NCBI RefSeq assembly: GCF_030814995.1
Contig: NZ_JAUSVX010000009.1
Coordinates: forward strand, 124,001 to 188,000
Reading direction: 5' to 3'
Source: Labrys wisconsinensis
Lineage (GTDB): Bacteria > Pseudomonadota > Alphaproteobacteria > Rhizobiales > Labraceae
Length of the DNA stretch: 64,000 bases
The translations under genes were made by a program, and so were the position numbers. The notes beneath the pieces were generated by a model. The model did not search any database. It saw only the letters and a list, made by a program, of their open reading frames with translations, and was not told the DNA's origin. Positions 1 to 64,000 of the stretch are shown piece by piece. Every line of letters starts with the position of its first letter. Position 1 is the first letter of the stretch.

Positions 1-1
1 G

Positions 2-340
2 ATCGCCGCCGGCGGTGAAGGCGGCATGCTCGACCTCGAGATCGATCCCAAGCTCGCCTGGGCCCTCAAACACCGCGACCGTTTCCCCGTCGACGTCAAC
101 CGCGCGGACAAGGAGATGCTGCTGCGGGTGCCGGGCCTCGGCACCCGGGCGGTGGAGAGCATCCTGCGCACCCGCCGCCACCGCACGCTGCGGCTCGACG
201 ACATCGGCCGGCTGACCAGCGGCCTGAAGCGCCTGCTGCCCTTCCTGATCGCCGCCGACCATCGGCCGGTGCGGCTGACCGATCGCCTCGACCTGCGCCG
301 GCGGCTGCTGCAGCCGGCCCGCCAGCTGAGCCTGTTCTGA
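2..340 (+). CDS. Putative DNA modification/repair radical SAM protein, C-terminal part
   Basis: Only the last 112 or so residues are in the window; the gene starts before base 1, so the radical-SAM Cys cluster cannot be seen. The visible tail has a helix-hairpin-helix-like stretch (VPGLGTRAVESIL, around visible residues 43-55) of the kind used for DNA contact. The tail and the gene behind it fit the family called putative DNA modification/repair radical SAM protein (TIGR03916), which is usually paired with a DUF4130/UdgX protein. Its TGA shares one base with the ATG of the next gene (TGATG), so the two are probably translationally coupled. The family call rests on the tail and on context; the biochemical role of the family is not settled. 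Confidence 0.75.
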   Translation: MAAGGEGGMLDLEIDPKLAWALKHRDRFPVDVNRADKEMLLRVPGLGTRAVESILRTRRHRTLRLDDIGRLTSGLKRLLPFLIAADHRPVRLTDRLDLRRRLLQPARQLSLF

Positions 341-1800
341 TGGCCCTCGTGCATCTGGCCGACGGCGCGGACCTCGCGGGCTTCCGCCGGGCGATACGCC
401 GGCTCGTCGCCGCCGGCGCCGCGCCCGAGGACGTGATCTGGCGCAGCGGGGAGGACGGCGATCTCTTCGGCGCCGGGAGCGCCGACTTCGTCGGCACCGA
501 CGCCGCCGACTTCGTCGACGGCGGGGAAGCCGGCCCGGCGCCTCCCCTCGCCCTGCCCCGCGTCGTGGGCGCCGCGGTCGAAGCCGTGGTCTGCCACCGC
601 GATCCCGAGCGCTACGCCCTGCTCCATCGCCTGATCTGGCGCGTGCTCCACGGCGAACGGACAGTGCTGGAGGCACGGAGCGATCCGCTCGTCCACCGCC
701 TCGCCGGGATGCAGCAGGCCATCCGGCGCGACATCCACAAGATGCATGCCTTCCTGCGCTTCCGCCGGGTTACGGCCGAAAGCGGCGAGCGCTTCGTCGC
801 CTGGTTCGAGCCGGAGCATTTCATCCTCGAGGCCGTGGCCGATTTCTTCGCGGACCGGTTCCCGGGCTTCGCCTGGTCGATCCTGACGCCCGTCGGCTCC
901 CTGCACTGGGACGGCGCGGCGCTGGACTTCGGCCCGCCCGGCACGCGCGGCGCCGCCATGCCGGACGACAGCGTCGAGACGGCCTGGCGCGCCTATTACG
1001 AGGCCACCTTCAACCCGGCCCGCCTCAATCCGACGATGATGCGCTCGGAGATGCCGAAGAAATACTGGCGCAACCTGCCGGAGACGCAGGCGATCCCGCA
1101 CCTGATCCGAACCGCGCCCTCGCGCGTTACGGCGATGTTGGAGAAGGAGGCTGCCATGCCGCTCAAGCGCAATCCCGACAAGGCCGTCGCGGCGCTGCCG
1201 GACCAGGCGCCGAAATCTCTGGCCGAGCTCAACCGTATCATCGCCGCCTCGGAGCCGCTGGTGCCGGGGGCGACTCGGGCGGTGCTGGGCGAGGGCCCGG
1301 TCGGCGCGGCGCTCGCCTTCGTCGGCGAGCAGCCCGGCGACCAGGAAGACCTGCAGGGCCGGCCCTTCGTCGGCCCGGCCGGCCAGCTGCTCGACCGCGC
1401 CATGGCCGAGGCCGGCATCGACCGCACCGAGGCCTATGTCACCAATGCGGTGAAGCATTTCAAGTTCGAGCAGCGCGGCAAGCGCCGCATCCACCAGAAG
1501 CCGACGGCCGGCGAGGTGCGGCACTATCGCTGGTGGCTGATGCGCGAGCTCGATTTCGTGCACCCTCGCCTGGTGGTGGCGCTCGGCGCGACGGCGGTGC
1601 TCGCCCTCGCCGGCAAGGCCCTGCCGATCGCCCGCTGCCGCGGCGAAGCCCGCTTGGAGGGCCGGCCCGGCTTCATAACCGTGCATCCCTCCTATCTCCT
1701 GCGCCTGCCGGACGAGGATGCCAGGCACGCAGCCTATGCCGCCTTCCTCGACGATCTCCGGCATGTCCGCGCCATCCTCGAGCGCCGCCCGGCGAGCTGA
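340..1800 (+). CDS. DUF4130 - UdgX-type uracil-DNA glycosylase fusion
   Basis: A 486-residue fusion. Residues about 1-265 match the DUF4130 / 'probable DNA metabolism protein' domain (TIGR03915; e.g. KYWRNLPE near the junction). Residues about 280-486 are a family 4-like uracil-DNA glycosylase of the UdgX type. Visible motifs are GEQPGDQED (about 329-337), the UdgX-specific insert GKRRIHQKP with its His at about residue 385, and the C-terminal HPSYLLR. In characterised UdgX the His of the KRRIH loop forms a covalent bond with the abasic site after uracil removal, so the protein stays crosslinked to DNA. Coupling to the upstream radical SAM gene points to a joint DNA-damage role. The start is the ATG overlapping the upstream stop. 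Confidence 0.9.
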   Translation: MALVHLADGADLAGFRRAIRRLVAAGAAPEDVIWRSGEDGDLFGAGSADFVGTDAADFVDGGEAGPAPPLALPRVVGAAVEAVVCHRDPERYALLHRLIWRVLHGERTVLEARSDPLVHRLAGMQQAIRRDIHKMHAFLRFRRVTAESGERFVAWFEPEHFILEAVADFFADRFPGFAWSILTPVGSLHWDGAALDFGPPGTRGAAMPDDSVETAWRAYYEATFNPARLNPTMMRSEMPKKYWRNLPETQAIPHLIRTAPSRVTAMLEKEAAMPLKRNPDKAVAALPDQAPKSLAELNRIIAASEPLVPGATRAVLGEGPVGAALAFVGEQPGDQEDLQGRPFVGPAGQLLDRAMAEAGIDRTEAYVTNAVKHFKFEQRGKRRIHQKPTAGEVRHYRWWLMRELDFVHPRLVVALGATAVLALAGKALPIARCRGEARLEGRPGFITVHPSYLLRLPDEDARHAAYAAFLDDLRHVRAILERRPAS

Positions 1801-1890
1801 GGCGCCGGCTTCCGGCCGCCATCGCCTGCCGCTATGGTCCGGGCCAAGCAGGGCTTGGCGGCTCGCGGGGCCGAACGGGAGGAGACGGCG

Positions 1891-2832
1891 ATGGCCGAGG
1901 ACGTGGTGCTGGTGACGGGGGCCGGCGGCTGCATCGCCGCCTGGGTGATGAAGGACCTGCTGGCGGCGGGCGCCGGGGTGGTCGGCTTCGATCTCAGCGA
2001 CAACAAGCGTCGGGCCGGCCTCGCCATGCCGGAGGCGGATGTCGCCCGCATCGCCTGGGAGCTCGGCGACATCGCCGACGGCGAGCGCCTGCGCGAGGTC
2101 GCGGCCCGGCACGGGGTCACCGCCATCATCCACCTGGCGGCGCTGCAGGTGCCGTTCTGCAAGGCCGATCCGGTGGCCGGCGCCAAGGTCAACGTGCTCG
2201 GCACCGTCAATGTCCTGGAGACCGCCCGCCATCTCGGCATCCGGCGCCTGGCCTATGCCAGCTCCATCGCGGTGCAGGGCATGGGCGAGGACAGCCCCTG
2301 GCTCGCCACGCTCTACGGCGCCCACAAGGCCTGCTGCGAGGCGATGGCCAAGGTCTACTGGCAGGACTGGCAGGTCCCCAGCATCGGCATCCGCCCCGGC
2401 GTGGTCTACGGCCCGGGCCGCGACCAGGGCATGAGCGCGGCGCCGACCGTCGCCATGCTGGCCGCCGTCACCGGCTCGGCCTACGACATCCCCTTCACCG
2501 GCCCCTTCCCCTTCCTCTATGTGCGCGAGGCTGCCGCAGCCTTCGTGCAGGCCGTGGCCGAGGATCGCACCGGGGCCGGCGTGTTCGACCTCAACGGCGT
2601 CGCCTCCACCATCGAGGACGTGACGGGGATGATCCGCGGCCATGCGCCGGCCGCCGCCGTCGGCAGCCGCGGCGCCCCCTTCCCCTTTCCGGCCGAGCTC
2701 GCCGACGCGCCGCTCGCCGCCGCGATCGGCGACTATCGCAAATGGCCGCTGGAGGCCGGCGTCGCCGAGACGATCGCCCTGTTCCGGGATCTGGTGGCCG
2801 CCGGGAGGCTGGCGGCGGCCGACGTGCGCTGA
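1891..2832 (+). CDS. NAD(P)-dependent epimerase/dehydratase (extended SDR)
   Basis: About 313 residues. The N-terminus has the Rossmann nucleotide-binding motif VTGAGGCIAAW (residues about 8-18), followed by the IIHLAAL segment and the catalytic YxxxK as YGAHK, all typical of extended short-chain dehydrogenases acting on nucleotide sugars or related substrates. An in-frame ATG exists at 1834, but the ATG at 1891 has GGAGGAGA-like bases about 8 upstream and puts the Rossmann strand directly at the N-terminus, so it is preferred. The substrate cannot be read from sequence, and neighbouring genes give no pathway hint. Confidence 0.85.
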   Translation: MAEDVVLVTGAGGCIAAWVMKDLLAAGAGVVGFDLSDNKRRAGLAMPEADVARIAWELGDIADGERLREVAARHGVTAIIHLAALQVPFCKADPVAGAKVNVLGTVNVLETARHLGIRRLAYASSIAVQGMGEDSPWLATLYGAHKACCEAMAKVYWQDWQVPSIGIRPGVVYGPGRDQGMSAAPTVAMLAAVTGSAYDIPFTGPFPFLYVREAAAAFVQAVAEDRTGAGVFDLNGVASTIEDVTGMIRGHAPAAAVGSRGAPFPFPAELADAPLAAAIGDYRKWPLEAGVAETIALFRDLVAAGRLAAADVR

Positions 2833-3046
2833 GCCAGTGCTCCCGAGCCTGCTTGCGGCCTGGCGAGCTTGCGCCACGGCGTCCATCGCGCCCCGCAGGT
2901 GATGCGGCAGCGCGGGCATGGCCGGGGCCACCCCTCGGCCGGCCGCTCACGAAACTTCTCGGAGCGGACATATCCGGGAAACATCGCCCGCCCATTGTGA
3001 GCCCGCCCCCGCAGGGGCGGCACCGGATCTGACGCGGAGCGACACG

Positions 3047-3889
3047 ATGGCCTCGGTTGCGGACGAGAATGCCCTGCCTGCCGGTCTCGAAGCGACCGGG
3101 ACGCCGGCGGCGGACGCCGAGCCCGATGCGGCGCAGGCGCCGCCGCTGCCGTTCGGAACCTTGAGGCCGGAGCACCGTCCCGCCGGCGGTCCGCGATACT
3201 GGATCGCCCTGTCCCTGGCGAGCCTCGTGGGCTGCAACGCCGGCGACCTCGTCGTGTCCGCCTTCGGCGTCCTCGACAGCCTGCCCCTCCTGATCGCGGC
3301 CTTCGCCGTGCTCCTGGCCCTCGAGCAGGACGGCGAGCACCGCACCGAGGCCTATTACTGGCTGCTGGTCATCGTCGCGCGCACCGCCGCCACGAACCTC
3401 GCCGATTTCGCCGGCCGGCAGGTCGGCGTCCCGGCGACCGTTCCGATCATGGCCGCCCTGCTGCTCGGGCTCGCCGGGGCACGCCGCTATCTCGGCAGCC
3501 GTCCGATCCGGAACCGAGCCACCTGCGCCGGCAAGGACGCCGTGCCGATCGACGGCCTCTCCTGGGCCACGATGCTCGTGGCCGGTTCGCTCGGAACGGC
3601 GATCGGCGATCTCCTGTCGTTCCACCTCGGCCTCGGCGGCGCCTCGCTCCTGCTCTCCGGAGCGGTGGCGCTGCTGATCGGCCTGAAGGCGACCCGCCTA
3701 CCGGCCGCGCCGGCCCCATACCGGCTCGCCGTGATTGCGATCCTGGCCGCCGGAACCTCCCTCGGCGACGTCCTCGCCAGGGTTGCCGGCCTCTGGCAGA
3801 GCGCGGCCGGCGTCTTCCTCCTCCTCGCCGCCGTCCTGACCCTGCCGTCCCGCGTCTGGAGCCCGCCTGCGACGTGCCCTGCCCGATAG
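3047..3889 (+). CDS. COG4705-like repeat membrane protein
   Basis: About 280 residues. A polar, Ala/Pro-rich N-terminal tail of about 48 residues is followed by roughly eight hydrophobic segments. Two related halves can be seen, with repeated small-residue motifs (GCNAGDLVV, AATNLADF, GTAIGDLLS, GTSLGDVLA) at the starts of helices and an EAYYWLLV segment. This pattern resembles the uncharacterised COG4705 membrane proteins, whose repeats carry GTxxGD. The ATG at 3047 follows GCGGAGCG; a longer reading from 2918 adds a low-complexity stretch and is unlikely. The gene is convergent with selO. Function is unknown, possibly transport. Confidence 0.65.
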   Translation: MASVADENALPAGLEATGTPAADAEPDAAQAPPLPFGTLRPEHRPAGGPRYWIALSLASLVGCNAGDLVVSAFGVLDSLPLLIAAFAVLLALEQDGEHRTEAYYWLLVIVARTAATNLADFAGRQVGVPATVPIMAALLLGLAGARRYLGSRPIRNRATCAGKDAVPIDGLSWATMLVAGSLGTAIGDLLSFHLGLGGASLLLSGAVALLIGLKATRLPAAPAPYRLAVIAILAAGTSLGDVLARVAGLWQSAAGVFLLLAAVLTLPSRVWSPPATCPAR

Positions 3890-3919
3890 ACGGACCGGCG
3901 TGACGGCGCCGGGCCCGCC

Positions 3920-5416
3920 TCAGGTGCCGCAGAAGGTGCGGTAGACCCGCTCGTCCGGCGCCGGCGGCTCGGCATAGGCGGCAAAGGCCGGCTGGTCCTC
4001 GCAGGGCGCCGACAGCACCTGCACCAGCTCCTCGAACGGGCCGAAATCCGCCCGCTCCACCGCGGCTTCGATCACGGCCTCGACCCGGTGGTTGCGCGGG
4101 ATGAAGGCGGGGTTGACCGCCCGCATCGCCGAGCGCCTGGCGGCGGCGTCGCCCCCCTCGGCGGCGAGGCGGGCGCGCCAGCGCTGCGCCCAGGCGTCGT
4201 AGGCCGCGGGGTCGGCGAACAGGACGCGCACCGGCCCGTCGCCGTCCGGACCGGCGGCCGCGTCGCAGAGCCGCCGGAAGGTCAGGGTGAAGTCCGCCTT
4301 GCCGGCGGTCATGCGCTCGAAGAGGTCGCGCGCCAAAGCGAGGTCGCCCTCGACCTCCGTCGTCAGGCCGAGCTTGGCGCGCAGCCCGGCGAGGTAGGCT
4401 GGGTTGAACGCCTCGCCGAAGCGGCCGAGCGCCGCCTCGGCCAGGGCGACCGCCGTGTCCTGGTTCTCGTCGATCAGCGGCAGCAGGCATTCGGCCAGGC
4501 GCGCCAGGTTCCACTGGGCGATGCCGGGCTGGTTGGCATAGGCGTAGCGGCCCCGCTCGTCGATCGAGCTGAACACCGTGGCGGGGTCGTAGGCGTCCAT
4601 GAAGGCGCAGGGCCCGTAGTCGATGGTCTCGCCGGCGATCGACATGTTGTCGGTGTTCATCACGCCGTGGATGAAGCCGACCAGCATCCAGCGCACCACC
4701 AGCGCGGCCTGCCGGGCCATCACCGCTTCGAAGAGGGCGAGCACGGGCCGCTCGGCCGCCGCCGCCTCGGGATAGTGCCGCTCGATCACATGGTCGGCGA
4801 GGCGGCGCAGCGAGTCCGTGTCGCCGCGGGCGGCGAAGAACTGGAAGGTGCCAACCCGGATATGGCTGGCGGCCACGCGCGTCAGCACCGCGCCCGGCAG
4901 CGCCGTCTCGCGCCGGACCCATTCGCCCGTGGTCGCGGCGGCGAGCGCCCGCGTGGTCGGGATGCCGAGCGCCGCCATCGCCTCGCTGACGATATATTCG
5001 CGCAAGACCGGCCCGAGCGCCGCCCGCCCGTCGCCGCGCCGCGAGAACGGCGTCGGGCCGGAGCCCTTGAGCTGGATGTCGCGCCGCCGGCCGGCGCGGT
5101 CGACCACCTCGCCGAGCAGGATCGCCCGGCCGTCGCCGAGCTGCGGCACGAACACGCCGAACTGGTGCCCGGCATAGGCGGCGGCGATCGGCTCGGCGCC
5201 CTCGGGCACCCGCTTGCCCGCCAGCATCTCCACGCCCTCGGGCGAGGCGAGCCAGTCCGGATCGAGCCCGAGCTCGCGCGCGAGACCGAGGTTGAGCTTC
5301 ACCAGCCGCGGCGTGGCCACCGGCGTCGGCGCGACGCGGGCATGGAAGGCGCCGGGCAGGCGGGCATAGCTGTTGTCGAAGGCGATCTGCATCCCGGAGG
5401 CTGTCATGGGCGGCAT
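3920..5416 (-). CDS. selO: Protein adenylyltransferase SelO (YdiU family)
   Basis: About 498 residues, the normal length for SelO, a pseudokinase-fold enzyme that transfers AMP from ATP to Ser/Thr/Tyr of target proteins. Clear family blocks are [12 protein letters not shown] near the start, [37 protein letters not shown] (His at about 250, Asp at about 256, active-site region), DYGPCAFMD and [13 protein letters not shown]. It ends TFCGT, with Cys as the third-last residue, the place where the eukaryotic orthologue has selenocysteine. The ATG chosen overlaps the stop of the upstream UBP zinc-finger gene (TGATG); ATGs at 5407 and 5391 are alternatives. SelO is linked to redox stress in characterised organisms. 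Confidence 0.93.
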
Positions 5417-5724
5417 CAATAATAGCGCGGGATCGGCCCGAGCTGCGGCGTGGTGCGGCCATCGAGGTCGACGAACACCTCGTCGACATAGCACCAGCCC
5501 CAGCCCTCGGGCGGGTCGTAGCCCTCGATGATCGGGTGGCGGGTCGCCCGGAAATGCGCCGTGGCATGGCGGTTGGGCGAGTCGTCGCAGCAGCCGACAT
5601 GGCCGCAGGTGCGGCAGATCCGCAGGTGCAGCCAGACGCTGCCGCTCTTGAGACACTCCTCGCAGCCGCGCGCGCTCGGCGTGACGTCGCGGATGTCCTC
5701 GGCATGCGGGCATTCGAAGGCCAT
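5416..5724 (-). CDS. UBP-type zinc finger domain protein
   Basis: A small protein of about 102 residues made almost entirely of one UBP-type zinc finger (PF02148). The metal ligands are visible in order: [31 protein letters not shown] and [13 protein letters not shown]. In eukaryotic deubiquitinases this fold binds the C-terminus of ubiquitin; the bacterial single-domain versions have no settled role. The ATG at 5724 is preferred over 5745 because GGAG lies 6 bases upstream. The stop overlaps the selO start by one base, so the two are likely translated as a unit. Confidence 0.88.
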
Positions 5725-5867
5725 GGCGATCTCCACCGGCCACACCGACCGTCGCCGGAAAAGTAGGTGCCCGGGCGGGCATGGTCAACGCGTCGGCAGC
5801 CGGCGGCAACGTCGAAAGTTGGTCGTTCATGTATGCTGATGCCCCAGATGAACGCTGGGGGACATCC

Positions 5868-6413
5868 GTGACAAATCCTGCGGACTGCAGTCGCATCGTT
5901 CTGCGCAGGGCGACGACCGATGACGCAAGAGCACTCTCCGGCTTTGCGGCGCGCAGCTTTCAGGAGACGTTTGGTCCGGAAAGCAAGCCGCGCGACATGG
6001 AGGCATATCTTGCCAAGGCTTTCAGTCCGGCGGTGCAGACGGCCGAGATTGCCGATGCCGCGGCGACAGTGATCCTGGCCCTGGATGACAGAACCTCCGG
6101 CTTGGCCGGTTACGCGCATCTCGTCGCACGCAACGCCGATATCGAGCTCAAGCGCCTGTACGTGGATGCGCCGTGGAAGGGTCGTGGGCTCGCCGCGCGG
6201 CTCATGGACCGCATTTTCGAGGAATGCCGCCGGCATGGCGGAGATCGGCTCTGGCTCACGGTTTGGGTCCGCAATCATCGGGCCATGGCCTTCTATGAGA
6301 AGGTCGGCTTTCGCGTCTCCGGATCGGAAACCTTCATGCTCGGCGACGACGCACAGACGGACCATGTCATGGAGATGGCGGTTCCACGGGCCGTCGCACG
6401 ACCTTCGGGCTGA
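5868..6413 (+). CDS. GNAT family N-acetyltransferase
   Basis: About 181 residues from a GTG at 5868 that has GGGGGA 6-9 bases upstream; a longer frame opens at 5781 and an ATG lies at 5829. The GNAT fold is shown by the acetyl-CoA pyrophosphate-binding motif [11 protein letters not shown] (motif A), the preceding strand ELKRLYVD, and motif [15 protein letters not shown] close to the C-terminus. It would move an acetyl group from acetyl-CoA to an amine. The substrate cannot be told. It is divergent from the selO/UBP pair across a gap of about 140 bases, so they may share a control region. Confidence 0.85.
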
Positions 6414-6480
6414 GAGACGACCGCCGACAGGCCGGCAGACCTTCATTGCGGCGTCGCCGATTGCCTCCTAGACTTCGTCC

Positions 6481-8142
6481 ATGGCGACGGGCAGCGACAT
6501 CGATCTCACCGACCCCTATACCGGGCGGGAGGCACAGACCTTCCCGCGCCTCGGCGCGGAGATGGCGCGCCGCATCGCGGCCTACGGCGCCGAGGAGCGC
6601 ATCCCGGCCGGCACGCTGCTGTTCGAGCGCGGCCAGCGCAGCGTCGATTTCTTTTTCGTGCTCGAAGGTTCGATCGAGGTCTTCGACCACGACATTCACG
6701 GCCGCGACCAGGTCTTCGCCGTTCATTCCGAGCGCCAGTTCACCGGCGAGCTCGACCATTTCAACGACCGCCGCATCCTGGTCTCGGGCCGCACCGGCGC
6801 CGACAGCCGCATCGTGCGCATCCATCGCGCCGATTTCCGCCGCCTGGTCACGGCCGAGCCGGATATCGGCGAGGTCATCATGCGCGCCTTCATCCTGCGA
6901 CGGGTCGGGCTGATCCGCCAGGCGCATGGCGGCGTCGTGCTGGTCGGCCCGGCCCACGGCGCCGACACGCTGCGCCTGCAGCGCTTCCTGGTGCGCAACG
7001 GCTACCCCTTCCGCCTGCTCGACAGCGACACCGACCCCGGCGCCGGGAGCTTTCTCGCCTGCTTCGAGATCGCGCCCGAGCAATTGCCCGTGGTGATCGG
7101 CCAGGACGAGCAGGTGCTGCTCAACCCCTCGACCGAGGCGCTCGCTGACGATCTCGGCCTGACGGAGCGGCTCGATCCCGACAAGGTCCACGACGTCGCC
7201 GTGGTCGGCGCCGGACCGGCGGGCCTGGCCGCCGCGGTCTATGCCGCGTCCGAAGGCCTCGCCACCATCGTCATCGAGGGCGTGGCGCCGGGCGGGCAGG
7301 CCGGGACCAGCTCCAAGATCGAGAACTATCTCGGCTTTCCCACCGGCATTTCCGGCCAGGCCCTGGCCGGGCGGGCCCAGATCCAGGCGCAGAAGTTCGG
7401 GGCGCGGCTGGCGATCTCGCGCCATGCCGTGCGCCTCGCCTGCGACGAGGCGCCCTATCGCCTCGTCCTCGACGACGGCCAGGTGGTGCAAGCCCGTGCG
7501 ATCGTGGTCGCCACCGGCGCGCGCTACCGCAAGCTCGACGTGCCGGACTATGACCGCTTCGAAGGCCAGGGCATCCATTATGCCGCGACCGCCATGGAGG
7601 CGGCGCTGTGCAGCGGCGAGGAGGTGGTCGTGGTCGGGGGCGGCAATTCCGCCGGCCAGGCCGCCATGTTCCTGTCGCGCAGCGTCGCCCATGTCCACAT
7701 CCTGGTCCGGGCCGAGGGTCTCGCCGCCACCATGTCGGATTATCTGGTCCAGCGCATCGCCAGCTCGCCGAAGATCACCCTGCATGCGCGCAGCGAGATC
7801 ACCACGCTCACCGGCGACCGCACGCTGCGCGAGGTCACCTGGACCAGCCGGCCGAGCGGCGAGAACCGGACGCGCCGCTGCGGCAACGTCTTCGTCATGA
7901 TCGGCGCCCAGCCCAACACCGACTGGCTGGCCGGCTGCCTCGACCTCGACGCCAACGGCTTCGTGCGCACCGGCCAGGATGCCGCCGGCATGGCCCTCGC
8001 CTCCCCCTTTGCCACCACCAGGCCCGGCGTGTTCGCCGTCGGCGACGTGCGCTCCGGCTCGGTCAAGCGCGTCGCCTCCGGCGTCGGCGAAGGCTCGGTG
8101 GTGGTGGCGGCGATCCACCAGTTCCTGCACCCGGGGCCTTAG
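6481..8142 (+). CDS. cNMP-binding domain / thioredoxin reductase-like FAD oxidoreductase fusion
   Basis: 553 residues. Residues about 20-130 form a cyclic-nucleotide-binding-like beta roll (FFFVLEGSIEVFD, FTGELDHFNDRR), about 140-225 a small thioredoxin/glutaredoxin-like region, and about 238-550 a thioredoxin reductase-like module. The FAD site GAGPAG is at about 243-248, GGQAGTSSKIENYLGFP follows, and the NAD(P)H site GGGNSAGQAA is at about 386-395. It ends with FAVGDVR and a second FAD contact. The redox pair CxxC that thioredoxin reductase carries just before the second nucleotide site is missing: the segment reads YAATAMEAALC. It may therefore pass electrons to a partner or sense redox state. 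The start is the only suitable ATG after a gap. Confidence 0.88.
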   Translation: MATGSDIDLTDPYTGREAQTFPRLGAEMARRIAAYGAEERIPAGTLLFERGQRSVDFFFVLEGSIEVFDHDIHGRDQVFAVHSERQFTGELDHFNDRRILVSGRTGADSRIVRIHRADFRRLVTAEPDIGEVIMRAFILRRVGLIRQAHGGVVLVGPAHGADTLRLQRFLVRNGYPFRLLDSDTDPGAGSFLACFEIAPEQLPVVIGQDEQVLLNPSTEALADDLGLTERLDPDKVHDVAVVGAGPAGLAAAVYAASEGLATIVIEGVAPGGQAGTSSKIENYLGFPTGISGQALAGRAQIQAQKFGARLAISRHAVRLACDEAPYRLVLDDGQVVQARAIVVATGARYRKLDVPDYDRFEGQGIHYAATAMEAALCSGEEVVVVGGGNSAGQAAMFLSRSVAHVHILVRAEGLAATMSDYLVQRIASSPKITLHARSEITTLTGDRTLREVTWTSRPSGENRTRRCGNVFVMIGAQPNTDWLAGCLDLDANGFVRTGQDAAGMALASPFATTRPGVFAVGDVRSGSVKRVASGVGEGSVVVAAIHQFLHPGP

Positions 8143-8282
8143 CCGAGCGAGGCTGGAACCCGCCAGGTCCATTCTCCCGACCGCGGGCTTGCGATCGCGG
8201 ATGTTTCCTTCGCCACGAAGCGCTCTTCGGGACGGCATGCCCGATGCGTGCCGGCGGTCAACACCGCACCGCCACGGCAGAC

Positions 8283-9479
8283 TCACGTCGTTCTTTTCTT
8301 CTGCACCATCCCGATCAAAGCCGTTACCAGCGCGACATTGACAAGCGCCACGACGAAGAGGAGAGCAAGCGTGCCCTCCGCACCCAGCTTCTCGATCAGC
8401 ATCGCGCCGATCGACGGCGACGCGGCCTGCATGATCAGGCTCGGCATCGCGATGCGGCCCATGATCGCCGCGTAGCGGTGCTCGCCAAAGACCGCCAGCG
8501 GCAGCGTGCCTCGGGCGATCGACTCGATGCCGATCCCCGCTCCGTAGAGAATCAGCGCAGCCGCCACGATCGGGACACCGATCCAGAGAAGGCCGACGCC
8601 CGCCGCGACGAGCACCGTCGAGGCGAACTTGGTCCAGATCGGATGGTGGAAGCGACTGATCGCCATCTCGATGGTTCGGGCGCCGACCTGAGAGGGGCCA
8701 ACGATGGCGCCAAGCGCGACGGCTGCGCCGAGGGCGATGTCGCGAGCCTGAAGGATGGTCAGCATGTGGACCGACAGCAGCGTCGAGATCATCGAGCTGA
8801 TGGCGATCACGAGTGCGATGAGAGCGAACAGCAGCCTCGAGTCCGCCGGCACCGCGCCGCCGACCGCACCTTCGCCGGCTGCGTGCTTGCTCTGGCCGGC
8901 GTTCTGCTTCTGCTCCTTCGGCAAGGCGAAGACATAGAGCGGCAGCAGGACGAGCAGGTGAATGGCTGCGTAGATCAGACAGGCATTCCGCCAGCCGAAC
9001 TGCGAAACGAGCATGGCCGACAGAGGCCAGCAAACCGTGCTTGCGAAGCCTCCGAACAAGGTCAGGCTCGTGATCGCCGCACGGGCGCGCTGGCCGTAAA
9101 TTCGGCCGAGCGTCGCGAAGGCCGCATCATAGAGGCCGGCCCCCATGCCGACACCGAGCACCAACCACGCGAGGACGTAGACCAGCACGTTGGGCGAGAA
9201 AGCGAGCCCGATCAGGCCGAGGGCGAGGAAAATCGCGCTCGTCGCGAGCACCGGCCGGCCGCCGAGGCGCTGTATGCGGTCGCCAACTTGCGGCGAGACC
9301 ATGCCCGCCACCAGCAGGCCAAACGAAAGGCCGCCGACGATCCAGGCCAACGGCCAGCCCGTGTCGCTCGCAATGGGCTGCGCGAGCACGGCCAGCAGAT
9401 AGTACGACGAGCCCCAGGCGAGGATCTGGCTGACGCCGAGCACGGGGATTGCCGATCGGAGGCGCGGTAGATCCGCCAT
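8283..9479 (-). CDS. MFS transporter at the end of the arsenic cluster
   Basis: About 398 residues with twelve hydrophobic segments, the MFS loop motif in the form GDRIQRLGGRPVL, and a small-residue-rich second helix, so a major facilitator carrier. It is the last gene of a leftward arsenic group, 29 bases after the flavoprotein stop. The ATG at 9479 opens MADLPRLRSAIP; the frame extends upstream but overlaps the flavoprotein tail. ArsJ (MFS exporter of 1-arseno-3-phosphoglycerate) was considered, but no GAPDH gene accompanies it. A role in efflux of an arsenic species is inferred only from position. Confidence 0.8.
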   Translation of the reverse strand: MADLPRLRSAIPVLGVSQILAWGSSYYLLAVLAQPIASDTGWPLAWIVGGLSFGLLVAGMVSPQVGDRIQRLGGRPVLATSAIFLALGLIGLAFSPNVLVYVLAWLVLGVGMGAGLYDAAFATLGRIYGQRARAAITSLTLFGGFASTVCWPLSAMLVSQFGWRNACLIYAAIHLLVLLPLYVFALPKEQKQNAGQSKHAAGEGAVGGAVPADSRLLFALIALVIAISSMISTLLSVHMLTILQARDIALGAAVALGAIVGPSQVGARTIEMAISRFHHPIWTKFASTVLVAAGVGLLWIGVPIVAAALILYGAGIGIESIARGTLPLAVFGEHRYAAIMGRIAMPSLIMQAASPSIGAMLIEKLGAEGTLALLFVVALVNVALVTALIGMVQKKRTT

Positions 9480-9508
9480 AGGGGCCCGTTGGGTCGTGGC
9501 GCCGAGGC

Positions 9509-10903
9509 TCACGCGGCGGCTCCGCAACCACATCCGCTCTTTGCCCGATCCCTTGCGACCGCATCGGACCCGCAGCAGGCCTCGACCCGCTCCGGGGCTG
9601 GACCGCCGCAGCATCCGGCAGCGCCGCTGCCTTGCACCGAGAACGTCGTGGTGCAAACCCCGGTCTCCGGGAGAGCAAGCTGGACGTTGTCGGCCGACGC
9701 GACGTCGCCGGCGAGCGCTGCAACCACGGAGCGGACCTGCTCATAGCCGGTCAGGAGAAGGAAGGTCGGCGCGCGGCCGTAGCTCTTGATGCCGACGGTG
9801 TAGAAGCCTGGCTCGAGATGGGCGAGCTCGCGGTGTCCGTGCGGCGGGACGGAGCCGCAGGAATGCTCGTTGGGATCGATCAGCGGTCCCAAAGCCTTTG
9901 TGCTCTCCAGCCATGGATCGAGGTCGAGCCGCAGCTCGCGCGTCAACGACAGATCGGGACGCTGGCCCGTCGCGCCGATGATGCGATCGACCGGCCCGAT
10001 CGTGTACGGCCCCCGATCCGTCTCTCCGTCCACGAGGAGGCGGCCACTCACCTCCCGGATACCGAGGATCGAAACGCCGGCCATGAGCGCGACACGGCCG
10101 CTCTCGACCAGATCTCGTGTCTCTGCGCCGAGTTCGCCGCGCGCCGGCAACTGATCGGCATCACCGCCGCCATAGATGCGCGCCAGATTGGTTCCGCGCG
10201 TTGCCCAGATCGCTTTCGTGCCGGACGCGACCTCGGCGAGCCGCGCGAGATCGCGCAGAGCGTTGGCGGCGGAGTGGCCGGCGCCGACCACCAGAGTGGT
10301 GCGCCCCGCATAGATGCCACGATGCCTGCCGAGTGCGTCGGGGATGCCATAGGCGATCCGATCGGCGAACGCCGCTTCGCCATCCGCCGGAAGGCCGCTC
10401 GCACCGAGCGGGTTCGGCGTTGCCCAGGTGCCGGAAGCGTCGATGACGGCGCGGGCGAGATCGCGGCGGCTTCCCGCATCGGTCTCCACCGTCAGAACGA
10501 AGGGCCGCTCCTCACGCCCGCGGCCGGCGACCTTGTCGAGCCCGAAGCGCGAGATTGCCGTGACACGAGCGCCGAGTTCAACCCTGTCGGCGAGCTCGGG
10601 AGTCCCGGCGAGCGGTTCGAGATAGTCGCGGACGATCTCGTCTCCGGTCGGGAACGCATCGGCCGCCGGCGCGGTCCACCCCCGCCGTTCGAGCAAGGCG
10701 ACGGCAACCGCATCCATGCAGAAGCGCCATGGCGTGAAGACGCGGACGTGGCCCCAGCCGCGCATATTGGCGCCGACAGCCGGCCCGGCTTCGTACAGCT
10801 TCACCGGCAGGTCCCGCGAGACGAGATGCGCGGCAGCCGCGAGACCGACGGGGCCGCCACCTATGACGGCGACCGGCAGGGATTCCATGGCTTGCGATGA
10901 CAT
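9509..10903 (-). CDS. FAD/NAD(P)-binding oxidoreductase with Cys-rich C-terminal tail (arsenic cluster)
   Basis: About 464 residues from an ATG at 10903 with AGGA 7 bases upstream. The two dinucleotide-binding motifs of flavin monooxygenase-like enzymes are present: GGGPVGLAAA near the N-terminus and VVGAGHSAANAL near the middle, with IGATGQRPD later. The last 50 or so residues carry seven Cys (GVC, GCCGG, ACCGS, GCGCG), a tail suited to bind a thiophilic metalloid. It lies between arsR and an MFS gene, as in many rhizobial arsenic islands where this protein is annotated only as an oxidoreductase. It is longer than ArsO. Redox or methyl-arsenical chemistry is inferred; nothing in the sequence gives the substrate. 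Confidence 0.85.
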   Translation of the reverse strand: MSSQAMESLPVAVIGGGPVGLAAAAHLVSRDLPVKLYEAGPAVGANMRGWGHVRVFTPWRFCMDAVAVALLERRGWTAPAADAFPTGDEIVRDYLEPLAGTPELADRVELGARVTAISRFGLDKVAGRGREERPFVLTVETDAGSRRDLARAVIDASGTWATPNPLGASGLPADGEAAFADRIAYGIPDALGRHRGIYAGRTTLVVGAGHSAANALRDLARLAEVASGTKAIWATRGTNLARIYGGGDADQLPARGELGAETRDLVESGRVALMAGVSILGIREVSGRLLVDGETDRGPYTIGPVDRIIGATGQRPDLSLTRELRLDLDPWLESTKALGPLIDPNEHSCGSVPPHGHRELAHLEPGFYTVGIKSYGRAPTFLLLTGYEQVRSVVAALAGDVASADNVQLALPETGVCTTTFSVQGSGAAGCCGGPAPERVEACCGSDAVARDRAKSGCGCGAAA

Positions 10904-10923
10904 ATTCGGTCCTTCCGGCATTA

Positions 10924-10932
10924 TGGAAATAG
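10924..10932. promoter_or_regulatory. GGAAATAG motif between arsR2 and the flavoprotein gene
   Basis: TGGAAATAG lies in the 47-base gap between the second arsR and the flavoprotein gene. The same core recurs as TGGAAATAAG at 11271-11280 and inverted as CTATTTCTA at 11311-11319, both directly upstream of arsR2. Three copies around one regulator gene make a plausible operator half-site for ArsR2, but this is a pattern only. Confidence 0.3.
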
Positions 10933-10950
10933 TAGGCAAATGAGAGACCG

Positions 10951-11271
10951 TCAGCCGGCGGTCTCCACCTCATGCGGGGCGCAGCCGGCATCGGCGCAGC
11001 ACTCATCCACCAGGAAGCCAACGAGGCTGGTCATCGCGGGATAGTTGGCGCGGCAGATCAACGTCGTGGCCTGCCGCTCCTGGGTCACCAATCCCGTCAC
11101 GATCAGCCGCTGGAGATGATGGGACAGGGTCGAGGCGGGAATGCCGAGCTTCTCCTGCAGGCGGCCGACGGGAAGCCCGCCATCGCCAGCCCGGACGAGG
11201 GTCCGATAGACCTGAAGCCGGGTCGCGTTGCCGAGCGCCTCGAGCTGTTTCGCCGCTTTTTCGATGATCAT
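10951..11271 (-). CDS. arsR: ArsR family arsenic-responsive repressor (second copy)
   Basis: 106 residues. Winged-helix DNA-binding protein with the recognition helix in IPASTLSHHLQRL (about 44-56). Cysteines at 91, 92 and 97 (DECCADAGC) sit close to the C-terminus, the As(III) site arrangement known from ArsR of Acidithiobacillus ferrooxidans type rather than the CxC site in helix 3 of plasmid R773 ArsR. It follows acr3 by 60 bases and precedes the flavoprotein and MFS genes, so it probably controls that second half of the island and itself. Confidence 0.93.
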   Translation of the reverse strand: MIIEKAAKQLEALGNATRLQVYRTLVRAGDGGLPVGRLQEKLGIPASTLSHHLQRLIVTGLVTQERQATTLICRANYPAMTSLVGFLVDECCADAGCAPHEVETAG

Positions 11272-11319
11272 GGAAATAAGCTATGCCAGCGAGGGCCGGC
11301 AGGTCAATTGCTATTTCTA
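11271..11319 (-). promoter_or_regulatory. Possible ArsR2 operator/promoter region
   Basis: The 60-base gap between acr3 and arsR2 holds GAAATA (11273-11278) and its inverted copy TATTTC (11312-11317), i.e. an inverted repeat with a 33-base spacer around the place where the arsR2 promoter must lie. The base composition is poorer in GC than in the neighbouring genes. Confidence 0.3.
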
Positions 11320-11331
11320 CGATCCCCGAAA

Positions 11332-12408
11332 TTAGCGATTGTCCCTGCTGTCTTCGGCGAGCCGCGCCGGTGCATGTCCGTTCTCGTACCAGCCCTTCGA
11401 GCGGTTCACGATCCACACGACGGAGAGCATGACCGGCACCTCGATCAGGACGCCGACGACGGTGGCGAGGGCGGCACCCGACTGAAAGCCGAAGAGACTG
11501 ATCGCGGCGGCAACCGCGAGCTCGAAGAAGTTGGAGGCGCCGATCAGCGCCGATGGGCCGGCCACGCAATGCTGCTCGCCGGTGAGACGGTTGAGCAGAT
11601 AGGCCAGCCCCGAGTTGAAATAGACCTGGATCAGGATCGGCACGGCGAGCAGCGCGATGACGAGCGGCTGGGCCAGGATCTGCCCGCCCTGAAAGCCGAA
11701 GAGCAGGACGAGCGTCGCGAGCAGGGCGACCAGCGACATCGGCTGGAGCCGATCAAGGCAACGCGTCAGCGCCCATTCGCCACCGGTCGCCAGCAGCCGG
11801 CGCCGCAGAAGCTGCGCAGCGACCACCGGCACGAGGATATAGAGCGCGACGGAAAGAACGAGCGTGTCCCACGGCACGATGATGGCGGAGAGGCCGAGCA
11901 GCAGGCCGACGATCGGCGCGAACGCGAACACCATGATGGTGTCGTTGAGCGCGACCTGCGAGAGCGTGAAATGCGGCTCCCCTCTCGTCAGGTTCGACCA
12001 GACGAAGACCATCGCCGTGCAGGGCGCAGCCGCGAGGATGATGAGGCCGGCAATGTAGCTGTCGATCTGGTCGGCCGGTAGGCTGGACCGGAAGAGATGC
12101 CCGATGAAGAGCCAGCCGAGCGCCGCCATGGAGAACGGCTTCACCGCCCAATTGACGAAGAGCGTCACGCCGATGCCGCGCCAGTGCTCCTTGACCCGGC
12201 CGAGCGCGGCAAAGTCGATCTTGACCAGCATCGGCACGATCATCAGCCAGATCAGCGCCGCGACCAGCAGGTTGACCTTGGCGATCTCGGCGGAGCCGAT
12301 GACATGGAACAAGCCGGGCATGAGATGGCCGAGCCCGACCCCGGCCGCGATGCAGAGGGCGACCCAGAGGGTGAGATAGCGTTCAAAAGTCGACATCGCC
12401 CCCCTCAT
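11332..12408 (-). CDS. acr3: Arsenite efflux permease Acr3
   Basis: 358 residues, about ten membrane helices. Family marks are the start MSTFERYLTLWVALCI, the helix-4 segment AAAPCTAMVFVWS with its conserved Cys, and GASNFFELAVA in helix 9, all typical of Acr3 (BASS/ACR3 superfamily), which exports As(III) from the cytoplasm using the proton motive force. The ATG at 12408 overlaps the arsC stop (ATGA); the ATG at 12396 begins the sequence most relatives start with and is preceded by AGGGGGG, so either could be used. It is the fourth gene of the arsR-arsC-arsC-acr3 operon. Confidence 0.95.
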   Translation of the reverse strand: MRGAMSTFERYLTLWVALCIAAGVGLGHLMPGLFHVIGSAEIAKVNLLVAALIWLMIVPMLVKIDFAALGRVKEHWRGIGVTLFVNWAVKPFSMAALGWLFIGHLFRSSLPADQIDSYIAGLIILAAAPCTAMVFVWSNLTRGEPHFTLSQVALNDTIMVFAFAPIVGLLLGLSAIIVPWDTLVLSVALYILVPVVAAQLLRRRLLATGGEWALTRCLDRLQPMSLVALLATLVLLFGFQGGQILAQPLVIALLAVPILIQVYFNSGLAYLLNRLTGEQHCVAGPSALIGASNFFELAVAAAISLFGFQSGAALATVVGVLIEVPVMLSVVWIVNRSKGWYENGHAPARLAEDSRDNR

Positions 12409-12830
12409 GCCGTCGCCACGCGGCGGCCGTGTTCGTCCACCACGCGCTCGCCGTCTTCCTTGACGAACGCCCCGCGCTGCGGAGGCAGCAGGTCGAGCAC
12501 CGCCTCGGATGGTCGGCAGAGCCCGACGCCTCTTGATGTGACGACGATCGGTCGGTTGATCAGGATCGGATGCGCCATCATCGCGTCGAGAAGCTGGTCG
12601 TCGGTCAGCTCGGGATCGCCGAGGCCCAGCTCGGCGTAAGGCGTGCCCTTCTCGCGCAGCAGCGCGCGGACCGGGATGCCCATGCGCGCGATGAGCTGCT
12701 CGAGCATGATCCGCGTCGGCGGTGTCTTCAGGTACTCGATGACATGCGGCTCGATGCCGGCGTTGCGGATCATCGCCAGCGTGTTGCGCGACGTTCCACA
12801 GTCGGGATTGTGATAGATGACGACGTCCAT
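12405..12830 (-). CDS. arsC: Arsenate reductase, glutaredoxin-dependent (ArsC/R773 family)
   Basis: 141 residues. The N-terminal active site YHNPDCGTSRNTL contains the catalytic Cys at residue 11, matching Cys12 of the R773 enzyme; PILINRPIV supplies the conserved Arg region. It reduces arsenate to arsenite using glutathione and glutaredoxin, giving the substrate of Acr3. The stop overlaps the acr3 start by four bases and the start lies 8 bases after the second arsenate reductase, so it is in the middle of a tight operon. Confidence 0.95.
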   Translation of the reverse strand: MDVVIYHNPDCGTSRNTLAMIRNAGIEPHVIEYLKTPPTRIMLEQLIARMGIPVRALLREKGTPYAELGLGDPELTDDQLLDAMMAHPILINRPIVVTSRGVGLCRPSEAVLDLLPPQRGAFVKEDGERVVDEHGRRVATA

Positions 12831-12838
12831 GATCGGCC

Positions 12839-13366
12839 TCACGCTGCGCTCGGCCGAGGGGTCGTCGAGCCTTCGATTCGTCCGATCTCGCGCAGCCTGG
12901 TGCCGAGCGTGGCCTTGTCGAGGCCCTCGGCCGGCAGCGCCACGAAGACGGAGATCCGGTTCCGCAGGTAGCGGAAGGCCGTGACGAACGCGGCTTCCTT
13001 CTGGATATCCACCCCTTCGACCACGGCGGGGTCCTCGATGCCCCAATGGGCCGTCATCGGCTGGCCCGGCCAGACCGGGCACGCCTCGCCGGCGGCGGTA
13101 TCACAGACGGTGAAGACGAAATCCATGACAGGTGCGTCGGGCCTGGCGAACTCGTCCCAGCTCTTCGACCGGAAGCCCTCGGCCGGATAGTCGAAGCTCC
13201 GCAGCACCTTCAGTGCGAAGGGATTGACGGCCCCCTTCGGCTGGCTGCCGGCCGAGAAGGCGCGGAATCGGCCGGCGCCTTCCTTGGTGAGAATGCTCTC
13301 GGCCAGGATCGACCGAGCCGAATTCCCAGTGCAGAGGAACAGGACGTTGTAGATGCGATCAGTCAT
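12839..13366 (-). CDS. arsC: Arsenate reductase, low-molecular-weight phosphatase family
   Basis: 175 residues. The phosphatase P-loop is FLCTGNSARS (Cys12, Arg18), followed later by the Cys-containing segment VCDTAAGEACPVWPG where thioredoxin-linked ArsC enzymes carry their redox cysteines. The C-terminal 40 residues form an extra helix-rich part. This class is unrelated in fold to the glutaredoxin-type ArsC next door, so the operon has two evolutionary solutions for the same reaction. Its start overlaps the arsR stop by eight bases. Confidence 0.9.
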   Translation of the reverse strand: MTDRIYNVLFLCTGNSARSILAESILTKEGAGRFRAFSAGSQPKGAVNPFALKVLRSFDYPAEGFRSKSWDEFARPDAPVMDFVFTVCDTAAGEACPVWPGQPMTAHWGIEDPAVVEGVDIQKEAAFVTAFRYLRNRISVFVALPAEGLDKATLGTRLREIGRIEGSTTPRPSAA

Positions 13367-13730
13367 GGGCTGCCTCCTCGGCGTCGATCTCTGGTGGTGA
13401 GCAGCAAGGAGAAAGGTCGGCGATCAGCGGGGCGCAAAGTTCCGGCCTGCCGCCACAACAATCCCTGACGAGAAATCCGGCGATCGAGCGGACGGCGTCC
13501 AGCCGTGCCCGATAGATGATCGACCGGCTCCGCCGCTCCGCCACGATCAGTCCGGCGCGGGTGAGGATCGCCAGATGCGTCGACATCGTGTTGTGCGGCA
13601 CGTCCATGTGCCGCGCGATCTCGCCGGCGGGCAGCCCCTCGGGCTCGTGCTTCATCAGCAGCCGAAACACCTCGAGGCGGGTGGTCTGGGCGAGCGCCGC
13701 AAAGGCGAGGATGGCCTGGTCCGAGTCCAT
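13359..13730 (-). CDS. arsR: ArsR family arsenic-responsive repressor (operon leader)
   Basis: 123 residues from the ATG at 13730. Winged-helix protein with recognition helix VPHNTMSTHLAIL. The C-terminal part has Cys 91, 92, 99, 109 and 110 (DCCGGRPELC, SPCC), enough for a trigonal As(III) site. It opens the operon arsR-arsC-arsC-acr3. The long upstream frame to 13904 is not used: the ATG at 13730 sits inside a perfect palindrome, the likely operator, and relatives start at MDSDQ or similar. Confidence 0.92.
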   Translation of the reverse strand: MDSDQAILAFAALAQTTRLEVFRLLMKHEPEGLPAGEIARHMDVPHNTMSTHLAILTRAGLIVAERRSRSIIYRARLDAVRSIAGFLVRDCCGGRPELCAPLIADLSPCCSPPEIDAEEAAHD

Positions 13731-13754
13731 ATGTCGAAGATAGTCGACATATGG
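13727..13754. promoter_or_regulatory. Perfect palindromic operator overlapping the arsR start codon
   Basis: CCATATGTCGA (13727-13737), six bases AGATAG, then TCGACATATGG (13744-13754): an 11-bp perfect inverted repeat. The first arm contains the arsR start codon (CAT on the plus strand, 13728-13730). ArsR proteins bind dyads near their own promoters, so autorepression here is expected; a dimer bound over the start codon would block transcription and perhaps initiation of translation. Confidence 0.7.
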
Positions 13755-13900
13755 ACGTGTTGCAAGCGAACAGACTTGTCCCGCCGGATCGGTCGCGGAC
13801 CTGCTGCCGTAACGGCTGGTCGGCCTCTCTCCTGGCGCCCTGCGGCTCGGACTCCGTTCCATGACGGCGCATCGCCTGATCTTTGATCGGAGGGATCTGA

Positions 13901-14803
13901 TCAAAGATCATCCGCCGGTCTCGGCCGGCGCGGCAGGCCCCTGCCCGCGGTGATCCGGTCGGCATTGGCGAGCAGCGTCGCGGCCAGGGCCTTGACCGCC
14001 TTGCCGTGCGCGTCGGCGCCGAGCACCACGAACTGGATCCGCCCCAGCGCCGGCAGGTCGCCCGAGACTTCCGCCAGTCCCGGCGGGATCAGGCGGACGG
14101 AATGCGGCGTCACGCCCAGGCCCGCCAGGGCGGCGGCGCGCAGGCCGCTCAGGCTGGCCGAGGTGCAGGCGATGCGCCAGCGCCGCCCCGCCCGCTCTAG
14201 CGCCTCGATGGCGACCGCGCGCGTGATGCTCGGCGGGGGATAGAGCAGCAGCGGCAGCGGCTCGGCCGCGGCGACCTCGAAGCCGGGCCGGCCGATCCAG
14301 CCGATCGCCTCCTCCCAGGCCGTCTCGCCGCGACGGTCGCCCTCGCGCCGCTTGGCGAAGACCAGGTCGAGCTCGCCGGCATCATAGGCCTCATAGAGGT
14401 TGCCGCTGAGGCCGACGGTCAGCTCGAGGTCCACCGCGCTGTGCCGCGCCGTGAAATCGGCGAGGATCTCCGGCAAGGCGGTCGAGACGAAATCCTCCGA
14501 GGCGCCGAAGCGGATGCGGCCCCTGAGATCCGAGCCTTCGAGATAGCGCTCGATCCGCAGCCCCGCCTCCAAGGCCTGGCGCACGAAAGGCAGGACGGCG
14601 TCGCCGTCCGGCGTCAGCGTCACCGAATGCGTGTCGCGCGCGAAAAGCCGCCGGCCGACCCGCTGCTCCAGCCGGGCGATGTGCTGGCTGACGGCCGATT
14701 GCTGCAGCCCGAGCCGCCGGGCCGCCGCGGTGAAGCTGCGCGTCTCGCTGACGGCGACGAAGCTCTGCAGCAGCACGGGATTGAGGATGTCGAGGATGCG
14801 CAT
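13901..14803 (-). CDS. LysR family transcriptional regulator
   Basis: 300 residues: N-terminal winged helix-turn-helix (residues about 8-65, FTAAARRLGLQQSAVSQHIARLE) and a periplasmic-binding-protein-like effector domain (about 92-290). It is transcribed away from the SBF-like transporter gene with about 100 bases between start codons, the usual arrangement for a LysR regulator and its target. The gap is AT-richer and contains short ATCATGA/TCATGAT repeats near 14809-14850 that could be operator sequence. The inducer is unknown. Confidence 0.88.
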   Translation of the reverse strand: MRILDILNPVLLQSFVAVSETRSFTAAARRLGLQQSAVSQHIARLEQRVGRRLFARDTHSVTLTPDGDAVLPFVRQALEAGLRIERYLEGSDLRGRIRFGASEDFVSTALPEILADFTARHSAVDLELTVGLSGNLYEAYDAGELDLVFAKRREGDRRGETAWEEAIGWIGRPGFEVAAAEPLPLLLYPPPSITRAVAIEALERAGRRWRIACTSASLSGLRAAALAGLGVTPHSVRLIPPGLAEVSGDLPALGRIQFVVLGADAHGKAVKALAATLLANADRITAGRGLPRRPRPADDL

Positions 14804-14903
14804 GTCTCATCACGATCCATGATGACTGATATCTGTTCATGATGATTTACTCATGAAGGCGGGAGGCATAGCAAGGGGCGTCCCTCGCATCCAGGAGCCG
14901 GCC

Positions 14904-15953
14904 ATGCCCTTTCGCAGCCTGCTGTCACGCCTCGGCATCGATCCCTATCTCATCGCGCTTATCGCGACCGTCGGCCTCGCCGCCGCCCTCCCCGCCCGCG
15001 GCGTGGCGGCGGTGGCGGTCGACCATGCCGTCACCGCAGCGGTCGCCCTGCTGTTCTTCCTCTATGGCGCGCGGCTCTCCAGCCGCGCCGTGATCGAGGG
15101 CCTGGCCCATTGGCGCCTGCAGGCCCTGGTCTTCGCCAGCACCTTCGTGCTGTTCCCGCTTGTCGGCCTGGCGCTGACCACGGCGCTGCGGCCCTTCCTG
15201 TCGGCCGACCTCGCCCTCGGCCTGATGTTCGTCTGCGTGCTGCCCTCGACCGTGCAGTCCTCGATCGCCTTCACCTCGATCGCCCGCGGCAACGTGCCGG
15301 CAGCGCTGTGCAGCGCCTCGCTGTCGAACCTGATCGGCATGGTGATGACGCCGGCCCTGGTGGCCCTGCTGCTGAGCACCCACGGCGCCGGCTTCAGCGG
15401 CCAGGCGCTCGTCGACATCGCGCTGCAGATCCTGGCCCCCTTCGCCGCCGGCCAGCTGGCGCAGCGCTGGATCGGCCCCTGGCTGACGCGCCACCGCGCC
15501 CTGACCGCCTTCGTCGACCGCGGCTCGATCCTGCTGGTGGTCTATGCCGCCTTCAGCGAGGGCATGGTCGCCGGCGTCTGGGCAAGCCTCGGCCTCGGCG
15601 AGCTCGCCACCGTGCTGGTGCTCGATGTCGTGATGCTGGGGCTGGTGCTGATCATCACCACCGCGGCCAGCCGGCGGCTCGGCTTCTCGCGGGAGGACGA
15701 GATCGCCATCGTGTTCTGCGGCTCGAAGAAGAGCATGGCGAGCGGCATCCCGATGGCCAACATCCTGTTCGCCGGCCAGCCGCTCGGCCTGATCGTCCTG
15801 CCGCTGATGCTGTTCCATCAGGCCCAGCTCTTCGCCTGCGCCACGCTGGCCCAGCGCTATGCCCGGCGTGCCGCGGCGACGAGCAGCCCCGCCACCCATG
15901 GCGCGCGCCCGGCGAACGGGCCGGAGTCGACGCTGGCGGCCCGCGCCGGATGA
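14904..15953 (+). CDS. Bile acid:sodium symporter family protein (SBF-like, YfeH type)
   Basis: About 349 residues with roughly nine or ten hydrophobic helices; the segment LPSTVQSSIAFTSIARGN and the later FCGSKKSMASGIPMAN are the crossing-helix motifs of the SBF-like (PF13593) branch. These proteins are predicted sodium-coupled carriers of organic anions, substrate unknown. The ATG at 14904 has AGGAG about 8 bases upstream; an in-frame ATG at 14853 is less likely. The divergent LysR gene is the probable regulator. Confidence 0.85.
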   Translation: MPFRSLLSRLGIDPYLIALIATVGLAAALPARGVAAVAVDHAVTAAVALLFFLYGARLSSRAVIEGLAHWRLQALVFASTFVLFPLVGLALTTALRPFLSADLALGLMFVCVLPSTVQSSIAFTSIARGNVPAALCSASLSNLIGMVMTPALVALLLSTHGAGFSGQALVDIALQILAPFAAGQLAQRWIGPWLTRHRALTAFVDRGSILLVVYAAFSEGMVAGVWASLGLGELATVLVLDVVMLGLVLIITTAASRRLGFSREDEIAIVFCGSKKSMASGIPMANILFAGQPLGLIVLPLMLFHQAQLFACATLAQRYARRAAATSSPATHGARPANGPESTLAARAG

Positions 15954-15969
15954 CCGGCGCCGGCCTGTC

Positions 15970-16947
15970 TCAGGCGTGGGCCGCGGCGGCGCCGCCGGTG
16001 CGCACCGCGCGGACCCGCTCGCGATGGGCGGTATAGAGGCCGCTCGCCGCGATCACCAGGCCACCGGCGACGGTCCAGATGCCCGGGATGATGCCGAAGG
16101 CGGCGAAGCCGAGCAGGCCGGCGAACAGGAGCTGGACATAGGAGAAGGGCGCGAGCACCGAGGCCGGCGCCAGCCTGTAGCCCCGCACCAGCAGCCAATG
16201 GCCCATGGTCGAGAACACGCCGGTGAGGATGCCGAAGCCGATTTCGTGCAGGTTGGGCGTGCGCCAGACGAACGGCACCAGCAGCGACAGCGCCACCAGG
16301 CCGATCAGCGCCGACCAGGCCAGTGTCAGCTCCGGCCGCTCGCTGCTCATCATCCGCGTGGTGATCGCCGCCACCGACCAGACCATGGCCGAAGCCACCG
16401 GATATAGCGCCGCCATCTGGAAGGCGTCCGACCCCGGCCGCACCACCAGCATCACGCCGAGGAAGCCGAGGCCCGCCGCCGCCCAGCGGTGCAGGCCGAC
16501 CTTCTCGCCGAGGAAGGGGATCGACAGCGCCGTGATGAAGATCGGCGACAGGAAGTTGATCGCCGTGGCCTCGGCCACCTGCAGATGCTGCACGCCCTCC
16601 ATGAACAGCACGGACGAGCCGACCACGGCCAGGGCGCGCAGCGCCTGCAGGCTGGGACGGGCCGTGGCCAGCGCGCGGCGTCCGTGCGCCAGGAAGGCGG
16701 CGGGCACGACCAGCATGGCGAACACGACATAGCGCATCCACGTCACCTCGACCGCCGGCAGCGTGGCGGTGGCGAACTTGGCGACGACGTCGCCCGCGGA
16801 GAAGAACACGGTCGACAGGACGATGAGGCCGATTCCCCTGAGCACGGTGTCGGGAACGGCGACGCTGATCCTGGGCGTGGTCACGTCCAGGAGGTCGAGG
16901 AAGCCGGGCGCCTCGGCGGTGCCGGCGATGGAAGGAGGGGGAGCCAT
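15970..16947 (-). CDS. EamA/DMT family transporter
   Basis: 325 residues with ten predicted helices in two similar EamA halves, each with the pattern LRGIGLIVLSTVFFSAGD... and PVASAMVWSVAAITTR; PFLGEKVGLHRW marks the end of the first half. Drug/metabolite transporters of this kind export amino acids or metabolites. The first 30 residues are polar and may be partly non-native; a start nearer the first helix is possible. The gene ends 17 bases from the SBF-like gene, convergently. Confidence 0.85.
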   Translation of the reverse strand: MAPPPSIAGTAEAPGFLDLLDVTTPRISVAVPDTVLRGIGLIVLSTVFFSAGDVVAKFATATLPAVEVTWMRYVVFAMLVVPAAFLAHGRRALATARPSLQALRALAVVGSSVLFMEGVQHLQVAEATAINFLSPIFITALSIPFLGEKVGLHRWAAAGLGFLGVMLVVRPGSDAFQMAALYPVASAMVWSVAAITTRMMSSERPELTLAWSALIGLVALSLLVPFVWRTPNLHEIGFGILTGVFSTMGHWLLVRGYRLAPASVLAPFSYVQLLFAGLLGFAAFGIIPGIWTVAGGLVIAASGLYTAHRERVRAVRTGGAAAAHA

Positions 16948-17463
16948 GGGAGCAACGATACGCAGCGTCCGGTTGGAACTCGCCCGGACTGACGAGACGC
17001 TATCACCGGTCAGCTATATAGAAGATGAACGGGTAAGAAATCGTTTGGCATGACAGGAATGCAGCCGGCGCAGGTCTGCGGAGCCGCGGACGGATGGCCA
17101 CCGGACAGCCGCGGGCCCGGGCGGCGCGGCGATCAAGTTTCATTTCGGAGTATTACGAAGCGGTACCGAACGTGAAGCCGGGTGCAGAAGCAGCCGGAAC
17201 CTTTTCTCTCGCTGCCGGTTGAGAGACCAAGTCCGTATGGCTGGGGAATAGGCCGCCCGGTTTCTCTGCAAGCCCATACGAAAGCCGCCTCGGGAAACTG
17301 AGGCGGCCAGATTCTTTTGGGCGCTATGATCTTGGCCTCTTCCTGCCGAGTTTCCGTTCGGACGGAAAGCTTGGCAAAAGCCACGACAACCGTCGGCATA
17401 CGGTTTGCCCGGTATAGGACACAGGCTGTGCCAATGCTGCGAAGCACGCGGCGCGAAGCAGGA
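16948..17463. other. Gene-free region between EamA gene and tRNA-Thr
   Basis: No protein gene with credible codon use is seen in these 516 bases. The left part (16970-17045) is AT-richer and should contain the EamA promoter. The right part holds three consecutive hairpins described separately (17206-17318). Confidence 0.5.
17206..17318 (+). ncRNA. Candidate structured small RNA
   Basis: Three hairpins follow each other: CTCTC/GAGAG (17206-17210 with 17221-17225), CGTATGG/CCATACG (17234-17240 with 17274-17280) and GCCGCCTC/GAGGCGGC (17284-17291 with 17300-17307). The last is followed on the plus strand by CAGATTCTTTT, a weak terminator-like tail. No known Rfam family was recognised. It could instead be a terminator for the tRNA transcript on the minus strand, where the strong hairpin is followed by TTTCGTAT. 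Strand and ends are uncertain. Confidence 0.3.
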
Positions 17464-17539
17464 TGGTGCCCCCGGCAGGGATCGAACCCGCGACCTTCGG
17501 TTTACAAAACCGCTGCTCTACCAGCTGAGCTACAAGGGC
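17464..17539 (-). tRNA. tRNA-Thr (anticodon TGT)
   Basis: On the minus strand a complete cloverleaf can be read: acceptor GCCCTTG pairing with CGGGGGC (two G-U pairs), D arm GCTCAGCTGGTAGAGC, anticodon loop TTTGTAA giving TGT, T arm GCGGGTTCGATCCCTGC, discriminator A and an encoded CCA. 76 nt including CCA. It reads ACA threonine codons. Confidence 0.96.
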
Positions 17540-17817
17540 ATCCGGACCGGGAGCGCTCCCGGCGTATTGCCGGTCCCGCAGGAGGCGCCGGGCGGCGGAT
17601 CCCCTGATCGAATGAAACCAGCGTCGGTTTTGGGGTAGCAATTCGCACACCGCGGCGCAAGGTGTCGCCGGGGTCGACGGAACACCCGGCGCGGGCTGCG
17701 CCGGCATTTCGTCCGCCCGGCGAGGCCTCGCAAATCGGGCATGGCGTCCGTCGCGAAGGTCCGGCAGGATGGTGGGCGGGTCGCCGGCGGGAGCCCGGCC
17801 TCGCGGGGGAAGCGTCG

Positions 17818-19182
17818 ATGATCTCCGTGTTCGACATCTTCAAGATCGGCATCGGCCCGTCCTCGTCGCACACGGTGGGGCCGATGCGGGCCGCGGGCCG
17901 CTTCGTCGAATCCCTGCGCCACAAGCATCTGTTCCATCATGCCAGCCGCATCGAGACGGTGCTGTTCGGCTCGCTCGCCTGGACCGGCCACGGCCATGCC
18001 ACCGATACGGCCGTCATCCTCGGCCTGGCGGGCGAGCAGCCCGAGACCATCGATCCCGACGCGGTGCCGGCCATCATCGCCGACGCCGCCGGGGAGAAGA
18101 TGCTGTCGCTCGGCGGCCGCCGCGCCATCGCCTTCGATCGGCCGCGCGACGTGGTCTTCGACCGCAAGACCCCGGCCAAGGGCCACCCCAACACCCTTTC
18201 CTTCACCGCCTATGACGAGCACGGCAAGGCGATGCTGACGGAATATTACTTCTCCGTCGGCGGCGGCTTCGTGCTGGCCGAGGGCGAGGAGGCCGTCGCC
18301 GCCGCGGCGGTGCCGGTGCCGCATCCCTTCCGCAGCGGCGCGGACCTGCTGGCGATCGGCCGGGCCCGGGGCCTCTCCATCGCCGGCATCGTCCTGGAGA
18401 ACGAGACGGCGCGCCTGCCTGAGGAGGAGGTCCGCGCCCGCCTGGCCCGCATCCGCGCCGTCATGGATGCCGCCATCGACCGAGGCATGGCGCAGGAGGG
18501 CGAGCTGCCCGGCGGCCTCAGGGTCAAGCGCCGCGCCAAGGCGCTGCACGACCGCCTCAAGGCCGACCGCGGCCGCAACGTGCGCGCCGCCCACCAGGTG
18601 ATGGACTGGGTCTCCCTCTTTGCCATCGCCGTCAACGAGGAGAACGCCGCCGGCGGGCGCGTCGTCACCGCCCCGACCAATGGCGCCGCCGGCATCGTCC
18701 CGGCGGTGCTGCGCTACTACCGCGAATTCTGCGACGCGTCCGAAGCCGGCGCCGACGATTTCCTGCTGACCGCCGCCGCCATCGGCACGCTGTTCAAGCT
18801 GAACGCTTCGATCTCCGGCGCCGAGGTCGGCTGCCAGGGCGAGGTCGGCGTCGCCGCCTCCATGGCCGCGGCGGGCCTCGCCGCAGCGCTCGGCGGCAGC
18901 AACGAGCAGATCGAGAACGCCGCCGAGATCGGCATGGAGCACCATCTCGGCATGACCTGCGACCCGATCGGCGGCCTGGTGCAGATTCCCTGCATCGAGC
19001 GCAACGCCTTCGGCGCCAACAAGGCCATCGCCGCCGCCTCGCTCGCCCTGCACGGCGACGGCACCCATAAGGTCAGCCTCGACCAGGTCGTCGCCACCAT
19101 GCGCGCCACCGGCGCCGACATGCAGTCGAAATACAAGGAGACCTCGCAGGGAGGCCTCGCCGTCAACGCGGTGGAGTGCTGA
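17818..19182 (+). CDS. sdaA: L-serine ammonia-lyase, single-chain iron-sulfur type
   Basis: 454 residues. Converts L-serine to pyruvate and ammonia. The N-terminal beta domain carries SSSHTVGPM; the C-terminal alpha domain carries the cluster cysteines at about 339, 381 and 392 ([22 protein letters not shown]), the Cys-x41-Cys-x10-Cys pattern for an oxygen-sensitive 4Fe-4S cluster that acts as Lewis acid. The ATG at 17818 follows GGGGGAAG; the frame runs back to 17662 but without family sequence. It stands alone between a tRNA gene and plsX. Confidence 0.95.
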
Positions 19183-19414
19183 GCCCGCTTCTCGGTGCGC
19201 GACGCCGAGGGCGATGACGTCGAGGAGATAGGCGGTCCGTTCGTCCCATGGGGGCCGCATCGCCTCGATCGCCGCGGCCCGCAAGCCCCGATTCGCGGCC
19301 GTTGCCGGGGGCTGCGGGCGCCAAGACGCTTGCCTCCCGAGGCCGAGCCGCTATTGTCCCGCCGGACTGAACAGACCCGCCGCACAGTCCGCATCGAGGC
19401 GCACAACCGAGATC

Positions 19415-20473
19415 ATGGCATCCAAGATTCGTATCGCGCTCGACGCCATGGGCGGCGACCATGGCCCGTCCGTGGTGCTTCCCGCTGCGGCGCTGTCGCT
19501 GCAACGCCACCCGGATCTGGCCTTCGAGATCTACGGCCAGGAGGCCGTGCTGCGCCCGCTGCTGGACAGGCATCCGACCCTGGCGGCGGTCTCGACGCTG
19601 CACCACACCGACATCGCCATCCGCATGGACGACAAGCCGAGCCAGGCCCTGCGCTACGGCCGCCGCGTCTCCTCGATGTGGCTGTCCATCGAGGCGGTGA
19701 AGCGCGGCCAGGCGGATGCCGCCGTCTCCGCCGGCAATACCGGCGCGCTGATGGCGATGGCCCGCTTCTGCCTGCACACCATGGCGCGGATCGAGCGGCC
19801 GGCCATCGCCGCGCTGTGGCCGACCCTGCGCGGGGAATCGATCGTGCTCGACCTCGGCGCCTCGATCGGCGCCGATGCGCGGGCCCTGGTCGACATGGCT
19901 GTCATGGGCGCGGCGATGGCGCGCGTCGTGCTCGACATCGAGGCGCCGAGCGTCGGCCTGCTCAATATCGGCGTGGAGGAGGTCAAGGGCCTGGAGATGG
20001 TGCGCGAGGCCGGGCGCCTGCTGCGCGAGGCGCCGCCGCCGGGCCTGACCTATCACGGCTTCGTCGAGGGCGACGACATCGGCAAGGGCACGGTCGACGT
20101 GGTGGTCACCGAGGGCTTCGCCGGCAATATCGCGCTGAAGACGGCCGAGGGCACCGCCAAGCAGATCTCCGGCTATCTCAGAGCGGCGATGTCCCGCACA
20201 ATTTGGGCCAAGATCGGCTATATCTTCGCCAAAGGCGCGTTCGATGCCCTGCGCGACAAGCTGGACCCGCGCAAGGTCAATGGCGGCGTGTTCCTCGGCC
20301 TCAACGGCATCGTGGTCAAGAGCCACGGCGGGGCGGACGCCGAGGGCTATGCCGCCGCCATCGACCTCGCCTACGACATGGTGAAGCAAGACCTCATGCG
20401 AAAGATCATCGAAAGCCTCGACCTCGACCAGCGGGCTGCCGTGGAAACCGTCTCCGCCGGAGGCGACGCCTGA
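19415..20473 (+). CDS. plsX: Phosphate acyltransferase PlsX
   Basis: 352 residues. PlsX makes acyl-phosphate from acyl-ACP and phosphate for phosphatidic acid synthesis at the membrane surface. Visible family sequence: [16 protein letters not shown] at the N-terminus, [19 protein letters not shown] and [16 protein letters not shown]. The stop shares one base with the fabH start (TGATG). The order plsX-fabH-ihfA-merR is conserved in alphaproteobacteria. Confidence 0.97.
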
Positions 20474-21450
20474 TGGCCACGCTCCGTTCCGTGGTGCGCG
20501 GCGTCGGCTCGTACCTGCCGGAAAACTGCGTCAGCAACGAAGAGCTCGCCAGGACGATCGACACGTCCGACGAGTGGATCGTGCAGCGCACCGGCATCCG
20601 CGCGCGCCATATCGCCGCCGAAGGCGAGACCACCTCCGACCTGGCGACGCGGGCGGCGCAGGCCGCCCTGACCTCGGCCGGCTTCGACGCCGAGGCGATC
20701 GATCTCATCGTCGTGGCGACCTCGACGCCCGACAACACCTTCCCGGCGACGGCCACCACCGTCCAGGCCAATCTCGGCATCACCGGCGGGGCCGCCTTCG
20801 ACGTGCAGGCGGTCTGCACCGGCTTCGTCTACGGCCTCACCATCGCCGACAATTTCCTGCGCACCGGCTCGGCCAAGCGCGCCCTGGTGATCGGTGCAGA
20901 GACCTTCTCGCGCATCCTCGACTGGACCGACCGCACGACCTGCGTGCTGTTCGGCGACGGCGCCGGCGCGGTGGTGCTGGAGGCCACGATGGGCCAGGGC
21001 TCGATCCAGGATCGCGGCGTGCTGGCGGCGCGCCTGCGCTCGGACGGGCGCCACAAGTCGAAGCTCTATGTCGACGGCGGCCCCTCCTCCACCGGCCAGG
21101 TCGGCCATCTCAGGATGGACGGGCGCGAGGTGTTCAAGCTCGCCGTCGGCATGGTGCCGCAGATCCTGCACGACACGCTGCAGGATGTCGGCCTGCCCTT
21201 CGAGGCCATCGACTGGTTCGTGCCGCACCAGGCCAACCAGCGCATCATCGCCGCCACCGCCGAGAAGCTCGGCCTGCCCCCGTCCAAGGTGGTGCTGACC
21301 GTGGACCGGCATGCCAACACCTCCGCCGCCTCGATCCCTCTCGCCCTCGATGCCGCGGTCAGGGACGGGCGCATCAAGACGGGCGACATGGTGCTCCTGG
21401 AGGCGATGGGCGGCGGCTTCACCTGGGGCGCGGCTTTGATTCGCTGGTGA
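20473..21450 (+). CDS. fabH: 3-oxoacyl-ACP synthase III (FabH)
   Basis: 325 residues. Condenses acetyl-CoA with malonyl-ACP to start fatty acid synthesis. The catalytic triad can be seen: Cys at about 115 (VQAVCTGF), His in PHQANQR and Asn in NTSAAS. The ATG overlaps the plsX stop by one base. Confidence 0.97.
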
Positions 21451-21566
21451 GCGCGTTTGCGGGTTGACCGCACGTCTCATGACCAATAGCGTCGTCATCC
21501 CAGTGGGATAGAGTCGGGTCTTGGCTCGAAACCGCCGGTGTGGCGTGCATAAGAAAATGAAAGGGC

Positions 21567-21893
21567 ATGGCGGCGATGGCGGGAAACACCGTCACAAGGG
21601 CGGACCTCTGTGAAGCCGTCTATCAGAAGGTCGGATTGTCGCGGACCGAGTCGGCCCAGCTGGTCGAGCGGGTGCTGCAGGAAATCACCGACTGCCTGGA
21701 GAAGGGCGAGACGGTGAAGCTGTCCTCGTTCGGGTCGTTCATCGTCCGCTCCAAGGGCCAGCGCATCGGCCGCAACCCCAAGACCGGCGAGGAGGTGCCG
21801 ATCGCTCCGCGCCGCGTCATGGTGTTCAAGCCCTCCAACATCCTCAAGGCCCGCATCAACGGGCTGGTCGTCGAGGGCGAGGAGGAGGAGTGA
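21567..21893 (+). CDS. ihfA: Integration host factor subunit alpha
   Basis: 108 residues, a DNA-bending HU/IHF-fold protein. The beta-arm with the conserved Pro lies in [12 protein letters not shown], after the SSFGSF turn. N-terminal [17 protein letters not shown] is typical of alpha-proteobacterial IhfA. Two in-frame ATGs, 21567 (AAAGGG upstream) and 21576 (start of [11 protein letters not shown] as in relatives), are both possible. The partner IhfB is not in the window. Confidence 0.95.
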
Positions 21894-21925
21894 GCCGACC
21901 GGCTCGGATTTAAGGGGTCCCGCGC

Positions 21926-22615
21926 GTGGATAAGTCACCCGAGGCATTCCGCACCATCAGCGAGGTCGCCGAGGACCTGGACCTGCCGCAGCACGTGCTC
22001 CGCTTCTGGGAGACGCGCTTTGCACAGATCAAGCCGCTGAAGCGCGGCGGCGGGCGGCGCTATTACCGCCCCGACGACGTCGATCTGCTCAAGGGCATCC
22101 GCTACTACCTCTACGGCGAGGGCTACACGATCAAGGGGGTGCAGCGCATCCTCAAGGAGCGTGGCCTCAGGCATGTCTGCGAGATGGGGCGGGCCCAGAC
22201 CGAGAACTTCGCCCCGCCGGTCGCCACCATCCCGCGCGTCGAGGACGAGGAGACGCGCCGCCGCAGGCAGGACTGGCCCGAGGCGGTGCCCCCTTCGCGG
22301 CGCCAGGCTGCGGAGCGCTCCGACCTGTTCGAGCGCGAGCCGGCGCTCGCGGAAGCCGAGATCGAGCCGGAGCCCGCCGCGCTGCCGGCGGCCGCCGTCG
22401 CCGCCGCCAGGCCCGAGGTGCCGGTGCGCCCGGCGGCGGCGCCCGTCGCACCGCCTCCCCCACGCCCGCAGCCCCCGCAGCCGGCCGTCGCCGCGCCGGC
22501 AGCCCCGCCTCCCGCCCCCGCCCCGGCTGCCGTTGGCCGCGAGGCGGCGCGGCGCTTGCAATCGGTGCTGTTCGAGCTGCAGGAATGCAAGCGCATCCTC
22601 GAGGCCACGCGGTAG
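21926..22615 (+). CDS. MerR family transcriptional regulator (alphaproteobacterial ihfA-linked type)
   Basis: 229 residues from a GTG with AAGGGG about 8 bases upstream. Residues about 8-75 are a MerR winged helix ([42 protein letters not shown]). The middle (about 120-205) is Pro/Ala-rich low-complexity sequence, and the last 25 residues are likely helical. The C-terminal effector domain of metal- or drug-sensing MerR proteins is absent. The gene follows ihfA in most Hyphomicrobiales; the target genes are unknown. Confidence 0.88.
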
Positions 22616-22628
22616 CCCGCGCAGACGA

Positions 22629-22656
22629 AACCGCCCCGGACTGAGCCGAGGCGGTT
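22629..22656. terminator. Hairpin between merR and hppA
   Basis: AACCGCC (22629-22635) pairs with GGCGGTT (22650-22656) across a 14-base loop. It sits between two convergent genes and may stop transcription from either side; no long T-run is present. Confidence 0.45.
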
Positions 22657-22734
22657 GTCTATGCAAGTCTGGACATGATCGGGCCACATCCCCGCCATCC
22701 CGCAAGCACGGGATGGCGTGCGAGGCCCTTCCTC

Positions 22735-24885
22735 TCAGTGATGCGCCAGGATCGCCAGCAGCAGCAGCGCCACGATGTTGGTGATCTTGATCGCCGGATT
22801 GACGGCGGGGCCGGCCGTGTCCTTGTAGGGGTCGCCGACCGTGTCGCCGGTCACCGAGGCCTTGTGCGCCTCCGAGCCCTTCATGTGCCTCTGGCCGTTG
22901 GCGTCGATGAAGCCGTCCTCGAACGACTTCTTGGCATTGTCCCAGGCCCCGCCGCCCGCGGTCATCGACACGGCGACGAACAGGCCGGTGACGATCACGC
23001 CGAGCAGCATGGCGCCGACCGCGGCGAAGGCGTCCGACTTCGAGCCGCTGATGGCCAGCACCACGAAGTAGATGACGATCGGCGAGAGCACCGGCAACAG
23101 CGAGGGCACGATCATCTCGCGGATCGCCGCCTTGGTCAGCAGGTCGACGGCCTTGCCGTAGTCCGGCTTCTCCGTGCCCTGCATGATGCCGGGCTTCTCG
23201 CGGAACTGGCGGCGCACCTCCTCGACGATGGCCGAGGCCGCCTTGCCGACGGCGGTCATGGCGATGCCGCCGAAGAGATAGGGGATGAGGCCGCCGAGCA
23301 GCAGGCCGACCACGACATAGGGGTTGGCCAGCGAGAAGTTCGGCGTCACGCCGGCGAAATAGGGATATTCCGTCGCATTGGCGGCGAAATAGGTGAGGTC
23401 GGAGGTGTAGGCGGCGAACAGCACCAGGGCGCCGAGGCCGGCCGAGCCGATGGCATAGCCCTTGGTCACCGCCTTGGTGGTGTTGCCGACGGCGTCGAGC
23501 GCGTCCGTCGACTTGCGCACCTCCTTGGGCAGGCCGGCCATCTCGGCGATGCCGCCGGCATTGTCGGTGACCGGGCCGAAGGCGTCGAGCGCCACCACCA
23601 TGCCGGCGAGGCCGAGCATGGTGGTCACGGCGATGGCGATGCCGAACAGGCCCGCCAGCGAATAGGTGGTGATGATGCCGGCGACGATGATGATGGTCGG
23701 CAGGGCGGTGGCCTCGAGCGAGACGGCCAGGCCCTGAATGACGTTGGTGCCGTGGCCGGTGACCGAGGCCTGGCTGATCGAGCGCACCGGCCGGTAGCCG
23801 ATGCCGGTATAATATTCGGTCACCCAGACGATCAGGCCGGTGACCAGCAGGCCGGCAATGCCGCAGGTGAACAGGGCGGTGCCGGTGATCTCGCGGCCGG
23901 CGACGGTGCCGACGGCACCCCAGCCGATCAGGAGATGGGTCGCGGCGGCGAGTCCGGCGATCGACAGCACGGCCGAGGTGATGAAGCCCTTGTAGAGCGC
24001 ACCCATGATCGACTGGTTGGCGCCGAGCTTGACGAAGAACGTGCCGATGATCGAGGTGATGATGCAGGCGCCGCCGATGCCCAGGGGATAGAGCAGCATG
24101 GAGGGCAGGTTCGGCGCGCCGGCGAACAGGATCGCCGCCAGCACCATGGTGGCGACCACGGTCACCGCATAGGTCTCGAACAGGTCGGCCGCCATGCCGG
24201 CGCAGTCGCCGACATTGTCGCCGACATTGTCGGCGATGGTCGCCGGGTTGCGCGGATCGTCCTCGGGAATGCCGGCTTCCACCTTGCCGACGAGGTCGCC
24301 GCCGACGTCGGCGCCCTTGGTGAAGATGCCGCCGCCGAGGCGGGCGAAGATCGAGATCAGCGAAGCGCCGAAGCCGAGGGCCACCAGCGAATCGATGATG
24401 ACGCGGGCCGATTTGGCGTCGCCGAAGCTGTGGCCGAGCGGTCCGGTGAGCACGAGGTAGTAGACCGAGACGCCGAGCAGGGCCAGGCCCGCCACCAGCA
24501 TGCCGGTGACCGCGCCCGCCTTGAAGGCGACCTCGAGGCCGGCGCCGAGCGAGCCCATCGCCGCCTGCGCCGTGCGCACATTGGCGCGCACCGACATGTT
24601 CATGCCGATGAAGCCGGCGAGGCCCGAGAGGATGGCGCCGACGGCGAAGCCGATCGCCACGGTGATCGAGAGGAAATACATCACGAGCAGGAAGATGACC
24701 ACGCCGACGCCGGCAATGGTGGTGTATTGGCGCCGAAGATAGGCCTGCGCGCCCTCACGGACATAGCCGGCGATCTCCTGCATGCGCGGATTGCCGGCAG
24801 GCTGCGCCATCACCGATTGGTACGCCCATGCGCCGTAGACCAGGGACAGCGCCCCGCACGCGATAATCACCCAAAGCGAAAGCAT
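22735..24885 (-). CDS. hppA: K(+)-insensitive pyrophosphate-energized proton pump
   Basis: 716 residues, about sixteen membrane helices. Hydrolyses pyrophosphate and pumps protons across the cytoplasmic membrane. The substrate-binding acidic motifs are seen as [33 protein letters not shown] and [16 protein letters not shown]. The segment [16 protein letters not shown] has Lys where potassium-dependent enzymes have Ala, which marks the K(+)-insensitive class. It is divergent from the GumN-like gene across a 357-base gap with a long inverted repeat. Confidence 0.97.
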
Positions 24886-25242
24886 GGATATTGTTTTCCT
24901 TGTCCCGTTACCGCGCGTTGCGACACCGCCCCCCGCATTGCCTGCGAGAGGATCGTGCCTTGGCGGTCTTCTCCCGTGCTGATGCTTGAGGCATGCCGTC
25001 GATGATGGATAGCCCGGCCGGCTCTATCCATGATTGACGGCATGCCCCGCCCAGTCGGCCGCGAGACTGCCAAACAAGAGGATGCGACGCAACAAAGGAG
25101 GATCGGCGCCGCCGGATTCTTTTGCGACCCGGCTCGCGGCCCGATTCCCGGCCGGCGGGCGGCCGCTGCGGCCCTCCGGACCGGGACTCTGCAACCATGG
25201 GCTGCTAGACAGGCCCCCGGCCTGACCGACCTGTGAGCTCGC
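24886..25242. other. Divergent intergenic region hppA / GumN-like gene
   Basis: 357 bases without a gene. They must hold both promoters and contain the 57-base inverted repeat at 24990-25046 listed next. No riboswitch-like sequence was recognised. Confidence 0.5.
24990..25046. repeat. Long inverted repeat, 23-bp arms
   Basis: The left arm (24990-25012) starts GGCATGCCGTC and ends ATGGATAG; the right arm (25024-25046) is its reverse complement with two mismatches (21 of 23 match); the spacer CCCGGCCGGCT is 11 bases. Each arm also begins with the self-complementary GGCATGCC. It could be a binding site, a cruciform-forming element, or a dispersed palindromic repeat. Confidence 0.75.
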
Positions 25243-26256
25243 ATGCCCCGTCTCCGCGCCCTGCTCCTCTGCCTTGCCCTCGGCCTGCCCTCCGCGGCAC
25301 CGGCGGCGACCGCGCCGCCGCCCGCCTGCGCCGGCAAGGACATGGTGGCCGAGGTGCGCAGCAAGACGCCGCTCCTCGGCCGGATGCTGGACTGGCTGCT
25401 CGAATGGCAGATCCGCGGCGTCCCCAACGGCGACGGCATCCTGTGGAAGATCGAGGGCAAGGGCGCGGCACCGTCCTATCTCCTCGGCACCATGCACGTC
25501 ACGGACGAGCGCCTGATCGCGCTCGTGCCCAGGCTCGATCCCTATTTCGGTCCCGGCCGGGTCCTGGCGACCGAGCTCGGCGAGGATCTGATCGGGCCGG
25601 GTCAATATGTCCTGGCCGGCAAGCTGCTCCTGCGCAGCATGGCCACGAAGGGCGATTCGCTGGCTGGGATCACCGACCCGTCGGACCGCAGCGCCGTCGA
25701 TGAGATGCTGGCCCGCATCGGCCTGCCGCCGGACCGCACGCGGCGCCTCGCCCCGTGGTTCCTGGCGATCGCCGCCGGCGCGCCTGCCTGCGAGCAGGAG
25801 CGCCAGAAGCACGGCCTGACGGTGTTCGACGTCGCCCTCACCGAGGCGGCCAAGCGCGCCGGCTCGCGCATCGTCGCGCTGGAGACGGCGGACGAGCAGA
25901 TCGACGTGATCGCCTCCATCTCGCCCGCGGTCTCCGCGCGGATGCTGGTGCAGGCCGCGCGCGCGACGACCTCGCCGGACGACGGCCTCGCCACCCTGGT
26001 CGGCCTCTATTTCGACCACCGCATCGGCCTGCCGCTCAGTCCGCTGGCGTCGTGGTGGACGGCCTTCCAGGGCGGCGGCGACACGTTCGCCGCCGCCCTG
26101 CTCGGCGGCCGCAACGCGGTGATGCGGGAACGCGCCCGGCCGCTGCTGGAGCGCGGCAACACCCTGATTGCCGTCGGGGCGATGCACCTGGTCGGCAAGA
26201 ACGGGCTCGTCGCCCTCTTCCGGCAGGACGGCTACACCGTGACGAAGGTGTGGTGA
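25243..26256 (+). CDS. TraB/GumN family protein
   Basis: 337 residues with a signal peptide (about 1-22, LLLCLALGLPSAAPAAT). The family's two conserved ends are present: SYLLGTMHVTDERL near residue 85-98 and the C-terminal VGAMHLVGKNGLVALFRQDGY. The GumN/TraB fold resembles EreA/ChaN-type proteins and is thought to be a metal-dependent hydrolase; no substrate is known in this class. Probably periplasmic. The gene stands alone. Confidence 0.88.
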   Translation: MPRLRALLLCLALGLPSAAPAATAPPPACAGKDMVAEVRSKTPLLGRMLDWLLEWQIRGVPNGDGILWKIEGKGAAPSYLLGTMHVTDERLIALVPRLDPYFGPGRVLATELGEDLIGPGQYVLAGKLLLRSMATKGDSLAGITDPSDRSAVDEMLARIGLPPDRTRRLAPWFLAIAAGAPACEQERQKHGLTVFDVALTEAAKRAGSRIVALETADEQIDVIASISPAVSARMLVQAARATTSPDDGLATLVGLYFDHRIGLPLSPLASWWTAFQGGGDTFAAALLGGRNAVMRERARPLLERGNTLIAVGAMHLVGKNGLVALFRQDGYTVTKVW

Positions 26257-26600
26257 GCCGCAGCCGGCCGGATCGAGTAGGCCGACGTCGGCCGTCACGC
26301 CGAATACGGCCATCCATTGTAAGGGGTCGCTGGAGAATGGTGATGCGCTTCGCAGCTGGCAGATGCGATCAGGCGTGGCGTACCGCTCGTCCAGTCAAGG
26401 GTGAACATCAAGGCAGGGCGTGACGCTGCCCGGGCTGGCCGTCATGGACATCCCTCCGCACCGGCGGTTTTGGACGCCGAGTCGACACTGTCGAAGTCCG
26501 GCGTGGCGCGAAGCCGACGTGCGATGGACCGATTGCGACCTTCGGCTTCCCATCCACTCGTGCCCGTTGTCGCCGGACATCAAGCGTCCGGCTCTCGCCG
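26257..26600. other. Gene-free region, nothing recognised
   Basis: 344 bases between the GumN-like gene and thiL, which converge. Short open frames on both strands have no recognisable family or good ribosome binding sites. GC content is lower and codon bias weak; it may be decayed sequence. Confidence 0.4.
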
Positions 26601-27587
26601 CTAGAAATGGCTGAAGCTGCCTGCGGCGAAGGTCCGGGCCGCGCCGTCGGCGTCGCGAAACAGCGGCGGCGCCGCGCCGGCCGTGATCGTGCCGATCCGC
26701 GCCACCGCGACGCCGGCCGCTCTGGCCTGCGCCTCGAAGGCGGCGCAGCCCGCCGCCGGCACGGCGCAGAGGATCTCGTAGTCGTCGCCGCCGGTGAGCG
26801 CGATCTCGAACAGGCGCGGCTGCCCGGCGATCGCCGCGCGGGCGGCGGGGGAGAGCGGCACGGCGGCGAGATCGACCTCGGCGGAGGCGCCGGAGGCGCG
26901 CAGCAGCTTGGCAAGGTCGCCGACGAAGCCGTCCGAGATGTCCATCGCGGCCGAGGCATGGGCCAGCACCACCGGCGCCAGGGCGACGCGCGGCTGCGGC
27001 AGCCGGTAGCGCGTGATCAGCGCCTCGCGCATCCCGGCCGGCAGGCCGGCCAGGGCCGCATCCCTGCGCCGCGCCAGCAGGCCGAACGCGCCGTCGCCGA
27101 TGGTGCCGGAGACGTAGAGCCCGTCGCCCGCCGCGGCGCCGGCGCGCCGCGGGATGCGGGCCGAGGGCACCAGCCCGAAGGCGGAGACGGCGATGGTGAG
27201 CGGCCCCGGCGTCTTCACGGTGTCGCCGCCGATCAGGGCGAAGCCGTAGGCCTCGGCGTCCCGGCCGAGCCCGGCGGCGAAGCCCGCCAGCCAGGCCTCG
27301 GTCCAGTCGCCGGGCAAGGCGAGGCTGAGGGTGAAGGCATAGGGCTGCGCGCCCTTGGCGGCGAGGTCGGAGAGGTTCACCCTCAGCGCCTTGGCCGCGA
27401 TGGTCTCGGGCGGATCGTCGGGCAGGAAATGCACGCCCGCGACCAGGGCATCGGCGGTGATGACCAGGCTCATGCCGGCCGGCGGCGTCAGCAGCGCGGC
27501 ATCGTCGCGCAGGCCGTCAGCGCCGGGCAACGTCGCCAGCGGCGCGAAATAACGGGCGATCAGGGCGTCTTCGGACAGGCGGGTCAC
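26601..27587 (-). CDS. thiL: Thiamine-monophosphate kinase
   Basis: 328 residues. Phosphorylates thiamine monophosphate to thiamine diphosphate with ATP. Family marks are DDAALL near residue 28, ITADALVAGVHFL, KALRVNLSDLAAKGA, LIGGDTVKT and AMDISDGFVGDL, then TGGDDYEIL. The start overlaps the upstream gene's stop by four bases. It closes the glyA-nrdR-rib-nusB block. Confidence 0.96.
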   Translation of the reverse strand: MTRLSEDALIARYFAPLATLPGADGLRDDAALLTPPAGMSLVITADALVAGVHFLPDDPPETIAAKALRVNLSDLAAKGAQPYAFTLSLALPGDWTEAWLAGFAAGLGRDAEAYGFALIGGDTVKTPGPLTIAVSAFGLVPSARIPRRAGAAAGDGLYVSGTIGDGAFGLLARRRDAALAGLPAGMREALITRYRLPQPRVALAPVVLAHASAAMDISDGFVGDLAKLLRASGASAEVDLAAVPLSPAARAAIAGQPRLFEIALTGGDDYEILCAVPAAGCAAFEAQARAAGVAVARIGTITAGAAPPLFRDADGAARTFAAGSFSHF

Positions 27588-27928
27588 GGGAATTGCTTCG
27601 TGATTTCGATCGGCCCGACCAGCGCGGCGTTGAAGGCGGGAAGGTCCTCTGCCGGGATCCAGTATTCGCGCAGGTCGCGGCTACCGGCCTCCTGCACCGC
27701 ATATGCATCGAGGAAATCCCGGCGCACCGCGAAGCGCGTGACATAGCCCGCGCCGCTGGCCGGCACGTTCCAGTCCCGCGCGATGCTGATCGCATAGTCC
27801 TCGCTGAGGACGGGATAGAAGATCGGCTGTTCCGGCAGGCGCGGCGGAAAGGCCCGCATGCCCGCGGCCCGGATCAGGGCGAGCTCTTCAGGGCCGACCG
27901 GCCGCCAGAGTGTGATCGTCTCTGTCAT
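27584..27928 (-). CDS. Small protein often labelled 'ADP-ribosylation/crystallin J1'
   Basis: 114 residues from the ATG at 27928 (a longer frame to 27964 exists). The sequence TLWRPVGPEELALI, FPPRLPEQPIFYPV, GYVTRFAVRRDFLDAY and YWIPAEDLPAFNAALVGPI matches small bacterial proteins annotated under that database name, although they show no ADP-ribosylglycohydrolase motif. Function unknown. Its stop overlaps the thiL start (ATGA); relatives are usually found elsewhere, so its insertion in this conserved operon is a local feature. Confidence 0.65.
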   Translation of the reverse strand: MTETITLWRPVGPEELALIRAAGMRAFPPRLPEQPIFYPVLSEDYAISIARDWNVPASGAGYVTRFAVRRDFLDAYAVQEAGSRDLREYWIPAEDLPAFNAALVGPIEITKQFP

Positions 27929-28003
27929 CTCGGCCACATAGCCGCGCCGCATCCGCAGCATCAAGGATCTTGCACACCACGACGCCAGCGGGATGCCTGC
28001 ACC

Positions 28004-28465
28004 TCACGCCTTGGCGAAATCCTCGGCCCGGTCGATACGCGCGATCCGGTCGAGCACGGCGTTGACCATGCCGGCCTCCTCGCGGTCGAGGAAGGCGTGC
28101 GCCACGTCGACATATTCGGTGATGGAGACGCGCGGCGGGATGTCGTGGCGCTCGCCGAGCTCGTAGGCGCCGGCGCGCAGGATGGCGCGCAGGATGGCGT
28201 CGACCCGCTTCAGCGGCCAGCCCTCGGCCAGCGCCTGGTCGATCTTGGGATCGATGCTGCGCTGCTCGCGCACCACGCCGCCGACGATGTCGCGGAAGAA
28301 GGCGGCTTCCGCCGGCTTGTACTCGTCGCCCTCGACCTCCTGGCCGATCCAATGCGCCTCGAACTCGGCCAGCACGTCGGCGACGCCGGCGCCGGCGATC
28401 TCCATCTGGTAGAGCGCCTGGACCGCGGCCAGCCGCGCCGCCGCCCGCTTCTCCGCGCGGCTCAT
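28004..28465 (-). CDS. nusB: Transcription antitermination factor NusB
   Basis: 153 residues, all-helical. N-terminal [17 protein letters not shown] and C-terminal [26 protein letters not shown] are the usual NusB blocks. It binds boxA RNA with NusE in rRNA antitermination. Its ATG overlaps the ribH stop by four bases, an arrangement common in this order. Confidence 0.96.
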
Positions 28466-28968
28466 TCGCCCACCCCGTAGAGACGGCGTTTCAGCGCCAC
28501 CATGTGCAGCGCCGCCTCGGCCGCGCCGCCGCCCTTGTTCATCTCCGCGATGCTGGCGCGCACCCGCGCCTGCTCGTCGTTCTCCACGGTCAGGATGCCG
28601 TTGCCGAGCGGCAGGCCGCGGGCCACGGCGATCTCCATCAGCGCCCGGGCGCTCTCGCCGGAGACGATCTCGTAATGGGTGGTCTCGCCCCGCACCACGC
28701 AGCCGAGCGTCACCACCCCGTCATAGGGCCGGCCGCGAGCCACGGCGGCGTCGAGCGCGATCACCACCGCCGCCGGCACTTCCAGCGCCCCCGGCACGGT
28801 GATCAGGTCGAAGCTGGCGCCGGCGGCGCGGATCGCTCCGGTGGCGCCGCTGAGGAGCTGGTCGGCGATCTCGTCGTAATAGCGCGCCTCGACGACCAGG
28901 ATGTGCGGCGCGGCGGGGCCGCCGAAATCGGTCACGGCAGTATCGGTGGAACGGCGCGGGCCGGCCAT
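28462..28968 (-). CDS. ribH: 6,7-dimethyl-8-ribityllumazine synthase
   Basis: 168 residues. Condenses 5-amino-6-ribitylaminouracil with 3,4-dihydroxy-2-butanone 4-phosphate. Visible motifs: [24 protein letters not shown] with the catalytic His, and [13 protein letters not shown]. It lies 142 bases after ribE and overlaps nusB. Confidence 0.96.
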
Positions 28969-29110
28969 GGGGGAAACCTCGGTTGTTCAGCTGGGCATCC
29001 GGGCACCGCGACGATGCGGCCCCGGACGCCTCACGATTGCAGGACCGGCAGAGATGCGCGCCGGACGGCGGCTTCGATCCGCGAAAGTCTGCGCAGTCGG
29101 TCGGCCGGCT

Positions 29111-29728
29111 TCAATAGCCCGCGTCACGCGTGTCCGCAAGCCGCGCGGCATAGCGGGCCATGGTGTCGACCTCGATGTTGACGCGGTCGCCGGGCTGGGC
29201 CTGGCCCCAGGTGGTGACGGCCAGCGTGTGCGGGATCAGCGTCACGGAGAACGTGTCGCCGTCGACGCCGTTGACGGTGAGCGAGGTGCCGTCGAGCGCC
29301 ACCGATCCCTTCTCGGCGATGAAGCGGGCGAGCGGGCCCGGCGCGCGGAAGACGAAGCGCGCCGTGCCGTCGCGGTCCTCGCGCGAGACGATCTCGGCGA
29401 CGCCGTCGACATGGCCGGAGACGATGTGGCCGCCGAGCTCGTCGCCGATGCGCAGCGCCCGCTCCAGGTTGATGCGCCGGCCGGGCTGCCAATCGCCGAG
29501 GGTGGTGCGGTCGACGGTCTCGGACGAGGCGTCGACCGTGAACACCGTCGCGGTGTTGCCGCGCGCGGCGAGCGTCGTCACCGTCAGGCAGATGCCGGCA
29601 TTGGCGATCGAGGCGCCGATCGGGATGGAGTCGATGGGATAGCCGCAGGCGATGGCCAGGCGCTTGACCGTGCCGTGGTCCTCGATCGACACGACCTCGC
29701 CGACCTCGGTGATGATTCCGGTGAACAT
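29111..29728 (-). CDS. ribE: Riboflavin synthase (alpha chain)
   Basis: 205 residues of two lumazine-binding repeats. The N-terminal MFTGIITEVGEV and the segments GICLTV and GTSLTVNGVDGD are typical. Dismutates two dimethylribityllumazines to riboflavin. It follows ribD by two bases, so the pair is one transcription unit. Confidence 0.96.
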   Translation of the reverse strand: MFTGIITEVGEVVSIEDHGTVKRLAIACGYPIDSIPIGASIANAGICLTVTTLAARGNTATVFTVDASSETVDRTTLGDWQPGRRINLERALRIGDELGGHIVSGHVDGVAEIVSREDRDGTARFVFRAPGPLARFIAEKGSVALDGTSLTVNGVDGDTFSVTLIPHTLAVTTWGQAQPGDRVNIEVDTMARYAARLADTRDAGY

Positions 29729-29730
29729 GG

Positions 29731-30840
29731 CTAGCTCCTGCGCAGGATGGTCATGGTGTCGCGCCCCACGGCGCGCTTTTCAAGCCGCGGCAAGCGCGCC
29801 GCCAAGGCGGCGCGCGTTTCCGGCGAAAATCCGCAAAGCCCCTCGCCGATCGGCTCGGGCGCGGTGAAGAACAGGGCGACGTCGACGAGGTCGGCGGCGA
29901 TCAGGCTCCGCGCCAGGCGCGGCCCGCCCTCGACGAAGAGGCGCGTCACGCCGCGTGCGGCGAGCAGACGCAGGGCGGCGCCGAGGTCGAGGCCGCCGTC
30001 GCGGCGCGCCACCCGCATCACCTCGGCCCCGCGCCCGGCGAGCGCCATCTCGGCCTCGACCGACGCGTCCTCGGCGACGAACAGCCAGAGCGGCACGTCC
30101 CTGGCGCTCCGCACCAGCCGCGAGCCGAGCGGCAGGCTGAGGCCGGCGTCGAACACCAGCCTGACCGGCGAGGCGGCCTCCAGCCCCGGCAGGCGCACGG
30201 TCAGCAGGGGATCGTCGGCGAGCGCCGTGCCGATGCCGACGGCGATGACGTCGCTGAGCGCGCGCAGCATGTGCACCCGCCCGTTCGCCTCCGGCCCGGT
30301 GATGCGCACCGGCACCCCGCCCGGCCCGGCCACCCGGCCGTCGGCCGAGAGCGCCGTCTTCAGGATCACCGCCGGCCGGCCGCGGGTGACGCGGCAGATA
30401 TGGCCGAGATGAGCATCGCGCGCCGCGTCCTCGCAGACCCGCTCGGTGACGGCGAGGCCATAGGCGCGCAGCATGGCGAAGCCGCGCCCCGCAACGCGCG
30501 GATCGGGATCGCGGATCGCCCCGACGACGCGGGCGATGCCGGCGCGCGCCAGGGCGTCGGCGCAGGGTCCGGTGCGGCCGTAATGCGAGCAAGGCTCCAG
30601 CGTCACATAGGCGGTGGCCCCGCGCGCCCGCGCGCCGGCCTGCGCCAGGGCGTGGGTCTCGGCGTGCGGGCGTCCGCCCGGCTGGGTCCAGCCGCGCGCC
30701 ACCACGACCGGGCCGGCGCCCTCGTCGCGGACGATGACGCAGCCCACCGCCGGGTTCGGCCAGGTGTTGCCGAGCCCGCGCCGGCCGATCGCCAGCGCCA
30801 TCTGCATGAAGCGGACGTCCTGCGCGGGATCGGGGGTCAC
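29731..30840 (-). CDS. ribD: Bifunctional pyrimidine deaminase/reductase RibD
   Basis: 369 residues. N-terminal zinc deaminase domain (about 1-150) with HAETHAL and PCSHYGRTGPC, then a DHFR-like reductase domain (about 155-365). Performs the second and third steps of riboflavin synthesis. No FMN riboswitch was seen upstream; the region holds a palindromic repeat. Confidence 0.96.
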   Translation of the reverse strand: MTPDPAQDVRFMQMALAIGRRGLGNTWPNPAVGCVIVRDEGAGPVVVARGWTQPGGRPHAETHALAQAGARARGATAYVTLEPCSHYGRTGPCADALARAGIARVVGAIRDPDPRVAGRGFAMLRAYGLAVTERVCEDAARDAHLGHICRVTRGRPAVILKTALSADGRVAGPGGVPVRITGPEANGRVHMLRALSDVIAVGIGTALADDPLLTVRLPGLEAASPVRLVFDAGLSLPLGSRLVRSARDVPLWLFVAEDASVEAEMALAGRGAEVMRVARRDGGLDLGAALRLLAARGVTRLFVEGGPRLARSLIAADLVDVALFFTAPEPIGEGLCGFSPETRAALAARLPRLEKRAVGRDTMTILRRS

Positions 30841-30965
30841 GGGGTGAAAGCCTTCTCCACGAAGTGGGGAAGACGTCGACCGGAGGGGCGAGAGTCAACG
30901 CGAATCGCCGGCTCGATACGGTCGAGCAAGGCGCAACTGTTGTCGATGAGCGCGCGACGCGTGGG

Positions 30966-31074
30966 TCTTCCCTCCCCCTTGCGGGGAGGGATAAAGGGTG
31001 GGGGTCGTCGACGTAAGGCTCGCGCCATCCTGATGGACCCCCATCCCTTACCCTTCCCCGCAAGGGGGAAGGGA
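30966..31074. repeat. REP-like palindromic element between nrdR and ribD
   Basis: Two arms of about 39 bases, left from 30966 and right to 31074, are imperfect reverse complements (roughly 85% by eye), each itself with a small hairpin (CCCCCTTGCGGGG and CCCCGCAAGGGGG). The arm ends in GGTGGGGGTC / GACCCCCATCC. Elements of this look are scattered between genes in many Hyphomicrobiales genomes. Confidence 0.75.
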
Positions 31075-31134
31075 GTGGCCGGCGTCGCGTTTGAAGCGGT
31101 TATATCCCGACAGCGCCTGAGGCTGGCCACAGCC

Positions 31135-31614
31135 TCACTCATCCAGCGAGGCGTCCTTGGCCTCTTCGGTCGACAATTCGCCCAGGAACGCCTCAAAATC
31201 CTTCGCCTCGCGGAAATTGCGATACACCGACGCGAAGCGCACATAGGCGATGTCGTCGAGGTTTTTGAGGCCCTCCATCACCAATTCGCCGATCTGCTCG
31301 GAGGTGACCTCGTTCTCGCCGAGGCTCTCGATCTGCCGCACCAGGCCGTTGACCAGCCGCTCGATGCGCTCCTCCGGCACCGGGCGCTTGCGCAGGGCGA
31401 TCTCGACCGAGCGCTGCAGCTTGTCGCGGTCGAACGGCACCTTGCGTCCGGAGCGCTTGGCCACGGTGAGTTCGCGCAGCTGCACCCGCTCGAAGGTGGT
31501 GAAGCGCCCGCCGCAGTCCGGGCAGACCCGGCGGCGGCGGATCGAGGTCGCATCCTCGGTCGGGCGGCTGTCCTTGACCTGCGTCTCCAGGCCGCCGCAA
31601 TAGGGACATTTCAT
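31135..31614 (-). CDS. nrdR: Transcriptional repressor NrdR
   Basis: 159 residues. Zinc ribbon with CPYCGG and [12 protein letters not shown], followed by the ATP-cone domain (about 49-139). NrdR represses ribonucleotide reductase genes according to ATP/dATP. The ATG at 31614 starts MKCPYCGG as in all relatives; the frame extends to 31677 but without family sequence. It is the second gene of the glyA-nrdR-ribD block. Confidence 0.97.
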
Positions 31615-31713
31615 GCCGCGCTCTTCCGTCCGTTCGCCCGGCGCCGGTGACGCCGGGCGGTCAGCAGGCGGCGGCAATGCCGCCGCGCCGGAGAGTTACG
31701 GGCTTTGCGCGCC

Positions 31714-33006
31714 TCAGTAAATCGGAAAGCGCGCGGTCAGCCGGTTGACCTTGGCGCGCACGACCTCCTCGACCGCGCCGTTGCCGTCCGGGCCGTTCCT
31801 GGCCAGGCCCTCGAGCGCCTCGGTGATGAGGTCGCCGACCTCGCGGAACTCGGCGACGCCGAAGCCGCGCGAGGTCGCGGCCGGCGAGCCCAGGCGCACG
31901 CCCGAGGTCACCATCGGCTTCTGCGGGTCGTAGGGGATGCCGTTCTTGTTGCAGGTGATGTGGGCGCGCTCCAGCGCCTTCTCGGCGATGTTGCCGGTGA
32001 GGCCCTTCGGCCTGAGGTCGACCAGCATCAGGTGGTTGTCGGTGCCGCCGGTGACGATGTCGAAGCCGTTCGACTTGAGGTTGGCCGCCAGCGCCTTGGC
32101 GTTCTCCACCACCTGGGCGGCGTAGTGCTTGAACTCGGGGCGCAGCGCCTCGCCGAAGGCCACGGCCTTGGCGGCGATCACGTGCATCAGCGGGCCGCCC
32201 TGCAGGCCGGGGAACACCGCCGAGTTGATCTTCTTGGCGAGGTCCTCGTCATTGGTGAGGATCAGGCCGCCGCGCGGGCCGCGCAGGGTCTTGTGGGTGG
32301 TCGAGGTCGCGACATGCGCGTGCGGGAACGGCGAGGGATGGGCGCCGCCCGCCACCAGGCCGGCGAAATGCGCCATGTCGACGACGAAATAGGCGCCGAC
32401 CGCGTCGCAGATCTGCCGGAAGCGGGCGAAGTCCCAGTGCCGGGCATAGCCCGAGCCGCCGGCGATGATGATCTTCGGCTTGTGCTCGTGGGCGAGGCGC
32501 TCGACCTCGTCCATGTCGACGCGCTGGTCGTCGGGCCGGACATTGTAGGGCACGACGTTGAACCAGCGGCCCGACATGTTGACGGCCGAGCCGTGGGTCA
32601 GATGGCCGCCGGCATTGAGGTTGAGCCCCATGAAGGTCTCGCCGGGCTTCATCAGCGCCAGGAACACGCCCTGATTGGCCTGGCTGCCGGAATTGGGCTG
32701 CACATTGGCGAACTTGCAGTCGAACAGCTTGCAGACCCGCTCGATCGCCAGCTTCTCGGCGATGTCGACGAACTCGCAGCCGCCGTAATAGCGCTTGCCG
32801 GGATACCCTTCCGCATATTTGTTGGTCATGATCGAGCCCTGCGCCTCCAGGACGGCGCCGGAGACGATGTTCTCCGAGGCGATCAGCTCGATATGGTCGC
32901 GCAGCCGCCCGAGCTCGAGGTCGATCGCCTTGGCGATCTCCGGGTCGGCGGCGCTGAGCGGCGCGGCGAAGAAGCTGTTGGACAGGGCGGCGGTGGCGCT
33001 GGACAT
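31714..33006 (-). CDS. glyA: Serine hydroxymethyltransferase
   Basis: 430 residues. Makes glycine and methylene-tetrahydrofolate from serine, with PLP on the Lys of [11 protein letters not shown] (about residue 239). [17 protein letters not shown] and [12 protein letters not shown] near the N-terminus are the family blocks. The ATG at 33006 (MSSATAA) is preferred over an upstream frame to 33153. It heads a probable operon with nrdR and ribD. Confidence 0.97.
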
Positions 33007-33193
33007 GGGCGGGAAGGGCCTCTGGGGACGGAGCCGCTGACAGGCACGGCAGGGCCTCCTCCCCATGACGAGGCCGCGTGCGAGAACCGAGCCGGCGGAT
33101 AGCACGCCCCGCACCGCCGCGGAAGATGCACAACGTCGCGCCCCACCCTGCATAAGGCGCTGGATCGTCGGACAAATTCCGTCGGGCCCAGCA

Positions 33194-33218
33194 AAAAGCC
33201 CGCCAGCGGCGGGCTTTT
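33194..33218 (-). terminator. Rho-independent terminator after the L,D-transpeptidase gene
   Basis: AAAAGCCCGCC, loop AGC, GGCGGGCTTTT: an 11-bp perfect stem with A/T tails on both sides, 26 bases past the stop of the minus-strand L,D-transpeptidase gene. It separates that gene from glyA and could act in both directions. Confidence 0.9.
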
Positions 33219-33244
33219 CCGAACGAGAGGCCGAGGGCCGGAGC

Positions 33245-34492
33245 TCAGCCCTCGTCTTCCTTGGTCACGACCGACAGCGACTGGTAGCCGTCCTTGTCGT
33301 AGACGTCGTCGCGGAACTGCACCATGCCCTCGGGCGTCGCCCAGGCGGTGATGTAGGTCCAGTAGACCGGCAGCTTGGCCACCGGCTGGGCGTCCTGGCG
33401 GGCGCCGGAGCGGATGACCTCGTCGATCTTGTCGCGGGTATAGGGCGTGCCCTGCAGGATCCAGGCGCAGAGGTCGCGCACGTTCTGCACGCGAGCGCAA
33501 CCCGACGAATCGAAGCGGTACTCGGAGCCGAACACCGACTTGTACGGGGTGTCGTGCATGTACACGCCGTACTGGTTGGCGATGTTGATGCGCACCGTGC
33601 CGAGCGAATTGCCGAAGCCCGGATCCTGGGTGAAGCGCATCCGCGTGGCGTCGTCGCTGTTCCAGTTGACCTGGTCGGCCTGGATCTCCTGCCCCTGCGG
33701 ATTGTAGATGCGGATATGGTGGTCGGCCAGGTAGGTCGGCTCCTCCTGCATCTTCGGGATCAGGTCCTTCTTGATGATCGAGACCGGCACCGTCCAGAAC
33801 GGGTTGAAGTTGATGTTCTGCACGAAGGTCGACATGACCGGCGACTGGCGGTCCGGCTTGCCGATCACCGTGTTGTGGCGGGATTCGACCACGCCGTTGT
33901 TCACCGCTTCCAGCTCGGTCGCCGGAATGTTCATCATGACGTAGCGGGCGCCGAGATTGCCGCCCATGGCGCGCAGCCGCACCAGATTGAGGTCGAGCTG
34001 CTTCTGGCGCACGTCGACGGGGATGGCCATGGCGGCGCGCGACGTCGGGCCGATGACGCCGCTGGCCAGGATGCCGTGGCGGGCCTGGAAGCGGCGGACC
34101 GCGCCGTCGACATAGCTGTCGAAGATGTCGGAGCCGGCGAGCGAGGGCGCGAGGTCGCCGGTGACGATCAGGCGCTGGCGCAGCGAGACCACGTCGGGCG
34201 AGCGCGTGCCGAGCTTGAGGCGGCCGTTGCCGGACACCGGCTGCCAGCCGCCCTGGGCGGCGATCTGCGCATATTGCTGGATCGCGTTCTCGGTCGCCTG
34301 CACGGTGTAGGGCGAGAAGGTCGGCGAGGCGCTCTTGGCGATGGAGATCGACCGCGCGCCGCTGTCGTAGCGCTCGCGCATCTCCATCTGGCCGAGCACC
34401 ACTTCCTGCGCCGACGCACCGCGCGCCAGCACCGTGGCCGCGGCGCCCGCGGCCAGGCCGGTCAAGAGAGAGCGGCGAGAAATATCGGACAT
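33245..34492 (-). CDS. L,D-transpeptidase with Tat-like signal and peptidoglycan-binding domain
   Basis: 415 residues. N-terminal twin-arginine-type signal ([15 protein letters not shown]). A peptidoglycan-binding PGBD1-like domain lies at about 125-180 and the YkuD catalytic domain at about 205-345 with [10 protein letters not shown] and [10 protein letters not shown], catalytic Cys at about 332. It forms 3-3 cross-links or attaches proteins to peptidoglycan. It is the probable ldtP of this genome, since ldtR lies 1.6 kb away. The start at 34492 puts the RR pair at residues 6-7; an upstream frame to 34636 lacks this. Confidence 0.92.
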
Positions 34493-34861
34493 TGTCGGTC
34501 GGTCCCTGCGGTCGTTCGCGAAAGATCGGGACCGGCTCGACCGTCCCGCGCGATACTGTCGGCGTCGCTGCCGAGTACCATGCGCAGGGTTAACGAACAA
34601 CGATCGAAGGTCCCTGTGCCCCAGCGCTCGCAGCATTGTGACCGCAGCGCAACCGGCACTTGGAAGATCGCGGCAGATCGCGGCGAAAACTGGACGAGGG
34701 CCCGTGGCGCCAGCGGTTTTGCCGGGACTGGCCCACGCCGCGGGCGAGCGTTGCCGAACTGCAACGCTTCCGCTCCGCGGGACGGCCGGGGCCGCGAACG
34801 GTGCTTATGCCCGGCCGGCCGGCGATGGTAGGATCAGGCCGTCCACATCCCCGGGAGACCG
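34493..34861. other. Gene-free region upstream of the L,D-transpeptidase gene
   Basis: 369 bases between two divergent genes. Contains the L,D-transpeptidase promoter region (GGTTAACGAACAAC at 34586-34599 is the only AT-rich patch). No convincing small gene or known RNA was seen. Confidence 0.4.
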
Positions 34862-35446
34862 ATGCAGCCGCACGCCACCGACCTCTTCCTGCATATCCGC
34901 GTGGTGATGGGCATCGTCCTCGGCATGGGCATGACACGTCTGCTCACCGGCCTCGCCCGCTTCGTCCAGCATCCCGGCACGCAGAAGATCTACCCGGTGC
35001 ACCTGGGCTGGGCGGCCTCGATGCTGCTCACCCTGATCCATTTCTGGTGGTGGGAATTTGCGCTGAGGCAGATCGAATACTGGAGCTTCCTGATCTACTT
35101 CTTCCTGATCGGCTACACGATCCTGCTCTATCTCTTGTGCACCCTGCTCTTCCCCGACAACCTGGCCGAGTACAGCGGCTACGAGGACTTCTTCCTGTCG
35201 CGGCGCAAATGGTTCTTCTCGATCCTGGCGTTGACCTTCGTGTGCGACTTCATCGACACGCTGCTGAAGGGGCAGGCGCATGTCGCGCTGTTCGGCTCGG
35301 AATATCTGGTGCGGCTGCCGGCCTATCTCGTCCTGTGCGCCGTGGCGATCTGGACGGCCAACCGGCGCTTCCACGTCGCCTTCGTCGCGGCCAGCCTGAT
35401 CTATCAGCTGAGCTGGATCTTCCGGCTGTTCAACACGGTGACGTGA
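34862..35446 (+). CDS. Small integral membrane protein, unknown function
   Basis: 194 residues, about five membrane helices (residues about 10-32, 45-70, 74-95, 115-135, 150-185). GGGAGA lies 4-9 bases before the ATG. No family could be named. Aromatic-rich segments (HFWWWEF, YWSFLIYFFLIGY) are unlike a transporter motif. It lies between the L,D-transpeptidase gene and ldtR on the opposite strand, with no operon partner. Confidence 0.7.
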   Translation: MQPHATDLFLHIRVVMGIVLGMGMTRLLTGLARFVQHPGTQKIYPVHLGWAASMLLTLIHFWWWEFALRQIEYWSFLIYFFLIGYTILLYLLCTLLFPDNLAEYSGYEDFFLSRRKWFFSILALTFVCDFIDTLLKGQAHVALFGSEYLVRLPAYLVLCAVAIWTANRRFHVAFVAASLIYQLSWIFRLFNTVT

Positions 35447-35497
35447 TCGCGCCGGGCCGCCGGCGTACAGGGCGGCGGCGGCGAGGCGCCGCCGGGG

Positions 35498-35950
35498 TCA
35501 GCGCCGGGGCGGCCGACGCGAGCCGGCGGCGCCGGCGCGCAGCTGCCGCCGGGCCCGCCCGCGCAGCACCAGGCCGATCAGCAGGAAGGGCAGGCCGAGG
35601 GCGACGGCGAGCGCCGTCGGGAACCAGCGGCCGACGAGGCCGTCCACCACCGCGTTCGTCGGCGTCGCCGGGTCGTAGGCGACGTCGACCGCATCGCCGT
35701 CCTTCCAGAAGGAGCTGCGGGCGATGTTGGTGAAGCGGATGACCTCGCCGTTCGGCGTCATGAACTGGATCACCGGCCGGGGCACGGCCGCGACGGCGAC
35801 GGTTCCGATGGCGCTCGCGGTGCGCCCGCTGCGCGTCTCGTTCACGGCGAAGGCGGCCGCGGCCGCCAGGCCCGTGAGCCCCAGCACCAGGAAGACCATT
35901 CCGACGATCAGGAGGCCCATGGGGCCTCGCCTGACGATGCCCCACACCAT
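35498..35950 (-). CDS. DUF3592-like membrane protein
   Basis: 150 residues with one N-terminal and one C-terminal helix. The central part VIQFMTPNGEVIRFTN, GDAVDVAYDPATPTNAVVDG matches the DUF3592 beta domain (extracytoplasmic). The C-terminal 20 residues are Arg-rich. Function unknown. Two GTG/ATG alternatives near the start exist; the ATG at 35950 gives a natural first helix. Confidence 0.75.
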   Translation of the reverse strand: MVWGIVRRGPMGLLIVGMVFLVLGLTGLAAAAAFAVNETRSGRTASAIGTVAVAAVPRPVIQFMTPNGEVIRFTNIARSSFWKDGDAVDVAYDPATPTNAVVDGLVGRWFPTALAVALGLPFLLIGLVLRGRARRQLRAGAAGSRRPPRR

Positions 35951-36108
35951 GAGCCCTCCTCGCGCTGCCGCGTCCGGCCGGGCTTATAGGCGCTCGCACC
36001 GGCCGACGGAAGCACCGAGGCCGCCGAAGCCCGGACGCGCCAGCGCAGGCTTTCCGAGCCCGCCGCCGGGCTTGGAAAGCCTGCAGACCTCAGCGCCTGC
36101 GCGCAAGC

Positions 36109-36621
36109 TCAGAGCCGGTAGCGGATCTGGTCGGTCCAGAAGCGCTCGAGGCGGACCAGGGCCGTGTTCATGCGCCGGAAGTCTTCCGAGCCGACGCCGC
36201 CGACCGTCTCGATCGACAGGATGTGCTTGTCGTAGAGGTCCTGGATGATCTTGTGGACCTCGGCGCCCTTGTCGGTCAGGCTGATGCGCACCGAGCGGCG
36301 GTCCATGCGCGAGCGGGCATGGTGCAGGAAGCCCATCTCGACGAGCTTCTTGAGGTTGTAGGAGACGTTCGAGCCGAGATAATAGCCGCGGGTGCGCAGC
36401 TCGCCGGCGGTCAGCTCGCTGTCGCCGATATTGTAGAGCAGCAGCGCCTGCACGGCGTTGATGTCCGAGCGGCTGCGCCGGTCGAATTCGTCCTTGATGA
36501 CGTCGAGCAGCCGGCGATGGAGGCGCTCGACCAGATGCAGTGACTCCAAGTAGAGAGGCCGAACCTCGCCCATCTTGGCCTGTCGATCCGGCTGCTCCGC
36601 AACCTTCTTCACTGTGTTCAT
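36109..36621 (-). CDS. ldtR: MarR family regulator of the LdtR type
   Basis: 170 residues. Strongly rhizobial sequence: YLESLHLVERLHRRLLDVIKDEF, SVQALLLYNIGD-like AVQALLLYNIGDSELTAG, GYYLGSNVSYNLKKLVEMGF (recognition helix) and ERFWTDQIRYRL. This matches LdtR, known in Liberibacter and Sinorhizobium to control an L,D-transpeptidase gene and osmotic tolerance. The L,D-transpeptidase gene and the DUF6163 gene lie on both sides. Upstream is a long AT-rich stretch that should hold its promoter and operator. Confidence 0.88.
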   Translation of the reverse strand: MNTVKKVAEQPDRQAKMGEVRPLYLESLHLVERLHRRLLDVIKDEFDRRSRSDINAVQALLLYNIGDSELTAGELRTRGYYLGSNVSYNLKKLVEMGFLHHARSRMDRRSVRISLTDKGAEVHKIIQDLYDKHILSIETVGGVGSEDFRRMNTALVRLERFWTDQIRYRL

Positions 36622-37220
36622 GTCTAACGCCCTTGTTACTCTTTAGTGTTCGCGGCCCTGTTTCCGCGTCACGATGGAAGGATCATATCGACATGTTATA
36701 AAAGGCGGCTTAAATCTCAAGATGAACATATGGTATATTTTTCAAGGTGAATCAGAAGTACCCGCAAGGTTTGATTCAGCTTAACGAAAATCGGCAAGAT
36801 TGATTCAACTGCGTGGCATCGCCGGCCCGGCGGGCGGCGGACGAGCCCGGGAAACCGCCGTGCTGCCAAGGAGATGGCGGCAGGCCGGGTGCGAGGCGGA
36901 CCGTTCCGCCGGACGGCACGGCATGGCGTCCCCTGTCGCCGGCGCGTGGGATCGAGAGCCGTCCGCCGCGGCCGCGGGCGCCCCCCGTCGGGAACGCCGG
37001 CGGCGGGCCGGCAGGCCCGATACCCGAAAAAGTGGTTTATGCCGGGCACCGTCGGCCCCGGCCTGCCAGCCAGGATTTTTCGGGTCGGTTCACGACTTCA
37101 ATCCGAAAATTCTGCTAAAACTTTGAGATAATTCACAATTCCAAAGTCTAAGCAGGGTCGGAAGACCCTGCCCCGGTCCAAAGCGTAAGCGGGGTCGGGA
37201 GACCCTGCTCCGGCCCGGGC
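36622..37220. other. Long intergenic region upstream of ldtR
   Basis: 599 bases without a credible gene. 36640-36795 is clearly AT-rich (TTATAAAAGG, ATATGGTATATTTTTC), a likely regulated promoter for ldtR. An inverted repeat ACCCGAAAAA (37022-37031) / TTTTTCGGGT (37076-37085) and two tandem hairpins (37152-37208) follow. Confidence 0.5.
37152..37208. repeat. Two tandem hairpins downstream of the DUF6163 gene
   Basis: GCAGGGTC-GGAA-GACCCTGC (37152-37171) and GCGGGGTC-GGGA-GACCCTGC (37189-37208) are near copies 37 bases apart, each with an 8-bp stem and a tetraloop, and are joined by CCCGGTCC-like sequence. They lie 13 bases past the stop of the minus-strand DUF6163 gene and may act as a double terminator; there is no T-run. 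Confidence 0.7.
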
Positions 37221-38895
<1,675 letters not shown>

Positions 38896-38948
38896 GGGAG
38901 GCAGGAGGCCGCCCGGCGCTGCGTCGTGCCGCGCCGGGATGGTGCGCG

Positions 38949-39461
38949 TCAGCGTCCGGCGAGAGCGCGTCCGATCCTGGCGATCGCGGCATCGAGGGAC
39001 ACGCGCCCCGGCCCCCAGGCCATGATGCCGAGCGCCATCGCGGCCCAGGTGAGATGGATCGGCCAGCCCTCCGGCACGGTCAGCTCGACGATGGCGGTCA
39101 TGACCAGCAGCCCGAGGGCGGCGAAGCGGGTGGCGAGGCCGAGGACCAGCAGCACGGGAAAGACGATCTCCGCCGACCCCGACAGGAAGGCCATGACGGC
39201 CGGCGCCGGGAACGGATAGGGCCCGCCGGGCAGGTGCAGCTGGAACTCGTCGCTGAAGAGATAGATCGCCGTATCGTTCAGCTGCAGGAAGCCGGCCCAT
39301 TTGAGGGTTCCCGATTTCCAGAACGGAACGGCCAGCGCGACGCGCAGGACGAGCTGCACGAGGGATGGCTGGGCGATCCCGCGGATGATCCCGATCGCCC
39401 GTTCCAGGACTTCGGCGGTCCGCCCGGCGACGGTTCCCCCGTTCGCGGTCATCATCATCAT
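38949..39461 (-). CDS. DoxX family membrane protein, bufferin operon
   Basis: 170 residues, four helices, with the DoxX pattern (FWKSGTLKWAGF..., SAEIVFPVLLVLGLATRFAALGL). It starts MMMM; GGAGA lies 7 bases upstream. The start overlaps the DUF2063 gene by four bases, and it closes the bufferin operon as it does in many relatives. A role in membrane redox or metal homeostasis is likely but unproven. Confidence 0.9.
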   Translation of the reverse strand: MMMMTANGGTVAGRTAEVLERAIGIIRGIAQPSLVQLVLRVALAVPFWKSGTLKWAGFLQLNDTAIYLFSDEFQLHLPGGPYPFPAPAVMAFLSGSAEIVFPVLLVLGLATRFAALGLLVMTAIVELTVPEGWPIHLTWAAMALGIMAWGPGRVSLDAAIARIGRALAGR

Positions 39462-40252
39462 GACGGTTCTCCAATGCGGATCGCGGTCAAGGCTCCGGCC
39501 TCGATCATGCCGGCCAGGTTGAGCGGCAGGTCGAAGCCGGCATGCAGCGCCTGGACGGCTGCGACCGCCGCGCCGAGCGGCTCGCCCTCGGCGAGCCGGG
39601 TCAGGAAGGCGGCGCCCCCGAGGGGCAGCCGGCGCACGACGACGTCGGCGTCCGGTCTGGTGACCAGCGCATCCTCGGCCTCGGCGGCCTCGATCCGGCC
39701 GACGGGGTCCATGGTGCGGTTGGCCGCGAAGATGGTCGCGGCGGCGTAGCGCGACCGGACGATCCGCGTTGCCGGATGCGGCGTGAAGGCCAGATCGGCC
39801 AGCCGCTCCGGCGGCACGCCGGCGAGCGCGCCTGGCGAAAGCGGCTCGGCGTCCGCCGCATGATAGGCGTCGAGCCATGCCCGCTCGACGCGGGCCGTAT
39901 CGGCCAGCCAGGGCATGGCCTGCGCGTGCTCGTATCGCTCGATGAAGGCGGGGAAGGCGCGGCCATACTCGAACAGGAGCGGGGAGCTCGGCGGGGTCTC
40001 GCGCACATGGAAGCGCGCCATCGCGCGGAAGAACGTTTCGCCGGTGATGCGCCGCACGGCGGGATAGATGGCCGCCAGGGCATCGACGAGGCTGACCGTG
40101 ACGTTGTTGCGGTAGACGTTGTAGCGCCTGACCGCCGCCTTGCCGTTCGGACCGGCGACGAGCGAGGGCGTTCCCCGGGCGGGATCGGCCAGGGCCGACG
40201 AGAATTCCGCCGCATAGGCCGCGTGACCGCGCCCGGCATGATCAGGCAGCAT
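39458..40252 (-). CDS. bufC: DUF2063 protein, bufferin maturation partner BufC
   Basis: 264 residues. N-terminal DUF2063 region ([39 protein letters not shown]) and a C-terminal winged-helix-like part. In RiPP systems this protein partners the DUF692 MNIO enzyme by presenting the precursor. It overlaps bufB by eleven bases and the DoxX gene by four. Confidence 0.92.
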
Positions 40253-41171
40253 GGCTCTGGCTCCGCGAGGCGTGCGCCGCGTGGCGATCGAGGATCGCCT
40301 GCGCGGCGCTCGCCTCGGCTCGCAGGATCGGCCAGTCGGGGATGTTGCTGTCCCACTCGACCAGGGTCGGCACCGGCCCGCATCGGGCGGTCACGATCTC
40401 GAAGAGCTTCCACACCGCGTCCGCGACCGGGCCGTCGTGGCTGTCGATCAGAAGCAGGTCGCCCTCGTCGTCCGCCTGCTCGGCATGGCCGGCCAGATGG
40501 ATCTCCCCGACGCGCGCCAGCGGGAAATCGGCGAGATAGTCGAGGGCGGAAAAGCCGTGGTTGGTGGCGGAGACGAAGACGTTGTTGACGTCGAGCAGCA
40601 GGCCGCATCCGGTGCGCCGGGCGACGGCCCGGATGAAGTCGGTCTCGCTCATCGTCGACTCGCGAAACAGGACATAGGTCGACGGGTTCTCGAGCAGCAT
40701 CGGACGGCGGATCGCGTCCTGAACCGCGTCGACGTGGTCGCAGACGCGCGCCAGCGTCGCCGCGGTATAGGGCAGCGGCAGGAGATCGTTGAAATAGGTG
40801 GTCTCGTGCGTCGACCAGGCGAGATGCTCGGAGACCAGCGCCGGCTCGTAGCGCTCGACCAGGCGGCGGAAGCGCTCGAGATGGGCCGCGTCGAGCGGCT
40901 GCGGGCCGCCGATCGACATGCACACGCCATGCAGCGAGACGGGGCTGTCGCGGCGGATGGTCTCCAGCGCGCGATGCGGCGGACCGCCGGCGCCCATGTA
41001 ATTCTCCGCATGCACCTCGAAGAAGCCTCTCGGCATCCCGTCGGCCAGGATCGCGGGGAGGTGCTCGTGCTTGAAGCTCGTGCCGGCGAGCGGGGCGAGC
41101 CCGGCCACTGGATGCGCCGGAAAGCGGAGGGACGGCGCCGCGAACGCGGCTGGGCTGGCGTTTGCGCTCAT
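40242..41171 (-). CDS. bufB: DUF692 multinuclear iron oxidative enzyme (BufB)
   Basis: 309 residues, TIM-barrel MNIO family (MbnB relatives). The iron ligands can be followed: [47 protein letters not shown] and VEWDSNIP. It is expected to oxidise Cys residues of the precursor to a thiooxazole-type heterocycle in an O2-dependent reaction. GGAGA lies 6 bases before the ATG. It is 43 bases downstream of the precursor gene. Confidence 0.95.
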
Positions 41172-41214
41172 GGCATGTCTCCGCTTTCCGGCGATCGTGG
41201 GGGGACGTCGGGGA

Positions 41215-41520
41215 TCAGAGCGCCGTCAGCGAGCCGTGCTTGCCGTTCGGCAAGACGATCGACTCGCACGTGCCGCCCTGGACGAACTTCCAGGAATTGC
41301 CCTGGAAATCGACGGTCGACGTGCCCTGGCAGGTGGTGCCGGGGCCGGCGGCGCAGTCGTTCTGGCCCTTCAGGGCCACGCCGAAGCACTTCTGCTTGCC
41401 GGCGGAGAGTGCCGCGTCGGCTTCGGCCTTGGTCAGGGGGGCAGCGGCGGCAAGCGTGGCGAGCGCGGTGGTCAGGGCGCCGGCCAGCAGGAGGCAGCTC
41501 GCGGTGGACTTGGCGGACAT
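41215..41520 (-). CDS. bufA: DUF2282 bufferin precursor (BufA1 type)
   Basis: 101 residues with a Sec signal peptide (about 1-27). Mature part has four Cys at 45, 56, 64 and 85 in the family pattern KCFGVA..., [14 protein letters not shown] and GTCESI. Known bufferins are exported copper-binding RiPPs whose Cys are modified by BufB with BufC. The start at 41520 follows CCGGAGAG; an upstream frame to 41565 reads into the promoter. Confidence 0.93.
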
Positions 41521-41571
41521 GATTCTCTCCGGTTGAGTTCCTCGACGCGCCGTTTCGACGCGCACTGGAAC

Positions 41572-41597
41572 TTCGGAGGCTCCGCCGGGCCCGTTAC
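41572..41597 (-). promoter_or_regulatory. ECF sigma-type promoter of the bufferin operon
   Basis: On the minus strand GTAACG (41597-41592), 16 bases, then CGAA (41575-41572), about 50 bases before the bufA start. As I recall it, the SigF promoter of Caulobacter, which drives its bufferin genes, is GTAACC-N16-CGAA; this fits with one mismatch and exact spacing. No sigma or anti-sigma gene is in the window. Confidence 0.55.
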
Positions 41598-41690
41598 GGC
41601 CCTGCTTTCACTAGTCCGTGAGTTCGGCGTGACCCGACCTGGACCATCCCCGCTCTCGGCCGGATCGTTTGCCGGCGAATTTTCCCGGGA

Positions 41691-41999
41691 TCATCCCTCC
41701 CCCGTTCCCCGCGACCGGTCGACATGGCCGAGGTCCCGCCCGGGGTCGAGGCGGTCGCGCACGAGCTGCTTCAGCGCGCGGGAATCGGGGAAGCCGCCGT
41801 CGCGCTTGCGCTCCCAGATGGTCTGGCCGTCATAGTCGATCTGAAAGGCGCCGCCGGTCGCCGGGATCAGCGCCACCTCGCCGAGATCGGGGCCGAAGGT
41901 CGAGAGCAGCTCCTGCGCCATCCAGGCCGAGCGCAGCAGCCATTGGCACTGGGTGCAATAGGTGATGGCGATGCGGGGCTTGCTGGCGGGCTGGGTCAT
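41691..41999 (-). CDS. SelT/SelW/SelH (Rdx) family protein
   Basis: 102 residues. N-terminal redox motif YCTQCQW with Cys 15 and 18, thioredoxin-like fold, then GGAFQIDYDGQTIWERKRDGGFPDS, the Rdx signature. The Cys-containing version of selenoprotein W. Probably a cytosolic thiol-redox protein. It is upstream of and divergent in function from the bufferin operon, 94 bases past its promoter. Confidence 0.88.
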   Translation of the reverse strand: MTQPASKPRIAITYCTQCQWLLRSAWMAQELLSTFGPDLGEVALIPATGGAFQIDYDGQTIWERKRDGGFPDSRALKQLVRDRLDPGRDLGHVDRSRGTGEG

Positions 42000-42064
42000 G
42001 AGCCGGACTCCGGTCGAATCCGGCTCAGAGTGGCGGGCCGCCGCCGCATCGGCAAGGTCGGATC

Positions 42065-43192
42065 TCAGTCGGCGAAATAGGTCACCTTGCCGTCGTCGCC
42101 CTTCTTCCAGGTGTACATGACGTAGTCGGCGGTGGTGCGGTCGCCCTTCTTGTCATAGGCGATGTCGCCGAGCACGGTCTTGAACACCTTGCCCGAATGC
42201 ATCACCGCGGCGATCTTCTGGGCGTCGGTCGACTTCGCCTCTTCCGCCGCCTGCGCCATGATCTGTACCGCGGCATAGGAATAGAGCGTGTAGCCCTCGG
42301 GATTGAAGCCCTTGGCCTGGAAGGCCTTGACCGCGTCGGCCGCCGCCGGATTCTTGCGGGCGTCGGCGCCGAACGACATCTTGGTGCCGATGACGCCGTC
42401 GCCGCCGATCACCGCGAACTCGTCGGAGGTGATGCCGTCGCCGGACATCATCACGGTCTTGAGGCCCTGGTCGCGCATCTGGCGCACGATCAGGCCGCCT
42501 TCGGTGTGCAGGCCGCCCCACATCAGGACGTCGGCGCCCGACGCCTTGATCTTGGAGACCAGGGCCGAATAGTCCTTCTCGCCGGTGTTGACGCCCTCGT
42601 ACAGCACTTCCTTGACGCCGTCGGCGTTGAGATAGCCCTTGGCGGCGTCGGCCAGGCCCTGGCCGTAAGTGGTCTTGTCGTGCACGACGGCGATCTTCTT
42701 GCCGGCATAGTGCTGCACGGCGTAGTCGGCCCAGAGCTTGCCCTGCTGGTCGTCGCGGCCGCAGGTGCGGAAGGCGTTCCACAGGCCGCGCTCCGTCACC
42801 TTCGGGTTGGTGGCGGCCGGCGTGATGAACAGGATGCCGTTCTCGGCATAGACTTCGGAGGCCGGGATGGTCACGCCCGAGTTGAAGTGGCCCACCACCA
42901 GGGTCACGCCGTCGCCGACGAACTTGTTCGCGACCGAGACGCCCTGCTTGGGATCGGAGACGTCGTCGCCGGTCTCCAGCACGATCTGCTGGCCGAGGAT
43001 GCCGCCCTTGGCGTTGATGTCGGCGACCGCCTGCTCGGTGCCGTTCTTGAGCTGGGCGCCGAAGGCCGCATTGGCGCCGGTGATCGGGCCGGCGACGCCC
43101 ATCCTGATCTGCGCTTCGGCGCCGCCGGCGAGCGCGAGGACAAGGCCGAGCGTCGCCGCGCCGATCGCAGCGAGACGAGGGAGAGAAGCCAT
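42065..43192 (-). CDS. Branched-chain amino acid ABC transporter substrate-binding protein
   Basis: 375 residues. Sec signal (about 1-27), then a two-lobed periplasmic binding domain: IRMGVAGPITGANAAFGAQLKNGTEQAVADIN, GVTLVVGHFNSGVTIPAS, and the later SGDGITSDEF. It is similar to Leu/Ile/Val-binding proteins. GGAGG lies 6 bases before the ATG. The permease gene 1.1 kb away is on the other strand, with no ATPase gene in the window. Confidence 0.92.
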   Translation of the reverse strand: MASLPRLAAIGAATLGLVLALAGGAEAQIRMGVAGPITGANAAFGAQLKNGTEQAVADINAKGGILGQQIVLETGDDVSDPKQGVSVANKFVGDGVTLVVGHFNSGVTIPASEVYAENGILFITPAATNPKVTERGLWNAFRTCGRDDQQGKLWADYAVQHYAGKKIAVVHDKTTYGQGLADAAKGYLNADGVKEVLYEGVNTGEKDYSALVSKIKASGADVLMWGGLHTEGGLIVRQMRDQGLKTVMMSGDGITSDEFAVIGGDGVIGTKMSFGADARKNPAAADAVKAFQAKGFNPEGYTLYSYAAVQIMAQAAEEAKSTDAQKIAAVMHSGKVFKTVLGDIAYDKKGDRTTADYVMYTWKKGDDGKVTYFAD

Positions 43193-43314
43193 GATAACCT
43201 CCATAACCGCGATTGACGGTTGACGTTGCGCAGCTTTGCAAAGGGCGCAATAACTGGCAATAGCATTTTTGGTGGTTAGTGAGCGTGTCCAGACAAATGC
43301 GCTGCGCTTTCCGT

Positions 43315-43345
43315 CGTCATGGCCGGGCTCGTCCCGGCCATGACG
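43315..43345. repeat. Perfect 13-bp palindromic repeat
   Basis: CGTCATGGCCGGG (43315-43327), CTCGT, CCCGGCCATGACG (43333-43345). It is the form of a dispersed palindrome common in Hyphomicrobiales intergenic DNA. It lies just upstream of the CGNR gene. Confidence 0.85.
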
Positions 43346-43389
43346 AACCGCCTCACTTATCCTCGGATAGCACCTTAGGTAACGCCCGC

Positions 43390-44031
43390 ATGATCCAGCC
43401 CGCCCCGTCCCGCGCCGGTTCGCTGCCGCTGATCGGCAGCGAGATCGCCTTCGACTTCACCAACACCGCCTCCGGGCGCGGCCATGAGAGCCAGCAGGAC
43501 CATCTGCGCTGCGGCGCCGACGTCGTGGTCTGGGCCCGCCACGCCCGTGTCCTCGCCCCGGGGGACGGGGACGTGGCAAAACAGATGCTTGCCGCGGACA
43601 CGGCCTTGGCCGACCGCCTGCTGGCCCGGGCACTGGAGCTGCGCGAGACCATACACCGCACCGGCGCCGTCATCGCCGCCGGCGGCGAGCCCACGGCCGA
43701 GGACCGCGACCGGCTCACCGCCGAGCACGCCGCCTGCCTGACCCGGGCCCGGCTGACGCCGCACCAGGGCGGCTTCGTCTGGGCCTGGGCCGCCGCCGAC
43801 GGACCGGCCGAGGCGATCCTCGGCCCGGTGACCCTGTCGGCATTGACCTTGCTCACCCAGTCCGACCTCTCGCGCATCAAGCAGTGCCAGGGCGAGCATT
43901 GCGGATGGCTGTTCTTCGACGTCACCAAGAACAAGAGCCGCCGCTGGTGCGAGATGGAGGTCTGCGGCAACCGCGCCAAGCAGAAGGCGCTGCGGGCCCG
44001 GCTCAGGCCGCGGGCCGAGGCGGTGGAGTAG
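43390..44031 (+). CDS. CGNR zinc-finger/ABATE domain protein
   Basis: 213 residues. N-terminal ABATE domain (IAFDFTNTASGRG, LRETIHRTGAVIAA) and C-terminal zinc finger with four Cys and the name-giving motif in RIKQCQGEHCGWLFFD..RRWCEMEVCGNRAKQ. Predicted transcriptional regulator. The ATG at 43390 is preferred to a frame that runs back through the palindrome. It might regulate the adjacent amino acid transport genes; inference only. Confidence 0.88.
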   Translation: MIQPAPSRAGSLPLIGSEIAFDFTNTASGRGHESQQDHLRCGADVVVWARHARVLAPGDGDVAKQMLAADTALADRLLARALELRETIHRTGAVIAAGGEPTAEDRDRLTAEHAACLTRARLTPHQGGFVWAWAAADGPAEAILGPVTLSALTLLTQSDLSRIKQCQGEHCGWLFFDVTKNKSRRWCEMEVCGNRAKQKALRARLRPRAEAVE

Positions 44032-44095
44032 AATCCACAAATCCTCTCTAGGCCTCCACGCGAATAAATGCTTCAAGCGCAACGTCTGCAACCCG

Positions 44096-44247
44096 CTCTC
44101 CCGGCCGGGAGAGGGGCAGGGGTGAGGGTCTAGACGTGTCCCCAAGAAAGTACCGCCCCAAGCAACGAGCCGCAAAGAGCTTTACCCTCTCCGGCAAGGT
44201 CTAGTCCCTCACCCCTGCCCCTCTCCCCGAGGGAGAGGGGTTTCGCG
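44096..44247. repeat. REP-like palindromic element upstream of the permease gene
   Basis: The left arm CTCTCCCGGCCGGGAGAG..GGGTCTAGAC (44096-44135) and the right arm GTCTAG..CCCCGAGGGAGAGGGG (44199-44240) are near-perfect reverse complements of about 39 bases, with a unique 60-base centre. It resembles the element at 30966 in architecture but not in sequence. Confidence 0.75.
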
Positions 44248-44295
44248 CCTGCCTCGACTTCATTACTCCGCAACGATGCCCCGACCTCCCCGCCG

Positions 44296-45642
44296 ATGCC
44301 GCGCCCCCTGCTCCTCCTCGCCGCCCTGATCCTCGCCCTTGCCCTCACGGCCTGCGGCATGGTGCTCGACGGCGACCAGGTCAGGGTCTGCCGGCAGACG
44401 CTGCCGGCGGTCAACCCGGACGCCACGGCGATCACGGTGCTGCGCGTCGACCCTGCCCCGGCGCCCTATGCGGTGCGCCTCGCCTATCGCGTCGAGCAGG
44501 GCGGCATCGAGCAGGACCGCTTCGTGCTCTGCGGCTTCGCCGCCGAGGGCATCGACCTCGACCGCAATGTCCTTGCCCGCTTCGCCACCGAGGAGGGGCC
44601 CTATTCGCCGATCAAGCTGCACATCCTCAACCGCTACTGGCTGGAGAAGACGGCGCTCGCCACCGCGGCCGATCCCGGGCCGGGGCTCGCCGCGCCGCCG
44701 CTGATCGTGGCGTCGACCGGCATCGCCTATCTCGTCCAGGCGCTCGCCAACGCCCTGCCCTCCACCGCGATGATGATGCTGATCGCCGTCGCCTATGCCC
44801 TGATCTACGGCCTCGTCGGGCGCATCAACCTCGCCTTCGGCGAATTGGCGGCGCTCGGCGCCTACGGCGCGGTCATCGGCGCGGTGCTCGCCACCCAGGC
44901 CGGCTTCACCTCGGTGATATCAGGCCTCTTCGCCGCCGCCGCCCTGGGCATCGGCATGTCCGTCCTGCACGGCCTCGCCATCGAGCGGCTGGTCTTCACC
45001 CCGCTCGCCTTCGGCCGCGGCCAGAGCATCCTGGTGGCGACGCTGGCGCTCGCCATCGTGCTGCAGGACTACATGCGGCTCACCCAGGGGGCCGAGAACC
45101 GCTGGATCCCGCCGCTGCTCACCGCCGCCCTCCCGCTCGCCGGCTCGCCGGACTTCACCGCCACGGTGACGCCGATGCAGCTGATCGTCGCCGGCTTCAC
45201 CACGGTCCTGGCGCTCGCCCTCGTCCTCCTCATGCGCCTCAGCGGCTTCGGCCGGCGCTGGCGCGCCACCGCGGACGATGCCGGCATGGCCGGCCTGATG
45301 GGCATCTCGCCCAAGGCCATGCTCGGCCAGACCTTCATGCTGGCCACGGGCCTGGCCGGGGCGGCCGGCTTCATCATGACCGTCTATTACGGCGGCGCCG
45401 GCTTTGCCGCCGGCACGATGATCGGCCTCAAGGCGCTGGTCGCCGCCGTGGTCGGCGGCATCGGCTCGATCGGCGGGGCGCTGCTCGGAGGCCTCGCCAT
45501 CGGCCTGTTCGAAGCCTTCTGGTCCGCCTATCTGCCGATCGAGCACCGCGACCTGGCGGTGCTGTCGCTGCTCTCCATCGTCCTCACCCTGCGGCCCGGC
45601 GGCATCTTCGGCCTCGGCGACGATCGGCCGCGGCAGGTCTAG
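44296..45642 (+). CDS. Branched-chain amino acid ABC transporter permease (LivH type) with lipobox N-terminus
   Basis: 448 residues. Residues about 1-130 form an extension with a lipoprotein-like signal (LALTACG, Cys20) and a soluble domain; from about 136 on there are eight or so helices with GLVGRINLAFGELAALGAY and GGIGSIGGALLGGLAIG, the LivH permease pattern. LivM, LivG and LivF are absent here. Similar extended permeases exist in rhizobia. If the Cys is truly lipidated the topology of the rest would need checking. Confidence 0.85.
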   Translation: MPRPLLLLAALILALALTACGMVLDGDQVRVCRQTLPAVNPDATAITVLRVDPAPAPYAVRLAYRVEQGGIEQDRFVLCGFAAEGIDLDRNVLARFATEEGPYSPIKLHILNRYWLEKTALATAADPGPGLAAPPLIVASTGIAYLVQALANALPSTAMMMLIAVAYALIYGLVGRINLAFGELAALGAYGAVIGAVLATQAGFTSVISGLFAAAALGIGMSVLHGLAIERLVFTPLAFGRGQSILVATLALAIVLQDYMRLTQGAENRWIPPLLTAALPLAGSPDFTATVTPMQLIVAGFTTVLALALVLLMRLSGFGRRWRATADDAGMAGLMGISPKAMLGQTFMLATGLAGAAGFIMTVYYGGAGFAAGTMIGLKALVAAVVGGIGSIGGALLGGLAIGLFEAFWSAYLPIEHRDLAVLSLLSIVLTLRPGGIFGLGDDRPRQV

Positions 45643-45741
45643 AGGCCGGAAAGCGGGGGGCATCCTGCGGCATATCCACCTTGCATCTTCCGGCGCGAGG
45701 CAGGCAGTGTTACGCTCCTCGATCATCGGCGGAGACCGCTT

Positions 45742-46491
45742 TTGAGCATCGAAATCCGCGACTCGCCGCAGTTCTACCTGACGGCGCCGACTCCCTGCCC
45801 CTACATCAAGGGCAAGCAGGAACGGAAGGTGTTCACCCATCTGGTGGGCGAGCGGGCGGTGCGGCTCAACGACCTGCTCACCCATGGCGGCTTCCGCCGC
45901 TCCCAGACCATCGCCTATCGCCCGGCCTGCGAGAGCTGCCGGGCCTGCGTGTCCGTGCGCGTGCCGGTGGCGGACTTCGTCTGGAGCCGCACCTTCCGCC
46001 GCACCCTGCGCGACAATGCCGACGTGGTCTCGGACATGCGGACGCCGACGCCGACCTCCGAGCAATATTCCACCTTCCGCGCCTATCTCGACGCTCGCCA
46101 CGCCGATGGCGGCATGGCCGACATGACCGTGCTCGACTACGCCATGATGGTGGAGGACACGCACGTGACCAGCCGGCTGATCGAGTACCGCCTGTCCGGC
46201 CCGGACCTGCCGCTCAACCGCCGCGGCGAAGGCCCGCTGATCGCGGTCTCGCTGACGGACGTGCTCGCCGACGGCCTGTCGATGGTCTACTCCTTCTACG
46301 AGCCCGAGCAGCACCTGCGCAGCGTCGGCACCTTCATGATCCTCGACCATATCCGCCGCGCCAAGGCGATGGACCTGCCTTACGTCTATCTCGGCTATTG
46401 GGTCGAGGGCTCCAAGAAGATGGCCTACAAGGCCCGTTTCCTGCCGCAGGAACGCCTGGGCCCCAAGGGCTGGGACCGGGTGGAGAGCTGA
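45742..46491 (+). CDS. bpt: Aspartate/glutamate leucyltransferase (arginyltransferase family, Bpt)
   Basis: 249 residues from a TTG at 45742. Adds Leu to N-terminal Asp or Glu of proteins for ClpS/ClpAP degradation. Family sequence includes [44 protein letters not shown] and [20 protein letters not shown]. Stands alone between the permease and a two-component system. Confidence 0.93.
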
Positions 46492-46514
46492 GGCCCGCCC
46501 CGCCGGCGGCCCGC

Positions 46515-47852
46515 TCAGTCCCGGCCGGCGCCGGCCGGCAGATGGATGCGCACCTTCAGGCCCCGCGGGTCGCGGTTGGCGAGGCTGATCGTGCCGCCAT
46601 GGCGCTGCACGATGTCCCTGGCGATGGAGAGCCCGAGGCCGAAGCCGCCGCCGTCCTGGGTGCGGGCCGCGTCGGCCTTGAAGAAGGGCTCGAACACCCG
46701 CTCGCGCAGCTCGGCCGGAATGCCCGGGCCGTCGTCGGCGACCTCGATCTCGATCCGGTCCGCCCGGCCGCGCAACGTTGCGGTGACCGTGCCGGCATGC
46801 TTGACGCCGTTCTCGACGATGTTGGTGACGGCGCGGGTCAGCGCCCGCGGCTGCACCGTCCAGACCAGCTTGCCCGGCCCGCGATAGGCCACGGCATGGC
46901 CGACATCGACGAATTGCGAGCAGATCGTCTGCAGGAGGCTCGGCAGGTCGACGCGGGACAGGGCCTCGGACCGGCCGTCCTCGCGCAGGTAGTCCAGCGT
47001 CTCGTCGAGCATGCGCTCGACATTGGCGAGATCCGCCAGCATGCCCTCGCGCAGCTTGTCCTGATGCACGCGCTCGGAGCGCAGCCTCAGCCGCGTCAGC
47101 GGCGTCCGCAGGTCGTGGCCGATGGCGGCCAGCATGCGCGTGCGGTCGTCGAGCAGGGCGCCGATGCGGGTGCGCATCTCGTTGAGCGCATCGGCGACCT
47201 GGGCGATCTCGCGCGGCCCCCCGCCGGCGATCGGCTGCACGTCCTGCGGCGAACGCCCGAAGGACTGCGCCGCAGCGGCGACCGCCGCCAGCGGCGCAAT
47301 GATCCAGCGCACCGCATAGATCGACAGGAGCAGCACGAAGATCAGGACGATGGTCAGGATCAGCGCCGTCGGCGTCAGGAACAGGCGCCAGGGCGAGGCG
47401 TCGGTGGCGGCGTCGAACACCAGGGCGTGACCGGCGTCGCGCCGCACCACCAGCTGCTGCGCCGGCCCGGCGGGATAGCGCCGGTCGAGGATCTCGACGC
47501 CGGGGGCCGAGCGCACCTGCTGCAGCAGCGGCCAGGTCCACCACGGCCAGCCGGCGCCGCCCGGCAGCGGTTCGAGCTCCGACAGGGCGACCTGGTCGAC
47601 CCTGACCCCGGCGTTGCGCACTGCGGTGAGCACGATGTCGGCCTCGGCGGGGGTCTTGGCCGCCTTGACGAACTGGGTGATCCGCACGATGCGCGAGGCC
47701 ACGGCCGGCGGCGAATCGTCCGGCGGCGTCGTCCCGTAGAGCAGCACCACGATCGCCACCGTGACGATCATGCCGAGCAGCACCGAGACCGCGACCAGGC
47801 CGGTGATCTGCGTGGTGATGCTGCGCGGGACGAGGCGCTCGGCCAGGCGCAT
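46515..47852 (-). CDS. Sensor histidine kinase (EnvZ-like), system 1
   Basis: 445 residues. Helix 1 at about 12-40, a periplasmic domain of about 115 residues, helix 2 at about 158-182, HAMP (about 183-235), H box GHDLRTPLTR with His246, N box NIVENGVKHAG, and G boxes DDGPGIP and GFGLGLSIA. It shares one base with the response regulator stop. The signal is unknown. Confidence 0.9.
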   Translation of the reverse strand: MRLAERLVPRSITTQITGLVAVSVLLGMIVTVAIVVLLYGTTPPDDSPPAVASRIVRITQFVKAAKTPAEADIVLTAVRNAGVRVDQVALSELEPLPGGAGWPWWTWPLLQQVRSAPGVEILDRRYPAGPAQQLVVRRDAGHALVFDAATDASPWRLFLTPTALILTIVLIFVLLLSIYAVRWIIAPLAAVAAAAQSFGRSPQDVQPIAGGGPREIAQVADALNEMRTRIGALLDDRTRMLAAIGHDLRTPLTRLRLRSERVHQDKLREGMLADLANVERMLDETLDYLREDGRSEALSRVDLPSLLQTICSQFVDVGHAVAYRGPGKLVWTVQPRALTRAVTNIVENGVKHAGTVTATLRGRADRIEIEVADDGPGIPAELRERVFEPFFKADAARTQDGGGFGLGLSIARDIVQRHGGTISLANRDPRGLKVRIHLPAGAGRD

Positions 47853-48610
47853 CAGGCCGTCTCCACGCCCGGCGTGAAGACATAGCCGCCGAGCCGCACG
47901 GTCTTGATCATCACCGGATCGCGCGGATCCGCCTCGATCTTCTGGCGGATGCGGCTGATATGGACGTCGATGCTGCGCTCGATCGGCCCGGCCGCGCCGC
48001 CATGGATCAGCTCGATCAGCTGCTCGCGCGACAGCACGCGTCCGGGATGGCGGCAGAAGGCGAGCAGCAGGTCGAACTCGACGCTGGTCAGCGAGATCCG
48101 CACCCCCTCGGGGTCGTGGAGCTCGCGGGCCGCCGGGTCGAGGCGCCAACCCGCGAAGGCGAGGCCGCGCTCGCGCGTCGTCGCCGGCTGCGGCGCTGCG
48201 GCGCGGCGCAGCAGTGCCCGGATGCGGGCGACCAGCTCGCGCGAGTTGAACGGCTTGGAGACGTAGTCGTCCGCGCCGATCTCCAGGCCGACGATGCGGT
48301 CGATCTGCTCGCCGCGTGCCGTGACGATGATGATCGGGATGGCGGACGTCGCCCGCAGCCGCCGGCAGATGCTGAGCCCGTCCTCTCCTGGGAGCATCAG
48401 GTCGAGCACCACCAGATCGACGCCGCCGCGCCCGAGCACCGCGTCCATCCCAGCCGCCGAGCCGACGCAGGAAACGGACAGGCCGTTCTCCTCCAGCACA
48501 TCGGCGAGCAGCTGCGCGATCTCGGCGTCGTCCTCGACGCACAGGATGTGCGGCCTGACCATCGGCAGGGCGTAGGGCACGGGTGGCAGGAAGTTCTGTT
48601 CGGCGGACAT
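47852..48610 (-). CDS. OmpR-family response regulator, system 1
   Basis: 252 residues. Receiver domain with Asp70 in VVLDLMLPGEDG and KPFNSRELVARIRAL; C-terminal winged helix with SREQLIELIHG, RSIDVHISRIRQKIE and GGYVFTPG. ATG at 48610 or 48562. The gene is divergent from the tolC unit. It is one of two candidates for binding the CTTAA boxes. Confidence 0.9.
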   Translation of the reverse strand: MSAEQNFLPPVPYALPMVRPHILCVEDDAEIAQLLADVLEENGLSVSCVGSAAGMDAVLGRGGVDLVVLDLMLPGEDGLSICRRLRATSAIPIIIVTARGEQIDRIVGLEIGADDYVSKPFNSRELVARIRALLRRAAAPQPATTRERGLAFAGWRLDPAARELHDPEGVRISLTSVEFDLLLAFCRHPGRVLSREQLIELIHGGAAGPIERSIDVHISRIRQKIEADPRDPVMIKTVRLGGYVFTPGVETA

Positions 48611-48704
48611 GCGCCATTCTACCGACCGGCGGGGCGCGAGGCAGCGCTGCAATTGTGATTTTTTGTTGCGATATGTCAGCGCCGCCCCGGACGCCGAAAC
48701 AAAT

Positions 48705-48748
48705 CGTAAAATGACTTAACCCCGGCCCGGCGCGGCGCCGCCTATTCT
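48705..48748 (+). promoter_or_regulatory. Direct-repeat box and promoter of the tolC unit
   Basis: CGTAA-AATGA-CTTAA (48705-48719), 23 bases of GC-rich sequence, then TATTCT (48743-48748), a -10-like hexamer. The half-sites are 10 bases apart, one helical turn, as for OmpR/PhoB-type regulators. The same layout recurs before macA (56976-57019). Confidence 0.55.
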
Positions 48749-48770
48749 GTGCTTCGACCAGGAGGGCGAC

Positions 48771-49046
48771 ATGATCCCGTGTCCGTCGGTTCGGGCGATC
48801 ACGCCCGGTCCACGCGCTTCGGCGCTGGTTGCCATCCGTGCGTTTCGTGCGCTTGCAACCCGCCTGCTGCACCGGCTCCTCCGGTCGCGGCCCGGCCGCT
48901 CCGGCGGTCCGACCAGACCCTGCGACATCGGCATCGGCGGCACGGGACGTCTCGTGCCGGACCGGTTCCCATCGGGCATGTCGAGACTGGCCGGCGGACC
49001 GAGACTGGTCGCGGCGCAGGCCTGCCCGCATCGGGCTGGCTGGTAA
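48771..49046 (+). CDS. Possible leader gene before tolC
   Basis: 91 residues, Arg- and Pro-rich, not recognised. It has an excellent Shine-Dalgarno (AGGAGG, 5 bases spacing) about 23 bases after the putative -10, and stops 13 bases before the tolC GTG start. Codon use is not clearly worse than nearby genes. It may be a real small protein, a leader coupling translation of tolC, or chance. Confidence 0.4.
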   Translation: MIPCPSVRAITPGPRASALVAIRAFRALATRLLHRLLRSRPGRSGGPTRPCDIGIGGTGRLVPDRFPSGMSRLAGGPRLVAAQACPHRAGW

Positions 49047-49059
49047 GCGAGCCTGCCGC

Positions 49060-50424
49060 GTGACGAGATCCCGTTTCAGAGCGCTGCTGATCGCGGGGAC
49101 CTGCCTTGCCGGCACCATCCCCGCCCAGGCGCAGTCCCTCATGGCCGCCCTCGAGCAGGCCTATGCGTCCAATCCGACGCTGAATGCGCAACGGGCGGCC
49201 GCGCGCGCCTTCGACGAGACGGTGCCGCAGGCGCTCGCCGGCTACCGGCCCACCGTCTCGGCCACCGCCAACCTCGCCGTGGGCTCGCTCTCCACCAAGG
49301 TCTCCGGAGCGAGCACGACCAGCCAGAGCCTGGTGCCGAACGGTGTCGGCCTCCAGGTCAACCAGACGCTGTTCGACGGCCTGCGCACCGCCGGCAGCGT
49401 CGCGGCCGCGGAGGCCGGCGTGCTCGGGCAGCGGGAGACGCTGCGCGGCGTCGAGCAGACCGTGCTCCTCGATGCGGCGACGGCCTACATGAACGTCTTC
49501 CGCGACACCGCCATGCTGGAGCTGCGGCGCGACAACCTGGCCTATCTGACCGAGCAGACCAAGGAGACCCGGCAGCGCTTCGTCGCCGGCGACCAGACCC
49601 AGACCGACGTCAGCCAGGCCGAGGCCAACGCCGCGTCGGCCCGGTCCCAGCTCCTCGCCGCGCAGGCGCAGCTCAAAGCCTCGATCGCCGTCTACCATCA
49701 GGTGATCGGCTCGCAGCCAAGCCGGGTGGAGCCCGCCTCGTTCGTCGAGGCGCTGCTGCCGCATTCGCTGGCGGAGGCGTCGCGACAGGGCATCGCCGCC
49801 CAGCCTTCGGTGCTCTCGGCCCAGCATGCGGTGGACGTCGCCGCCGCCGACGTTGAGGTCGCCGAGAGCGCGCTCTATCCCACGGTGACCGCCCAGGGGT
49901 CGGCAAGCCGGCAGCACGACTATGTCACCAGCGGCACCCTCTACAACCGGCTGACGAGCGCGTCGCTGGGCCTGTCGGCCTCCGTGCCGGTCTATTCGGG
50001 CGGCGTGGACTACGCCAAGATCCGGCAGGCCAAGGAGGTGCTGGCGCAGCGCCACGCCGAGCTCGACGAGGCGCGCGAGCAGGCCCGCGCCGACATCGCC
50101 ACCGCCTGGGCGACGTTCGGGGCGACGGCGGCGAGCATCGACGCCGCCAAGGCCGAGGTCGATGCGGCCGAGCTGGCCCTGCAGGGCGTGTCGACCGAAC
50201 AGAGGGTGGGACAGCGCACGACGCTCGACGTGCTGAACCAGCGCCAGACGCTGGTGGACGCCCGCTCCTCCCTGATCTCGGCGCAGCGCGACCGCATCGT
50301 CGCCGCTTTCACTTTGCTCGCCGATATCGGCAGCTTGAACGCGCGGGCGCTGAAGCTTGCGGTCACGCCCTACGATCCGGCCGTGCATGACCGGCAGGTG
50401 CGATCGAAATGGGCGGGGCAATAG
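49060..50424 (+). CDS. tolC: TolC family outer membrane protein
   Basis: 454 residues from GTG 49060. Signal peptide (about 1-24, AGTIPAQAQ). Two repeats of an outer-membrane efflux domain: SLMAALEQAYASNPTLNAQRAA, AYMNVFRDTAMLELRR, and later AREQARADIATAWATFG. It gives the outer channel for type I exporters or for tripartite efflux pumps such as MacAB or RND. A frame that runs back to 48829 lacks signal peptide logic. Confidence 0.93.
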   Translation: MTRSRFRALLIAGTCLAGTIPAQAQSLMAALEQAYASNPTLNAQRAAARAFDETVPQALAGYRPTVSATANLAVGSLSTKVSGASTTSQSLVPNGVGLQVNQTLFDGLRTAGSVAAAEAGVLGQRETLRGVEQTVLLDAATAYMNVFRDTAMLELRRDNLAYLTEQTKETRQRFVAGDQTQTDVSQAEANAASARSQLLAAQAQLKASIAVYHQVIGSQPSRVEPASFVEALLPHSLAEASRQGIAAQPSVLSAQHAVDVAAADVEVAESALYPTVTAQGSASRQHDYVTSGTLYNRLTSASLGLSASVPVYSGGVDYAKIRQAKEVLAQRHAELDEAREQARADIATAWATFGATAASIDAAKAEVDAAELALQGVSTEQRVGQRTTLDVLNQRQTLVDARSSLISAQRDRIVAAFTLLADIGSLNARALKLAVTPYDPAVHDRQVRSKWAGQ

Positions 50425-50770
50425 CCCCACCCCTCCCCCGGGCGCCTGCCGATGCCGCGTTCGGACAGCGCGCGTTCGCGGTGTTTCAACGCCGACGGCC
50501 CGTGGCTGATGAAATCGCCGGCTTTCCGCCATGCCTTCCGCAGACGCACGACCACAGTGTGAAAAAATCCCACAAAAAGCCATCGCGTCACGCTTTGGGG
50601 TTGAGCCAGGGCGCCAGCAACCGCCCAGATAAACCGCGAATCTGACACAGATTCTGAAGCTTAAAGCCGGATATTTTCGTATCATTGAAGATACATATAG
50701 TTAAATCTGCAGGAATATTTAATATAATCCAAAATACAATGGCAATGACATCCATATACTATCCAGATAT

Positions 50771-50808
50771 GAGGTAATATTATTGCATATAATTGCATAA
50801 TATTCCTC
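50771..50808. promoter_or_regulatory. AT-rich dyad
   Basis: GAGG-t-AATATTAT-t-GCA (50771-50787), centre TATAAT, TGC-ATAATATT-CCTC (50794-50808). Fifteen pairs with two bulged T. It sits about 240 bases before the secretin start. It may be a regulator site or RNA hairpin. Confidence 0.4.
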
Positions 50809-50898
50809 GCATCTGGCCACATCGCCCGGAGATACAGGCACCATCCGATACGCCAGCCAAGCTGAGACGCCATCCAGAGAAGGGCTGGATACGATTCG

Positions 50899-50906
50899 TT
50901 AACCAT
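50899..50906 (+). promoter_or_regulatory. CtrA-like 8-mer TTAACCAT
   Basis: TTAACCAT lies 145 bases before the secretin start codon. It equals the 8-base CtrA element used in rhizobia and relatives. CtrA controls pilus genes in Caulobacter, so the context is fitting, but an 8-mer can occur by chance. Confidence 0.35.
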
Positions 50907-51051
50907 AAATTGACCTTTTGAGGGTCCAATCTACGCATGACCAGCAAAGGCATCGCTGGAAGGGCGTCATGGACGCCCGAGCCATGCCCCACCGCCGCGC
51001 CGCCGACGCCGCTTTCCGCGGATGGCCGACTTTTGCCAGGAGAAGACAGCC

Positions 51052-52476
51052 ATGTTGACCCAAGGACACCACAGGAGAGGCCAAGGGCGGGCGATGCGCC
51101 TGGTCCTGATCCTGGCGGCGGCGCTCCTGGCCGGCGGCCTCGCCGCCGCGCCGGCGGCGGCCCAGACCAATCTGCGCATCGGCGCCGGCGAAGGCGAGAC
51201 CACGCGCCGCGTCGACATCGGCCTCGGCAAGTCGATCATCGTCGACCTGCCGCGCGATGCCAAGGAGGTGTTCGTCGCCAACCCGCAGGTCGCCAACGCG
51301 GTGGTGCGCTCGGCCCGCAAGGTCTTCGTCACCGCCGCGGGCGTCGGCCAGACCACCCTGGTGTTCATGGACCTGGCCGGCAACCAGATGAGCGCGCTCG
51401 ACATCAACGTCCAGCGCGACATCAGCCCGATCGCCCGGGCGATCCAGGAGGCGGTGCCCGGCAGCGAGATCGTGGTGCGCCAGCTCAACGAGGGCGTGCT
51501 GCTCAGCGGCTACGTCAATTCCGCCGACGATGCGTCGCGGGCGGTGGCCATCGCTTCCCAGTTCCTCGGCAAGGACGGCGCCGTCGCCAACTCCATCTCG
51601 ATCCGCGCCCGAGAGCAGGTCATGCTGAAGGTGACCGTGGCCGAGGTGCAGCGCCAGGTCCTCAAGCAGCTCGGCATCAACCTTTCCGGCGGCAACAACA
51701 GCGGCACCATCTCCTTCTCGACCTCCAATCCCTTCGGCCTCGCCGGAGCGATCGCCAGCGGCAACACGGCCACGATCGGCAATTCCAACTTCAATGCAAC
51801 GATTCAGGCCTTCGAGCGCGCCAATGTCATGCGCGCCCTGGCCGAACCGACGCTGACCGCCATCTCCGGCGAATCCGCCAAGTTCCTGGCCGGCGGCGAA
51901 TATCCCATCCTGACCAGCTCGAGCTGCGACAGCAACGGAGCGAACTGCCAGAGCGGCTATACCTACAAGCAGTTCGGCGTCGGGCTCACCTTCACGCCGG
52001 TGGTGCTGAACGAGGGCCGCATCAGCCTGAAGGTCGCCACCGAAGTCTCCGACATCGACGACAAGAACACCTTCACCACCACCGACGGCGCCGTGATCCC
52101 CGCCTTCACCGTGAGCCGCGCCGACACCACGGTCGAGCTCGCCTCCGGCGCCTCGCTTGTCATGGCCGGCATGATCCAGCAGAACACCAAGCAGGTGGTC
52201 AACGGCACGCCGGGGCTGATGAACATCCCGATCCTCGGCCAGCTCTTCCGCTCGCGCGACTACCAGCGCGACAACACCGAGCTGATGATCATGGTCACGC
52301 CCTATCTCGCCAAGGCGGTCGACCGCAAGGACATCGCCCTGCCGAGCGACGGCTTCACCGACGCCTCCGATCCCTCGACCTTCCTGCTCGGGCGCTTCAA
52401 CAAGATCTACGGGGTGCGCGGCGCGCCCCCGCCGGCCGGCAAGCTCGCCGGACGCTACGGCTTCACCCTCGACTGA
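51052..52476 (+). CDS. CpaC/RcpA-type pilus secretin (type II/III secretion system protein)
   Basis: 474 residues. Signal peptide (about 15-37, LVLILAAALLAGGLAAAPAAA). N-terminal pilus-assembly N domain (SIIVDLPRDAKEVFVANPQVANAVV), BON domain (NEGVLLSGYVNSADDASRAV), and the secretin domain (RANVMRALAEPTLTAISGE, VVLNEGRISLKVATEVSD, MVTPYLAKAVD). AGGAGA lies 8 bases before ATG 51052; ATG 51094 is an alternative. No other cpa/tad gene is near, so it is an orphan. Confidence 0.9.
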   Translation: MLTQGHHRRGQGRAMRLVLILAAALLAGGLAAAPAAAQTNLRIGAGEGETTRRVDIGLGKSIIVDLPRDAKEVFVANPQVANAVVRSARKVFVTAAGVGQTTLVFMDLAGNQMSALDINVQRDISPIARAIQEAVPGSEIVVRQLNEGVLLSGYVNSADDASRAVAIASQFLGKDGAVANSISIRAREQVMLKVTVAEVQRQVLKQLGINLSGGNNSGTISFSTSNPFGLAGAIASGNTATIGNSNFNATIQAFERANVMRALAEPTLTAISGESAKFLAGGEYPILTSSSCDSNGANCQSGYTYKQFGVGLTFTPVVLNEGRISLKVATEVSDIDDKNTFTTTDGAVIPAFTVSRADTTVELASGASLVMAGMIQQNTKQVVNGTPGLMNIPILGQLFRSRDYQRDNTELMIMVTPYLAKAVDRKDIALPSDGFTDASDPSTFLLGRFNKIYGVRGAPPPAGKLAGRYGFTLD

Positions 52477-52541
52477 GCCCCCCGGCTCTGCCGAGCCCCG
52501 GCCGCGCCCTTGGCGCAGCCGCCCCACCCGGATGATCGCAA

Positions 52542-52567
52542 AAAGGCCCGGCGAGAGCCGGGCCTTT
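52542..52567. terminator. Bidirectional terminator between secretin and porin genes
   Basis: AAAGGCCCGGC, loop GAGA, GCCGGGCCTTT: an 11-bp perfect stem with A and T tails, between two convergent genes. Confidence 0.9.
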
Positions 52568-52590
52568 CCGCAAGTCGTGATGGACGACGC

Positions 52591-53847
52591 TCAGAACACG
52601 CGGCGGATGCGGATGCCGCCATTCCAGCCGTCGGTGTCGCCCTGGTACGTGGTTCCATCGACCGTCACCGACGAGCCGAAGTCCTTGTAGTCCTTCTTCG
52701 AATAATAGATTTCGCCACTGACGGTGAGCCCCTTGACGATGGTGTAGGTGGCGTTGATGCCGGCGATATAGGCCGTGAAGTCCGAATCGGTCGGCAGCAG
52801 GACGATGTCGTCGGCATTGCCGGCGGTGTAGTCGACATAGCTGCCGAACGCGGTGACGTTCAGGGCGGGCGTGACGTCCACGCCCAGCTCACCGGTGATC
52901 GACCATCCCTTGCCCTTGTTCTCCAGACCGGTGCCGGTGTCGTAGGCAGCTTCCGGATCGGAGAGGCCGAGATAGTTGTTGGCGCCGTCGGCATAGACGC
53001 CTTCCAAGGCCAGGTGCGCGCCGGCCAGGAACGGCAGCTTCACGCCGACGCCGGCACCCGCCGCCCAGCCCCACGTGTCGCTGCTGCTGACGCCGGTGGG
53101 ATAGTTGATCTGATGGGCCGCAGCGAACACCGCCGCCTCGCCCCAGCCCTGATCGATACGCAGCTGGCCGACGATGTCGGGGAAGCGGGACCCGCCATAG
53201 GTGCCGGTGGTGCCCGCGGTACCGCCGGTCTCGCCGGTCTGATCCCACAGCGACGAGCGATGCTCGATATTGTCTTCGACCGCCAGGGTCGCCGAGAAGC
53301 CGCCGCCGAAGGTGGCGGTGTAGGCCAGCAGGTTCACGGTGGTCTGCGACGTGTAATACGGGGCGAAGATCGTATCGCCATAGTCGTTGTCGTAGATGCC
53401 GAAGAAGGTGTGGGCATAGCCGGCGGTGAAGCCGCCGAGCTGGATGAACGCCTTGTCGACGACGAAGCTGTCACGCCCGCCATTGGCGGCGGTGTTGTTG
53501 GCGTAGATGTCGAGCTGCAGGTAAGAGCGCAGCAGACCCCACTCGGTCTGGGTGCGCGCATCCCACATCACGCGGGCCTCGGTGCTGAAGTCCGTCGCAT
53601 TGGTATTGCGGCCCGTCTCCGAGACGGTGTTCTTCGGCTGGGTGAAGATGTACTTGGCGCGGATTTCACCCTGCAGGCGAAGGCAGGTGTCGGTGCCCGG
53701 GATGTAGAAATAGCCCTCGCCGAACTCGCTGCAGACTTTCACATATTCGACCGGCTCCGCCTTCGTCATCGGCAGATCGGCAGCTTCGGCAGCGCCTGTC
53801 GTGACGATGCCCGCGGCAGCACCGAGAAGGAACGACTTGAGCGTCAT
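52591..53847 (-). CDS. Porin (Porin_2 family)
   Basis: 418 residues. Signal peptide (about 1-22) ending AEA-ADL, then EPVEYVKVCSEFGEGYFYIPGTDTCLRLQGEIRAKY-type opening with two Cys, alternating beta-strands and terminal Phe (RIRRVF), the usual rhizobial general porin. AGGAGA lies 6 bases before the ATG at 53847. Upstream are repeated TTCACA elements. Confidence 0.93.
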   Translation of the reverse strand: MTLKSFLLGAAAGIVTTGAAEAADLPMTKAEPVEYVKVCSEFGEGYFYIPGTDTCLRLQGEIRAKYIFTQPKNTVSETGRNTNATDFSTEARVMWDARTQTEWGLLRSYLQLDIYANNTAANGGRDSFVVDKAFIQLGGFTAGYAHTFFGIYDNDYGDTIFAPYYTSQTTVNLLAYTATFGGGFSATLAVEDNIEHRSSLWDQTGETGGTAGTTGTYGGSRFPDIVGQLRIDQGWGEAAVFAAAHQINYPTGVSSSDTWGWAAGAGVGVKLPFLAGAHLALEGVYADGANNYLGLSDPEAAYDTGTGLENKGKGWSITGELGVDVTPALNVTAFGSYVDYTAGNADDIVLLPTDSDFTAYIAGINATYTIVKGLTVSGEIYYSKKDYKDFGSSVTVDGTTYQGDTDGWNGGIRIRRVF

Positions 53848-53989
53848 ATGTATCTCCTGAGGAAGTCTCTGTCGGATTGGATGGCACTCGAGGGCCCTCC
53901 GATCGAAGCTCAAGGGCCGCGGAAGCGCCCATGGACGTAAGCTCATCGAAGTGTCGCCGAGTTCGACCACAGGAGACACTGACCAATAT

Positions 53990-54090
53990 TTCACAGGATT
54001 CACAATATCGCCCAATCAGAATGGCGAGATCTGGGCATTGTTTGCCAGCAAATGTGGCTAAACGGTCACATTTATATAATAAATTTCACA
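53990..54090 (-). promoter_or_regulatory. TTCACA repeats upstream of the porin
   Basis: TTCACA occurs at 53990-53995 and 53999-54004 (9-base period) and again at 54085-54090, with TCACA at 54066. Tandem sites of this spacing fit OmpR-family binding, and the kinase/regulator pair next door is EnvZ/OmpR-like. The porin is the natural target. Confidence 0.45.
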
Positions 54091-54092
54091 AT

Positions 54093-54108
54093 GTATAAGA
54101 ATTTATAC
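54093..54108. promoter_or_regulatory. GTATAA-GAAT-TTATAC palindrome
   Basis: A 6-bp perfect inverted repeat around GAAT, within the AT-rich region, three bases after a TTCACA element. A regulator site is possible; function unproven. Confidence 0.35.
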
Positions 54109-54579
54109 ACTCGAATAGCTTCCATTTTTTGAACTGTAAGGGGTCATTCATCGAGATTTGAATTCTACAGATTGTGACATCTTGTTTAAACACAGAAACA
54201 ATCCCTTGCTTCCGCATTCATCGCCACCATTCCGCCTTATTCACACGACAAAACTTTGATCGTTCAATATCCTCCAAGACGTTGAACATGCCACCGCAAG
54301 AAGTTCGCGAGACCCATTGCAACTGGCTTTCGCCCCGCGCCGATCTAGACTTCGGCGCGGGGCGTTGCACATCAGGCCCTGCCGAAATGCAGGGACGTGA
54401 CGGTACGGCGAACCTCGGAAGCAGCGCCGCCGCAGGTGCGCCGGCACCCGGCGTTAACCCGGCCCCGCGCCGGCGGCCCTATCCGGATGCGGCCGAGACT
54501 CATCGCCGATGGACGGCCGGACGCGTGCAGAGGCTCGGACCAAAGCCGGAATTCGGCTTTGCGCAACGGGACAGGAAGA

Positions 54580-55920
54580 CTATTCGCGCCGCGGCAGATC
54601 CTGGAGGGATGCCGGAAGATCCACCCGTGCCACGAGCCCCTTCGTCTCCCCGTTCATCAAGGTCAATGTTCCACGGTGTGCCTGCACGATCTCGTTCACG
54701 ATGGACAGGCCGAGCCCGACACTTCCGGGACGATGGGACCGGGAGGGATCGACGTGGACGAACGGCTCGATCACGTCCCGCAGACGTTGTTCCGGAATGC
54801 CGGGGCCGTCGTCCGTCACGTCGATGACAATGCCGTGGCTGCGGACGGATGTGCGGATCGTGACCGCATTGCCGAAATGACAGCCGTTCTCGACGAGATT
54901 GGTAAAGGCCCGCATCATGGCATTCGGCCGGCAGCGGAACAGGATATGCCTGGGGCCGACATAGCGGATGGCGGCACCCGCGTCCTCGAATTCGTCGCAG
55001 AGCGTCGACAGGAGCGCCCCGAGATCGAGCCACTCCTCGTCTTCCGCGCTGTGCGCGTCGCTGAAGAAGGCGAGCGTGGAGGTGACCATCGACTGCATCA
55101 GGCTGATATTCTTCAGCAGACTGCCCTGGATCTCGTTCGCGCCGCGCGTTTCGATGAGCAGGCGCATCCGCGTCAGCGGCGTGCGCAGGTCGTGGCATAT
55201 GGCGGCCAGCACCCGCGAGCGGTCCTGGATCGAGCGGACGGCATGGTCCTGCATCCGATTGAAGGCCCGCGCCGCCTGCCGGATCTCCAGAGGGCCTTCT
55301 TCCCGGATCGGCGCCATGGGCGCATCGCCGCCCAGGGCGTCCGCCTTCTGCGACAGGCGACGCAACGGGCCGATCACGCGCCAGCTCGCCCAGGCGGACA
55401 TGGTCGCGGCAGCGACGCACAGGAACAGGAGAGCGTCGAGAATCGGCAGCGGCAGCCTCTTGAGGAGAGCCAGCCCGGGCCTGCCGGCCTCGAATTCCAG
55501 GGTCTGATCCCCGAGCCTGGCCAAGACCTGGATCGTTTCGCCGGGCCCCGAAGCCGCCGTCTCACACGAATGGACCCGCAGGTCGAGCGAGCGATCGGAG
55601 AATTCGGTGGCCAGCGCCTCCCGCATGTCGCGCGCATCGGCACTGAGGCCGTCGCAGACGGGCGGGTCCTGCAGCAACCGGATCGACAGATCCGGCCGGT
55701 CCGCCGCGGCCACCAGGGCGCTTCGCACGCGCTCCGGCGCGAGCCGAAAGCTCTCGATGATGGTGGAGATGCGATAGGCGCTGGACCACGGCCACAGGGG
55801 CGGCGGCGCCTTGGGATGTTGCGTCGACAGCACGAGGTGGAACAGCAGCAGGGCCAGTGCGAACGAGCCGGCGATGATCGCGAGGATCTGGCCGAGCATG
55901 GTTGCGAAGAAGCGGCTCAT
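54580..55920 (-). CDS. Sensor histidine kinase, system 2
   Basis: 446 residues. Helix 1 at about 8-32, a periplasmic region with two Cys (VCDG, HSCET) that could form a disulfide, helix 2 at about 160-180, HAMP, H box CHDLRTPLTR with His243, N box NLVENGCHFGNA, G boxes DDGPGIP and SVGLGLSIV. It overlaps the regulator stop by four bases (ATGA). Confidence 0.9.
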   Translation of the reverse strand: MSRFFATMLGQILAIIAGSFALALLLFHLVLSTQHPKAPPPLWPWSSAYRISTIIESFRLAPERVRSALVAAADRPDLSIRLLQDPPVCDGLSADARDMREALATEFSDRSLDLRVHSCETAASGPGETIQVLARLGDQTLEFEAGRPGLALLKRLPLPILDALLFLCVAAATMSAWASWRVIGPLRRLSQKADALGGDAPMAPIREEGPLEIRQAARAFNRMQDHAVRSIQDRSRVLAAICHDLRTPLTRMRLLIETRGANEIQGSLLKNISLMQSMVTSTLAFFSDAHSAEDEEWLDLGALLSTLCDEFEDAGAAIRYVGPRHILFRCRPNAMMRAFTNLVENGCHFGNAVTIRTSVRSHGIVIDVTDDGPGIPEQRLRDVIEPFVHVDPSRSHRPGSVGLGLSIVNEIVQAHRGTLTLMNGETKGLVARVDLPASLQDLPRRE

Positions 55921-56645
55921 CGCTCGAGCGCCACTCTGGCCTGGAACATATATCCGCCCGCCCGCACGGTGCGGATGACGTTGTCCAGCGGATCGGCGCC
56001 CGCCAGCTTGCGCCGCAGGCGGCTGATCAGGATATCGACGGAGCGGGCGGCGACTGCGAAGCCTTCGCCGCGCGTGAAGCCGATCAGTTCCTCCCGCGAG
56101 AGCACCTTGCGCGCATTCTGGCAGAGGGCGAGCAGCAGATCGGCTTCGGCACCCGTCAGGGGGATGCGTACGCCCGCGGGCGAGCGCAGGTAGCGACGAT
56201 GCGGATAGAACGCGAATCCCGAGAAATGCAGTGCCGCATCCGCCTCTGCGCCGATCGGGCGAGGCTCGTCGTCCCTGACGAGGCCGCGGCGCAGGACCGC
56301 CCGGATGCGGGCGAGAAGCTCGCGCAGATCGAAGGGCTTGCCGACATAGTCATCGGCACCGAGCTCCAGCGCGATGGCCTTGTCCGCCGGCTCCGAAAGA
56401 GCCGACATCATGATGATCCCCGGTGCATCCGACGCGCGCAGCCGCCGGCACAGGTCGAGCCCGCTCTCGCCGGGCAGCATCACGTCGAGCAGCACGAGGT
56501 CGATATCCCCGCATGCCAGGATGCCGTCCGCCGTCTCGGCGCTTCCTGCCACCGTGGCGGCAAATCCGCGCTCCTTGAGGAAGCCGGCCAGCGGCTCGCT
56601 GATGTCCACGTCGTCCTCGACGACAAGAATGTGAGTCTGATTCAA
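55917..56645 (-). CDS. OmpR-family response regulator, system 2
   Basis: 242 residues. Receiver with Asp54 (LVLLDVMLPGESG) and KPFDLRELLARIRAV; winged helix with SREELIGFTRGE, RSVDILISRLRRKLA and VRAGGYMFQ. It is upstream of its kinase and divergent from macAB. A perfect palindrome lies 148 bases upstream. Confidence 0.9.
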   Translation of the reverse strand: MNQTHILVVEDDVDISEPLAGFLKERGFAATVAGSAETADGILACGDIDLVLLDVMLPGESGLDLCRRLRASDAPGIIMMSALSEPADKAIALELGADDYVGKPFDLRELLARIRAVLRRGLVRDDEPRPIGAEADAALHFSGFAFYPHRRYLRSPAGVRIPLTGAEADLLLALCQNARKVLSREELIGFTRGEGFAVAARSVDILISRLRRKLAGADPLDNVIRTVRAGGYMFQARVALER

Positions 56646-56792
56646 ATGCCCCCCCCGAGAGGCCGCCCCCGGGAGATGCCGGACTGCCGCGCCTTCGGGC
56701 GAGGCAGGAGCGGGCTCCAGCTGGGCGCAACGCAGGGATGATCGCGGCTGCGAGCCCGACCCGGGCGTCGCAGCAAGCCATCACCCATAAAG

Positions 56793-56811
56793 TGTGGGAA
56801 AATTTCCCACA
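56793..56811. promoter_or_regulatory. Perfect 19-bp palindrome TGTGGGAAA-A-TTTCCCACA
   Basis: Nine-base arms around one A. It lies between the divergent regulator 2 and macA. A related motif AGTGTG-N7-CCCACAAA occurs at 50556-50575 after tolC. Likely a dimeric regulator's operator. Confidence 0.55.
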
Positions 56812-56975
56812 AATCTGTTATGATGAACGGCCTCGCGTGTCAACGTCCTTCGTCCGGCAGGCGTGTCGACCGGGAGCGGGTGGGACCACGCAGAAGGCGC
56901 CGGGCGGACGCCCGACACCGGCGGACGCTCGCACATCTGCGATCCGGATCCAACGCGACCCGCGTCGAAACATCT

Positions 56976-57019
56976 CTTAACATGACTTAATCCGCGCCCC
57001 CCGCCCTCCCCGCTAGACT
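56976..57019 (+). promoter_or_regulatory. Direct-repeat box and promoter of the macAB unit
   Basis: CTTAA-CATGA-CTTAA (56976-56990), 23 bases of GC-rich sequence, then TAGACT (57014-57019). Same order, spacing and core as at tolC (48705-48748). Confidence 0.55.
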
Positions 57020-57076
57020 GCGCCCATTCGCTCGAGGCCGGCCTCCGGCGACCGCAGGGCTGGAGCAGGACGAGTG

Positions 57077-57187
57077 ATGCGTTTCGTGGCCGAGACCGGG
57101 ATCGACGAGCCGCCGGACCGGGCATTTCGACCGGGCCGCGACGCATCGATCGCCGGGCCTCTCGCCCGCCGCGTCCTGGAACACTAG
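57077..57187 (+). CDS. Possible leader ORF before macA
   Basis: 36 residues, unrecognised, with AGGA 6 bases before its ATG. Its TAG is followed after one base by the macA ATG, so ribosomes ending here could re-start on macA. The parallel to the ORF before tolC is its main support. Confidence 0.35.
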   Translation: MRFVAETGIDEPPDRAFRPGRDASIAGPLARRVLEH

Positions 57188-57188
57188 C

Positions 57189-58540
57189 ATGCACAGCCCG
57201 GAACGGGCGGCGTCCGCCGTCCTGGCCCCGCACAGGAGCGTCCCGCCCGGTGGGCACGCGTTCGGCGAGGCGCCGATCCCGCCGGTCGCCGACACGTCCC
57301 GAAACAGGCCGCCAATATCCAAGGCGCGTCCGCGCCGCGGCCGGCGGGCGATCGCGATCGCCCTGTCCCTCGGCGCCGCCCTCGGGCTCGGCTGGCTCGG
57401 CAGGGCGCAGCTCCTGCCCGCGCCGGCCGCCGGCCTGATGACCGCACCCGCGGTGGTCGGCAGCATCGAGCAGAGCGTGCTGGCCAGCGGCACGCTGAAG
57501 CCGGTCAGGCTGGTCGCGGTCGGCGCCCAGGTCTCCGGCCGGATCACCGCGCTCAAGGTCGCCGTCGGCCAGAAGGTCCGGGCCGGCGACCTCATCGCCG
57601 AGATCGACGCCCTGACCAAGCAGAACGACCTGCGCTCGGCCCAGGCCGCCCTCGACAGCGCCCGCGCCCAGCGTGAGGAGAAGGAAGCGACGCTCGCCAA
57701 GAACGAGGCGGCCCTGGCGCGCCAGAAGCTGACCTATGGCCAGAACGCCTCCTCGCGCGCCGACTATGAATCCGCCGAGGCGGACGTGAAGGCGACGCGG
57801 GCGCAGATCGCCCAGCTCGACGCCTCGATCGTCGAGGCCGAGGTCTCGGTCTCCACCGCCCGGGTCAATCTCGACTACACCCGCATCACCGCCCCGATCG
57901 ACGGCACCGTGCTCGCCATCGGCGCCCAGGAGGGGCAGACCGTCAACGCCACCCAGTCGACCCCGACCATCGTCGTGCTCGGCGATCTCGACACCATGAC
58001 GATCCGGGCCGAGATCTCCGAGGCCGACGTGGTCCGGGTCGAGCCCGGCCAGGAGGTCTACTTCACCATCCTCGGCGAGCCGGACCGTCGCTTCCACGCC
58101 CGCCTGCGCTCGATCGAGCCGGCGCCGGAATCGGTCAAGACCGACAGCAGCTTCTCCACCGACAGCACCACGACCAGCTCGACGTCCTCCTCCTCGTCCA
58201 CGTCCTCGGAGGCGATCTATTACAACGGCGTCTTCGACGTGCCGAACCCCGACGGCCGCCTCAGGACCTACATGACGGCCGAGGTGCACATCGTCCTCGG
58301 CGAGGCCCGGAACGTCCTCACCGTGCCGGCCGCCGCCCTCGCCGGGCCGGAGGCGGACGGCTCCTTCTCCGTGCGGGTCGTCGAGGCCGACGGCACGGTG
58401 GCGCGCCGCCCGGTCGAGGTCGGGCTCGACAACAAGATCGCCGCCGAGATCCGCGACGGCCTGAAGGCGGGCGAGCGCGTGGTGATCGGCGAGGCCGCCA
58501 CTGCCTCCAGGACCATGATGGGTCCGCCGCCCGGCGGAAT

Positions 58541-58544
<4 letters not shown>
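57189..58544 (+). CDS. macA: MacA-type efflux periplasmic adaptor
   Basis: 451 residues. One membrane helix (about 54-73), then lipoyl and alpha-hairpin domains (VAVGAQVSGRITALKVAVGQKVRAGDLIAEID, coiled coil about 150-215), then the beta-barrel (YTRITAPIDGTVLAIGAQEGQTV). A Ser/Thr-rich insert (about 316-344) interrupts the beta-barrel. It links the MacB ABC pump with TolC. Confidence 0.92.
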
Positions 58545-60523
<1,979 letters not shown>

Positions 60524-60839
60524 CCCGATGTCGTTCCTTCATCATCGCGGCGACCTGCCGGGTTCGATCGGCGACGTCATGGGGATTTCCGGCATCAGCA
60601 CAAGGATATGCCGGCCCCGCGTCTCGCCACGTCGACGAAAACGCGGCGGTTTCTACGCCCGATGTCCGCGCAATGCTCTTGGCCGGACCATCTGAATGCG
60701 CGGCAACTCCCCGGCCGGATTGACGGCCCCGCGGCAACTCAATAGCGATACTTTCCGGCGCAACAGATTGGATCCGATCCTGGTGTCAGCTGCATCCTCC
60801 CTTTTCCGGCATTCCTCCGAAGCTGCGGGCGGCGGCCCC

Positions 60840-62060
60840 GTGCGGGCGCTCGCCCGGGTCGGCATCGTCGCGGCCTGCATCCTCGCCGCCGGCTGCAACC
60901 GGGAGCAGCAGGCCGCCACCCCGCCTGCCGGCGCCGTCCGTCCCCAGGTCAGCGTCGTCACGCTGCATCCGCGGGCCGTCGCCATCACGGCCGAGCTGCC
61001 GGGGCGCGTCGGCGCCTCGCTCACCGCCGACGTCGTGCCGCAGGTGACCGGCATCATCAAGGCGCGCCTGTTCAAGGAAGGCACCGAGGTCAAGGCCGGC
61101 GACGGGCTGTACCAGATCGATCCCGCCAGCTACCAGGCGAGCTATGACAGCGCCGTGGCGACGCTGCAGAAGGACCAGGCCGCCGTCCCCAGCGCCCAGG
61201 CCAAGGTCGACCGCTACCAGACCCTGATCAAGCAGAACGCCGTCAGCAGCCAGGACCTCGACGACGCGCGCTCCACGCTGGCGCAGGCCAAGGCCGACGT
61301 CGCCGCCGCCCAGGCGGCGCTGGAGACGGCCCGCATCAACCTCGACTACACCACCATGAAGGCGCCGATCGGCGGGCGGGTCGACGCCTCGACCATCACC
61401 GAGGGCGCGCTGGTGAGCTCGGGCCAGTCGACGGCGCTCACCACCATCCGCCAGCTCGACCCGATCAATGTCGACGTCACGGAATCGAGCACCAACCTCC
61501 TCAACTTCCTGGCGGCGGTGAAGTCGGGCCGGATCAAGACCACGGGGTCCGACGTCTCCGTCAAGCTGAAGCTGGAGAACGGCACGATCTACCCGCACCC
61601 CGGAACGCTGCGCTTCATGGAGGCCAACGTCAACCAGACCACCGGCACCTTCACCGTGCGGGCCGAGTTCGCCAATCCCGACCGGCTGCTCCTGCCCGGC
61701 ATGTATGCCCGCGCCATCCTCGAGGTCGGCCTGGCGCAGAACAGCTTCCTGGTGCCGCAGCGGGCGGTCAGCCACAACGTCAAGGGCGAGGCCACCGCCG
61801 GCTTCGTCGGCAGCGACGGCAAGGTCGTCCAGCGCGTGCTCTCGGTGCAGCGCAGCGTCGGCAACAACTGGCTGGTCGACGCCGGGGTCTCCGACGGCGA
61901 CAGGATCATTGTCGAGGGCATCCAGCTGGTGCGCAGCGGCCAGGAGGTGGCGGCGACCGAGGTGACGGTGGACGATGCCACCGGCGACATCCGCCAGCTC
62001 TCCCAGAGCTCGGCCCTCGACAAGCCGGCGGGCGCTCCGGCGCCGGCCCGGGTCGAGTAG
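60840..62060 (+). CDS. RND efflux periplasmic adaptor (lipoprotein)
   Basis: About 406 residues from GTG 60840, giving a compact lipoprotein signal ([16 protein letters not shown]). An ATG at 60696 in frame places the lipobox 67 residues in, so it is less likely; no clear ribosome binding site supports either. Domain order is MexA/AcrA-like: [25 protein letters not shown], coiled coil, [18 protein letters not shown], then [16 protein letters not shown]. Forms a pump with the next gene and TolC. Confidence 0.88.
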
Positions 62061-62071
62061 GAGCCGCGGGC

Positions 62072-64000
62072 ATGTCGCGTTTCTTCATCAACCGGCCGAT
62101 CTTCGCCTGGGTCATCGTCATCTCGGTGATGCTGGCCGGCCTGCTCGCCATCACCAGCCTGGCGATCGAGCAATATCCGCAGATCGCGCCGCCCTCGGTG
62201 TCGATCAGCGCCACCTATTCCGGCGCCGACGCCCAGACGGTGGAGAACTCGGTGACCAAGGTCATCGAGCAGGGCCTGACCGGCATCGACAATCTCGACT
62301 ACATCACCTCGACCTCGACCTCCTCGGGCAGCGCCTCGATCACGGTCACCTTCACCAGCGCCGCCGATCCCGACGTGGCGCAGATGCAGGTGCAGAACAA
62401 GCTGCAGCTCGTCCAGGCGCAGCTGCCCTCGACCGTGCAGAGCACCGGCATCACCGTCTCGAAGGCCTCCACCGGCTTCCTGATGGTGGTGGCCTTCGTC
62501 TCCACCGACGGCAAGATGACGGCGACCGACGTCGCCGACTACGTCAAGAGCAGCGTCAACGACACCATCTCGCGCGTCGAGGGCGTCGGCACCACCCAGC
62601 TGTTCGGCGGCGGCTATGCCATGCGCATCTGGCTCGACCCGGACAAGCTCGCCAAATATGCGCTGATGCCGGGCGACGTCGCCACGGCCATCCAGGCCCA
62701 GAACGTCCAGGTCGCCGCCGGCCAGCTCGGCGACATCCCGCAGCGCAAGGGCCAGCAGCTCAACGTCACCGTGACGGCCCAGAGCCGCCTGCAGACCCCG
62801 CAGCAGTTCGAGAACATCATCCTCAAGAGCGCCAGCTCGGGCTCGATCGTCCGGCTCAACGACGTCGCCACCGTGGAGCTCGGGTCCGACAGCTACACCA
62901 CCAGCTCCAAGTATAGCGGCCTGCCCTCGGCCGGCATGGGCATCAACCTGGCCACCGGCGCCAATGCCATCAACACCTCCAAGGCGGTCAAGGCCACCAT
63001 CGACAGCCTGGCCTCGACCTTTCCGGAGGGGATGAAGGTCTACTATCCCTACGACACGACCCCGTTCGTGCTCCTGTCGATCGAGGACGTGGTGAAGACG
63101 CTGGTGGAGGCCATCGTCCTGGTCTTCCTGGTGATGTTCTTGTTCCTGCAGAACATCCGGGCGACGATCATCCCCACCCTCGCCGTGCCGATCGTGCTGC
63201 TCGGCACCTTCGGCGTCCTCGCCGTGCTCGGCTATTCCATCAACACGCTGACGATGTTCGCCATGGTGCTCGCCATCGGCCTCCTGGTCGACGACGCCAT
63301 CGTCGTGGTCGAGAACGTCGAGCGCGTCATGCAGGAGGAGGGCCTCGGCCCGCGCGAGGCGACGCTGCGCTCGATGGAGGAGATCACCGGCGCCCTGGTC
63401 GGCGTCGCCACGGTGCTCTCCGCCGTGTTCGTGCCGATGGCCTTCTATTCCGGCGCGGTCGGCGTCATCTACCGCCAGTTCTCGGTGACCATCGTCTCGG
63501 CCATGGCGCTCTCGGTGCTGGTGGCGCTGATCTTCACCCCGGCGCTCTGCGCCACCATCCTCAGGCCGCCGAAGGACCATGCCACCCAGCGCGGCTTCTT
63601 CGGCTGGTTCAACCGCACCTTCGACCGCGGCACCCAGGCCTACCGCAACGGCGTCGCCGGGGTGATCAGCCGTTCCTGGCGCTTCCTCGCCGTGTTCCTC
63701 CTCATCGGCGGCGGCATGCTCTGGCTGCTCGAGCGCCTGCCGAGCTCCTTCCTGCCGGACGAGGACCGCGGCATCGTCATCACCAGCGTGACGCTGCCGC
63801 CGGGCGCGACGCAGGATCGGACGGAGAAGGTGCTCGCCACTGTCCGCGACCACTTCCTCAAGGACGAGAAGGACTATGTCGAGGGCATCTTCACCGTGGT
63901 CGGCTTCGGCTTCGGCGGCGCGGGCCAGAATGTCGGCATCGCCTTCGTGCCCCTGAAGGACTTCAGCGTCCGCACCGACCCGAACGGCAAGGCGCAGGCC
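62072..64000 (+). CDS. RND efflux permease (AcrB/MexB, HAE1 family), cut by window end
   Basis: 643 residues visible, about 60% of a usual 1040-residue pump. N-terminal [17 protein letters not shown], then the periplasmic porter domain and helices with the proton-relay pair [21 protein letters not shown] lies 8 bases upstream. It follows the adaptor by 11 bases. Exports drugs, detergents or metabolites. Confidence 0.95.

Follow-up and report, generated by a model that had tools for sequence, protein, structure and literature searches.

The 64,000-nucleotide stretch of Labrys wisconsinensis DNA analysed here (the window) contains bufA, bufB, bufC and doxX, arranged head to tail on the minus strand and spanning, together with their promoter, positions 41597 to 38949. 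To judge by its predicted products, this is a standard Buf1-type bufferin operon. Our reading, to which we give a probability of about 0.8, is that it was probably acquired horizontally with its own ECF16 promoter and is read by the single ECF16 sigma factor of the genome, which is not linked to it. The sequences establish a complete four-gene operon, an exact ECF16 promoter, an unlinked sigma-NrsF pair and the absence of the operon at the same place in four genus mates.

The operon and its products

In a Pfam profile search, the products of all four genes exceed the cut-offs of their families (DUF2282, MbnB_TglH_ChrH, DUF2063 and DoxX; Table 1). The coordinates imply an overlap of 11 nt between bufB and bufC and one of 4 nt between bufC and doxX. 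The DUF2063 partner and DoxX both belong to the core cluster by Pfam, the NCBIfam thresholds for HvfC and HvfX not being reached, and the DUF2063 protein has no match at E 0.1 among solved structures. The start of doxX is uncertain, four ATG codons following one another. A single MNIO is encoded in the whole genome. The first-pass annotation had described a complete bufferin operon made of a DUF2282 precursor, a DUF692 MNIO, an overlapping DUF2063 partner and a DoxX gene; all these elements were recovered on the minus strand at the coordinates it gave, and the identification as a bufferin operon is borne out by the family models, the gene order and the conserved iron ligands.

Table 1. Features of the operon, its promoter and its surroundings (window positions)
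Feature	Position	Strand	Remarks
-35 element of the ECF16/SigF-type promoter, GTAACG after a C	41592..41597	-	exact to (T/C)GTAAC (PMC8315932)
-10 element CGAA	41572..41575	-	16 bases after GTAACG, i.e. 17 after GTAAC; 51 bp before the bufA ATG
bufA, Buf1-type (DUF2282) bufferin precursor	41215..41520	-	101 aa, followed by the stop (included); PF10048 78.4 bits (cut-off 22.4)
bufB, MNIO (DUF692) bufferin maturase	40242..41171	-	309 aa; NF050167 378.5 bits (cut-off 310); PF05114 351.6 bits
bufC, DUF2063 partner protein	39458..40252	-	264 aa; PF09836 85.2 bits; NF050145 HvfC 36.4 bits, below cut-off 142
doxX, DoxX-family membrane protein	38949..39461	-	170 aa; PF07681 64.0 bits; NF050144 HvfX 61.2 bits, below cut-off 80
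Stretch missing between hemB and the SelT-like gene in four genus mates	38877..41713		contains the whole operon and promoter; blastn against G001-G004
hemB-type gene, left neighbour	37903..38895	+	start approximate; 80-83% identical protein in G001-G004
SelT/Rdx-like gene (presumed), right neighbour	41691..41999	-	74-79% identical protein in G001-G004

The bufA product contains cysteines at positions 9, 45, 56, 64 and 85. Its N-terminus, with a charged start, a hydrophobic stretch and an Ala-rich end, is presumed by eye to be a Sec signal peptide and, since Cys9 lies within it, four cysteines (45, 56, 64 and 85) would be left in the mature peptide. The four cysteines expected in this 101-residue precursor are thus present, the signal peptide being a presumption. 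The product scores below the threshold of the NCBIfam BufA2 model (21.9 of 60 bits). The segments that had been held to be peculiar to this copy are not so, as both a stretch of 12 residues and HGSL have near versions in other precursors of the clade.

A phmmer search with the bufB product retrieved eight PDB sequences, with 3bww as the best (130.6 bits), and included TglH (8hci, 62.5 bits) and MbnB chains. Nine iron ligands are given for TglH (PMC10880893), seven of which map in the printed alignment to E161, D194, N197, H225, D243, H245 and E272 of BufB. The two others, His71 and His107 of TglH, fall outside this alignment, and we propose BufB H81 and H116 as their likely counterparts from identical His residues in 3bww.

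As read from the genes, the operon is throughout of the same kind as the published Buf1 clusters, with which it shares a DUF2282 precursor, presumably of the Sec type, with four cysteines, a BufB MNIO, a DUF2063 partner and DoxX (PMC12452194). In Buf1, a disulphide joins the first and the last cysteines and the central ones are modified (PMC12452194); Cys56 and Cys64 are thus the expected targets here. BufB and BufC would oxidise these two residues to thiooxazoles, a disulphide would join Cys45 and Cys85, and the peptide would exit through Sec and sequester copper in the periplasm. Both the copper function and the modification are what we infer from characterised relatives. It is unlikely that the operon, under SigF control, has another main job, namely defence against chromate, cadmium, gold or oxidants: SigF of Caulobacter responds to dichromate and cadmium (PMC3511200), the gold-induced gig operons are bufferin clusters (PMC12452194) and the branch of the resident sigma factor adjoins hypochlorite-defence genes (see below), but the Buf1 bufferin of Caulobacter is a copper chelator and helps growth when copper is in excess (PMC12452194).

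The probable insertion site and origin of the operon

The HemB and SelT-like genes are direct neighbours in each of the four genus mates analysed (G001-G004). By blastn, the window matches these genomes up to 38867-38876 and again from 41714-41718 onwards, the exact ends varying by genome. We take the right neighbour to be SelT/Rdx-like from its CXXC start. Read by eye, the last HemB codons differ from those of the four mates, whose SelT-like protein stops seven residues earlier than that of the window. The edges of the presumed insert contain no direct repeat longer than 8 bases, with only one 8-mer. Base composition was dropped as a sign of transfer, the GC of the insert (0.703) showing no difference from the surroundings.

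Two MNIO trees were built, a quick one of 96 rows and a careful one of 50 of these, picked by hand. The window MNIO belongs to a clade of nine, with support of 100/100, together with those of G094, G114 and G028, which represent three other family codes (families of the same order), and five Burkholderia/Paraburkholderia records. Eight of these nine loci carry the exact promoter site 42-58 bp before bufA; the ninth, in G028, has no exact site, and that genome has no NrsF match. Given this clade, which joins the MNIO to Burkholderiaceae and to three other families, and the direct contact of the HemB and SelT-like genes in the four mates, the operon was probably acquired; horizontal transfer is the best reading of these sequences, though not a proven one.

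It seems decidedly unlikely that the operon was ancestral in the genus, retained here and lost in the four mates. A GC content equal to that of the surroundings would agree with this, as would a broken DUF2282 copy on another contig (C11), 76% identical to the window copy over 204 bases, which indicates that this lineage has had the type for a while. Against it, the junction of HemB and SelT-like genes is common to all four mates, and these have other DUF2282 operons, whose MNIOs are placed elsewhere in the tree; a grouping of the window MNIO with the four own-genus MNIOs, named after the quick tree had been seen, is rejected (AU 5e-73). The C11 copy was itself discarded as a working paralogue: C11:1427-1498 matches model positions 2-26 only, the remainder is in another frame and the last cysteine is lost.

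The promoter and its candidate sigma factor

Upstream of bufA, the motif had been annotated as GTAACG-N16-CGAA, a SigF promoter with one mismatch. This is correct with respect to the Caulobacter SigF promoter, GTAACC-N16-CGAA (PMC3511200), but not with respect to the ECF16 consensus, (T/C)GTAAC-N17-CGAA (PMC8315932), to which the match has zero mismatch. GTAAC-N17-CGAA occurs once in the 64-kb window (41597-41572), for a mean of 0.03 expected from 100 shuffles. No sigma-70-like promoter was found in 38800-41800, where just 0.1 was expected by chance.

The genome comprises 8.93 Mb in 55 contigs and is listed as 100% complete. Across it, the pattern shows no enrichment, with 8 sites versus 21 for the backwards control, so that its genome-wide count proves nothing and was ruled out as proof of a promoter. 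The assignment is based on place and conservation only, not on genome-wide enrichment. Three of the 8 sites are properly placed before genes: the bufA site and, on contig C14, a divergent pair of the form GTAACC-N16-CGAA with an ECF sigma gene on one side and a DUF1223 gene on the other. The five others look like chance: two (C1 and C10) lie within genes on the opposite strand, that of C7 has no near start and that of C13 abuts a start codon. The last one, a GTAACG site at C11:1362-1387, was rejected as a chance match, as it points away from the broken DUF2282 copy, the nearest likely start being 218 bp downstream.

The conservation of the site was assessed in 120 genomes, i.e. that of the window and 119 relatives, of which 72 have DUF2282 and 35 have NrsF above the cut-off, the weak NrsF matches of G040 and G047 being counted as negative. 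Within 250 bp upstream of DUF2282, the exact site is present before 13 of the 27 copies of NrsF-positive genomes and none of the 60 copies of NrsF-negative ones (87 copies in all). By genome, this amounts to 13/20 versus 0/52, with a Fisher p of 1e-9 that is only a guide, since the genomes compared are related and not independent. The 13 site-positive genomes span seven family codes. Among the other spacers tried (N12-N22), there are two sense matches in the NrsF-positive genomes, both N16, and none in the negative ones. An exact site is lacking before 14 copies of NrsF-positive genomes, among them those with GTAAT or CGTA variants (G004, G031, G061 and G088) as well as the broken one of the genome studied here.

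That the promoter match is coincidental, and the operon read by the housekeeping sigma factor or another regulator, is very unlikely. The genome-wide count below the backwards control and the five chance-like sites speak for it; against it, the site is the sole one of the window and properly placed, it is seen before DUF2282 only in genomes with NrsF, and the region has no sigma-70-like site, although so few were expected.

ECF16 sigma factors go with a six-helix anti-sigma factor of the NrsF/DUF1109 family that has two conserved cysteines. The genome has one NrsF, at C14:132666-133277 (PF06532, 221.5 bits); against the NCBIfam NrsF equivalog model it scores 163 bits, below the cut-off of 300. 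Its Cys131 and Cys181 bear the numbers of the two cysteines tested in Caulobacter NrsF (PMC3511200). Directly before nrsF lies a sigma gene (C14:132067-132636), whose product scores 398 bits, versus 43 bits for its next best relative in the genome, which leaves one ECF16-like sigma factor. Contig C14 truly belongs to the genome: all four genus mates encode counterparts, 78-80% identical, of the gene adjacent to nrsF. The earlier observation that no sigma gene adjoins the bufferin operon was right, the sigma-NrsF pair being on another contig, and the proposal of a SigF-type promoter is upheld by the exact consensus, this single unlinked pair and the distribution of the site among genomes. It is scarcely credible that an ECF sigma factor other than that of C14 controls the operon: there are eight further ECF-like matches at E < 0.001 and ECF promoters can overlap, but the best of them has only the 43 bits given above, and the bufA site is of the same form as the pair next to the C14 sigma gene.

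In a careful tree of 72 sigma factors (two long rows were left out of 74), the C14 sigma factor groups with those of Phyllobacterium sp. KW56, Chelatococcus reniformis and G009, with support of 99/89. The genes near the sigF loci were identified by tblastn with named references: all three of these sigma genes adjoin YedZ-type genes, and two of the three also adjoin DUF1223 and MXKDX-type ORFs. Next to sigF in the genome studied here, DUF1223 is clear (197.5 bits), an MXKDX-like ORF is below the cut-off (19.4 bits, cut-off 41) and a search of 10 kb revealed no YedZ. The sigma factors of G001-G004 are elsewhere in the tree, and their grouping with the C14 one is rejected (AU 2e-131; here, too, the group was named after a quick tree had been seen). 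The tree places the resident SigF outside the branch of the genus mates, with sigma factors encoded beside hypochlorite-defence genes. In G009, one of the genomes whose sigma factors form this group, a bufferin precursor gene lacks the site.

The DUF1223 family is present in 112 of the 120 genomes. At the 51 loci examined, which correspond to 48 distinct copies (one, in G089 on its C72, with only 44 bp upstream), the exact site was found within 350 bp upstream of the match at six, the second paralogues of the window genome (G000), G001, G002, G003, G072 and G107, and was absent at the other 45; two extra copies of G092 have no site within the stretch searched. No literature link between DUF1223 and sigma factors was found at the title and abstract level. 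A DUF1223 paralogue is a recurrent candidate member of ECF16 regulons.

Known ECF16 systems and the meaning of the operon

ECF16 control of bufferin operons is already published for Caulobacter and Sinorhizobium. The SigF-NrsF regulon of Caulobacter crescentus includes CC3254-CC3257, CC2907-CC2905 and the YedY-type gene CC2748 (PMC3511200). The likeness to the window operon extends to the DUF2282-DUF692-DUF2063-DoxX order, to the promoters and to the NrsF-type anti-sigma factor with its two cysteines, and CC2907-CC2905 are likewise, by their numbering, away from sigF (CC3253). The window promoter differs by its sixth base, G, and the operon belongs to another MNIO clade; furthermore, the sigma factor, unlike that of Caulobacter, groups with those beside YedZ, DUF1223 and MXKDX-type genes. 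In Sinorhizobium meliloti, the ECF16 pair RpoE7-EcfR7 drives the DUF692-DUF2063 operon SMb20527-SMb20530 through GTAAC-N17-CGAA; this operon is divergent from the sigma gene, unlike the window operon, and H2O2, cadmium and chromate did not raise the expression of the system (PMC6180224). Sigma and anti-sigma genes also occur in Buf1 clusters (PMC12452194).

The third system, BcrS-AbcS (ECF16) of Brucella melitensis, controls bcrXQP, encoding an MXKDX protein and MsrPQ, in hypochlorite defence (PMC8315932). It resembles the resident pair by its promoter consensus, its anti-sigma family and a Met-rich MXKDX protein beside the sigma gene. It differs in that MsrPQ is in the operon, which is induced by hypochlorite, the corresponding place in the window genome being occupied by DUF1223 and the MXKDX-like ORF, and in that the window genome has a bufferin operon as a further candidate target; neither DUF2282 nor DUF692 occurs in the report on Brucella (PMC8315932). 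Searches of an open-access library brought up no paper that links a hypochlorite-type SigF with a bufferin operon.

Under our reading of an acquired operon served by the C14 sigma factor, envelope stress would act on the membrane anti-sigma factor NrsF through its two conserved cysteines and free SigF, whose complex with RNA polymerase would start transcription a few bases downstream of 41572. With less confidence, the trigger here may be the stimulus of the SigF branch that is found elsewhere beside hypochlorite-defence genes. One tentative extension, which we consider possible but somewhat doubtful, is that bufferin operons in this clade move as cassettes that bring their promoter along and come under whichever ECF16 sigma factor each new host has. 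Here, an acquired copper-sequestering RiPP would be wired to a reactive-chlorine response with the DUF1223 protein and the Met-rich peptide, as one periplasmic regulon against oxidants and copper. Such wiring to a hypochlorite-type sigma factor is suggested because the genome lacks the SigF branch of its genus mates and has a sigma factor of the hypochlorite-defence branch instead. A point against it is that Caulobacter SigF already governs bufferin operons and a YedY-type gene, so that these targets are not exclusive to two kinds of sigma factors (PMC3511200).

Surprise at these results is limited, because the link from an ECF16 sigma factor to a bufferin operon is already known; they add two things to the known picture, a change of sigma branch and an operon that was probably transferred along with its promoter. 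Among RiPPs, bufferins form a widespread class that was described only recently, and their chemistry has been studied more than what switches them on. With an operon absent at the same place in close relatives, a promoter conserved in its clade and an unlinked sigma factor of another branch, the genome offers a natural experiment, in which it becomes testable whether promoter capture alone can bring a copper-binding RiPP under a hypochlorite-type sigma factor.

Features discussed, with locations in the window genome (G000) or in single loci (L numbers)
Feature	Location	Strand	Remarks
Second DUF1223 paralogue	G000:C14:131180-131914 (L126:3678-4415)	minus in L126	further loci L254-L257, L292, L293
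Broken DUF2282 copy	G000:C11:1397-1598 (L010)		resembles window bufA
Small ORF, Met/Lys/Asp-rich	L126:3268-3567 (G000:C14)	minus	downstream of DUF1223 gene
H160 bufferin precursors	L159 near 1316; near 8321	plus; minus	either side of sigF

Precursor copies and the edge of a presumed insertion

The DUF2282 copy on contig C11 is 76% identical to the bufferin precursor gene of the window, bufA, across 204 bases, with its frame altered and the final Cys missing. In Burkholderia sp. H160, two bufferin precursors on opposite strands, about 7 kb apart, flank a sigF gene, and an exact ECF16 site lies 54-55 bp upstream of the start codon of each one separately.

In window 41691-41713, bordering the presumed insertion, the protein of SelT/Rdx-like type extends, as judged by eye, 7 residues beyond the stop position found in its four genus relatives.

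The second DUF1223 paralogue and its neighbour

The small ORF on C14, the contig carrying the sigma gene, resembles MXKDX repeat proteins only weakly (19.4 bits, under the cut-off of 41). Upstream of the second DUF1223 paralogue, an exact GTAAC-N17-CGAA is found in six genomes (G000, G001, G002, G003, G072 and G107), and it is absent upstream of the 45 other DUF1223 loci examined for the site. This paralogue is a candidate member of the ECF16 regulon.
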